A stretch of 35,680 nucleotides of DNA from Tissierellia bacterium (GTDB lineage Bacteria; Bacillota; Clostridia; Tissierellales; Sedimentibacteraceae): the NCBI GenBank assembly GCA_012843025.1, contig DURT01000021.1, forward strand, positions 1 through 35,680, given 5' to 3'. The notes below the pieces were generated by a model. The model was not told where the DNA came from and ran no database searches. It was given only the letters and a program-made list of their open reading frames with translations. Both the position numbers and the translations under genes were made by a program. Shown here piece by piece: positions 1 through 35,680 of this stretch. How positions within the stretch are numbered: the stretch's first letter is position 1; the number at the start of each line of letters is the position of its first letter.

Positions 1-1509
1 TGCCTCTTCATCTGTAACTTCCCCTAAGGATTTTAATTCTTTCTCCAACTGGTATAATTGTCTGCCCTGAAGATCTGCCTGGAAAGTGAACTGGTCATAG
101 GTGTCGAGTAGTTTTTCGATAGTTTCCTTTCTTTCCTTTAAGTCTATTATCCGCTCATGCTTCTTTAATAGTTCTGTCAGTTTTTTGGTTCTTTCTATTT
201 TATCTCCTTTGTTTTTTTCGAGGGTTTTATCGTAAATATCTATATTTTTTGTTCTTTCATAAATATCAATAATATAATCAAGGCTTTCTGCTACCTTTTC
301 ATTATTTCCTAATCGAATTATTGGAAAAGGAATAACTTTATCCCTGTACCTTATATTTTGGAATTCATCGAAAACGCTGTCTATGGGATGATTGTTGAAG
401 GATGTTAATAATACAGTTCTATCGTTAAAAAATGCAGTTGTTATAGTATTAATAATGGTATTTGTCTTGCCTGTTCCCGGGGGACCTTGCACATAGGCAA
501 GGGGATATTTCATAGCATTATTTATTGCCAAGAGCTGGTCGATATTTACTTTTTTATTAAGTAGCGCAAGGGGATATTCTTTTCTCCTGGAAGGACGTTT
601 TACCAATTCGCCAAAGAATGCTTTTATGGGAACGGAAGTATCTTCTCGATACATTTCAATAATTGCTTCATATTCTTTATCCAAATTTATTAAAATGTCA
701 TAACCCATAGCTATTATGTAAGGCATATCATCTACGGAAACCTTGGGATTGGATAGTGTAATTCTGTCCTTTATTATTTCTTGGTTATTTTCAAAATCAT
801 CTAATAAATAGTAATCTTCATCATCTAAAAATTGTCTTATACTTTGTTTGGTGCCGTCAACGGTAAATTCCATAGAAATAGTAGTTCTATCTGACGCTTT
901 TAATTCCCTATTTTCTACATCAAAGTAAAGTTTTTTATAAGCTAGTACATACAGTCCCTGCTTAGTATTTATGCTGAGAACATTGACACAAAGCTGTTCT
1001 ATTTTATTTTTTCCATAAATATTGGTTGCTTCTTTCTGGAAATTGCGTACTATTTCCCTGAACTGACTGTCGCTGAGCTTGTAACTTCCTGAAATAAGGC
1101 AGTCTCTGTCAAAGTATTTTATGAGGGAATAGTCGCATTTGTAGGGGGTTGTATCTAATTTGTTGCAATCGGAAAGGTAGTTTAATATTTTAAAATTAAC
1201 AGTATTGTGAAAAATATTTGAATACTTTCCGGGATTTAGTCTTATATCCTCAATTAAAGTTTCATTGATTTCACAATAGGAACCGTCAATAATTTCTGCT
1301 TTCTTAATGGAATCAATAAATATATTCATTCTTCGGAGGGTGTACTTGAAAATGTGAAGACCTTCCACTAATAGCATTTTTCGTATGGGGTCGATATTTT
1401 TTATGCCGATCCAATACTTGGTTGTTTCATTATTTTTATTTCTATATTCAATACTTAGCCATTTTCCTTCGTGAACTGCCTTAAATATATTTTTACAGAT
1501 GTTATTCAT
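1..1509 (-). CDS. Superfamily 1 DNA/RNA helicase-like AAA ATPase, C-terminus cut off by window edge
   Basis: An open frame of 503 codons runs off the left edge without a stop, so only the N-terminal part is present. A Walker A motif GPPGTGKT lies near residues 343-350 and is followed by TNTIINTII, the pattern of UPF1-like superfamily 1 helicases (AAA_11/AAA_12). After it come a segment with VLLTSFNNHPIDSV, as in motif Ia, and a charged region that is probably coiled coil (EKNKGDKIERTKKLTELL and on). The long N-terminal part has no motif I recognise. The Walker B, motif III and arginine-finger regions would lie outside the window, so helicase activity cannot be judged. The ATG is chosen because the frame begins well there and AGAGGG precedes it. 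It has its own likely promoter and lies after the terminator of the preceding gene, so it is probably a separate transcription unit. It could be a nucleic-acid repair helicase or a defence-type helicase; the sequence seen does not decide. Confidence 0.8.
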   Translation of the reverse strand, partial: MNNICKNIFKAVHEGKWLSIEYRNKNNETTKYWIGIKNIDPIRKMLLVEGLHIFKYTLRRMNIFIDSIKKAEIIDGSYCEINETLIEDIRLNPGKYSNIFHNTVNFKILNYLSDCNKLDTTPYKCDYSLIKYFDRDCLISGSYKLSDSQFREIVRNFQKEATNIYGKNKIEQLCVNVLSINTKQGLYVLAYKKLYFDVENRELKASDRTTISMEFTVDGTKQSIRQFLDDEDYYLLDDFENNQEIIKDRITLSNPKVSVDDMPYIIAMGYDILINLDKEYEAIIEMYREDTSVPIKAFFGELVKRPSRRKEYPLALLNKKVNIDQLLAINNAMKYPLAYVQGPPGTGKTNTIINTITTAFFNDRTVLLTSFNNHPIDSVFDEFQNIRYRDKVIPFPIIRLGNNEKVAESLDYIIDIYERTKNIDIYDKTLEKNKGDKIERTKKLTELLKKHERIIDLKERKETIEKLLDTYDQFTFQADLQGRQLYQLEKELKSLGEVTDEEA

Positions 1510-1539
1510 AGTGCACCCTCTGATACATATGCTTAATTA

Positions 1540-1568
1540 ATATTAACACACAGGAATAAAAAAGGCAA
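1540..1568 (-). promoter_or_regulatory. Probable sigma-A promoter of the helicase-like gene
   Basis: Reading the minus strand, TTGCCT and TAATAT are separated by exactly 17 bases and lie about 30 bases upstream of the start codon, just past the terminator of the upstream gene. The two boxes match 4 of 6 consensus positions each, so the call is moderate. Confidence 0.4.
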
Positions 1569-1586
1569 TTATTTACATTATTCAAT

Positions 1587-1617
1587 TAAAAAATCCCTGA
1601 AATTTTCAAGGATTTAA
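1587..1617 (-). terminator. Rho-independent terminator after the prolyl-tRNA editing gene
   Basis: Immediately after the stop codon the minus strand can fold AAATCC-TTGAAAATTTCA-GGATTT into a hairpin with an A/T-rich inner stem (1591-1615), followed by a run of T. This is a plausible intrinsic terminator for the transcript that carries the E2-like and ProX-type genes. Confidence 0.6.
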
Positions 1618-2166
1618 TTATAATTCAACTAGCGTAAGCTGGTGTCCCGTATATGGGATGAATTTATTCAATATGTCATCTGTCTTTACCTTTAATGTAG
1701 TTGTATTTACGCAGGGATGAAAACCTAAGTATTCATCCTCAAGGACTTCTTTGTCTATTATAAGGTTTACTTTATGGTCTTTATCAAAGATAAGACCGAA
1801 TATGCTTAAAGAGCCTGGGGTTATGTTCAGAAGCTCTTCCATATGTTCACCACTGCCAAAGGAAAGTCTGGAACTGTTTATTTGTTTTGATAGGTTTTTG
1901 GTGAGGAATTTCTTATCTCCTGGCATTATTAACAGATGAAATTTGGTTTTTTGAGAGTTGCACAAAAATAGGTTCTTGCATATTTTAACATCCAATATTT
2001 CTTCAGCATCCTTCAGAGCTTCTATGGTCATGGCTTCAGGATGGTCAACTCCAATATATTTAATTCCGATTTCATCCAATACATCATAGGTTTCTATTTC
2101 TTTTTTTAGTCTGTTTTCTGAGGATGGTCTTGAATAGAATAATTTATAATCTGTCTTGTTTTCCAT
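1618..2166 (-). CDS. ProX-type prolyl-tRNA editing protein (YbaK/aminoacyl-tRNA deacylase family)
   Basis: This 182-residue protein is a stand-alone trans-editing domain of the YbaK/ProX family, known to hydrolyse mischarged aminoacyl-tRNA(Pro), usually Ala-tRNA(Pro). Family landmarks are visible: the helix-strand segment CKNLFLCNSQKTKFHLLI with the lysine that family members use for tRNA contact, LSFGSGEHMEELLNITPGS, the IFGLIFD strand, and the FHPCVNTTTLKV motif near the C-terminus. The length is normal for single-domain ProXp/PrdX proteins. It acts in the cytosol to raise translation fidelity. An AGGAG element precedes the ATG and the gene follows the E2-like gene by only 24 bases, so the two are probably cotranscribed, although no functional link is evident. 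In amino-acid-fermenting clostridia a relative (PrdX) sits beside proline reductase genes, but no such genes are seen here. The exact amino acid removed is not shown by the sequence. Confidence 0.88.
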   Translation of the reverse strand: MENKTDYKLFYSRPSSENRLKKEIETYDVLDEIGIKYIGVDHPEAMTIEALKDAEEILDVKICKNLFLCNSQKTKFHLLIMPGDKKFLTKNLSKQINSSRLSFGSGEHMEELLNITPGSLSIFGLIFDKDHKVNLIIDKEVLEDEYLGFHPCVNTTTLKVKTDDILNKFIPYTGHQLTLVEL

Positions 2167-2190
2167 TGTTAGTTCTCCTATGTTTTTAAT

Positions 2191-3048
2191 CTATTTTGCC
2201 AATGCAAGTTTCTTCTCTTTTTCTTTATATCCTGTTTCAAGCAATTTAGGATTATAGAAATATTTTTCCAAGAGCTTGAAGGATCTTGCATAGTATAAAC
2301 CGTCACAAATTCTTTCATCCATTGTGTAACCTATTTGGCAGCATTTTTTTACCACTACCTGGTCATTTTCCACAATGGGAAGTTTTACTGTTTTTCCTAA
2401 GGCAGCAAAAATGCCTGTTGTTCCAAAATCGTACAGATGATGGTATATATAGTTGGTATCTATCGATTTTAAATAAGTAAAAAACAATGTTGTATGGAAT
2501 GGGCTTGCATCAATGATACTTTTAGGTAGCATATTGTATTTATCCATTAGTTTTATTGTTCTGACCAGGGCTTTTTTTACAAATCCAGGCATTGACATTA
2601 CCATTTCTGCAAGTTTGTCTGTGCTGTTGCTTTCCTTGTAGGATAATGCTTTAGCAATATTTCTATCTACAATTTCCGCTACTTCAAAAATATCCTCCTT
2701 GCCTGTAAATTCGAATTTTACTGTTGTTTCTTCACCTTCGTCACGGAGTGAGCGTTTAACTGCCATTGAAATATAAATTTTTTCTCTTTGATATATTTGA
2801 TTGTTCATTACAAAGCGATTAAGTTGTGGCCTTTCGGCTATAAGCCTTACATATGCAGCTATAAAAATATGCATGTAGCTGAAGCTGTAACCGGCCTGTT
2901 TTTTTTCTGCAATATATTTATCAATACTTTCTGCAGGGAAAACCTGCTTTGCGAAATTTTGCGCATCACTTCTTTTTTCCATTACATAGGGTATTATTTT
3001 TACAAATGGTTTTAAATCCTTAAGTAAATATCCATCGCTTCGTCTCAT
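2191..3048 (-). CDS. 2-oxoacid dehydrogenase E2-like acyltransferase domain without lipoyl domain
   Basis: This 285-residue protein matches the catalytic fold of dihydrolipoamide acyltransferases and chloramphenicol acetyltransferase. Recognisable parts are the N-terminal RRSDGYLLKDLKPFVKIIPYVM strand region, the central KKALVRTIKLMDKYNMLP helix, FGTTGIFAALGK, and the C-terminal CQIGYTMDERICDGLYYARS. In true E2 proteins the last motif is DHRxxDG with a catalytic His; here it reads DERICDG, so the His position holds Glu. There is no lipoyl domain and no peripheral-subunit-binding domain, and no E1 or E3 gene is nearby, so it is not an ordinary complex subunit. It may be an acyltransferase with an altered mechanism or a non-catalytic relative. 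The start follows a GAGGG element. It lies 36 bases after sbcC and directly before the ProX-type gene, so it may be a distal gene of the sbcDC transcript. Confidence 0.7.
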   Translation of the reverse strand: MRRSDGYLLKDLKPFVKIIPYVMEKRSDAQNFAKQVFPAESIDKYIAEKKQAGYSFSYMHIFIAAYVRLIAERPQLNRFVMNNQIYQREKIYISMAVKRSLRDEGEETTVKFEFTGKEDIFEVAEIVDRNIAKALSYKESNSTDKLAEMVMSMPGFVKKALVRTIKLMDKYNMLPKSIIDASPFHTTLFFTYLKSIDTNYIYHHLYDFGTTGIFAALGKTVKLPIVENDQVVVKKCCQIGYTMDERICDGLYYARSFKLLEKYFYNPKLLETGYKEKEKKLALAK

Positions 3049-3084
3049 AAAGCCCTCACTTATACATATATTTGGAATAACATA

Positions 3085-6000
3085 TTAACTGACTTCTATT
3101 TTAACTTTGCTTCCTCCTAAACCAGCCTCTGCTGGTTTTACAATAAGCTTAACGGGAACTCGGTTTTTAATAGATTCCACATGGCTTATAATTCCTACGG
3201 ATAATCTGTCGTGGTGTATTTTTTCAAGGGAATCCATTACCACATCCAAGAGGTTGTCGTCGAGGGTTCCAAAGCCTTCATCTAGGAAGAATAATTCAAG
3301 GGGGGCAGTACCCTTTAGCTGGATTTGGGATGAAAGGGCCAAAGCAAGGGCAAGGGATGCCACGAAAGTTTCTCCTCCTGACAAGGTGGATGCGTCCCTT
3401 TCTGCTCCTCCGTTTTTATAGTCTCTTATAAGGAATTTGCCGTTTTCATCTACTTCTAGGCCATAAGTTCCTCCAGTTATATCTTTTAGTATCTTGCTTG
3501 CTTCCATGGATACATATTTAAGTTGATTTGCTGCCACGAATTCAACGAACTTCTTGCCCCTGAAAAGTTTTTCCAAATCACTTAATAGAGCCATTTTATA
3601 ATCTAAGGCTTGCTTCTGTTTTAGCAGTTCCTTTTTCACTGACAGCTTTTCTTTTATGGTTTTTAGTTCTACTTCAAGTCCTGCTATTAGCTTTTGAAGG
3701 TGTTGGAGTTTTTCTTCTTTTACTTCTTTTTCTCTTTGAATATTTTGCCACTCTTCTTCAGTTAAAGTCCTGTTGTTTATTTTTTTGTTTAGATTCCTTA
3801 ATTCTCCCTCTATCTTAGCTAAGGAGTTATTATAGTTTTCAACTTTAACTTTTAGCTTCTTTATTTCTTCCTTGGGAATATAATAATTTTTTACATCCTC
3901 TATAGAGTCAATTTTTTCTTCTTTCAGGGCTTGATTCAGTTTTTCCTTGTCCTTAATAATTCTATCTTGCAAACTTAATAGATTTCCCTGGCAGGACAGT
4001 ATTTTATTGTTAATATTATTAAACTCCTTTTCCCTTTCTTCTTTTTTCTTTTCCGCATCTTCCAAGCTGCTTTCAATGTCTAATATGGTATTAGTCACTT
4101 TATCTTTAAGTAATTCTAAACCTTCTATTGTTCCTACTTTACTAATTATATTTTCTTGTTTTTCTTCTATAAGTTTTAATTTTTCTTCATAGAGGGTTTT
4201 CTTTTCCTTAAGCTGAATATTTAAGTTGTTGTATTCTTCAGAAAGGGATTCTTTTTGGACTTGTTCATTTTTCAAATTTTCCCTATGGTTTTTTATTTCT
4301 TTTTCTAATAAAGTTCTTTCTTTTTCTTTTCTGTTAATTTCCTCCCTTACTGATAGAAAATCTTCTACTGATATTTCTTCTTTAAGTAATATAAGTTTTT
4401 CTTCTGTTTCTTTTAGGTCCTTATTTTTTGCAATAAGATCTTCTTGTAGTTTTTGTAGTTGTTCTTTGTTATGTTCATAGCGGCTGTTTGTTTCGCTATA
4501 TTTAAGAAGCATATGGTTTTTTTCTTCTGTAAGTATTCTTATTTTTTCTTCTAAATTATTTTTTTCTTCCTTATATTTATTAATACTTTCATACTTATGG
4601 TTGAATTCCTTTTCTAATTCTTCCACAGAATAAGTTTTGAAATCACTTCCCAGTTCCTTGACTTTTCTAGTATTTTCTTCTAAGTTATTTTCTTCTCTAT
4701 TAAGCCTTTCCTGTATTTGAATTATTTCTCCAGTAATGGCGGTGAATTTTTCTTCCACATAGTTATATTCTTCTCTTAGTTCTTGTAGGTTATCAGAGAG
4801 TTCTGCGGAAATAATATTTTCTTTATGATGGTCAAGGGAACCGCACACAGGGCATACTTCCCCTTCTTTTAAATTTTCCCGAAGGGTGTGGGCTAGGTTT
4901 TCTCTTTCGCAGTTATTAATTTTTTCTTTTAAAGAAGTTAAACTATCCTTTAACTGATCCTTAAACTTTTCTCTCTTCTTTAATTCTTCACTTAATTTTT
5001 CAATATCTATTTTACTTTTCTTGATAGAGGCAATGTATTCATTGTATTTATTCCACTTTTCTTTTATTTCAGTTAAAAGTTTATTCATGGAAAGTAAGGT
5101 GTCCTGGTCACCGGGACAATTACTGTTAAGGTCCTTCAACTGATTTACAGCTTTGGAAAGTTCTTCTTCTTTATTATTCAGGGATTTTGAAAGTATTTCA
5201 GATAATTTTTTACTTTCGTTAATATTGTTCAAAGTGCTTTTAATACTATTGTCTATCTTTGTTTTATCTTTTGTAATACTCTCCTTCTCTTTTAAGAGAA
5301 GAAAGCCTTCATATACTTTGTTTTTAAATTCTTCGGAAATCTTAAGGCTTTCAACTTTGCCTTCCTTTATGTTAATACTTTCGTTAAGGCTGTAGATATT
5401 TTTTTCTTTTGTTTCAATATCTTTTTTTACATTCTTTAATCTTTCGTAAATAGTTTTTATATTTCCGTAGAGGGTGTTTTTTTCGTTAATTAATATATTT
5501 AATGCCCTTTTTTCATTAAGAGCTTCCTTTATTTGCTGCTCCTTGACTTTTAAGACAGGAATTTCTCTGTCTTTTTTAATTTTTGCCTGCTTGAATTCCT
5601 CCAATGACTTATTTTTCATTTCTTCAGCAATTTTTAGCTTTTCTTTTAGTTTTTCTATTTCAAGCTTTACCGCAGTAGTTTCTTTAAGGGTATTTTCATA
5701 ATTTTCCACATAAGGCCAAACCTTAAGGGCACTTTCTCCCAAGGTTATTTTTTCTTTATCACTATTAATTTCTTCTTCCATTTCCCTAAGAGATTTCTCT
5801 TTGTTTTTAATTTCTATTAATTCCTTTTGAAGTTCCCATAATTCTTTGGCATTGTTGTAGGTTTCTTCTGCTACCTTTAATTCATTTTTGGAATTTTCAA
5901 GTTCCTTCTTAGTATTGTCCAGTTCTTCCGTTTTTTGATTTTGAACTTCTTCACTAATATCCTCATAAGTTTTCAGTTCTCCTAGGAGGATGTTGGCTTT

Positions 6001-6579
6001 TTCGTTTTCTTCTTTTATTTTAAGGGCCAGTTTAAAGGAAAGTTCATCTCCATATTTTTGAAGGTTGAAAAGTCGCTCTAACATTTCCCTTCTTTCCTTC
6101 CCTTCTAATTTAAGGAATTCACTGAATTTTCCCTGGGGAAGGACAACAGTGCGGGTAAAGTCTTCTAAGTTAAGACCAATTATTTCTTCACATCTTTGGG
6201 TTACACTCCTGACCCCGTCCTCTAAAACTTGTTCTCCGGCTGTTATATCAACTAAAATGGCAGAGTTGGTCCTTACCTTGCCCGTTTTTTTGTCTCTGTA
6301 GAATTCCCGGTCTACTCTGTAACGTTTCACTTCTTTGTCCGTTATCTGGAATTCATAACTAACGAACATACTGTTGCAGTTAGTATTCATGAAGTTAGTG
6401 CTTTTTCGTGCTATTTCACCGTATAGAGCCAGGGTTATACCGTCTAATATGGTGGATTTGCCGCTTCCAGTAGGTCCGAATATACCGAAGAGGCCCCTCT
6501 GAGTAAGTCTTTTAAAATCAACTTCCTGGGTTTCTATGAAGCTGTTAAGTCCTTTTATTTTAAGATTAATGGGTTTCAT
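3085..6579 (-). CDS. sbcC: SbcC, ATPase subunit of the SbcCD exonuclease (Rad50 homologue)
   Basis: SbcC partners SbcD in the nuclease complex that opens DNA hairpins and processes double-strand ends. The 1164-residue protein has the full family layout: Walker A GPTGSGKS at residues 35-42, a Q-loop region at DFTRTVVLPQGKFSEFL, two very long Lys/Glu-rich coiled coils, a zinc hook CPVCGSLDH near residue 575 between them, the ABC signature LSGGETF near 1067, and Walker B LFFLDEGFGTLDD near 1100. The length is within the usual SbcC range. Its start overlaps the 3' end of sbcD by 14 bases, which implies translational coupling and balanced synthesis. All catalytic motifs are intact. Confidence 0.97.
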   Translation of the reverse strand: MKPINLKIKGLNSFIETQEVDFKRLTQRGLFGIFGPTGSGKSTILDGITLALYGEIARKSTNFMNTNCNSMFVSYEFQITDKEVKRYRVDREFYRDKKTGKVRTNSAILVDITAGEQVLEDGVRSVTQRCEEIIGLNLEDFTRTVVLPQGKFSEFLKLEGKERREMLERLFNLQKYGDELSFKLALKIKEENEKANILLGELKTYEDISEEVQNQKTEELDNTKKELENSKNELKVAEETYNNAKELWELQKELIEIKNKEKSLREMEEEINSDKEKITLGESALKVWPYVENYENTLKETTAVKLEIEKLKEKLKIAEEMKNKSLEEFKQAKIKKDREIPVLKVKEQQIKEALNEKRALNILINEKNTLYGNIKTIYERLKNVKKDIETKEKNIYSLNESINIKEGKVESLKISEEFKNKVYEGFLLLKEKESITKDKTKIDNSIKSTLNNINESKKLSEILSKSLNNKEEELSKAVNQLKDLNSNCPGDQDTLLSMNKLLTEIKEKWNKYNEYIASIKKSKIDIEKLSEELKKREKFKDQLKDSLTSLKEKINNCERENLAHTLRENLKEGEVCPVCGSLDHHKENIISAELSDNLQELREEYNYVEEKFTAITGEIIQIQERLNREENNLEENTRKVKELGSDFKTYSVEELEKEFNHKYESINKYKEEKNNLEEKIRILTEEKNHMLLKYSETNSRYEHNKEQLQKLQEDLIAKNKDLKETEEKLILLKEEISVEDFLSVREEINRKEKERTLLEKEIKNHRENLKNEQVQKESLSEEYNNLNIQLKEKKTLYEEKLKLIEEKQENIISKVGTIEGLELLKDKVTNTILDIESSLEDAEKKKEEREKEFNNINNKILSCQGNLLSLQDRIIKDKEKLNQALKEEKIDSIEDVKNYYIPKEEIKKLKVKVENYNNSLAKIEGELRNLNKKINNRTLTEEEWQNIQREKEVKEEKLQHLQKLIAGLEVELKTIKEKLSVKKELLKQKQALDYKMALLSDLEKLFRGKKFVEFVAANQLKYVSMEASKILKDITGGTYGLEVDENGKFLIRDYKNGGAERDASTLSGGETFVASLALALALSSQIQLKGTAPLELFFLDEGFGTLDDNLLDVVMDSLEKIHHDRLSVGIISHVESIKNRVPVKLIVKPAEAGLGGSKVKIEVS

Positions 6580-7783
6580 GGGTTTCCTCCTGCAGTATTT
6601 TTAGTAAAAGTTCCATAAGCTCCTGCTGTGGCTCCACTGATCTTTCCTTAATATAGAATTCTCTGAATATTTCTTCAAAAGATTTTTCAGAAAAACTGTT
6701 TATATCTATTTCTTCCCTGTCTTCATTTTTTATTATGGGTACTATTTCAAGTATATCTTTCTTAAAGGCTTTCATCTGTTTAATTTCGTCTTCTCTTAAA
6801 TATCTGTCTGTAGTTATTTCAAGATATACCCAACAGTCTCTGTCCTTGTTTTTTTCACACATGGTAATTGCTTCTTCAATACTTTGGCATTTCCATATTT
6901 CAATAGGCTTGTACACCTTTAGTTCAACTTCTTCTAAGTTATATTCTTCTCTTGCTTTAATATCGATTATGAAGCACTTTTTAGTAAAGTTTATCTCTTT
7001 CTTGCTGTAGTGTAAGGGAGAGCCGGAATATCTTACTCTTTTACCTGTGCCTGGAACTATCTGAGGCTTATGAATATGTCCCAAGGCTACATACTGGGCT
7101 TTTTCTGGAAAACATCCTCCATCCACTATGTAGCTGCCTCCTAATTGTATGTTTCTTTCAGAGCCAGCTTCTTCACTTCCCATGGCAAACAAATGAGACA
7201 CTGCTATATTAATAGTGTCATCTCTGTATTTTTCACTTAAACTGTCAAAGAGGGTCTTTATCCTTTCACCGTAAGTTTTTACTCTTTCTTCTTCCTCCTC
7301 CATGACATCGTATAAAACTTCGTTCAGTCTTTTTTCACTGGGGTAGGGTACTGTTAATACTACAGCCCTTTCTCCCTTAATTTCCACTTCCACGAACCCT
7401 TCCCCTGAATCCACTACCCTGTGTTTTCCATATTCCCCCTTTTCAACATAGGATTTAGGGGTACCTAACATAATAATTCCGTGGTCTCTGGCAAGGGGAC
7501 CGGCCGCCACTAATCTTTCGGGGTTATCGTGATTTCCGGCAATTACCAGGGTTAATCTTTCTCCCTCCGAAGAAATCTTTTTCAATGTATCATAGAACAT
7601 TTTTTCAGCTCTTGCAGGAGGATTAGGACTATCATATACATCTCCTGAAATAATAATCATGTCCACATTTTTTTCTTTAACTATATTTACAAAGTCATTT
7701 AAAAACATTTCTTGTTCATCCATGCGGCTGAATCCTTCAATGTTTTTCCCTAAATGCCAATCAGATGTATGTAAAATTCTCAT
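6566..7783 (-). CDS. sbcD: SbcD, metallophosphoesterase nuclease subunit of SbcCD (Mre11 homologue)
   Basis: SbcD supplies the Mn-dependent nuclease active site of the SbcCD complex. The 405-residue protein carries the calcineurin-like phosphoesterase motifs in order: D8-W-H10, GDVYD (D48), GNHD (N84, H85), SHLFAMG (H197), and GHIH (H236, H238). After about residue 280 comes the SbcD capping/C-terminal domain, ending in a helix rich in Glu that should dock on the SbcC coiled-coil base. Its ATG overlaps the stop of the upstream diguanylate cyclase gene as ATGA, and its own 3' end overlaps sbcC, so three genes form a tightly coupled operon. The length is typical and no key residue is missing. 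Confidence 0.97.
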   Translation of the reverse strand: MRILHTSDWHLGKNIEGFSRMDEQEMFLNDFVNIVKEKNVDMIIISGDVYDSPNPPARAEKMFYDTLKKISSEGERLTLVIAGNHDNPERLVAAGPLARDHGIIMLGTPKSYVEKGEYGKHRVVDSGEGFVEVEIKGERAVVLTVPYPSEKRLNEVLYDVMEEEEERVKTYGERIKTLFDSLSEKYRDDTINIAVSHLFAMGSEEAGSERNIQLGGSYIVDGGCFPEKAQYVALGHIHKPQIVPGTGKRVRYSGSPLHYSKKEINFTKKCFIIDIKAREEYNLEEVELKVYKPIEIWKCQSIEEAITMCEKNKDRDCWVYLEITTDRYLREDEIKQMKAFKKDILEIVPIIKNEDREEIDINSFSEKSFEEIFREFYIKERSVEPQQELMELLLKILQEETHETH

Positions 7784-9555
7784 TTGCTCTCCTCGTATTC
7801 ATAGTTTCCCTTGCAATAATCGCAAAAAACTATTTTTCCCTTTCCTTGGTGTTTTCCTTCATACATAGCTTCATCCGCCCTGTTGAACAAGTCATCGTAG
7901 GTACATTTATCTTTGATTATAGTAACTCCTATGGTCATGGAGACGGATAAATCAATATTAATACTATTAACTTGTTTCATTAAGTCACAGCATTTATTAT
8001 ATACGAATTCAGCAGAAGGAACGTCTATTAAGTAGGCGCAGAATTCATCTCCCCCTACTCTACCCATTATATCTGTTTTTCTAAATGTGTTTTTTAAACT
8101 CTCTCCTATAGATTTAAGTACATAGTCTCCAGTTAAGTGACCCAATGTATCGTTAATTTCTTTAAAATAATCTAAGTCGATTAATAAAAAGGCATCTAAT
8201 CTGTTTTCATCTTTGTTTCTTAATTTTTCTTCAATCATTTCCTTAGTGGCTATTGGATTGTACAAGCCGGTTAGTCCGTCGGTTTTTGACATGGAAATAA
8301 GTTCTTCTTTCTCAGTGAACTCTTCGCTTATATCGATTAATTTTCCCATGATTGAATTTACTTCTTTATCATCAAATACATAAGATACAACCGCTTTAAA
8401 TACCTTGTAACCGCCTCCAGTAAGTTGAATCTTTATTTCTGATAATTGTTCCCCGTCTTCACCCTTTAAAATATTTTTGAGTTTTTCCTTTAACGTATTT
8501 AAATCTTCATTCACTTTAAATAGATGAATTATTTTTTCAGATAAGATTAACTCATTTTTCTTTACAAAGTATTCAAATAAATATTCATTGGCCATTTCTG
8601 CCAAAGTTTCATATCTTCTGTTTTGTATTCTGAGTTTTCTGTTTGTTCGTATATTAACGACTATACTTATTAGCAATATTGTTATGAAGGCAAACAGGAC
8701 AGTGAATATTATAACTCCATATTCATCTACTATCATGGTTGGTGAGATTTTTCTCTCAATATGAGATGTTACGTCTAAGATTATACTGTTCATTTGAAGG
8801 TCATCGATGGAATCTATGGCTTTATTTATAATGGAAATCAACAATGCATTCTTTTTAAAGAATCCTATACAGTACTCCCGGCCTTCTTTTCCGATGGGTA
8901 CCGTAACTATATCTTTATAGTTGTTTTTAATAGTGTAATATGCAATGGAATATGGATTTCCATAACCGTAATCAGCAATTCCCTTTTCTATAGCATTTAA
9001 GGATTCTTCCCTCGTATCAAAATATATGGCATATTCTTCATCCACTCCTTCTGGAAGGGGACTTCCTTTAACAGCAGCATATATTTTGTTGCCTAAGTTG
9101 CCGGAGTTAATAGAAGAATTAAAGAACAAGACTGTCTCTGTTTTAAGATAAGGCTTGGACAATATCATGCCATTGTATTGGAAATCAGCATAATTCTTGG
9201 GTATCCCAAAGAAGATATCATAATCATCTATTTTTATTTCTTCAAAGGAATTATACAGATCGTATTCGAATTTAAGTCCAGTAATGTTTGAGATTGTCTT
9301 CAAAACCTGAATGGAAATTCCCTGTATTTCATTATTTTCATTCTTAAATTGAATAGGAGCAGCACCATCTAAAGATACAGCCTTAATTACAGGGTTTTCG
9401 TTTATAAAATTTCTTTCTTCTTCTGTAAGTTCAATGAAATTTTCTACTTGGTACAAGGAGTTATTGGCAAAAACATTATAAGTCCTTGCTATTAACAGAA
9501 TTATTATAAAAAATATGATTCCATTGAGGCAATGTGAAATTTTTCTTTTTATCAT
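7780..9555 (-). CDS. Membrane sensor diguanylate cyclase: SBP_bac_3 domain, TM, PAS-like, GGDEF
   Basis: The protein should sense a small extracellular ligand and make cyclic di-GMP. Counting from the ATG, residues about 12-31 form an N-terminal membrane segment. Residues about 45-265 resemble a periplasmic amino-acid-binding (SBP_bac_3) domain, with VSLDGAAPIQFKNENNEIQG and EGIADYGYGNPYS. A second membrane helix is at about 279-302, and a PAS-like domain at about 315-415 ends in GKLIDISEEF. The C-terminal GGDEF domain has an intact active site GGDEF (501-505) and, five residues before it, RKTD as an RxxD inhibitory site, so an active, product-inhibited enzyme is expected. A TTG six codons further upstream lies inside the GGAGG ribosome binding site, so I prefer this ATG, although its spacing of 11 bases is long. 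The stop overlaps the sbcD start by four bases. The ligand is unknown. Confidence 0.92.
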   Translation of the reverse strand: MIKRKISHCLNGIIFFIIILLIARTYNVFANNSLYQVENFIELTEEERNFINENPVIKAVSLDGAAPIQFKNENNEIQGISIQVLKTISNITGLKFEYDLYNSFEEIKIDDYDIFFGIPKNYADFQYNGMILSKPYLKTETVLFFNSSINSGNLGNKIYAAVKGSPLPEGVDEEYAIYFDTREESLNAIEKGIADYGYGNPYSIAYYTIKNNYKDIVTVPIGKEGREYCIGFFKKNALLISIINKAIDSIDDLQMNSIILDVTSHIERKISPTMIVDEYGVIIFTVLFAFITILLISIVVNIRTNRKLRIQNRRYETLAEMANEYLFEYFVKKNELILSEKIIHLFKVNEDLNTLKEKLKNILKGEDGEQLSEIKIQLTGGGYKVFKAVVSYVFDDKEVNSIMGKLIDISEEFTEKEELISMSKTDGLTGLYNPIATKEMIEEKLRNKDENRLDAFLLIDLDYFKEINDTLGHLTGDYVLKSIGESLKNTFRKTDIMGRVGGDEFCAYLIDVPSAEFVYNKCCDLMKQVNSINIDLSVSMTIGVTIIKDKCTYDDLFNRADEAMYEGKHQGKGKIVFCDYCKGNYEYEESK

Positions 9556-9613
9556 CGGAAAGTATTCCTCCAACCTATACTAATTTCCATTATAGCCTTA
9601 TGTAGTACTACCT

Positions 9614-9642
9614 ATTGTACCATATTCTGTTAAGATTGTTAA
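9614..9642 (-). promoter_or_regulatory. Promoter of the diguanylate cyclase-sbcD-sbcC operon
   Basis: On the minus strand TTAACA is followed after 17 bases by TACAAT, and TGG directly before the -10 box makes it an extended -10 promoter. It lies about 60 bases upstream of the ATG. A second TATAAT closer to the gene lacks a matching -35 box. Confidence 0.55.
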
Positions 9643-9735
9643 TACAAATTTAGATTCTGTATATGGAAGACAGCCACGTGAATATACTCTTATCCCTCAC
9701 AAAGAATGTTGAAAAATACTGAAAGCTACTTTTAA

Positions 9736-9764
9736 TTTAAAGATTTATGTGGTAATATTATATT
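9736..9764 (+). promoter_or_regulatory. Possible promoter of the hydrolase-nitroreductase pair
   Basis: TTTAAA and TATATT are 17 bases apart, about 40 bases upstream of the hydrolase start, in the 248-base divergent intergenic region. The region is very A/T-rich, so matches of this quality arise easily by chance. Apart from the two promoter candidates I see no other structure in this gap. Confidence 0.3.
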
Positions 9765-9803
9765 AAAAACTGATGGATTAGTATTAATTGCATAGGAGTT
9801 AAA

Positions 9804-10565
9804 ATGGCTGAATATATAAAATCAAACTACATAATTGAAGAGAAAGTTTACATAAAGGGTATTCCCACCATTATTTTCAAACCAAAAGAGGCTAAAGAAC
9901 CAATACCTACAATAGTGTTTTATCACGGTTGGAGTTCAAGTAAGGAATCTCAGCGATTAAGGGGCTTTATCCTAGCTTCTGTGGGATACTTGGTAGCCAT
10001 ACCAGATGGTATATATCACGGAGAAAGAAACCCCTTGTCTAACTATGGCATGGAAGAAGCAAAAGATTATTTTTGGGATGTAATTTTTAAAAATATTGAG
10101 GAGTTCGGAGTTATTAAAGAAGAATTAGTATCAAAGTACAAGGGAGACCCTAATAGAATTGCCGTCATGGGCAGTTCCATGGGAGGTTTTACAGCTGGAG
10201 GAATATTTGCTCAAAATACTATTATTAAGTCTCTCATTGTATTTAACGGCTGCTGCTGGTGGGAAAATTTCAATAAGAATATTGAAGTTAAACCTACTGA
10301 AAAATACGAAAGGATTAGAAATGAAGTAAAAAATTTAGATCCTATGAATCATTTGGACAGGTTAGTTAATCGACCTATACTGTTACTTCATGGTGACAGT
10401 GATACCTTAGTGCCTGTTGAAAGTCAGAGAATTTTTTACAATAAACTAAATTCTATATATGAAGATAAAGAAAAATTAAAACTTATTGAATATCCTGGCC
10501 TAAACCATTTTGTTACTACAAACATGATGGAAGAAAGTATAAATTGGCTTGGAAAATACTTATAA
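9804..10565 (+). CDS. Alpha/beta hydrolase (esterase/acyl-peptidase-like, YitV type)
   Basis: A 253-residue cytosolic hydrolase without a signal peptide. The oxyanion-hole region FYHGWSSSKE is at about residues 39-48, the nucleophile elbow GSSMGG gives Ser125, the acid is Asp198 or Asp200 in LLLHGDSDTLVP, and His235 is in PGLNHFV. The catalytic triad is therefore complete and correctly ordered. The lid region contains an unusual CCWW at 150-153. AGGAG lies 5 bases before the ATG. The ferredoxin-nitroreductase gene starts 12 bases after its stop, so the two are almost certainly cotranscribed. The substrate cannot be deduced; members of this family hydrolyse carboxyl esters or acylated small molecules. 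Confidence 0.88.
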   Translation: MAEYIKSNYIIEEKVYIKGIPTIIFKPKEAKEPIPTIVFYHGWSSSKESQRLRGFILASVGYLVAIPDGIYHGERNPLSNYGMEEAKDYFWDVIFKNIEEFGVIKEELVSKYKGDPNRIAVMGSSMGGFTAGGIFAQNTIIKSLIVFNGCCWWENFNKNIEVKPTEKYERIRNEVKNLDPMNHLDRLVNRPILLLHGDSDTLVPVESQRIFYNKLNSIYEDKEKLKLIEYPGLNHFVTTNMMEESINWLGKYL

Positions 10566-10577
10566 AGGGGTGGTTGC

Positions 10578-11405
10578 ATGGCAATTGTAATTATTGACAA
10601 GGAAACATGTATAGGGTGTGGATTATGTGTCGAGGATTGCTCAAGAAAAGCTATTAAACTAGATAGTAATGAAAAAGCAGAAGTTAATCTTGAATTGTGC
10701 AATGAATGTAGTCATTGTGTGGCAGTATGTCCTCAAGCATCAGTTTCTATGCCTGAGTATGATGAAAGTGAAATATTGGAATTAAGTAAGGATAATTTAA
10801 ATTTAGATCCTGAAAACTTTTTATACTTTCTTAAGTTTAGACGTAGTATACGACAGTTTAAAAATAAGGAAGTAGAAAAGGATAAACTAGATAAAATCAT
10901 AGAAGCAGGACGCTACTCTCCTACAGCAAGTAACCGACAATTAAATCGTTATATAGTAATTAAGGATAAATTGAATGAAGTAAGAGAAATGGCACTAAAA
11001 GCTTTGTATAATATGGCTAAGGATCCTAATTTTGAAATGAAGGGCGGAGTAGATTATCGCCCCATGTGGATACAGATGTATGAAGATTTTAAAGAAAAAA
11101 ATATAGACAGGCTCTTTTTTAACGCTCCCGAAATTATAGTTATAGTTAGTGAAAATAAGTCAGGATTTGAGAAAGTAGATGCTGGTCTTGCAGCATCCAG
11201 AATGGAGTTACAAGCTAATTTGTTAGGATTAGGAGTATGTTATATAGGATTTTTTGAAAGAGCAGTTAATTATAATAATGAAATCAAAAAACTTATGGGC
11301 ATGAAAGAAAATGAAGAGTTTTTAATTTCATTTGTATTAGGATATCCTAATGTAAAATATCAAAGAACCGCAAACAGAAAGAAAGCTGATGTAAGATTTA
11401 TTTAG
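10578..11405 (+). CDS. Nitroreductase-family flavoprotein with N-terminal 2[4Fe-4S] ferredoxin domain
   Basis: The 275-residue protein fuses a bacterial ferredoxin to an FMN nitroreductase domain. Residues 11, 14, 17 and 21 are the first CxxCxxCxxxC set (CIGCGLCVEDC), and 41, 44, 47 and 51 the second (CNECSHCVAVC), so two [4Fe-4S] clusters are expected. From about residue 85 the FMN-binding pattern appears: RRSIRQFKNKEV, then SPTASNRQ, and AGLAASRMELQANLLGLGVCYIGFF near 215-240. Such fusions are common in strict anaerobes and are thought to pass electrons from reduced ferredoxin to an organic acceptor. GGGGTGG precedes the ATG. A terminator follows at once, so with the hydrolase it forms a two-gene unit. 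The substrate is unknown. Confidence 0.92.
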   Translation: MAIVIIDKETCIGCGLCVEDCSRKAIKLDSNEKAEVNLELCNECSHCVAVCPQASVSMPEYDESEILELSKDNLNLDPENFLYFLKFRRSIRQFKNKEVEKDKLDKIIEAGRYSPTASNRQLNRYIVIKDKLNEVREMALKALYNMAKDPNFEMKGGVDYRPMWIQMYEDFKEKNIDRLFFNAPEIIVIVSENKSGFEKVDAGLAASRMELQANLLGLGVCYIGFFERAVNYNNEIKKLMGMKENEEFLISFVLGYPNVKYQRTANRKKADVRFI

Positions 11406-11434
11406 TCCGTCCCTGTCCTGGGGACGGATTTATT
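11406..11434 (+). terminator. Hairpin terminator after the nitroreductase gene
   Basis: TCCGTCCC (11406-11413) pairs perfectly with GGGACGGA (11421-11428) around a 7-base loop, directly after the TAG stop, and is followed by TTTATT. The U-tract is short. The GGGGACGG core resembles other palindromes in this window. Confidence 0.65.
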
Positions 11435-11461
11435 GTGTTAAGCATTTTTTTATAATGTACC

Positions 11462-11490
11462 TTGACAAATCAAAAACGATATAATAAACT
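11462..11490 (+). promoter_or_regulatory. Promoter of the lipoprotein fumarate reductase-like gene
   Basis: A perfect -35 box TTGACA is followed after 17 bases by TAAACT. A better-looking TATAAT lies only 12 bases from the -35 box, too close for it. A strong AAAGGAG ribosome binding site follows at 11513-11519. Confidence 0.5.
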
Positions 11491-11526
11491 TTAAAAAAAA
11501 TTTTCAAAAGAGAAAGGAGTTTATGG

Positions 11527-13332
11527 GTGTACAAATACATCCTACAAAACATGAGTATGTTTAAAAGAATTTTAGTTCTTTTATTGACTCTTTTATTAGT
11601 TCTTTCTGTTACTGCATGTCAACAGGCTGGGCCAGAAGATGAAAACCAGCAGGAAGAACAGGAGGAACCTGCTGATCAAGTAAGTGGTGTTTTTGAAGGT
11701 GAAGGTAAGGGTAAATATGGTACTTTTAAGGTAGAAGTTACTTTGGAAAATTCAGAAATAAAGGATATTAAGGTTATAGAAAATAATGAATCAGGTTTTA
11801 CTGAACCTGTAATTGAACAATTAATTAATGAAATTATTGCATCAAATTCAGTAGAAATAGATGCAATAACGGGTGCTACTTTGACTAGTGCGGCGGTAAG
11901 AACCAGTGTTACTGATGCAATTAAAAAAGCTAATGTAGAGTTGGTAGCTAAGGAAGTTACGGTTGAAGAAGAAAAAGTTGAAGATGTAACCACTGATATA
12001 GTAATTGTTGGTGCTGGTGGTGCAGGCTTGTCAGCCGCCATTGAAGCAACTAATAATGGAGCAAATGTTATAGTAGTTGAGAAGATGGCATTCATGGGCG
12101 GAAATACCAACTACGCTACAGGTGGAATGAATGCTGCAGGCACTAAGTATCAGGAAGCCTTAGGTATAGAAGACAGCCCTGAATTGTTCTATCAAGATAC
12201 AATGAAAGGCGGTCATAACAAAAATGACCCTGAGTTATTAAAATACTTTACGGAAAAATCGGCAGAAACTATTTATTGGTTAGAATCATTGGGGGCAGAT
12301 TTGTCTGAAGTTGGAAGATCAGGTGGTCAAAGCGTTAACAGAATTCACAAAGGCCCTGGTGGAATGCCCATAGGTACCCATTTGATGGATGTATTTTCAA
12401 ACCAGGTTAAAGAATTAGGAATAGATGTAAGATTAAATACCAAGGCTATTGAAATCTTGGCAGAAGGTAATAAAGTTACCGGCATTAAAGTAGAGAACAA
12501 AGACGGAAATACATACAATATTAATGCCAAGGCTGTTATTTTAGCATCCGGCGGTTTCGGTGCAAATCCGGAGTTAGTTGAAAAATACAAACCTTCATTA
12601 AAAGGCTTTGGAACAACCAATCAACCTGGTGCCACTGGAGATGCACTATTAATGGTGGAAAAATTAGATGTTGCTTTAACTGACATTGAACAAATTCAAA
12701 CCCACCCCACAGTTGTTCCTTTCTATAATGAAATGATAACAGAAGGTATAAGGGGTGACGGTGCAATCCTTGTAAACCGTGATGCAAAAAGATTTATAAA
12801 TGAGCTTGAAACAAGAGACGTTGTTTCAGAAGCTATATTGGATCAAGAAGAAGGAACTGCCTTCCTAGTTCTTGACACAACGGTATTTGAAAAAGCTTCC
12901 ACTTACGCAAAATATAAAGATCAGGGATTTTTGAAAGAAGCTCAAACTTTAAAGGAATTAGCTGAGTTAATAGGAATAGACCCGGACATTCTTGAACAAA
13001 CAGTTGCTGATTACAACAGCTATGTAAGAGAAAAACTTGATCCGGACTTTGGCAGAACTTCTTTGGATGTAGAATTAACAACTGGACCATTCTACTATGT
13101 TGAAATAGCTCCTGCTATTCACCACACCATGGGTGGTGTTAAAATTAACACCAATTGTGAAGTAATTAATAATTCTGGTGAAGTTGTAGAAGGGCTCTAT
13201 GCTGCAGGAGAAGTTACAGGTGGAGTTCATGGAGCTAACAGAATTGGAGGAAATGCAGTTGCAGATATAACTATCTTCGGAAGAACTGCAGGTGCAAATG
13301 CAGCTGCAGCTGTAAAAGGATACTTGAAGTAA
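11527..13332 (+). CDS. Secreted lipoprotein FMN-binding/FAD fumarate reductase-type flavoprotein
   Basis: The 601-residue protein begins with a lipoprotein signal peptide: charged MFKR, a Leu-rich core and lipobox VTAC with Cys31, then an acidic linker. Residues about 52-135 are an FMN_bind domain whose DAITGAT motif (112-118) fits covalent FMN attachment at Thr118 by an ApbE transferase. Residues about 155-600 are the FAD_binding_2 reductase, with GAGGAG at 162-167. Its His393, Glu406, Arg409, Arg430, His532 and Arg572 have the same spacing as the six active-site residues I recall for Shewanella flavocytochrome c3, including the catalytic arginine. So a working fumarate-type reductase outside the membrane is likely; related 2-enoate reductases remain possible. 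No haem motif is present. The start is GTG: AAGGAG lies 7 bases before it, while the in-frame ATGs downstream have no ribosome binding site. Its 3' end overlaps the opposing DUF2812 gene. Confidence 0.93.
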   Translation: MYKYILQNMSMFKRILVLLLTLLLVLSVTACQQAGPEDENQQEEQEEPADQVSGVFEGEGKGKYGTFKVEVTLENSEIKDIKVIENNESGFTEPVIEQLINEIIASNSVEIDAITGATLTSAAVRTSVTDAIKKANVELVAKEVTVEEEKVEDVTTDIVIVGAGGAGLSAAIEATNNGANVIVVEKMAFMGGNTNYATGGMNAAGTKYQEALGIEDSPELFYQDTMKGGHNKNDPELLKYFTEKSAETIYWLESLGADLSEVGRSGGQSVNRIHKGPGGMPIGTHLMDVFSNQVKELGIDVRLNTKAIEILAEGNKVTGIKVENKDGNTYNINAKAVILASGGFGANPELVEKYKPSLKGFGTTNQPGATGDALLMVEKLDVALTDIEQIQTHPTVVPFYNEMITEGIRGDGAILVNRDAKRFINELETRDVVSEAILDQEEGTAFLVLDTTVFEKASTYAKYKDQGFLKEAQTLKELAELIGIDPDILEQTVADYNSYVREKLDPDFGRTSLDVELTTGPFYYVEIAPAIHHTMGGVKINTNCEVINNSGEVVEGLYAAGEVTGGVHGANRIGGNAVADITIFGRTAGANAAAAVKGYLK

Positions 13333-14423
13333 ATAACTTTGTTACCTGAGGATGCGAAGATTAATTTAGTATTTTCCCTTCCTCCAACATAGAGCTGGTC
13401 AAATACATTGTTCATATCTTCATTATCTAAGGTGTACCAATCGTAGCGATATTCTCTATAGTATCGGTGAATTAAATCATTTACAAGGCCTTCAGCCATA
13501 GATTTGAAGGTTAATTCATAATACCTAATATGTAGGCTGGCCTGGCTATAAGCTCCACTGAAATCTTCTTGCATTATACCTTCAACATAACCATCTTCGT
13601 AAATAGTATACTGAATAGGAGCAAGTATACTCCAATTATATTGTATGTCGTGATAATAGTCCAAGATTTTGGTATTCTCTACTTCTTCTATAGTAGGTAT
13701 GGGAAAATCCTGTAACCTTTCTTTTGATATATATCCTTCCCTCTTAATAGCTGTATAAAAAGGTGTAAGGATGGATGCCAATACCATTACAATCAAGGAA
13801 ATATATACTGTTGAAGAAAAGAAATAGCTTAATTTCCAACTTTGCTTATGATTTATTGGGATGCCGTTATAAAGAGAATTCTTGATTCTTTTAACTGCTA
13901 TAAAGCTTCGTATCGAAGCAAATAGTACATAAGTATAACCAATTGCCATTGCAATTAAATTGAAAGAACTTCGACGTATTAAGTTCAAGTAAGGCTCTTT
14001 GTCAAAGAAAAAAACATAGAATAATATAGATAGCACTAATATTGCTGCAATCGAAAAAATTATTGTATTCTTTTTAATTTCCTTGTTAAGAAGATCAAAT
14101 GTAAATCCTTGTTCCATGGGGTCAGTATGGAGTTCTGGTGCATTTGAATTTTCTGGAGAAGAGAATATATAAAATATATCCTTATTGGTGGTTAGCTCCC
14201 AGCCACATTCCTTGTATACATCAAGCTGTTCCTGGGTAGGAGGCTGGTACAAAATATCAATTCTGTACCTGGTATTTTGAGGCTCTCCTTTTTCAAATGT
14301 TACTAACCACTTACCAATAGATTTTATGTGGAGCCCTTTGGATGCCATATGTTCAAACCAGCTTTCGTTTTTGCCAAGCTCCCATAAATCACTTAGTTGA
14401 AATCTATATCTTAGTTTATTCAT
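13227..14423 (-). CDS. DUF2812 membrane protein; last ~34 residues read antisense to the neighbouring reductase
   Basis: The N-terminus (YRFQLSDLWELGKNESWFEHMASKGLHI, then FEKGEPQNTRYRIDI) is the DUF2812 domain, which is usually encoded beside a PadR regulator. Three hydrophobic segments follow (about residues 120-140, 155-177, 198-222), then a hydrophilic C-terminal domain. Function is unknown; such proteins are membrane partners of PadR-type regulators. The gene overlaps the PadR gene by 8 bases, so the two are translationally coupled. Oddly, after SGNKVIYFKY the frame continues into the opposite strand of the reductase gene, giving an Ala/Pro-rich tail (TAAAAFAPAVLPK and on) that looks like antisense translation rather than evolved protein. 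The natural 3' end and stop codon appear to have been lost near 13333. There is no terminator between the convergent genes. The body of the gene is intact, but the tail may affect folding. Confidence 0.8.
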   Translation of the reverse strand: MNKLRYRFQLSDLWELGKNESWFEHMASKGLHIKSIGKWLVTFEKGEPQNTRYRIDILYQPPTQEQLDVYKECGWELTTNKDIFYIFSSPENSNAPELHTDPMEQGFTFDLLNKEIKKNTIIFSIAAILVLSILFYVFFFDKEPYLNLIRRSSFNLIAMAIGYTYVLFASIRSFIAVKRIKNSLYNGIPINHKQSWKLSYFFSSTVYISLIVMVLASILTPFYTAIKREGYISKERLQDFPIPTIEEVENTKILDYYHDIQYNWSILAPIQYTIYEDGYVEGIMQEDFSGAYSQASLHIRYYELTFKSMAEGLVNDLIHRYYREYRYDWYTLDNEDMNNVFDQLYVGGRENTKLIFASSGNKVIYFKYPFTAAAAFAPAVLPKIVISATAFPPILLAP

Positions 14424-14733
14424 TGTGTCCCTCCTTAATAATTGCTCCGTCCCTTACCATACTTAATAGCCTTTCATATTCCTTTTTTAAGGCATTAAGG
14501 CCATCTTCTGTAATGGCGTATGTCTTTCTCCTGCCATCATTATCGACAACAACAATCAACTCATCTTTTTCAAGCCTCGATAAAACACCGTATAGGGTAC
14601 CTGGTCCCATTTTTACACGACCTTTTGATACTTCTTCTATTTCATTCATCAGTTGATAACCATGATTAGGATGCACTAATGCTAAGAGTACATAGTACAT
14701 TGCCTCGGTCATTGGACCACCTTCATAGGGCAT
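14416..14733 (-). CDS. PadR-family transcriptional regulator
   Basis: The 105-residue protein is a short PadR-type winged-helix repressor. The pattern is clear: EAMYYVLLALVHPNHGYQLMNEIEEVSKGRVKMGPGTLYGVLSRLEKDELI contains the helix-turn-helix and wing, and the C-terminal helix (DGLNALKKEYERLLSMV) serves dimerisation. It begins an operon with the DUF2812 gene and overlaps it by 8 bases. A 36-base palindrome covers the region from the -10 box to the ribosome binding site just upstream, which strongly suggests that the protein represses its own operon. AGGAAG precedes the ATG. The inducer is unknown; PadR proteins often respond to phenolic compounds or antibiotics, but the DUF2812-linked group is little characterised. 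Confidence 0.93.
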   Translation of the reverse strand: MPYEGGPMTEAMYYVLLALVHPNHGYQLMNEIEEVSKGRVKMGPGTLYGVLSRLEKDELIVVVDNDGRRKTYAITEDGLNALKKEYERLLSMVRDGAIIKEGHNE

Positions 14734-14744
14734 ACAATCACTTC

Positions 14745-14780
14745 CTATTATGTATTACGATATATCGCATGACATAATAG
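14745..14780. promoter_or_regulatory. Palindromic operator, probably bound by the PadR regulator
   Basis: Perfect 9-base arms CTATTATGT (14745-14753) and ACATAATAG (14772-14780) are exactly symmetric about a central perfect palindrome CGATATATCG (14758-14767). The spacing of ATGT and ACAT fits known PadR-type operators. One arm overlaps the -10 box of the regulator gene and the other touches its ribosome binding site. Confidence 0.75.
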
Positions 14781-14805
14781 TAGCATATTAGTATGTATAA
14801 ATCAA
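14777..14805 (-). promoter_or_regulatory. Promoter of the padR-DUF2812 operon
   Basis: On the minus strand TTGATT and TACTAT are 17 bases apart, with TGC before the -10 box giving an extended -10 element. The -10 box overlaps the upstream arm of the palindromic operator, so a bound repressor would block polymerase. Confidence 0.6.
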
Positions 14806-14840
14806 TAAAAAACTACCTTGTGTTTAATAAAGGTAGTTTA
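14806..14840 (-). terminator. Rho-independent terminator after the CsaA-like gene
   Basis: On the minus strand AACTACCTT and AAGGTAGTT pair perfectly around a 10-base loop and are followed by TTTTTT. This ends the CsaA-like transcript just before the PadR promoter. Confidence 0.85.
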
Positions 14841-14845
14841 TATTC

Positions 14846-15175
14846 TTATCCTAATTTATCGCCTTTTTCTACTGGTCTTTCTGGTTGAATTAATACGACG
14901 CCATCCTTTGAGTAAGTTCCTAAAACTAAAACTTCAGACATAAAATCAGCAATCTGTCTCGGTGGGAAATTTACAACGGCAAGAACTTGTTTTCCTATTA
15001 AATCGTTAATACTATATAAATCAGTAATTTGTGCGCTGGATTTTTTTATTCCTATTTCTTCTCCAAAATCAACAAGGAGCTTATAAGCAGGTTTTCTTGC
15101 CTTCTCAAAAACCTCTGCTTTTATTATTTCTCCCACTCTAATATCTATCTTAGCAAAATCATCAAATGTAACCAT
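14846..15175 (-). CDS. csaA: CsaA-like tRNA-binding domain protein
   Basis: The whole 109-residue protein is one tRNA-binding (EMAP/Trbp111-like OB-fold) domain. It starts with [20 protein letters not shown] and contains [46 protein letters not shown] and the C-terminal [12 protein letters not shown], which together are the hallmark of CsaA. CsaA of Bacillus subtilis binds as a dimer to tRNA or peptides and was described as a chaperone linked to protein export. The length matches that family exactly. AAGGAG precedes the ATG. It stands alone, with a terminator after it. The cellular role of this family is still debated; the family assignment itself is firm. Confidence 0.92.
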
Positions 15176-15242
15176 ACTTGTCTCCTTATATTCATCTAAG
15201 CTAGTTAATTTATTTTAACAAATTATGCTAATTATTCAAGGA

Positions 15243-16736
15243 TTAATTCCATTTATCTTTGTTGCTTTCTAATAAGTCCCTGTTTCTTTCGATTGTTAAG
15301 TTATAGCTTTGCCATTTATTTTCCATGTCCATGTACAATTCGCTAATATTTTTTAAATAATTTATTGTTTTATTTCGTGTAATTATTTCTACATCGTCGT
15401 GGGTCAGCCTTATTAATTGGGGCAATGCATCCTGGGATAAAGTCATTAGGTAGTCTATATCAATTTCTTCTGCCTGTCCATTTAAATACATATCAATATT
15501 TCTTTTAGCAATTATTTCATCAATCTTTACAACATTAAGAGTTAGATAAAAAGTAAGTCCAATAGCAGCATATATTGTTAATATATTAAAATTATGCTTA
15601 ATAATATAAACAAAAGTTGCTATTAAACCAATTGCTTCAAATACCAGGAAAATATATACCAAGACTCTTAATCTTGTAAATCCGTAAGCGCTGTCGTAAA
15701 GTGACATTCTGTAATATGAAGATACCAGCAGTATACCTGTTATAACACAAAGGTAAATGAGCATTAGCTTTGTAAATATGGCCCACCTATTTTTGTCTTT
15801 ATAAATTTGGTCTCTCAACAAGTAAGTAGTTATAAGTATTAAACCTAGGTTTAATATGCTTAGAAATACAAGTTCAAAGAAACCACGTCTTGCATATTCA
15901 GAAAAACTAAGACCATGAGGGAGGATACCGCCGGAAAAAAGATATTTAAACTGTATTACAACAAAAATCGAATAAACAAATAATACTGACATAATCAGTA
16001 TATTGAAAACTATTATATCCCCTTTAATTTTGTTGGTGGCAATAGTTTCATCCTTAAGAATATTTACTAAACTATTTGTATCTTTTTTTAAAACAGAATA
16101 TAAATGGGAAAAAAGATAAAAGCCTGCAAATGTTCCAACTATTATTTTAAATATATTTATATATTCAAATAACTTTTTAATCCAATTGTTAAATAGAATA
16201 AAGTTATTGTAAAATACCAAGTCTGCTGAAGACAGCATCTTAATGAGGAAAATAACGGAAGGCACTGATAGGGCAACACCTATTAATATTCTTTTAGCTA
16301 AAATGTGATCATTCTTTTTTCTTCCTTCTGCCATCCACTTAAATGGAACTATAAAATTAATAATGGGTTCAAAAATATTAACAATAGTTTTCAAAATTTC
16401 GAATATATTTAATTTCATTAAATTTAATTTATTTCCCAACATCAAAAACATACTACTGTACAAAAATACTATTACCAGAAAATTTGTGGGCATCATCATG
16501 TAACTGGCACTAAGAAAATTATTTAAGGATATTATGAAAATCGGTAATAGCATGAATAACCCTTTAACGTTTATAACTTCTTTATTATTCTTAGTAATAT
16601 AAAGTAATATTGCAAATTGAATAATAAAAAATATGGGAGCACTTATTCCTGGATTATCAGTCAAAATTAAATATATAAAAGTTATTGCGGAAATAATTCC
16701 GTAAAATGATAATTCTGATTTATTTCTCTGCTCCAT
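15243..16736 (-). CDS. DUF4173-type polytopic membrane protein
   Basis: A 497-residue integral membrane protein with about a dozen hydrophobic segments across the first 400 residues, which look like the DUF4173/DUF4153 family. The C-terminal 100 residues are hydrophilic, with EEIDIDYLMTLSQDALPQLIRLT, a segment seen at the end of such proteins. Function is unknown. The ATG used here has GGAGG six bases before it; an ATG seven codons further upstream would place the start inside the regulator gene without a good ribosome binding site. The start lies within the 3' end of the YozG-like gene (17-base overlap), so expression is coupled to it. It is the last gene of the three-gene operon with DUF2975 and the regulator, and no terminator was recognised after it. 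Confidence 0.82.
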   Translation of the reverse strand: MEQRNKSELSFYGIISAITFIYLILTDNPGISAPIFFIIQFAILLYITKNNKEVINVKGLFMLLPIFIISLNNFLSASYMMMPTNFLVIVFLYSSMFLMLGNKLNLMKLNIFEILKTIVNIFEPIINFIVPFKWMAEGRKKNDHILAKRILIGVALSVPSVIFLIKMLSSADLVFYNNFILFNNWIKKLFEYINIFKIIVGTFAGFYLFSHLYSVLKKDTNSLVNILKDETIATNKIKGDIIVFNILIMSVLFVYSIFVVIQFKYLFSGGILPHGLSFSEYARRGFFELVFLSILNLGLILITTYLLRDQIYKDKNRWAIFTKLMLIYLCVITGILLVSSYYRMSLYDSAYGFTRLRVLVYIFLVFEAIGLIATFVYIIKHNFNILTIYAAIGLTFYLTLNVVKIDEIIAKRNIDMYLNGQAEEIDIDYLMTLSQDALPQLIRLTHDDVEIITRNKTINYLKNISELYMDMENKWQSYNLTIERNRDLLESNKDKWN

Positions 16737-16944
16737 CTTCGTCCTCCACATATTCAATAATATCTCCCGGTTGACAATCTAAAGCTTTGCATATTTCGTT
16801 TAAAGTTGTAAGCCGGATTGCTTTTGCCTTGTTATTTTTTAATATTGATAAATTAGCAGGTGTAATATTAATTTTTTCAGCTAACTCCATAAGTCCGATT
16901 TTTCTTTTTGCCATCATAACATCTAACTGTATAATTATAGCCAT
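16720..16944 (-). CDS. YozG-like small XRE/Cro helix-turn-helix regulator
   Basis: About 74 residues that are almost entirely one HTH_3/Cro-type DNA-binding domain: MAKRKIGLMELAEKINITPANLSILKNNKAKAIRL, followed by LNEICKALDCQPGDIIEY and a short acidic tail. Two ATG codons stand side by side; the second is used because AGGGGG is then six bases away and because the family usually starts MAII. In Bacillus subtilis the homologous pair yoaS-yozG also joins a DUF2975 membrane protein to this kind of small regulator, as seen here. The DUF2975 stop lies just ahead, inside the ribosome binding site. It probably controls its own operon. Confidence 0.9.
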   Translation of the reverse strand: MAIIIQLDVMMAKRKIGLMELAEKINITPANLSILKNNKAKAIRLTTLNEICKALDCQPGDIIEYVEDEDGAEK

Positions 16945-16954
16945 CATACACCCC

Positions 16955-17407
16955 CTATACCGTTAAATCATTTTCGTCTTTGTAGTAAATAGATTGCTTG
17001 AATAGGTCTTTTAATGTTAAACACAATAAACATGCTACAATAAATATAACTATTATAACAATTGTTGAAATAGTAGGCATAACAATCATTTTTACTATAT
17101 AAATAATTGAAATTGCCAAACAAGCTAAAGCAATTTTTCTTAAGCATGAAACGTTTGAATGGATAAAGGGATTACCTTTCATAAGAGTTTTAAATATTAC
17201 CTTTAGCTGCCACAAAATATAAATACATGAGATACCCGAAGCCAATAATACTGCTTTAGCGAAAAAGGCACTTGACTCTACTATTCCAAAGTAACGGAAT
17301 AGCCAAGGGGAAGAAAATGGCACTAAAATACAACATATTATTGCAATGAAAAACAAAATGTCTATGCTTACTTTAGTCATATAGTGAATCATGCTTTTCT
17401 GATACAT
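16955..17407 (-). CDS. DUF2975 membrane protein (YoaS-like)
   Basis: A 150-residue protein with four hydrophobic helices (about residues 14-33, 45-66, 87-107, 115-136), the layout of DUF2975. The KGNPFIHSNVSCLRKIA segment between helices two and three is a family landmark. Function is unknown, but it is regularly encoded next to a YozG-type regulator, as here, and so may sense a membrane or envelope signal. The start chosen is ATG with GGAGG five bases upstream; a TTG four codons earlier is part of that ribosome binding site. It is the first gene after a near-perfect promoter, so it may be strongly expressed unless repressed. Confidence 0.88.
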   Translation of the reverse strand: MYQKSMIHYMTKVSIDILFFIAIICCILVPFSSPWLFRYFGIVESSAFFAKAVLLASGISCIYILWQLKVIFKTLMKGNPFIHSNVSCLRKIALACLAISIIYIVKMIVMPTISTIVIIVIFIVACLLCLTLKDLFKQSIYYKDENDLTV

Positions 17408-17437
17408 AAGAACCTCCAATAGTTATTTCGTAGTTTT

Positions 17438-17465
17438 ATTATAGCAAATATTTTCCCTATGTCAA
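17438..17465 (-). promoter_or_regulatory. Near-perfect sigma-A promoter of the DUF2975 operon
   Basis: The minus strand has TTGACA and TATAAT, both exact consensus, 16 bases apart, with TGC in front of the -10 box (extended -10). It sits about 30 bases upstream of the DUF2975 start. Confidence 0.85.
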
Positions 17466-17482
17466 TATTTTTTTATCGTTTT

Positions 17483-17521
17483 ACAATAATTATTTGTTGT
17501 ATTGGGACAATATATTATTGT
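17483..17521. repeat. Inverted repeat upstream of the DUF2975 promoter
   Basis: ACAATAAT (17483-17490) and ATTATTGT (17514-17521) are exact inverted copies with 23 bases between them, about 20 bases upstream of the -35 box. This might be a regulator site, but the sequence is A/T-rich and the match could be chance. Confidence 0.3.
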
Positions 17522-17559
17522 TTTGCTCATCCTAGAGTTAAATAAATTTTTTAGTCATA

Positions 17560-17613
17560 TATAAAAAGACGGTTTTTCTTGATTGGTATATTATCAATCA
17601 AGAAGAACCGTCT
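17560..17613 (-). terminator. Long-stem terminator after the iron alcohol dehydrogenase gene
   Basis: A 19-base arm (17567-17585, starting AGACGGTT) pairs with 17595-17613 (ending AACCGTCT) with a single mismatch and a 9-base loop. On the minus strand it is followed by TTTTT. The stem is longer than needed for a terminator and its ACGGTT...TTGATTG sequence looks like a dispersed palindromic repeat. Confidence 0.75.
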
Positions 17614-17698
17614 ATGATTTTGGTTTGTCCTAAACTATTACAACTAGTAATAAAATCTCTTGGTTTATCTTTCCTAAGCAATGATTTTTCCAGTAGAA

Positions 17699-18865
17699 TC
17701 ACTTCTGACTATAGGCAGTTTGAATTACTGTTAAATAATCTTCCTTTGACATTGGTCTTGGATTGCTTTCAGTAGAAATATTTTTTGCAGACATTTCAGC
17801 TAATTTTTCAAAATCATTAACATTGACCCCTAAATCTGAAAACAAAGGGAGGTTAACGTCCTTAGCCAATTTCTTTACCGCCTCAACTGCTTTCTTAGCA
17901 CCTTCTAACTCATTATCGAAGTTAAAACCCATAGCCTTTGCTATTCTTGCATATCTTTCAACTGAATATTCCATGTTGTATTCCATAACATAGGGAAGAA
18001 AAATAGCATTACAAACTCCATGTGGCAAATCATAAACTCCGCCTAAGGATTCTGCAATACAGTGAACTGATGCCACATCAGAATGACTGAATGCAATTCC
18101 TGCAAGCATACTGCCTAAAAGCATTGCACTTCTTGCTTCTATATTACTGCCTTCATTAACGGCGATAATTAGATTGTTGTAAATCAATTCTATTGCATAC
18201 AGTGCCAAGGCATCACTTATAGGCTCTGCACAAGTTGCAGTATATGCTTCAATTGCATGAGTCAGTGCATCTATACCTGTGGAAGCAGTAATTTGTGGAG
18301 GAAGGGATAGAGTAAGTTCTGGGTCACAAATTGCTACCTTAGGAGCAGTATATTGACTTTTAACAGTCATTTTATAATTGTTTTTAGTATCTGTAATAAC
18401 TGATGAAAAAGTAAGTTCACTGCCAGTGCCAGCAGTTGTAGGTATGGCTATTAAGAGGGGTGATGGTTTTGTTGCAGCTGTTTTTCCCTCATATTTTTTA
18501 ATTTTATCTCCATTGTGAGCCATTAGAACTCCAACAGATTTAGCACAATCTATGGGGCTTCCTCCCCCTACAGCAATAATAGAATCTGCTGAAAATTCTC
18601 TTGCTATTCTTGCTCCTTCTTCAACGTTGACATCTTTTGGATTCGGCTCAACCCCATCATAAACTATGTAGTTTATATTTCCCTGCTCTAATATGCTAGT
18701 GATTTTATCCAATATACCTGCATTTTTAACACCTTTGTCAGTTATAACTATTGGTCGCTTGCCGCCTTGTAATTTTAACTCATCAACCAGTGAAATTATG
18801 CATTTTGGACCATATACAATCTTTGTAGGCAAGGTAAAGGTAAATGGTAAAGTAAGGTTATTCAT
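17699..18865 (-). CDS. Iron-containing alcohol dehydrogenase
   Basis: The 388-residue protein is a group III NAD(P)-dependent alcohol dehydrogenase. The nucleotide-binding GGGSPIDCAKS lies at residues 100-110. The iron ligands are Asp199, His203, His268 and His282 (DALTHAIEAY, then VHCIAES and PHGVCNA), with the normal spacings of 4, 65 and 14, so the metal site is complete. Family members reduce aldehydes or ketones to alcohols, often butanol-type or 1,3-propanediol-type, and reoxidise NAD(P)H in fermentation; the substrate here cannot be set from sequence. AGGAGGG precedes the ATG. It begins 34 bases after rnhB and ends at a strong terminator, so it may be the last gene of the ribosomal operon transcript or use its own weak promoter. 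Confidence 0.95.
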   Translation of the reverse strand: MNNLTLPFTFTLPTKIVYGPKCIISLVDELKLQGGKRPIVITDKGVKNAGILDKITSILEQGNINYIVYDGVEPNPKDVNVEEGARIAREFSADSIIAVGGGSPIDCAKSVGVLMAHNGDKIKKYEGKTAATKPSPLLIAIPTTAGTGSELTFSSVITDTKNNYKMTVKSQYTAPKVAICDPELTLSLPPQITASTGIDALTHAIEAYTATCAEPISDALALYAIELIYNNLIIAVNEGSNIEARSAMLLGSMLAGIAFSHSDVASVHCIAESLGGVYDLPHGVCNAIFLPYVMEYNMEYSVERYARIAKAMGFNFDNELEGAKKAVEAVKKLAKDVNLPLFSDLGVNVNDFEKLAEMSAKNISTESNPRPMSKEDYLTVIQTAYSQK

Positions 18866-18899
18866 AGTCCCTCCTATTATTTTTATTTTAAATATATTA

Positions 18900-19532
18900 T
18901 TATATAAAGCTTAGCTGTTCATTTTTGTCTAATATTTTTTTAAGAAAAGTTTTTCTATGTATTTCCGTGGGACCATATAATAGAATTGCTTCTATATGTT
19001 CCTTGGTGCCGTAGCCTTTGTTTTTATCGAATTTATATTCTGGATACAGCTTATGTAATTCTTCCATTTGTCGGTCACGGGTTACTTTGGCGATTATGGA
19101 TGCTGCAGCAATTCCGTGGCAGTTTGCATCTCCGTGTACTATATTGGACTGTGGGATAGAAATATTAAGTTTTTCTGCATCTGTAACTATATAGTCAGGA
19201 ATTATTTTATTGCCTTTTTTGTCTTTTAGATTTTCAATAGCTTGTACCATAGCAAGTTTCGTTGCATTTTTAATATTGTATTCATCTACTTTTAAAGAAT
19301 CTAATTCTCCTATTCCCACAGCAATGGCAGATTCTTTTATTTTTTCATACAATTCTTCTCTTTTTTTTGCCGTAAGTTTTTTTGAATCGTTTACTTCATC
19401 TATTAATAAATCTTTGGGCATTATAACTGCACAGGCTACGACGCTGCCTGCAAGGCAGCCTCTTCCCACTTCGTCAATGCAGGCTATGTAGTTATATCCC
19501 TTGTCCCAAAGTTCTTTTTCAATTTTAAGCAT
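18900..19532 (-). CDS. rnhB: Ribonuclease HII
   Basis: RNase HII removes single ribonucleotides and RNA primers from DNA. In the 210-residue protein the signature DEVGRG sets Asp20 and Glu21; the third and fourth acidic residues are Asp118 (VTDAEKL) and Asp153 (VTRDRQM) near the AASIIAK helix. The length is typical. The usual DG after the third strand reads DA here, a variant I believe also occurs in other clostridial proteins. The position directly after rbgA at the end of the rpsP-rplS cluster is the same as in Bacillus subtilis. The gap to rbgA is 30 bases and includes part of a 31-base sequence duplicated after ffh. Confidence 0.96.
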   Translation of the reverse strand: MLKIEKELWDKGYNYIACIDEVGRGCLAGSVVACAVIMPKDLLIDEVNDSKKLTAKKREELYEKIKESAIAVGIGELDSLKVDEYNIKNATKLAMVQAIENLKDKKGNKIIPDYIVTDAEKLNISIPQSNIVHGDANCHGIAAASIIAKVTRDRQMEELHKLYPEYKFDKNKGYGTKEHIEAILLYGPTEIHRKTFLKKILDKNEQLSFI

Positions 19533-19542
19533 GGTTCTCTCC

Positions 19543-19573
19543 CTTCGGTCGGAAAAATGGGGTTAGGGCATCT
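19543..19573 (-). repeat. 31-base duplicated element at the rbgA 3' end (copy 1)
   Basis: This segment matches the one after ffh (22730-22760) at 28 of 31 positions, sharing CTTCGGTCG and AATGGGGTTAGG on the plus strand. It includes the rbgA stop codon and the last codons before it. In the ffh copy a perfect CTTC/GAAG stem with a 4-base loop can form; the stem is weaker here. Confidence 0.6.
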
Positions 19574-20405
19574 CTAAGGTGATTTTTCCTAATTTTCCTG
19601 CTCGGAAATCATTAAAGAGTAAGTTTGCTACTCTTAAATAATCTATATCCTGGTTATTTATTAAAAAGCCTTTTTTATAGGCTATATTGTCCAAAATATC
19701 TAGGGGTTTATCTCCAGCTTCAATATCGTATCTTTCAATTATACCATCCAACTTTCCTAAGTGCTGCATTTTTTCTACGAATTTAAGTGCAATTTCCTCC
19801 AATACTATTACTTCGTCTTTAATTGCACCGGTAAAAGCTAAGTGTAATGCACTTTCCTCATCATCGAATTTTGGCCATAATATGCCAGGAGTGTCTAGTA
19901 AATCAATATTTCCTGGCAGGCGTATCCACTGTTTGCCTCTGGTAACACCAGGCATATTTCCCGTTTTTGCACTCTTCCTCTTGGCTAATGAATTTATCAA
20001 TGTTGATTTTCCCACATTAGGTATGCCTACTATCATTGCTTTTATGGTTTTATTTCTCAAACCTCTTTTTTTGTATCTTTCAACTATTTCTTTGGTAGCT
20101 TCCTCGATTGCGCTATTTAATTTTCGCAACTCCCTGTTGTCTGTGGAGTTGTAAAGTACAACTGACCATCCCTTTTGCTTATAGTGTTCTTCCCATTTCT
20201 TGTTCATAACAGGGTCAGCTAAGTCGTATTTATTCAAGACTATGAGTCTTTTTTTATCTCTGAACAATCTATCAAAGTCAGGATTTTTACTGCTGTTAGG
20301 AATTCTTGCATCTACTACTTCAATTATTAAGTTCACTAACTTAATATTTTCCTGCAATAATTCCTTGGTTTTTTTCATATGTCCCGGATACCAATTTATA
20401 TTCAT
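19563..20405 (-). CDS. rbgA: RbgA (YlqF), ribosome biogenesis GTPase
   Basis: RbgA is needed for late assembly of the 50S subunit. The 280-residue protein starts with INWYPGHMKKT and shows the circularly permuted GTPase order: G4 NKYDLAD (about residues 58-64) comes before G1 GIPNVGKST (about 127-135), G2 in the GVTRGKQW loop, and G3 DTPG (about 175). The C-terminal domain binds ribosomal RNA. The ATG was chosen because AGGTGAGG lies six bases ahead; an upstream GTG four codons earlier is part of that ribosome binding site. It stands after rplS and before rnhB, as in Bacillus subtilis, where it helps incorporate late ribosomal proteins. Confidence 0.96.
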   Translation of the reverse strand: MNINWYPGHMKKTKELLQENIKLVNLIIEVVDARIPNSSKNPDFDRLFRDKKRLIVLNKYDLADPVMNKKWEEHYKQKGWSVVLYNSTDNRELRKLNSAIEEATKEIVERYKKRGLRNKTIKAMIVGIPNVGKSTLINSLAKRKSAKTGNMPGVTRGKQWIRLPGNIDLLDTPGILWPKFDDEESALHLAFTGAIKDEVIVLEEIALKFVEKMQHLGKLDGIIERYDIEAGDKPLDILDNIAYKKGFLINNQDIDYLRVANLLFNDFRAGKLGKITLEMP

Positions 20406-20429
20406 ATTATACCTCACCTATTAGCAAAA

Positions 20430-20464
20430 GGGGACACCCTTTGTAGATTTAAGGAATGCCCCCC
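20430..20464. repeat. GGGGACATT-type palindromic element between rplS and rbgA
   Basis: On the minus strand GGGGGGCATTCCTT and AAAGGGTGTCCCC form the outer arms of an imperfect hairpin. The same arms recur at 22649-22696 and 30944-30983. There is no U-tract after it, so it is not a standard terminator. Confidence 0.5.
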
Positions 20465-20467
20465 ATG

Positions 20468-20485
20468 TGAGGACAAGCGTCCTCA
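20468..20485 (-). other. Short stable hairpin just after rplS
   Basis: TGAGGAC and GTCCTCA pair perfectly around a 4-base loop, three bases after the rplS stop codon. There is no run of T after it, so it probably stabilises or processes the mRNA end, or weakly attenuates transcription, rather than terminating it. Confidence 0.45.
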
Positions 20486-20488
20486 ATA

Positions 20489-20836
20489 TTAATAATTTCT
20501 CAGTTCTTTAACTTTAGTTGCTTTTCCTGTTCTTCCTCTTAAGTAGAACAGTCTAGCACGTCTTACTTTTCCTCTTCTTACCACTTCAATTTTTTCAATT
20601 TTTGGTGAATGAACAGGGAATGTTCTTTCAACTCCAACGCCGTAAGAGATTTTTCTTACTGTGAAAGTTTCTCTGGCACTTTCTCCTTGTCTCTTAATTA
20701 CGATACCTTCAAATATCTGAATTCTTTCTCTATTACCTTCTTTGATTCTAACATGAACTTTTACAGTATCTCCAACATTAAAAGGAGTTATATCGCTTTT
20801 AAGCTGTTCCAATTCTATTGATTTTATTAAGTCCAT
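20489..20836 (-). CDS. rplS: 50S ribosomal protein L19
   Basis: The 115-residue protein has the full L19 pattern, with [29 protein letters not shown], the basic [31 protein letters not shown] and the ending [11 protein letters not shown]-type sequence ([14 protein letters not shown]). L19 sits at the 30S-50S interface. AAAGGAGG precedes the ATG. It lies 18 bases after trmD in the conserved rpsP-rimM-trmD-rplS order. Confidence 0.98.
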
Positions 20837-20854
20837 TTCTGTACCTCCTTTCGT

Positions 20855-21592
20855 CTAAGTATCATTCTCATCTAGAGTTTTGTACTTCTGCTTTAACTTT
20901 TTATATTCTTCAATTATACTTTTATCCTTTATTATATCGGGACGTCTTTTTAAAGTTATTTCTATAGCTTTATAGCGACGCCATTCTCGAATGTTCTCAT
21001 GATGACCAGATAACAGGATCTCCGGCACTTTCAGGCCCCTGTAGTTTTCAGGTCTCGTATACTGGGGGTATTCCAACAGGTTGTTACTGTGAGACTCTTC
21101 CAAGGTTGATTCCCCTGAACCAAGTACTCCAGGCAGAAGTCTCCCTACCGCATCTATTATTATTAAGGCAGGCAGTTCTCCGCTGGTCAGAACATAATCT
21201 CCCACAGATATTTCTTCATGGACATATTCGTCTATTATTCTTTGGTCTATACCTTCATAATGTCCCGGAATAAGTATTATATGTTCCTTATGGGATAGTT
21301 CCTTGGCTTTATTTTGATTGAATAAATTTCCCTTTGGTGATAAATACACAATGTATGAATTATGCCTTTTAATACTGTCTAAAGCTCTGAACATTGGTTC
21401 CGGCTTTAAAAGCATGCCGGGACCTCCTCCATAAGGATAGTCATCTACTTTTTTATGCTTATCTTCGGAATAATCTCTTAAGTTTACATATTCTATAGAA
21501 AACAAATTGTTTTCCACAGCTCTTCCAATTATTCCATTATTAGCATATACTTCTATTAACTCCGGGAATAAAGTTATTATTTCAAACTTCAT
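20855..21592 (-). CDS. trmD: tRNA (guanine-N1-)-methyltransferase TrmD
   Basis: TrmD methylates G37 next to the anticodon of tRNAs such as those for Leu, Pro and Arg, using S-adenosylmethionine, and prevents +1 frameshifting. The 245-residue SPOUT enzyme shows YPYGGGPGMLLKPEP near residue 52, YLSPKGNLFNQNKAKEL in the trefoil knot (about 85-101), GHYEGIDQRI with the catalytic Asp region, and EISVGDYVLTSGELPA with VGRLLPGVLG after it. The length is normal. Its ATG overlaps the rimM stop by four bases, so the two are coupled. Confidence 0.98.
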   Translation of the reverse strand: MKFEIITLFPELIEVYANNGIIGRAVENNLFSIEYVNLRDYSEDKHKKVDDYPYGGGPGMLLKPEPMFRALDSIKRHNSYIVYLSPKGNLFNQNKAKELSHKEHIILIPGHYEGIDQRIIDEYVHEEISVGDYVLTSGELPALIIIDAVGRLLPGVLGSGESTLEESHSNNLLEYPQYTRPENYRGLKVPEILLSGHHENIREWRRYKAIEITLKRRPDIIKDKSIIEEYKKLKQKYKTLDENDT

Positions 21593-22089
21593 TCTAATAG
21601 CCCTTCGATAACATTAATTATCATTTTTTTGTCTGATAGATTTACTTCCTTGATAAATTCTTTAACAGCAGGTATCAAGTAGGATTTACTGTTATTTTTT
21701 ACTTCATAAACATCGTTAGCCCCGGTTTGGTAGACATCAGTGATTTTACCTATATAATCTCCTTCCGAGGAATAAACTTCCATTCCTATTAAATCAAATA
21801 TATAGTAGGAATCTTCAGGAAGTTCCCTAAGTTGGTCCTCTAATATGGAAATATATGTGTCCTTAAAGGATTGGGCAGTATTCATATCATCAATATTTTC
21901 CAACTTTAAATATACCAATCCTTTACGGTACCATACATCATCGATTTTACGCTTTTCGTTGTCCATTTCTGTATAGACATAGTCCAACTCGTCAAATCTT
22001 TCCATATAGTCTGTCAAGGGCAAGCATTTCAGACTGCCTTTGACACCGTGAGTATTTACAATTTTACCAACTTTAATATAATCCTTCAT
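21589..22089 (-). CDS. rimM: Ribosome maturation factor RimM
   Basis: RimM helps assemble the head of the 30S subunit through protein S19. The 166-residue protein has the N-terminal RimM beta-barrel (KVGKIVNTHGVKGSLKCLPLTD) and the C-terminal PRC-barrel, with YIFDLIGMEVYSSEGDYIGKITDVYQTGANDVYEV and LIPAVKEFIKEVNL. The order khpA-rimM-trmD is conserved; the ylqD gene found before rimM in Bacillus subtilis is absent here. Confidence 0.97.
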   Translation of the reverse strand: MKDYIKVGKIVNTHGVKGSLKCLPLTDYMERFDELDYVYTEMDNEKRKIDDVWYRKGLVYLKLENIDDMNTAQSFKDTYISILEDQLRELPEDSYYIFDLIGMEVYSSEGDYIGKITDVYQTGANDVYEVKNNSKSYLIPAVKEFIKEVNLSDKKMIINVIEGLLE

Positions 22090-22104
22090 TTGTACCTCTT
22101 AGGG

Positions 22105-22335
22105 CTATTGAATAATTTCAACAATAACTCTTTTATTTTCTTTTGTTGCAGCTGCTTTTACAACTGTTCTGATTGCTTTTGCAATTCTTCCTTGTTTACC
22201 TATTACTTTACCCATGTCATCGGGGGCAACTTTCAGTTCTATTATAAGTGATTGACTACCTTCTACTTCATTTACTGTTACCATATCTGGATTATCTACT
22301 AGTGATTTTGCTATATATTCTACTAATTCACCCAT
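22105..22335 (-). CDS. khpA: KhpA, KH-domain RNA-binding protein
   Basis: A 76-residue single KH domain protein (YlqC family). The RNA-binding GxxG loop reads GKQG within MGKVIGKQGRIAKAIRTVVKAAA. In other Firmicutes KhpA pairs with KhpB (Jag) and binds many small RNAs and mRNAs, with effects on cell division and growth. It lies 11 bases after rpsP and 15 before rimM, its normal place. Confidence 0.96.
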   Translation of the reverse strand: MGELVEYIAKSLVDNPDMVTVNEVEGSQSLIIELKVAPDDMGKVIGKQGRIAKAIRTVVKAAATKENKRVIVEIIQ

Positions 22336-22346
22336 GTTACCACCTC

Positions 22347-22610
22347 TTATTTGTTTTCATTTCTTTTTTCATAGATTCCGTTATTTTTGAAAAGCATATC
22401 AACTGTATCCGTTGGTTTAGCTCCATTGTTAAGCCATTTGATAGCACTTTCATCGTTGATTTTTACAACCTTCGGATCAGATACAGGATTGTAATATCCT
22501 ATTTCTTCTATGAAGCGACCGTCTCTTGGAGAACGTGAATCTGCTACAACTATTCTGTAAAATGGTTTCTTTTTGGAACCCATTCTTTTTAATCTAATTT
22601 TAACTGCCAT
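22347..22610 (-). CDS. rpsP: 30S ribosomal protein S16
   Basis: The 87-residue protein opens with the S16 signature [24 protein letters not shown] and continues [17 protein letters not shown], which is unmistakable. S16 is an early-binding assembly protein of the 30S subunit. A near-complete ribosome binding site (AAGGAGGTGA) precedes the ATG. The 149-base gap to ffh holds a palindromic element and a duplicated 31-base segment but no strong promoter that I can see. Confidence 0.98.
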
Positions 22611-22648
22611 GTTGTCACCTCCTTATTTAATGTGTGTATTAATGTAGT

Positions 22649-22696
22649 GGGACACCTCTTTTTCAAGAGATTGTCTCTTGGGAAAAGAATGCTCCC
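22649..22696. repeat. Long imperfect palindrome between ffh and rpsP
   Basis: On the minus strand GGGAGCATTCTTTTCCCAAG and CTTGAAAAAGAGGTGTCCC pair across a small central loop, with AAGAGA/TCTCTT at the tip. The outer arms resemble the elements at 20430 and 30944. It could act as an attenuator or processing site in the ffh-rpsP transcript. No U-tract follows. Confidence 0.55.
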
Positions 22697-22729
22697 ATAA
22701 TATATGAAAAAGGAATATCCTATTTCTAA

Positions 22730-22760
22730 CTTCGGTCGAAGAAATGGGGTTAGGTCATCT
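22730..22760 (-). repeat. 31-base duplicated element after ffh (copy 2)
   Basis: 28 of 31 positions match the segment at the rbgA 3' end (19543-19573). It starts right at the ffh stop codon. CTTC and GAAG form a small perfect stem with a GACC loop on the minus strand. Confidence 0.6.
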
Positions 22761-24100
22761 TAAAATGGCATTTTGAAGCCGCCGAAGCCACCTTTTTTCT
22801 TACCTGTTCCCATATTGGAGAATCTTTTCATCATTTTTCGCATTTCCTCATACTGCTTAAGCAATGCATTTACTCTTTGCACCGAGGTACCGCTTCCTGC
22901 AGCAATTCTTTTTCTCCTGCTGCCGTTAATTATCGAAGGATTCATTCTTTCCTTCTTAGTCATGGACTGAATTATGGCTTCTGTATAAACTAATTCTTTT
23001 TCATCAATTTTCAGTCCTTTTAGTTTTTTGCCTCCCATTCCTGGGATCATTTCAAGGAGCTCGTCTAGGGGGCCCATGTTTTTCATTTGCTGAAGCTGCG
23101 TTAAGAAATCTTCTAAATCAAAACTCTGGGTTTTTAATTTCTTTTGAAGCTCCAATGCTTGTTTTTCATTAAAGGCATCCTGAGCTTTTTCTATAATGGT
23201 AAGAACGTCTCCCATTCCTAAAATTCTTGATGCCATTCTGTCGGGATGGAATGTTTCTAACTGATCCATTTTTTCTCCCACAGACAGGAATTTTATGGGC
23301 TTATCTACAACCTTTCTTATGGAAAGGGCTGCTCCTCCTCTTGCATCACCATCAACTTTTGTAAGTATTACTCCTGTAATATCTAAGTAGGAATTGAAAG
23401 TTTCTGCAACTTTTACAGCATCCTGTCCTGTCATAGCATCTAAGAGTAACAGTATTTCTTGGGGTTTTACGGTATTTTTTATTTCAACTAACTCATCCAT
23501 TAAGTCTTCATCAATGTGAAGACGTCCAGCAGTATCTATAATTACAACATCATTTCCACTTTTTCTGGCATGATTCATTGCTTCCTTAGCTATAGTAACG
23601 GGGCTAACTTTATCACCCATTTCGAAAACAGGAACATCCACGCTTTTGCCTACTACCTGCAATTGTTTAATAGCTGCCGGTCTGTATATGTCACAGGCCA
23701 CTAAGAGTGGTCTCTTTCCATCCTTTTTTAACTTTCTTGCTAGTTTACCAGTGGCTGTGGTTTTTCCTGCACCCTGAAGTCCGCACATCATGAAGTAGGT
23801 TATATCATTAGAATTAAATTTAAGCTTACTTTCCCCTTCACCCATTATTCTGACTAATTCTTCATGGACTATTTTTACAACCTGCTGTCCAGGGGTCAAG
23901 CTTTCCATAACTTCAGAGCCTAAGGATCTTTCCTTTACACTTTTAATAAAGTCTTTAACAACTTTAAAGTTAACATCTGCCTCAAGAAGTGATAACCTGA
24001 CTTCACGCATGGCAGCATCGATATCTTTTTCCGTTAACTTTCCCTTACCTTTAAGTTTTTTTAATGTATTTTGAAGTTTATCAGATAAATTTTCAAACAT
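22760..24100 (-). CDS. ffh: Signal recognition particle protein Ffh (SRP54)
   Basis: Ffh binds the signal sequences of nascent membrane and secreted proteins and, with 4.5S/6S RNA, delivers them to FtsY. The 446-residue protein has the N domain helices (1-90), the G domain with GLQGAGKTTATGKLA (about residues 107-121), DTAGRLHIDEDL (about 190), TKVDGDARGGAALS (about 248) and the M domain from about 300. The M domain contains the RNA-binding RRKRIAAGSGTSVQRVNALL and a Met/Gly-rich tail. It is 5 bases after ylxM. Confidence 0.98.
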   Translation of the reverse strand: MFENLSDKLQNTLKKLKGKGKLTEKDIDAAMREVRLSLLEADVNFKVVKDFIKSVKERSLGSEVMESLTPGQQVVKIVHEELVRIMGEGESKLKFNSNDITYFMMCGLQGAGKTTATGKLARKLKKDGKRPLLVACDIYRPAAIKQLQVVGKSVDVPVFEMGDKVSPVTIAKEAMNHARKSGNDVVIIDTAGRLHIDEDLMDELVEIKNTVKPQEILLLLDAMTGQDAVKVAETFNSYLDITGVILTKVDGDARGGAALSIRKVVDKPIKFLSVGEKMDQLETFHPDRMASRILGMGDVLTIIEKAQDAFNEKQALELQKKLKTQSFDLEDFLTQLQQMKNMGPLDELLEMIPGMGGKKLKGLKIDEKELVYTEAIIQSMTKKERMNPSIINGSRRKRIAAGSGTSVQRVNALLKQYEEMRKMMKRFSNMGTGKKKGGFGGFKMPF

Positions 24101-24105
24101 TCCTT

Positions 24106-24453
24106 CTACCCTTCATTAATTATTTTACCGGCTTCTGACTTTATTTTTTCAACAATGTCTTTGTACTTACTATCATCTATAAGTGAAGCTAAATCAATTA
24201 TTTTTTCAGCTGAATTCATATATTTAACGTATTTCTCATAAAGTTTTATTTTATCCTCATATTTTAACAGGTTTTTCTCAGCTCTTTTTAAAGTGTCGTG
24301 AACCCCCTGCCTGCTTATGTTCATTTCTTCTGCAATTTCAGACAAACTGTAGTCTAAGTTATAGTAAAGGTCAATTACAGTAGCCTGATTGCTTCTTAGT
24401 AAATTTCCATAATAATCGTACAGGATACTATATATGAAGTTTTTTCCTGACAT
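24106..24453 (-). CDS. ylxM: YlxM, putative SRP-operon helix-turn-helix protein
   Basis: A 115-residue UPF0122 protein with a sigma-70 region 4-like helix-turn-helix: LDYSLSEIAEEMNISRQGVHDTLKRAEKNLLKYEDKI. It always sits before ffh in Firmicutes and is thought to modulate the SRP pathway; in streptococci it has been reported to interact with SRP components. I use the second ATG because GGGG lies six bases ahead; a first ATG two codons upstream would overlap the ribosome binding site. It is the first gene after a good promoter located between ftsY and ylxM. Confidence 0.92.
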   Translation of the reverse strand: MSGKNFIYSILYDYYGNLLRSNQATVIDLYYNLDYSLSEIAEEMNISRQGVHDTLKRAEKNLLKYEDKIKLYEKYVKYMNSAEKIIDLASLIDDSKYKDIVEKIKSEAGKIINEG

Positions 24454-24488
24454 ACCCATCCCCTGTAAAGTATTTTGCTTGACAGTGA

Positions 24489-24517
24489 ATTTTAACTTAT
24501 TTTTTTTGCTTTGTCAA
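24489..24517 (-). promoter_or_regulatory. Promoter of the ylxM-ffh transcript
   Basis: The minus strand has an exact TTGACA box and TAAAAT, 17 bases apart, about 35 bases before ylxM. It lets ylxM-ffh and downstream ribosomal genes be transcribed independently of smc-ftsY. Confidence 0.75.
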
Positions 24518-24533
24518 TAGTTTTTTTTATTTT

Positions 24534-25454
24534 TTATTCAAATATGGCATCCACAAAATCCTGGGCGTTGAAATCCTGTAAATCGTCTATTTTTTCTCCC
24601 ACTCCCACATACTTGATGGGTATTTTCAATTCATTTACTATGGGGAAGGCAATACCTCCCTTGGCTGTTCCGTCTAATTTAGTTAAAATCAACCCGTTGA
24701 TATTACATGCTTCCTTAAATAGTTTGGCTTGAACTATACCGTTTTGACCAGTAGTTGCATCTATTACCAGGTATACGTCAATGTGGGCTTCACTAAATTC
24801 TTTGTCTAATATTTTAAAGATTTTACTTAATTCATTCATAAGGTTTTTCTTATTGTGAAGTCTTCCTGCAGTATCACATATTAAAATATCAGCTTTTCTT
24901 GCCTTGGTAGCCTGTATGGCATCAAAGACTACCGCCCCCGGATCTGAGCCCTGTTCTGAAGCAACTATATCTACTCCAGCCTTATTGCACCATTCCTTAA
25001 GCTGTTCCACTGCTGCAGCCCTGAATGTATCTGCAGCAGCTACGATTACTTTGTTGCCTGCCTGCTTTAATCTATAGGATATTTTTCCGATGGAAGTGGT
25101 TTTTCCCACTCCGTTTACTCCAACAATTAATATAACTCTTTGCTTGTCTGTTACTTCCGGTACCTGATGTTCCTCCAATATATTTACCAGGTACTCCTTA
25201 ATTACATTTTTTATTTCCAGGGTATCTTCTAATTTTCTTTTTTTAGTTTCTTCCTTGATATAATCGATAATGTCCATGGTTGTTTCCACACCCATGTCAG
25301 AAGTAATTAGTATTTCTTCCAATTCGTCTAAAAAGTCATCGTCTATTTTTTTATACTGAAAAATAATACCTTCAATTTGTTCAGTTAAATTTTTCTTTGT
25401 TTTGGCCAAACCTTCCTTTAATTTAGCAAAGAAGCCTTTTTTTCCGTTATTCAT
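24534..25454 (-). CDS. ftsY: Signal recognition particle receptor FtsY
   Basis: FtsY is the membrane-bound GTPase that receives the ribosome-SRP complex. The 306-residue form is short: it has the amphipathic lipid-binding N-terminus ([19 protein letters not shown]) but no long acidic A domain, as is usual in Firmicutes. Motifs are [14 protein letters not shown] (G1, about residue 110), [16 protein letters not shown] (G3, about 197) and [13 protein letters not shown] (G4, about 257). It lies 69 bases after smc. Confidence 0.98.
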
Positions 25455-25509
25455 ATTTTCCTCCGTATTTCAGTTAGTGTCTTACTCCTCAAGTTACATT
25501 GTTTAATAC

Positions 25510-25528
25510 TATAGGGACAATCCCTATA
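25510..25528 (-). other. Hairpin overlapping the smc stop codon
   Basis: TATAGGGA and TCCCTATA form a perfect 8-base stem with a 3-base loop. It includes the TAG stop codon. There is no U-tract after it, so it is more likely an mRNA processing or stabilising structure than a terminator. Confidence 0.4.
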
Positions 25529-28500
25529 AATTGTTTTGTATTGCATCTGCTAGTTTCAATGAAACTAATTTTGTAACTCCCTTTTCTTCCATGGTAGCAC
25601 CGTACAAGGTGTCTGCATACTCCATGGTTCCCTTTCTATGGGTTATTACAATAAACTGTATTTCCTTTGAAAACTCTCTTAAGTATTGAGAGAATCGGTA
25701 AATATTTAAATCATCAAGGGCAGCTTCAATTTCATCCAACACGCAGAAAGGTGTAGGTTTTGTTTTAAGGATTGAAAACAATAAGGCAATTGCCGTAAGT
25801 GCCTTTTCTCCACCAGATAATAGAGAAATTTTGCTCAGTTTTTTTCCAGGTGGCTGCACTGCAATTTCTATATTGCTGTTTAAAGCATCTCCTTCATTTT
25901 CTAAGTAAATATCTCCCTTTCCGCCGTTGAAAAGTTTCTTAAATACTTCGCTGAATTGCTCCCTTATATATGCAAATTCCTCAAGGAATTTTTTCTTCAT
26001 CTGATCTTCCAATTGTTGAATTATTTCATTCAATTGGTCAATTCCATTTATGAGGTCTGTCTTTTGTTTCGTTAAAAAATCATATCTTTCCTTTACTTCT
26101 TTGTATTCTTCAATTGAATCTATATTAACATTTCCTAAATCTTTTATGGCTTGTTTAAATAATTTCACTTCATTGTAAAGTTTAGTTGCGCTTATACTTT
26201 CGTCCTTATATTTCAATGCCATAGCATAATTTAATTCATAGTCTTCCCACAGTTTAGCAGAAATATCTTCTATTTTGGAACTTTCTCTCTCAATTTTGAC
26301 GTTTAATTTATTTTCTTCATCTAATATTTCAGTTATTGATTTGTTGGTAGTATTTATTTTATTCTGATAATCATAAATTTCATTTTGGAAAGTTGTTAAG
26401 TTTTCTTTTTCTTTAAAATAGTTTTCCTTTAATATTTTAATTTCTTCTGTTAAAGACTGTGATTTTCCTTCATATTCTATAATCGCTTCCTCTGCTGCCT
26501 TTATTTCATCCTGAATGTGGGACAGACTTTCCTCCTTCTGTAGCTTAGAATTATTGTTTCTTTCAATTTCTAATAGAAGGTTGTTTAATTTTTCTTCCGT
26601 AAGCTTGATATTTTGCATACCTTCAGAAAGGGCATCCCTTTGCTTCAGTATGGTATTGGCGTATTCATCATACTTTAATTTATTGGCATCATTTTGGGAT
26701 ATGGCTATTTCAATATTTCTTTCTTTTTCTAAAATAGCTTCCTTTAATTTTTCAGTAGAAGAATTTATCTTATTAAGTTCTTCTATATAATTATCTCTTT
26801 CCCCTTCAATAAACTTTATTTCTTCTCTGTATTTATTTATAGCAGCAGCAGTTTTTTCATTCTGTTCTAACAACATTTTTATTTTCGAACTATTGGTTTC
26901 AAGGAAATTTTGTTTTTCGTTTATTAAAGTTCTTATTTCTTCCATTGTCCTGATATAGTCCTTAATGCTGCTTATTAACAGGTTTAAATCCGAAGTTTTA
27001 TCTTCTAAGCTTAGGGAGGTTTTTTTGAAAAGAGCTTTAAGTTCTTCAATTTCTCTTTTTCTACCTAAAAGGTTCTGGTTACTGCTTATATAACCACCGG
27101 TTACGGAACCTCCTAGATTTATTACTTCCCCTTGTAAAGTTACAATTTTTACGGTTCCAAATTTTTTAGATATTTTAAAACCATTATTAAGGTTGTCCAC
27201 AATTATTATTCTTCCTAAAAGGTTTTTAATTACCTTTTCATACTTGGGGTCTGTAGTAACTAATTTGTCTGCTGTATCTATTACACACTTTTCATTTAAT
27301 ATTTCCCTTTCAGCACTGGTTAAAGTTCTTTCCTGAAGTATGTTAATAGGAAGAAATGTTACCCTTCCGATTCTATTTTTCTTTAAATATTCTATTATTT
27401 CTTCTGCTTCTCTGTCAGTTTGAACTATTATGTTCTGTATTGCAGAACCCAAGGCTATTTCAATAGCTCTTTCATACTCTTTTTCCGTCTTTATAACATC
27501 GGCAACAGTACCTAGTATGGATTTCTTCAGCAATGGTTCCTTTTCTCTGTTGTTCATTAATACTTTTACACTTTTATAGTAACCTTCGTAATAGGCTTCC
27601 ATATTGGAAAGTATGTTTATTTTTGACCTTGCACTGCTTAGCTGTTCATTAAGTTTTGATATTTCCCCTCTTAAGGATTCTTCCTTCTTTTCAGCAACAT
27701 TTAGCTCTTCTTTTAACTTGTTTAATTCAAACTTATTTTGTGTAACCAGGGTTTCTGTTTTTTCTTGTTCTTCTTTAAGAAGATTGATGGTTTCTGATCT
27801 TTCTTCCTTTTCTGATTCCTCGGCTTCAATTTCTTCTAGTAGATGGTGGATCCTGTCCTCATGGTTAATTATTAATGATTCAATAGTTTTTTGATCAGAG
27901 TTATTTTTGTTAATTTCCTTGTGTAGTTCAAATAAATAATTTTTCTCTTCTTCTATTTTATGAACAAGCTCATCTATTTCTGTTTTATATCCCTTTATTT
28001 CTTCATTCATTAACTGAAATTTTTCTCTGTGGGATTCATAAGTTTCTTGTAAACTTTCTTTTTCTTTAATAAGGATTTGCTTTTTTTCATCCAATTCCTT
28101 ATTTCTGTTTTCTATAGCAGTGATTTCATCCTTTATACTTTCAATATTTGAGACATAAAGATGTTTTTTCTCTTTATAAACCTGGCATAATCTTTCATAA
28201 TTTTCTGATTCCTTGTTTTTTGAATTTAATAATTCTTCAAATTCATTGACTTTAACTTGTACTTCATTTATTTTTTCTTTAAGAGATTCAATCAATGAAG
28301 AATAGTTATCTCTTTTTTTCTGCAGGTTTATTTTTTGTTCCAAGGAAACATTTCTTTGATTTTCAAGGGCTTTTAGCTGCTGACTGTGTTTTTCATATTC
28401 ACGGGTCAAATAATTAAGCTCATATTTTTTCAGCTTGTCCCTTAATTCAATATATTTTTTTGCTTTTTCACTTTGTTCCCGTAAAGGCTCAATTCTGTCC

Positions 28501-29096
28501 TTGAGCTCAAATATTATATCTTCGACCCTTTCTAAGTTGTTTTTAGTTTTTTCAAGTTTTCTTTCAGATTCTTCTTTTTTGACTTTATATTTAACTATTC
28601 CTGATGCTTCCTCAAATACCTGTCGCCTTACTTCCGAATTAGGGCTAAGAATATCTTCCACCCTGCCCTGTCCTATAAAGGAATAGCCTTCTCTGCCTAT
28701 TCCTGTATCCATGAAGAGTTCTTTAATATCTTTCAGCCTGCAAGGCTGTTTATTTATATAGTATTCGCTCTCACCTGTTTTATATAGTTTTCTGCTAATA
28801 CTTACTTCTTTGTATTCTAGGGGAATATCTCCCGATTCATTGTCAAATAAAAGTCTTACTTCTGCAAAGCCAAGAGGGAGACGCTTTTCCGTTCCTGCAA
28901 ATATTACATCGTCCATTTTGCCTCCTCGGAGGCTCTTGGCACTTTGCTCTCCCAAGACCCATTTAATAGCATCGGAAATATTGCTTTTCCCGCTGCCGTT
29001 AGGACCTACTATGGCTGTAATACCTTTTTCTACTTCTATTTCTGTTTTTTCTGCAAATGATTTAAATCCGTTAACATATATCTTTTTTAAATACAT
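25524..29096 (-). CDS. smc: Chromosome segregation/condensation protein SMC
   Basis: SMC forms the ring-shaped condensin with ScpA and ScpB that organises the chromosome. The 1190-residue protein contains Walker A GPNGSGKSN (residues 31-39), a Q-loop at GYSFIGQGRVEDIL (about 140), two long coiled coils, a hinge at about 515-675 (with GGSVTGGY at its end), the signature LLSGGEKALTAIALLF near 1092 and Walker B FCVLDEIEAALDD near 1118. The length is normal. It overlaps the radical SAM gene by 10 bases. Confidence 0.98.
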   Translation of the reverse strand: MYLKKIYVNGFKSFAEKTEIEVEKGITAIVGPNGSGKSNISDAIKWVLGEQSAKSLRGGKMDDVIFAGTEKRLPLGFAEVRLLFDNESGDIPLEYKEVSISRKLYKTGESEYYINKQPCRLKDIKELFMDTGIGREGYSFIGQGRVEDILSPNSEVRRQVFEEASGIVKYKVKKEESERKLEKTKNNLERVEDIIFELKDRIEPLREQSEKAKKYIELRDKLKKYELNYLTREYEKHSQQLKALENQRNVSLEQKINLQKKRDNYSSLIESLKEKINEVQVKVNEFEELLNSKNKESENYERLCQVYKEKKHLYVSNIESIKDEITAIENRNKELDEKKQILIKEKESLQETYESHREKFQLMNEEIKGYKTEIDELVHKIEEEKNYLFELHKEINKNNSDQKTIESLIINHEDRIHHLLEEIEAEESEKEERSETINLLKEEQEKTETLVTQNKFELNKLKEELNVAEKKEESLRGEISKLNEQLSSARSKINILSNMEAYYEGYYKSVKVLMNNREKEPLLKKSILGTVADVIKTEKEYERAIEIALGSAIQNIIVQTDREAEEIIEYLKKNRIGRVTFLPINILQERTLTSAEREILNEKCVIDTADKLVTTDPKYEKVIKNLLGRIIIVDNLNNGFKISKKFGTVKIVTLQGEVINLGGSVTGGYISSNQNLLGRKREIEELKALFKKTSLSLEDKTSDLNLLISSIKDYIRTMEEIRTLINEKQNFLETNSSKIKMLLEQNEKTAAAINKYREEIKFIEGERDNYIEELNKINSSTEKLKEAILEKERNIEIAISQNDANKLKYDEYANTILKQRDALSEGMQNIKLTEEKLNNLLLEIERNNNSKLQKEESLSHIQDEIKAAEEAIIEYEGKSQSLTEEIKILKENYFKEKENLTTFQNEIYDYQNKINTTNKSITEILDEENKLNVKIERESSKIEDISAKLWEDYELNYAMALKYKDESISATKLYNEVKLFKQAIKDLGNVNIDSIEEYKEVKERYDFLTKQKTDLINGIDQLNEIIQQLEDQMKKKFLEEFAYIREQFSEVFKKLFNGGKGDIYLENEGDALNSNIEIAVQPPGKKLSKISLLSGGEKALTAIALLFSILKTKPTPFCVLDEIEAALDDLNIYRFSQYLREFSKEIQFIVITHRKGTMEYADTLYGATMEEKGVTKLVSLKLADAIQNNL

Positions 29097-30169
29097 AAAT
29101 CCCCCTGCATTTTCAGATAGTTTTGAAATATTTCATTCTGTTCAAAACTGCATAATACCTTGTTCTGGTGGGATATTTCAATTATATCCTTTTTAGTATT
29201 TTTAAATACTATTTGCTTAATTCCGAAAATTTCTTTCAGTTTAATTATATTAGCTTTCTTCTGACCTGAAATGTAGCTTATGAGATTGTCCTTAGCGGTG
29301 ATTACAATATTTTTATTCCTTAGCTCCATTCCTTTCAGCTTATATATTAGGGTATTTAAATAAAGTTTTTCCTCCACCAACTGTCTGAAGGCAGGATGAA
29401 AGGGACCTGCCACAACATCTTCTCCTTCGTTAATGGTGTCAGAGTTCTGTAATCCTATTCTAATTACTTTAATATTGTTGAGCCTGTAAAGACTGTAAAT
29501 ATATGCAGATCTATCTACAGCTTCCATTAAAGTTAGGGGTTTATAGATTCCCTTTTCATACATGTAGCAAAGCTCTGTATCCTTTATAATTAGAGTGGGA
29601 TAAATTCTTACTATATCTGGTTTCAGGGCAATGGAATCTATACAGGTTTGTATATCTTTGTCCCTGGTGCTTCCTGGAAGCCCCGGCATTATTTGATGCC
29701 CTAAAACAAAACCATATTTCTTAATAAGGGCGCTTGCATATAGAGAATCTTCCCTTGTATGGCCTCTATTGGACAGTTTTAGAACTTCATCATCCAAGCT
29801 TTGAATACCTAATTCAATTATATCCATTCCATAGTGTTTTTGCAGTTGTAAAATTTCGTCATTTATTGCATCTGGCCTGGTAGAACACCTTATACTGTGG
29901 ACTATTCCTAAATCTTTATAGTATTTGGCAACTTTTAAAAGCTCTGTTTGAAGTTCAAGGTCTATTGCAGTAAATGAGCCTCCAAAAAATGCAATTTCAG
30001 TATAGGTGTTTTCTATGGTTTTTATATATTTTTCAACTATACTTTGTACATATTCTCCCCTAACCTCAATATTAGTCTTGCCTGTTATTTTCCTTTGATT
30101 ACAAAATACACAGTCATTAGGACAACCTACATGAGGTACAAAAATTGGAATTATTTTAATTTTATCCAT
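29087..30169 (-). CDS. Elp3-like radical SAM protein
   Basis: A 360-residue radical SAM enzyme. The cluster motif is the CxxxCxxC in VGCPNDCVFCNQ (cysteines at about residues 15, 19 and 22). Then come AFFGGSFTAI, SIRCSTRPDAI, DIIELGIQSLDDEVLKLSNRGHT and LGHQIMPGLPGSTRDKD, which match the Elp3 radical SAM core. The acetyltransferase domain of true Elp3 is missing; the last 100 residues differ and have no motif I know. The gene overlaps rnc by 8 bases and smc by 10, and this placement recurs in clostridia, which suggests an RNA-related role, perhaps tRNA or rRNA modification. The substrate is not known. Confidence 0.88.
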   Translation of the reverse strand: MDKIKIIPIFVPHVGCPNDCVFCNQRKITGKTNIEVRGEYVQSIVEKYIKTIENTYTEIAFFGGSFTAIDLELQTELLKVAKYYKDLGIVHSIRCSTRPDAINDEILQLQKHYGMDIIELGIQSLDDEVLKLSNRGHTREDSLYASALIKKYGFVLGHQIMPGLPGSTRDKDIQTCIDSIALKPDIVRIYPTLIIKDTELCYMYEKGIYKPLTLMEAVDRSAYIYSLYRLNNIKVIRIGLQNSDTINEGEDVVAGPFHPAFRQLVEEKLYLNTLIYKLKGMELRNKNIVITAKDNLISYISGQKKANIIKLKEIFGIKQIVFKNTKKDIIEISHQNKVLCSFEQNEIFQNYLKMQGDLCI

Positions 30170-30863
30170 TTAACTGACCTTCCGCAAAAAGGGCGGCTTT
30201 TGCCGCATCTTGTTCAGCAATTTTCTTGCTCTTTCCTACACCCTTGCCTACAACCTTTTTGTTCACAACTACATTTACATGGAACATCTTTTCGTGGTCA
30301 GGACCTTCCTCCTTGGTTACAATGTATCTAATTTTACAGTTTTGATTTTTGCTCTGATAGTATTCCTGTAAGAATGACTTATAGTCTGTAACAATTTTAC
30401 CTTTTACTGCAAGTTTAATATATTCTTTCAGGTTATCCAAGACGAATTTCTCTGCTTCTTTATATCCTCCGTCTAAATAAATAGCTGCTATAATTGCTTC
30501 TACAGCATCTGCCAATATGGATTTTCTGTGTCTTCCTCCGGAAGCTTCTTCCCCCTTGCCTAAGAGGAGGTATTTTCCTAATTTTAAATTTGTTGCCACT
30601 AAGTTTAATGTATCTTCGCAAACTACCTGGGCTCTTAACTTAGTTAAATCACCTTCCGGGTAATTGGGAAATTTATCAAAAATATAGCGGCTTACAACTA
30701 AACCTAAAACCGCATCTCCTAAAAATTCCAGTCTTTCGTTGTTTGTTTTGCCATTTACCTTGTCTTCATTGGAATATGAACTGTGAGTCAGTGCTATTTC
30801 TAAAATTCTTTTATTACTGAACCTGTAATTTATTATTCTTTCCAATTCCCTTATCTTATCCAT
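30162..30863 (-). CDS. rnc: Ribonuclease III
   Basis: RNase III cuts double-stranded RNA and matures ribosomal RNA and scRNA. In the 233-residue protein the catalytic signature is NERLEFLGDAVLGLVVS (about residues 41-57), followed by EGDLTKLRAQVV and the second acidic set in ILADAVEAIIAAIYLDGG (about 115-132). The C-terminal double-stranded RNA-binding domain (about 160-230) ends with GKSKKIAEQDAAKAAL. All metal ligands appear present. CCGGAGGAAAAT precedes the ATG. Confidence 0.97.
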   Translation of the reverse strand: MDKIRELERIINYRFSNKRILEIALTHSSYSNEDKVNGKTNNERLEFLGDAVLGLVVSRYIFDKFPNYPEGDLTKLRAQVVCEDTLNLVATNLKLGKYLLLGKGEEASGGRHRKSILADAVEAIIAAIYLDGGYKEAEKFVLDNLKEYIKLAVKGKIVTDYKSFLQEYYQSKNQNCKIRYIVTKEEGPDHEKMFHVNVVVNKKVVGKGVGKSKKIAEQDAAKAALFAEGQLNG

Positions 30864-30893
30864 ATTTTCCTCCGGTATAATTGCTTATTACTA

Positions 30894-30910
30894 TAATGAA
30901 GTCTTCATTA
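30894..30910. promoter_or_regulatory. Perfect 17-base palindrome upstream of rnc
   Basis: TAATGAAG and CTTCATTA are perfect inverted copies around a single central base, about 30 bases before the rnc start. It is not followed by T residues. It may be a repressor site or a structure in the rnc leader; RNase III leaders often contain hairpins for self-cleavage, but this stem is short for that. Confidence 0.4.
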
Positions 30911-30943
30911 AATTAATAAACAATTATATTATGATGTATATAT

Positions 30944-30983
30944 GGGGACATTCCCTTAGTTCATCTATGGTAGAAATGTCCCC
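30944..30983. repeat. GGGGACATT palindromic element between acpP and rnc
   Basis: GGGGACATT (30944-30952) and AATGTCCCC (30975-30983) are perfect inverted arms separated by 22 bases. The same arm sequence recurs imperfectly at 20430-20464 and 22649-22696. No U-tract is present. It fills much of the 147-base gap between acpP and rnc. Confidence 0.6.
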
Positions 30984-31010
30984 GAATATTCCTATTATTG
31001 GTGTATCCCC

Positions 31011-31238
31011 TTATAAATTAATTTCTTCCAAATAGTTAACAATATCACCTACTGTTTCTATTTTTTCAATACTTTCATCATCAACTTCAATATCAAATTC
31101 GTCTTCGATAGCCATTACCAGTTCAAATAAGGTTATTGAATCTGCTTCCAAATCATCGGCAAAAGATGTATCCATAGTAATATCTTCTGGATCCACTCCA
31201 ACCTTTTCAGCCACTATTTCTCTGATTTTTTCAAACAA
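31011..31238 (-). CDS. acpP: Acyl carrier protein
   Basis: The 75-residue acidic protein carries growing acyl chains in fatty acid synthesis. The phosphopantetheine attachment site is Ser34 in [20 protein letters not shown]; the residues after the serine are IT rather than the usual LD, a mild variation. The ending [13 protein letters not shown] is typical. It follows plsX by five bases, so acyl-ACP supply and PlsX, which uses acyl-ACP, are made together. fabD, fabG and fapR, which flank this pair in Bacillus, are absent from the window. Confidence 0.96.
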
Positions 31239-31243
31239 AGCCT

Positions 31244-32242
31244 TTACCTCCTAATTATACTTTCTTCGATTAATTTATTTACATTGCTTTCATAAATAAT
31301 TTTTCCCTGGCGAATTGCATTCTTTATTGCTTTTTCATCTGAACTGCCATGGGCTTTTATTACAGGGGCCTTTACTCCTAAAAATGGTGCTCCCCCATGT
31401 TCTGAGTAATCAAATTTATTTTTGAAGTTTTTAAGAGCCGGCTTAATTAATGCCCCTCCTAATTTCGATAGGGTACTTGACATTAGCTCAGCTTTTAAGC
31501 CCTTCATTATCTCTGCCACGGTACCTTCCAAAGTTTTAAGTAGTATGTTTCCTACGAAGCCATCACACACTATTATATGAGCCTTTCCCTTGAGTATATC
31601 TCTGGCTTCAATATTGCCTATAAAATTAATATCCAATTTGGAATTTTCCAGCAATTCGTAGGTTTCCACAGTTAACCTATCACCCTTAGCTTTTTCAGTA
31701 CCAATATTGGCTAAGGCTATTTTAGGAGATTCAATATTCATTACTTTTTTAAGGTAAATATCTCCCATTATTGCAAAATCATACAAGAATTCAGGTTTTG
31801 AATCTACATTGGCACCAGAATCAATCAACAGGGTAAATCCACCGTACATATTGGGTATTAAGGAACCTATGGCAGGCCTTTCAATTCCTGAAATTCTACC
31901 TATAAGAAGTGTAGCCCCACTTAGTATAGCCCCGGTACTTCCTGCAGATACAAGGGCATCTGCTTCCTTGTTTTTTACTGCATTCAAAGCTTTAACCAGG
32001 GATGAATCTTTCTTACGTCTTATAGCAAGAACTGGTTTGTCATCATTAGTTATTACTTCTTCTGCATTAAGAATTTCAATGTTATTAAAGTTGGATGTAT
32101 TTTCTTCTAATATTTTTTTAATTACATTTTCTTTACCGGTAAGAATAATGTTTACATTGTATTCATCTCTTGCCTGTATACTTCCTTTTACCACTGCAAG
32201 GGGTGCATTGTCTCCACCCATGGCATCAACTACAATTTTCAT
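31244..32242 (-). CDS. plsX: Phosphate acyltransferase PlsX
   Basis: PlsX converts acyl-ACP and phosphate to acyl-phosphate, the first committed step toward phosphatidic acid in most Firmicutes. The 332-residue protein starts [19 protein letters not shown], and shows [20 protein letters not shown] (about residue 97), [19 protein letters not shown] (about 140), [11 protein letters not shown] (about 180) and [12 protein letters not shown]. The ATG is preceded by AGAGG at five bases; a GTG two codons upstream overlaps that site and is rejected. It is the first gene after a terminator and its own promoter. Confidence 0.97.
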
Positions 32243-32273
32243 ATCCACCTCTACTTCTATGTACTCATAGATT

Positions 32274-32302
32274 AGTATATATTAGTAGTATTTGTTTTGC
32301 AA
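32274..32302 (-). promoter_or_regulatory. Promoter of the plsX-acpP operon
   Basis: TTGCAA and TATACT are 17 bases apart on the minus strand, about 30 bases before plsX and just after the rpmF terminator. The -10 box lies within two direct copies of TACTAAT (32272-32288), which resemble half of a FapR site but are not arranged as an inverted repeat. Confidence 0.6.
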
Positions 32303-32303
32303 T

Positions 32304-32332
32304 AAAAAAATAGTGCCATGCACTATTTTTTA
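32304..32332 (-). terminator. Strong terminator after rpmF
   Basis: AAAAAATAGTGC and GCACTATTTTTT pair perfectly over 12 bases with a 3-base loop, ending in a run of T on the minus strand, directly after the rpmF stop. Confidence 0.88.
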
Positions 32333-32336
32333 AGCT

Positions 32337-32516
32337 TTATTCAACAACCACCACTTCTTTGCCGTCATAAAATCCACAAGCTTTGCATACTCTGTGAGGA
32401 AGTTTTGGTTCATGACATTGTGGACATTCCATTAAATTTGGAGCAGTTAACTTAGCGTTGGCTGATCTTCTTGAATCTCTTTTGGCTTTGGAAGTTTTTC
32501 TCTTAGGTACTGCCAT
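32337..32516 (-). CDS. rpmF: 50S ribosomal protein L32
   Basis: A 59-residue protein starting [20 protein letters not shown], the standard L32 N-terminus, with two zinc-binding CxxC pairs (CPQC at residues 31-34 and CKAC at 44-47). So it is the zinc-containing form of L32. It is preceded by AGGAGGTGTAG. It lies 12 bases after yceD, and the yceD-rpmF pairing is conserved across bacteria. A terminator follows. Confidence 0.97.
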
Positions 32517-32528
32517 CTCTACACCTCC

Positions 32529-33026
32529 TTAATTCTTTAACAGATTTTTTAATTTATCAAATCGGGGATCCGTTAAATGGTTTTCGCACTGACAACTTTC
32601 ATTATTTAAATTAACTCCGCAATTAGGGCATATTCCTTTGCAATCCTTGCTGCACAGGGATTTCATTGGCATTGATAAGTAAATCAACTGCTTTATTCCT
32701 TCATCCATTATTACGGTTCCATCTTTTAAAACAAATTGCATTTCATCAGATTCTTCATCTTCCTTCGGTACAATTATGGCCTGAAATTTATTTTCTGCTG
32801 TATTTTCAAATTCTTTCAGACATCTTGCACATTTATCTTTAAATGTATATTTAACTGTACCTGTAAAGTATAAATCTTCTCCACTTTTGAATATTTCTCC
32901 CGTTAATTGGATATTCCCGTCAAGATTTGTATTTGACAAAAATTCTTTGTCATCAACAATTAGATTTTCCTTTACTTTTAAGGACAGAGCATCAGATGAT
33001 AGAAATTTGCTTATTTTAATCTTCAT
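32529..33026 (-). CDS. yceD: YceD-like DUF177 metal-binding protein
   Basis: The 165-residue protein belongs to DUF177. It has CARCLKEF (about residue 68) and a C-terminal knuckle CSKDCKGICPNCGVNLN (about 127-143) with further Cys residues after it, so a zinc site is likely. DUF177 proteins are encoded next to rpmF and are linked to 23S rRNA accumulation and 50S assembly. It starts right after a perfect promoter and is cotranscribed with rpmF. Confidence 0.93.
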   Translation of the reverse strand: MKIKISKFLSSDALSLKVKENLIVDDKEFLSNTNLDGNIQLTGEIFKSGEDLYFTGTVKYTFKDKCARCLKEFENTAENKFQAIIVPKEDEESDEMQFVLKDGTVIMDEGIKQLIYLSMPMKSLCSKDCKGICPNCGVNLNNESCQCENHLTDPRFDKLKNLLKN

Positions 33027-33053
33027 AGTATCACCCTTTTATTCGCAGAGTTA

Positions 33054-33082
33054 ATTATATGAGAAATAAAAATGTTTGTCAA
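33054..33082 (-). promoter_or_regulatory. Perfect consensus promoter of yceD-rpmF
   Basis: The minus strand shows exact TTGACA and TATAAT with exactly 17 bases between them, about 30 bases upstream of yceD and within the 61-base gap after ackA. Confidence 0.9.
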
Positions 33083-33087
33083 GAAGT

Positions 33088-34284
33088 TTATTTTTTTGCT
33101 AATTTTTTAGTATCTCTTGCTATCATTAATTCTTCGTTTGTAGGTATAACAAATACTTTTACTTTTGAGCCGTCTTTTGATATTTCAGCTTCTTTTCCTC
33201 TTATGTTGTTCTTTTCATCATCTATTTCAACGCCTAAGAATTCTAAGCCTTTGCACACTTCTTTTCTTGCTGGTGCTGAATTTTCTCCCAAGCCTGCAGT
33301 GAACACTAATACATCTAATCCGCCCATAGCTGCTGCATAGGAACCTATGTATTTTCTTACTGTATAAGCAAATTTATCTAAGGCTAATTGAGCTCTTTTA
33401 TTTCCTTGTTCAGCTGCGCTTTCAATATCTCTGAAGTCGCTGCTTACTCCTGATATACCTAGTACACCAGATTTTTTATTCATTAAATCATCAACTTGTT
33501 CACTGGTTAAATTCTTTTTGTTCATTAAGAATGTAACTATTGCAGGGTCTATATCTCCACATCTCGTTCCCATTACAAGTCCTTCAAGAGGTGTCATTCC
33601 CATACTTGTATCAAAGGATTTTCCGTCTTTTATTGCTGTAAGGCTTGCACCGTTTCCTAAGTGGCAAGTTACTATTTTAGTTCCTTCAAGGCTTTTGCCT
33701 GTAAGTTCTGCAACTCTTTCAGAAACATATTTATGTGAAGTACCGTGGAAACCGTATCTTCTGATTTTCATTTCCTCATAAAGTTCGTAAGGTAGAGGAT
33801 ATATATAGGATACAGGGTCCATAGTCTGGTGGAATGCCGTATCAAATACTCCTACCATGGGTACTGATGGTAATAATTCCTTGCATGCTTCAATACCGAT
33901 TATATTGGGAGGATTGTGAAGTGGTGCTAAACTGATGCACTCTTTCATTGCTTCAATAACTTCATCGTCAATTAAAACTGAACTTGCAAACTTTTCTCCT
34001 CCATGAACCACTCGGTGTCCTACTGCATCAATTTCGTCTATTGATTTTACTGCTCCGTAGTTAGCATCTAACAGAGTTTTTAGAACTAAATTGATAGCAT
34101 CTTTGTGGTTCTTCATAGGTTCTTCGATTACGACTTTATCCAAGCCGGCTTTTTCGTGTTTTAAAACACTTCCTTCAATTCCTATTCTTTCAACTAAACC
34201 TTTAGCTAAGACACTTTCATCATTCATATTAATTAATTGATATTTTAGTGATGAACTGCCACAGTTAATTACTAATACATTCAT
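33088..34284 (-). CDS. ackA: Acetate kinase
   Basis: Acetate kinase makes ATP from acetyl phosphate in fermentation. The 398-residue protein begins [16 protein letters not shown] and contains [12 protein letters not shown] (about residue 85), [10 protein letters not shown] (about 147), [13 protein letters not shown] (about 174), [17 protein letters not shown] (about 205), and the C-terminal [14 protein letters not shown] (about 323) and [12 protein letters not shown]. All ASKHA-fold motifs are present. GGAGG precedes the ATG. No pta gene is in the window. Confidence 0.98.
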
Positions 34285-34312
34285 ATTATTCCTCCATAAG
34301 TTTAATATATTA

Positions 34313-34337
34313 AATCAAAGGTTAATTTCCTTTGATT
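34313..34337 (-). terminator. Hairpin overlapping the cobC stop codon, possible terminator
   Basis: AATCAAAGG (34313-34321) and CCTTTGATT (34329-34337) pair perfectly with a 7-base loop and include the cobC stop region. What follows on the minus strand is A/T-rich (TAATATATT) but not a clean U-tract, so termination may be partial. Confidence 0.4.
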
Positions 34338-34894
34338 ATTCTATCAATTTTTTTGTTTTTTAGCACAAGTATATCACAGTTTGAAATGTTATAATCCCAC
34401 ACAGTTGAACTATCGGCTATATTAAGATATAACAGTATGGACTGAATTACTCCGAAATGAGTAACGATTAAAGAATTGAGAGGAACATTGTCCACAAAAG
34501 ATGAAATTCTTTTAATTATGTCTTTATACCCTTCCCCTTCAGGAAAAATATATTCATGTTTATTCTTTATCCATTTTTGGCTTTCCTCTTCATACTCTTC
34601 CTCAATTTCTTCCCAGGTCATATTTTCGAAGATGCCAAAATTTACTTCTTTCAAACTGTTTTCAATAATTATTTCTTCTTTAGGATAACCTATTATGCTG
34701 CTTATTATTTCGGCAGTTTTTTTAGCCCTTGTAAGGGGACTTGAATAAATCCTAAGTATTTTTTCATCTATTAATCTGTTTCCAGCTGCTATAGCTTGCT
34801 TTTTTCCTCGCTCTGATAGTTCAACATCCGTAATGCCGCTAAATCTTTTAGTAACATTTGCTTCTGATTCCCCATGCCGAATTAAGTATAACAT
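34322..34894 (-). CDS. cobC: Alpha-ribazole phosphatase-like histidine phosphatase
   Basis: The 190-residue protein is a phosphoglycerate-mutase-fold phosphatase. The catalytic signature LIRHGESEAN sets His7; SSPLTRAKKTAEII holds the second phosphate-binding Arg, SLKEVNFGIFENMTWEEI the acid, and VTHFGVIQSILL the second His. Directly after cobS (2-base gap) the most likely job is CobC, which removes the 5'-phosphate from alpha-ribazole phosphate or adenosylcobalamin phosphate in vitamin B12 assembly. Family alone would not fix that substrate; context does. Confidence 0.85.
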   Translation of the reverse strand: MLYLIRHGESEANVTKRFSGITDVELSERGKKQAIAAGNRLIDEKILRIYSSPLTRAKKTAEIISSIIGYPKEEIIIENSLKEVNFGIFENMTWEEIEEEYEEESQKWIKNKHEYIFPEGEGYKDIIKRISSFVDNVPLNSLIVTHFGVIQSILLYLNIADSSTVWDYNISNCDILVLKNKKIDRIIKGN

Positions 34895-34896
34895 AA

Positions 34897-35631
34897 CTAC
34901 CTCGCTAAAAAAAGTACCAATATCATAAAAATAATTTGACTTACTTCAGTAACAAATCCACAGGTATCACCTGTCATGCCCCCTATCTTTTCTTCTATTA
35001 AGGTTGAAATAAAGTAGGATAGAGCAATTGTAGAAAAGGATGCCGTAAATATAACTAATCTATTAGGAGTTAGTATTGAAAACATAAATAGAATCAAGAG
35101 ATTTGCAAATAATACTTTACTATCTATATTTTCTATAAAGGCAGTACCCATACCCCTTGTATTCTTGGCATACTTTTTATTCCAGCAAGCCATTATGGTA
35201 CAGGCCCTTCCTACAACAGGCATCATAAAAACGGTAGAAAGGTAACTGTAGGAAAAAAGCACAAATTGTGAAAGTATAACTAGTATAAGGGTTATTACTC
35301 CAAAGGCACCTATATGGGAATCACTCATTATTTCGAAAATTTTATCGCCTGTTCTGCCAGAAAAGATGCCGTCAGAAGTATCTGCGGCCCCATCCATGTG
35401 AATTCCTCCAGTTATAAGAATATAAGCCAAGGTTAAAATTAGCCCTCTTATAAAGGGAATATAAATCTTGTTAAAAACAATATAAATAACACACAGTAGA
35501 AACCCTATTACAGCCCCTGTAAGTGTGTAAAGATTTAATGCTTTTATAAAATTTTCTTCTCTATATTCAATTTTTTTCCCTACAGGTATACGAGTGAAAA
35601 ATGAAATAAGGGTTAAAAATCCTGAGGCCAT
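34897..35631 (-). CDS. cobS: Adenosylcobinamide-GDP ribazoletransferase CobS
   Basis: CobS joins alpha-ribazole to adenosylcobinamide-GDP in the membrane, the last joining step of cobalamin synthesis. The 244-residue protein begins FLTLISFFTRIPVG and has the acidic metal-binding motif GGIHMDGAADTSDGIFSGR (about residues 75-93), then about five hydrophobic helices and the ending GGMTGDTCGFVTEVSQIIFM, both hallmarks of CobS. Its start overlaps the 3' end of the upstream partial gene by 19 bases. Confidence 0.96.
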   Translation of the reverse strand: MASGFLTLISFFTRIPVGKKIEYREENFIKALNLYTLTGAVIGFLLCVIYIVFNKIYIPFIRGLILTLAYILITGGIHMDGAADTSDGIFSGRTGDKIFEIMSDSHIGAFGVITLILVILSQFVLFSYSYLSTVFMMPVVGRACTIMACWNKKYAKNTRGMGTAFIENIDSKVLFANLLILFMFSILTPNRLVIFTASFSTIALSYFISTLIEEKIGGMTGDTCGFVTEVSQIIFMILVLFLAR

Positions 35632-35680
35632 TTTATCATTTCCCCTTTGTGCTTCAACTTAACAGGTATTCCAGAAAAAA
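35613..35680 (-). CDS. cobU: C-terminal end of a partial gene, probably cobU
   Basis: From the window edge an open frame encodes FSGIPVKLKHKGEMIKWPQD plus a Phe, then TAA, and overlaps the cobS start. The GIPVKLK piece resembles the C-terminal strand of CobU (adenosylcobinamide kinase/guanylyltransferase), which normally precedes cobS. Only about 22 codons are present, so this is inference from context and a short similarity. A second frame ends earlier and is less convincing. Confidence 0.45.
   Translation of the reverse strand, partial: FSGIPVKLKHKGEMIKWPQDF

Follow-up and report, generated by a model that had tools for sequence, protein, structure and literature searches.

We studied a putative two-gene operon in the window, the whole 35,680-bp stretch of Tissierellia bacterium DNA analyzed here. 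The first gene, padR (14416..14733, negative strand), encodes a small PadR protein of 105 amino acids, a predicted repressor, and the start of the second gene (13227..14423, negative strand), encoding a DUF2812 membrane protein of 398 amino acids, overlaps the end of padR. Along the padR strand the upstream region presented a -35 hexamer TTGATT (14805-14800, 4/6 consensus letters), 17 bp, a -10 hexamer TACTAT (14782-14777) extended by a TG at 14785-14784, a 34-bp palindromic operator that overlaps the -10 hexamer with one arm (see below), the ribosome-binding site AGGAAG of padR (14746-14741) and the ATG start codon (14733). An inverted repeat, AAACTACCTT/AAGGTAGTTT, with a loop of 10 followed by a T-run (14810..14839, negative strand), is likely the terminator of the upstream gene for a tRNA-binding-domain protein (14846-15175), and its terminator-like T-run leads into the padR -35 box; the hairpin was missing from our terminator scan, which had a loop limit of 8. 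An adjoining cluster on the same strand as the padR cluster (15243-17419) contained, according to Pfam, a DUF4153 gene (15243-16757), a gene for a Cro/C1-type HTH_26 protein (16720-16947) and a DUF2975 gene (16955-17419), i.e., a second set of membrane protein and small regulator. The DUF2812 gene also overlaps by 106 bases (13227-13332) the end of a convergent FAD-binding/FMN-binding gene (11527-13332, positive strand).

The padR product matched PF03551 with 59.5 bits (E 3.3e-16, cut-off 27), and its winged-helix model (mean pLDDT 87.8) had helices at residues 10-18, 25-35, 44-56 and 76-99 and strands at 60-65 and 70-74. The PadR domain, the length of 105 amino acids and the winged helix with a single C-terminal helix are those of a small PadR (subfamily 2). 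The model aligned to cdPadR1 (Z 12.1, 2.3 Å) and to LmrR chains (Z about 11, 2.2-3.4 Å). Since hsRosR and MarR-type regulators scored as high as the PadR chains, the family name was taken from Pfam and not from the fold; no structural paper on hsRosR was found among the matches listed in our literature search. The recognition helix in the model is helix 3 of the winged helix, residues 44-56. Two residues set the window's PadR group apart from 59 other regulators of padR-DUF2812 pairs: R53, present in 84 of 84 members of the group versus 6 of the others, and M42, present in 83 of 84 versus 1 of 59.

The partner had PF11193 as its sole Pfam match (E 2.9e-21). In its model (mean pLDDT 88.1) an N-terminal alpha/beta domain of two beta-alpha-beta-beta units, modelled as E-H-E-E-E-H-E-E, is followed by three long helices and a C-terminal domain; the hydropathy profile displayed two clear helices (around residues 116-143 and 198-227) and a weak C-terminal tail. 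The order of the N-terminal domain may resemble that of GyrI/SHS2 domains. A Foldseek search with the whole model gave no match below E 0.05. The C-terminal domain (residues 239-392) aligned over 131-132 residues to the soluble domains of mycobacterial TiME with a middling Z of 9.2, and it is possible, judging from the model, that it is a sensor domain. An alignment of the same domain to DcrB, also middling, had a Z of 7.1. We also noted a strongly conserved motif, APELHTDP-EQ, at residues 95-105, where the N-terminal domain joins the first long helix, and an alanine/proline-rich, weakly hydrophobic stretch of low model confidence formed by the last 30 residues, which fell outside the tblastn matches seen at the 12 loci of the reverse search described below.

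DUF2812 was found in 65 of the 398 Bacillota genomes sampled. We read 70 DUF2812 loci, part of the places found (30 + 40), with local HMM searches in which ambiguous residues X were read as A. A padR gene was recognized by the local profile in 62 of them and not in 8, one of which was only 600 bases long, and in 61 of the 62 loci the DUF2812 profile match lay behind padR on the same strand. A literature search, outside which most subscription journals fall, gave no paper that mentions both PadR and DUF2812.

The operator was described initially as an exactly symmetric 36-base element. The 36-mer (14745..14780, a feature without strand) is an imperfect palindrome: its outer arms, CTATTATGT at 14745-14753 and ACATAATAG at 14772-14780, and the inner block CGATATATCG at 14758-14767 do have one axis in common, between 14762 and 14763, as had been proposed, but letter by letter 15 of the 18 mirrored pairs match, the exceptions being arm positions 10, 11 and 13. 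The conserved core within it is a 34-mer (14746..14779, negative strand), TATTATGTCATGCGATA followed by TATCGTAATACATAATA on the padR strand, to which an outer C/G pair is added in the 36-mer. Within the window the 36-mer was the top-ranking 18-pair palindrome, and with a matrix built without the window copy the operator scored 50.7 bits, and nowhere else in the window did the score exceed -13.3. When 200 first-order Markov copies of the window were generated, 7 contained an equal or better 18-pair palindrome, a mean of 0.035 per copy; the point in favour of a chance palindrome is that about 0.035 equally good ones are expected per random window. Palindrome quality alone is moderate evidence against chance, and conservation elsewhere removes chance.

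That conservation was evaluated upstream of the padR genes most similar to that of the window. The preliminary description had named a palindrome not conserved upstream of orthologous padR genes as the observation that would speak against it; instead, the operator was located upstream of padR in all 80 loci compared (the best 80 of 161 PadR relatives, selected by PadR similarity, 60-91% identity; by title, Bacillota and one Arthrobacter), with a lowest score of 25.4 bits in a symmetrised matrix derived from these sites. Among the best 8 listed of 1576 background windows, five were true operators whose loci had a left flank that was short; another window, scoring 17.1, lay at the operator of locus L051, and the next best scored -7.6. 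The 80 loci and the window provided 81 sites, 77 of them distinct, in which 25 of the 34 positions had one base in at least 71 sites; the more variable positions were 8, 9, 11, 12 and 23-27. A chance palindrome is refuted by this conservation. Taken together with the origin of the element in the end of a mobile element, the idea is extremely improbable: besides the 80 of 80 loci, the register on the promoter is fixed and one copy was present in each of 13 genomes (see below), and the pattern had no exact match in a viral contig collection.

Within the genus, a survey of 25 genomes gave 28 padR matches in 17 of them. The window gene and four relatives (77-91% identity) carry the operator with at least 49.2 bits. 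Of the 23 more distant matches, 22 could be scored and the operator was absent from all of these, the best score being -1.5; the remaining one, L007 (74% identity across residues 22-105), lacked an upstream stretch suitable for scoring. A different palindrome of the same size, TATATTGATAATRGATATATCRAATATMGATAYA, was observed upstream of padR in L008, L010, L011, L012 and L019, and slightly changed in L009; it keeps the central TATATC/GATATA frame, and these loci are among the more distant PadR relatives in the genus.

The link between operator and gene pair was also recovered from DNA only. The pattern TATTATGYNNNNCGATATATCGNNNNRCATAATA, searched with at most 2 mismatches in the 398 Bacillota genomes, matched in 13 genomes, at one site in each, and the control pattern read backwards gave 0 matches. 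In the 12 genomes other than that of the window, the site was always directly upstream of a padR gene with DUF2812 behind it, the PadR proteins being 57-73% identical to that of the window, so that the operator is tied to padR-DUF2812. The further genomic sites that were to be searched for to define a regulon did not appear: the window genome presented one site with at most 3 mismatches, and the predicted regulon is therefore the padR-DUF2812 operon itself.

Binding of PadR to the site is predicted only, which leaves room for another regulator that recognizes the site and happens to control padR-DUF2812 operons. We consider this quite improbable, as the site follows the window's PadR subgroup through Bacillota and into one Arthrobacter record, and the more distant PadR relatives scored in the same genus lack it. 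At the stringency of the search, the 13 matched genomes with one site each revealed no other regulon, and where a padR-DUF2812 regulator has another recognition helix, the letters of the site are also different, within a related frame. The operator type of the window occurred in 3 of the 62 padR-DUF2812 loci and the others had different operators; in 35 of the 62 promoters the palindrome was better than those in 30 shuffles.

Alignment of the 81 loci on the operator indicated that its register is fixed on a promoter of the form TTGACA-N17-TANTAT. With spacers of 16-18 bp allowed, the best -35 was at the 17-bp spacer in 74 of the 81 loci, and 5 or 6 of the six TTGACA letters were present in 70; TANTAT was found at the -10 register in 71, overlapping the first three operator bases. 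The mean -35 match was 5.3, versus 2.6 in shuffled flanks and 2.4 in displaced windows. The overlap of the outer arm with the extended -10 box, pointed out in the preliminary description, is thus a property of the family, and comprises 3 bases of the core or 4 of the 36-mer in the window. The promoter-side arm has C or T at position 9 in 75 of 81 sites and A at position 10 in 75 of 81, a preference that the far arm does not have. Transcription usually starts seven bases past the -10 hexamer, where A10 is situated; with this A (14770, negative strand) as the predicted start, chosen by the base preference in the family, the operator would span -9 to +25.

The second overlap, between the other arm and AGGAAG, amounts in the window to 1 base of the core or 2 of the 36-mer, but it is not a conserved feature: the distance between the operator end and the start codon ranged from 11 to 141 nt (median 28; at most 14 nt in 7 of the 81 loci), with homologue start codons extrapolated from the alignment to the window PadR (the extrapolated codon is not a start codon in L107 and L109), and the overlap is consequently taken as incidental. 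These data bear on a reading in which the palindrome forms a hairpin in the leader RNA and acts by attenuation or by masking of the ribosome-binding site. The arm does touch AGGAAG in the window, and the fold had -10.6 kcal/mol (z -2.28), a value equalled or bettered by 6 of 200 shuffled sequences. Nevertheless, the varying distance of 11-141 nt speaks against the hairpin, and with the predicted start at arm position 10 most of the left arm would be untranscribed. Moreover, mirrored positions hardly covary among the 81 sites, their agreement being about that obtained after shuffling the far arms among loci, so a DNA element is favoured and we hold the hairpin to be very improbable. The exception was position 6 (T/C), which agreed in 72 of 81 sites versus 67.2 after shuffling (sd 1.4), covariation of the kind that a shared protein preference would give; agreement at position 9 (21 versus 15.6) was 1.8 sd high.

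The 34-mer can be read, which the preliminary description had not noted, as two overlapping 19-bp sites, each matching on inspection 11 of the 14 letters of a template TATATCG-N5-CGATATA: predicted PadR dimer site 1, TATTATG-N5-CGATATA (14761..14779, negative strand), which overlaps the -10 hexamer and the predicted start point, and predicted dimer site 2, TATATCG-N5-CATAATA (14746..14764, negative strand), offset by 15 bp, the central TATA being common to both. The half-sites of the window family are not alike, TATTATG on the outside and TATATCG on the inside, so that the 19-bp sites are weak palindromes, and a template-free search for half-axes gave several weak centres and no single dimer centre. 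At least two sites in a 15-bp step were present in 80 of the 81 promoters of the family, and at least three in 14 of these; as conservation of the 34-mer already entails this pair, it does not count as independent evidence.

Further data came from 58 other padR-DUF2812 promoters, each with at least 100 bases upstream, inspected with the template at a threshold of at least 10 of 14 letters. As these promoters had been seen before the template was chosen, it can miss padR genes that use other letters. A 19-bp site was present in 56 of the 58, versus 7.3 in shuffles, and two or more sites in a 15-bp step in 32 (23 with two, 7 with three, 1 with four and 1 with five). The control was made of padR promoters from the same phylum for which the stretch read contained no DUF2812 (60 of the best-scoring padR places listed, a few places skipped; 59 scored). 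Stepped sites occurred in 1 of these 59, and any 19-bp site in only 22, so that the fair comparison, restricted to promoters with a site, is 32 of 56 versus 1 of 22. Of the 141 sites in the 58 padR-DUF2812 promoters, 49 had a neighbour at +15, versus 2.1 expected with flanks shuffled, and the overlap in the central TATA therefore does not explain the stepping. The 15-bp pair was not found in 26 of the 58 promoters at the template threshold, and a 13-bp pair occurred in 9 loci and a 22-bp pair in 6; hence, 15 bp is the main, not the sole, spacing.

The longest stepped arrays upstream of padR, all in exact 15-bp steps, were those of L153 (five sites), L138 (four) and L142 (three). The padR genes of L206 and L209 had two TATATAG-N5-CTATATA sites per promoter, 27 and 25 bp apart, respectively, which correspond to the same 19-bp frame, although both the letters and the spacing are different. 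A single 19-bp frame may be a general geometry of small PadR proteins, in line with the TACT-N11/12-AGTA site given for cdPadR1 in the available text of PMC5050560. Among the matches listed in the literature search, nothing relevant was found on stepped operators.

The most likely occupancy would be two PadR dimers, one on each 19-bp site. A rather unlikely variant of the same autorepression is a single dimer on the central CGATATATCG, with the outer TATTATG arms contacted by the wings or representing promoter sequence. One dimer per site is the simplest case for a small winged-helix repressor, and no fully conserved block is longer than the central 10 bp, which in the window copy form a perfect palindrome. 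Yet the far arm (positions 28-34), which has no promoter role, is nearly as conserved as the promoter-side arm, stand-alone sites in other padR-DUF2812 promoters, such as TATATCGGTTAACGATATA in L137, have their symmetry axis in the N5 centre, and the cdPadR1 site, as presented in the parts of PMC5050560 available, has the geometry of TATA-N11-TATA. A further arrangement, two ATGT-N8-ATAT boxes offset by 10 bp, was set aside: two dimers would share one groove, and it is the 15-bp frame that recurs elsewhere.

Comparison with known systems was based on the available portions of the papers cited. LmrR of Lactococcus lactis, a small PadR (PadR-s2), binds the lmrCD operator as two dimers by measurement (PMC5428041) and is autoregulated (PMC4534193); the window PadR resembles it as a small winged-helix PadR and in its predicted autoregulation. 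The LmrR box is ATGT-N8/10-ACAT (N10 in lmrCD), whereas the window has ATGT-N18-ACAT with CGATATATCG in between; the canonical PadR box ATGT-N8-ACAT was rejected for the window and was present in none of the 62 padR-DUF2812 promoters and none of the 59 other padR promoters. In addition, the target of LmrR is a drug pump, and drugs stack on a tryptophan of its C-terminal helix that is described as highly conserved (PMC3506622), while the window PadR has a DUF2812 partner and no tryptophan in its 105-residue translation. The lack of this residue speaks against LmrR-type drug sensing, and a drug-binding PadR of that kind was discarded as a candidate.

For cdPadR1 of Clostridioides difficile, fragments of 21 and 30 bp with one TACT-N11/12-AGTA each and a single stoichiometry were reported, together with 200 candidate genomic sites from a scan set to 200 (PMC5050560, as far as its available text goes). 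The letters of that site differ from those of the window, and its 200 listed candidates, a number to which the scan was set, contrast with the one genomic site found here. Its spacing resembles the TATA-N11-TATA of the window, and TACT-N11/12-AGTA itself was present in 0 of the 62 padR-DUF2812 promoters and 2 of the 59 other padR promoters. A search for the operator motif strings together with PadR, outside which most subscription journals fall, gave nothing relevant by title among the matches listed. Two dimers on one palindrome have been described for IdeR, on opposite helix faces (PMC8464063, in its available part), and for QacR and DtxR (named in the available text of PMC5428041); these regulators belong to unrelated families and the likeness is one of architecture only.

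Similar in gene arrangement are LltR and LstR of Listeria and the HAAS-PadR pairs, in which a stand-alone PadR has a membrane partner that may carry the signal. In Listeria the lltR operon, with the DUF1700 protein lmo0600, was up more than 100-fold in the mutant, and such regulators were called autoregulatory (PMC6624303); HAAS-PadR pairs have been proposed as an alternative to two-component systems (PMC11237479), both according to the accessible sections of these papers, in which no operator sequence is given for them. Their partners have DUF1700/HAAS three-helix domains, whereas the N-terminal domain of DUF2812 is modelled as two beta-alpha-beta-beta units; relative to a HAAS-PadR dyad, the window locus has the PadR neighbour, and the HAAS three-helix fold is absent from the partner by Pfam and by the model. 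That the membrane partner is constant suggests a role of DUF2812 as carrier of the signal, in line with the proposal made for the HAAS-PadR pairs in the part of PMC11237479 available.

A conserved operator thus lies over the promoter of padR itself, as in an autoregulated operon, and the palindrome is very probably the operator through which PadR represses the padR-DUF2812 operon. The preliminary description had called the locus a clear case of self-repression; that wording holds for the comparative evidence (80 of 80 loci, 12 of 12 genomes and the fixed -10 overlap) and goes no further, repression itself being what we infer. PadR would bind the 34-bp element over the 3' half of the -10 hexamer and the predicted start, and the bound protein would block promoter opening and silence padR and the DUF2812 gene. 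With two dimers, the first would cover the edge of the -10 hexamer and the start point and the second the early transcribed region; their centres would be 15 bp apart, about 1.4 turns or about 154 degrees at 10.5 bp per turn, and for this reason they would sit on roughly opposite faces of the helix. Most likely, although this is a guess from gene order, the DUF2812 protein would sense an envelope signal and free or retain PadR. The outcome would be a self-limiting switch acting on the padR-DUF2812 operon alone.

A broader proposal, which we put forward tentatively and regard as possible rather than probable, is that PadR-DUF2812 is a widespread and undescribed pair for membrane signalling. Its operators would be chains of 19-bp dimer sites that overlap and follow one another at exactly 15 bp, with two sites here and up to five elsewhere. 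The dimers would wrap the promoter in a stepped spiral, the number of steps would set the sharpness of the switch, and the N-terminal domain of DUF2812 would strip PadR from the DNA upon an envelope signal.

What comparison of these sequences adds as new is the fixed promoter register, the predicted one-site regulon and the 15-bp stepped architecture of putative sites in many padR-DUF2812 operons. For a subgroup of a regulator-membrane protein pair, they provide a concrete recognition sequence and a promoter layout. The near-invariant recognition helix and operator of the window's group, together with the other letters in a related frame used by other padR-DUF2812 regulators, constitute a natural data set from which a PadR recognition code could be derived. 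The 15-bp stepping, in turn, is a specific and testable prediction on how small PadR proteins would assemble on DNA.
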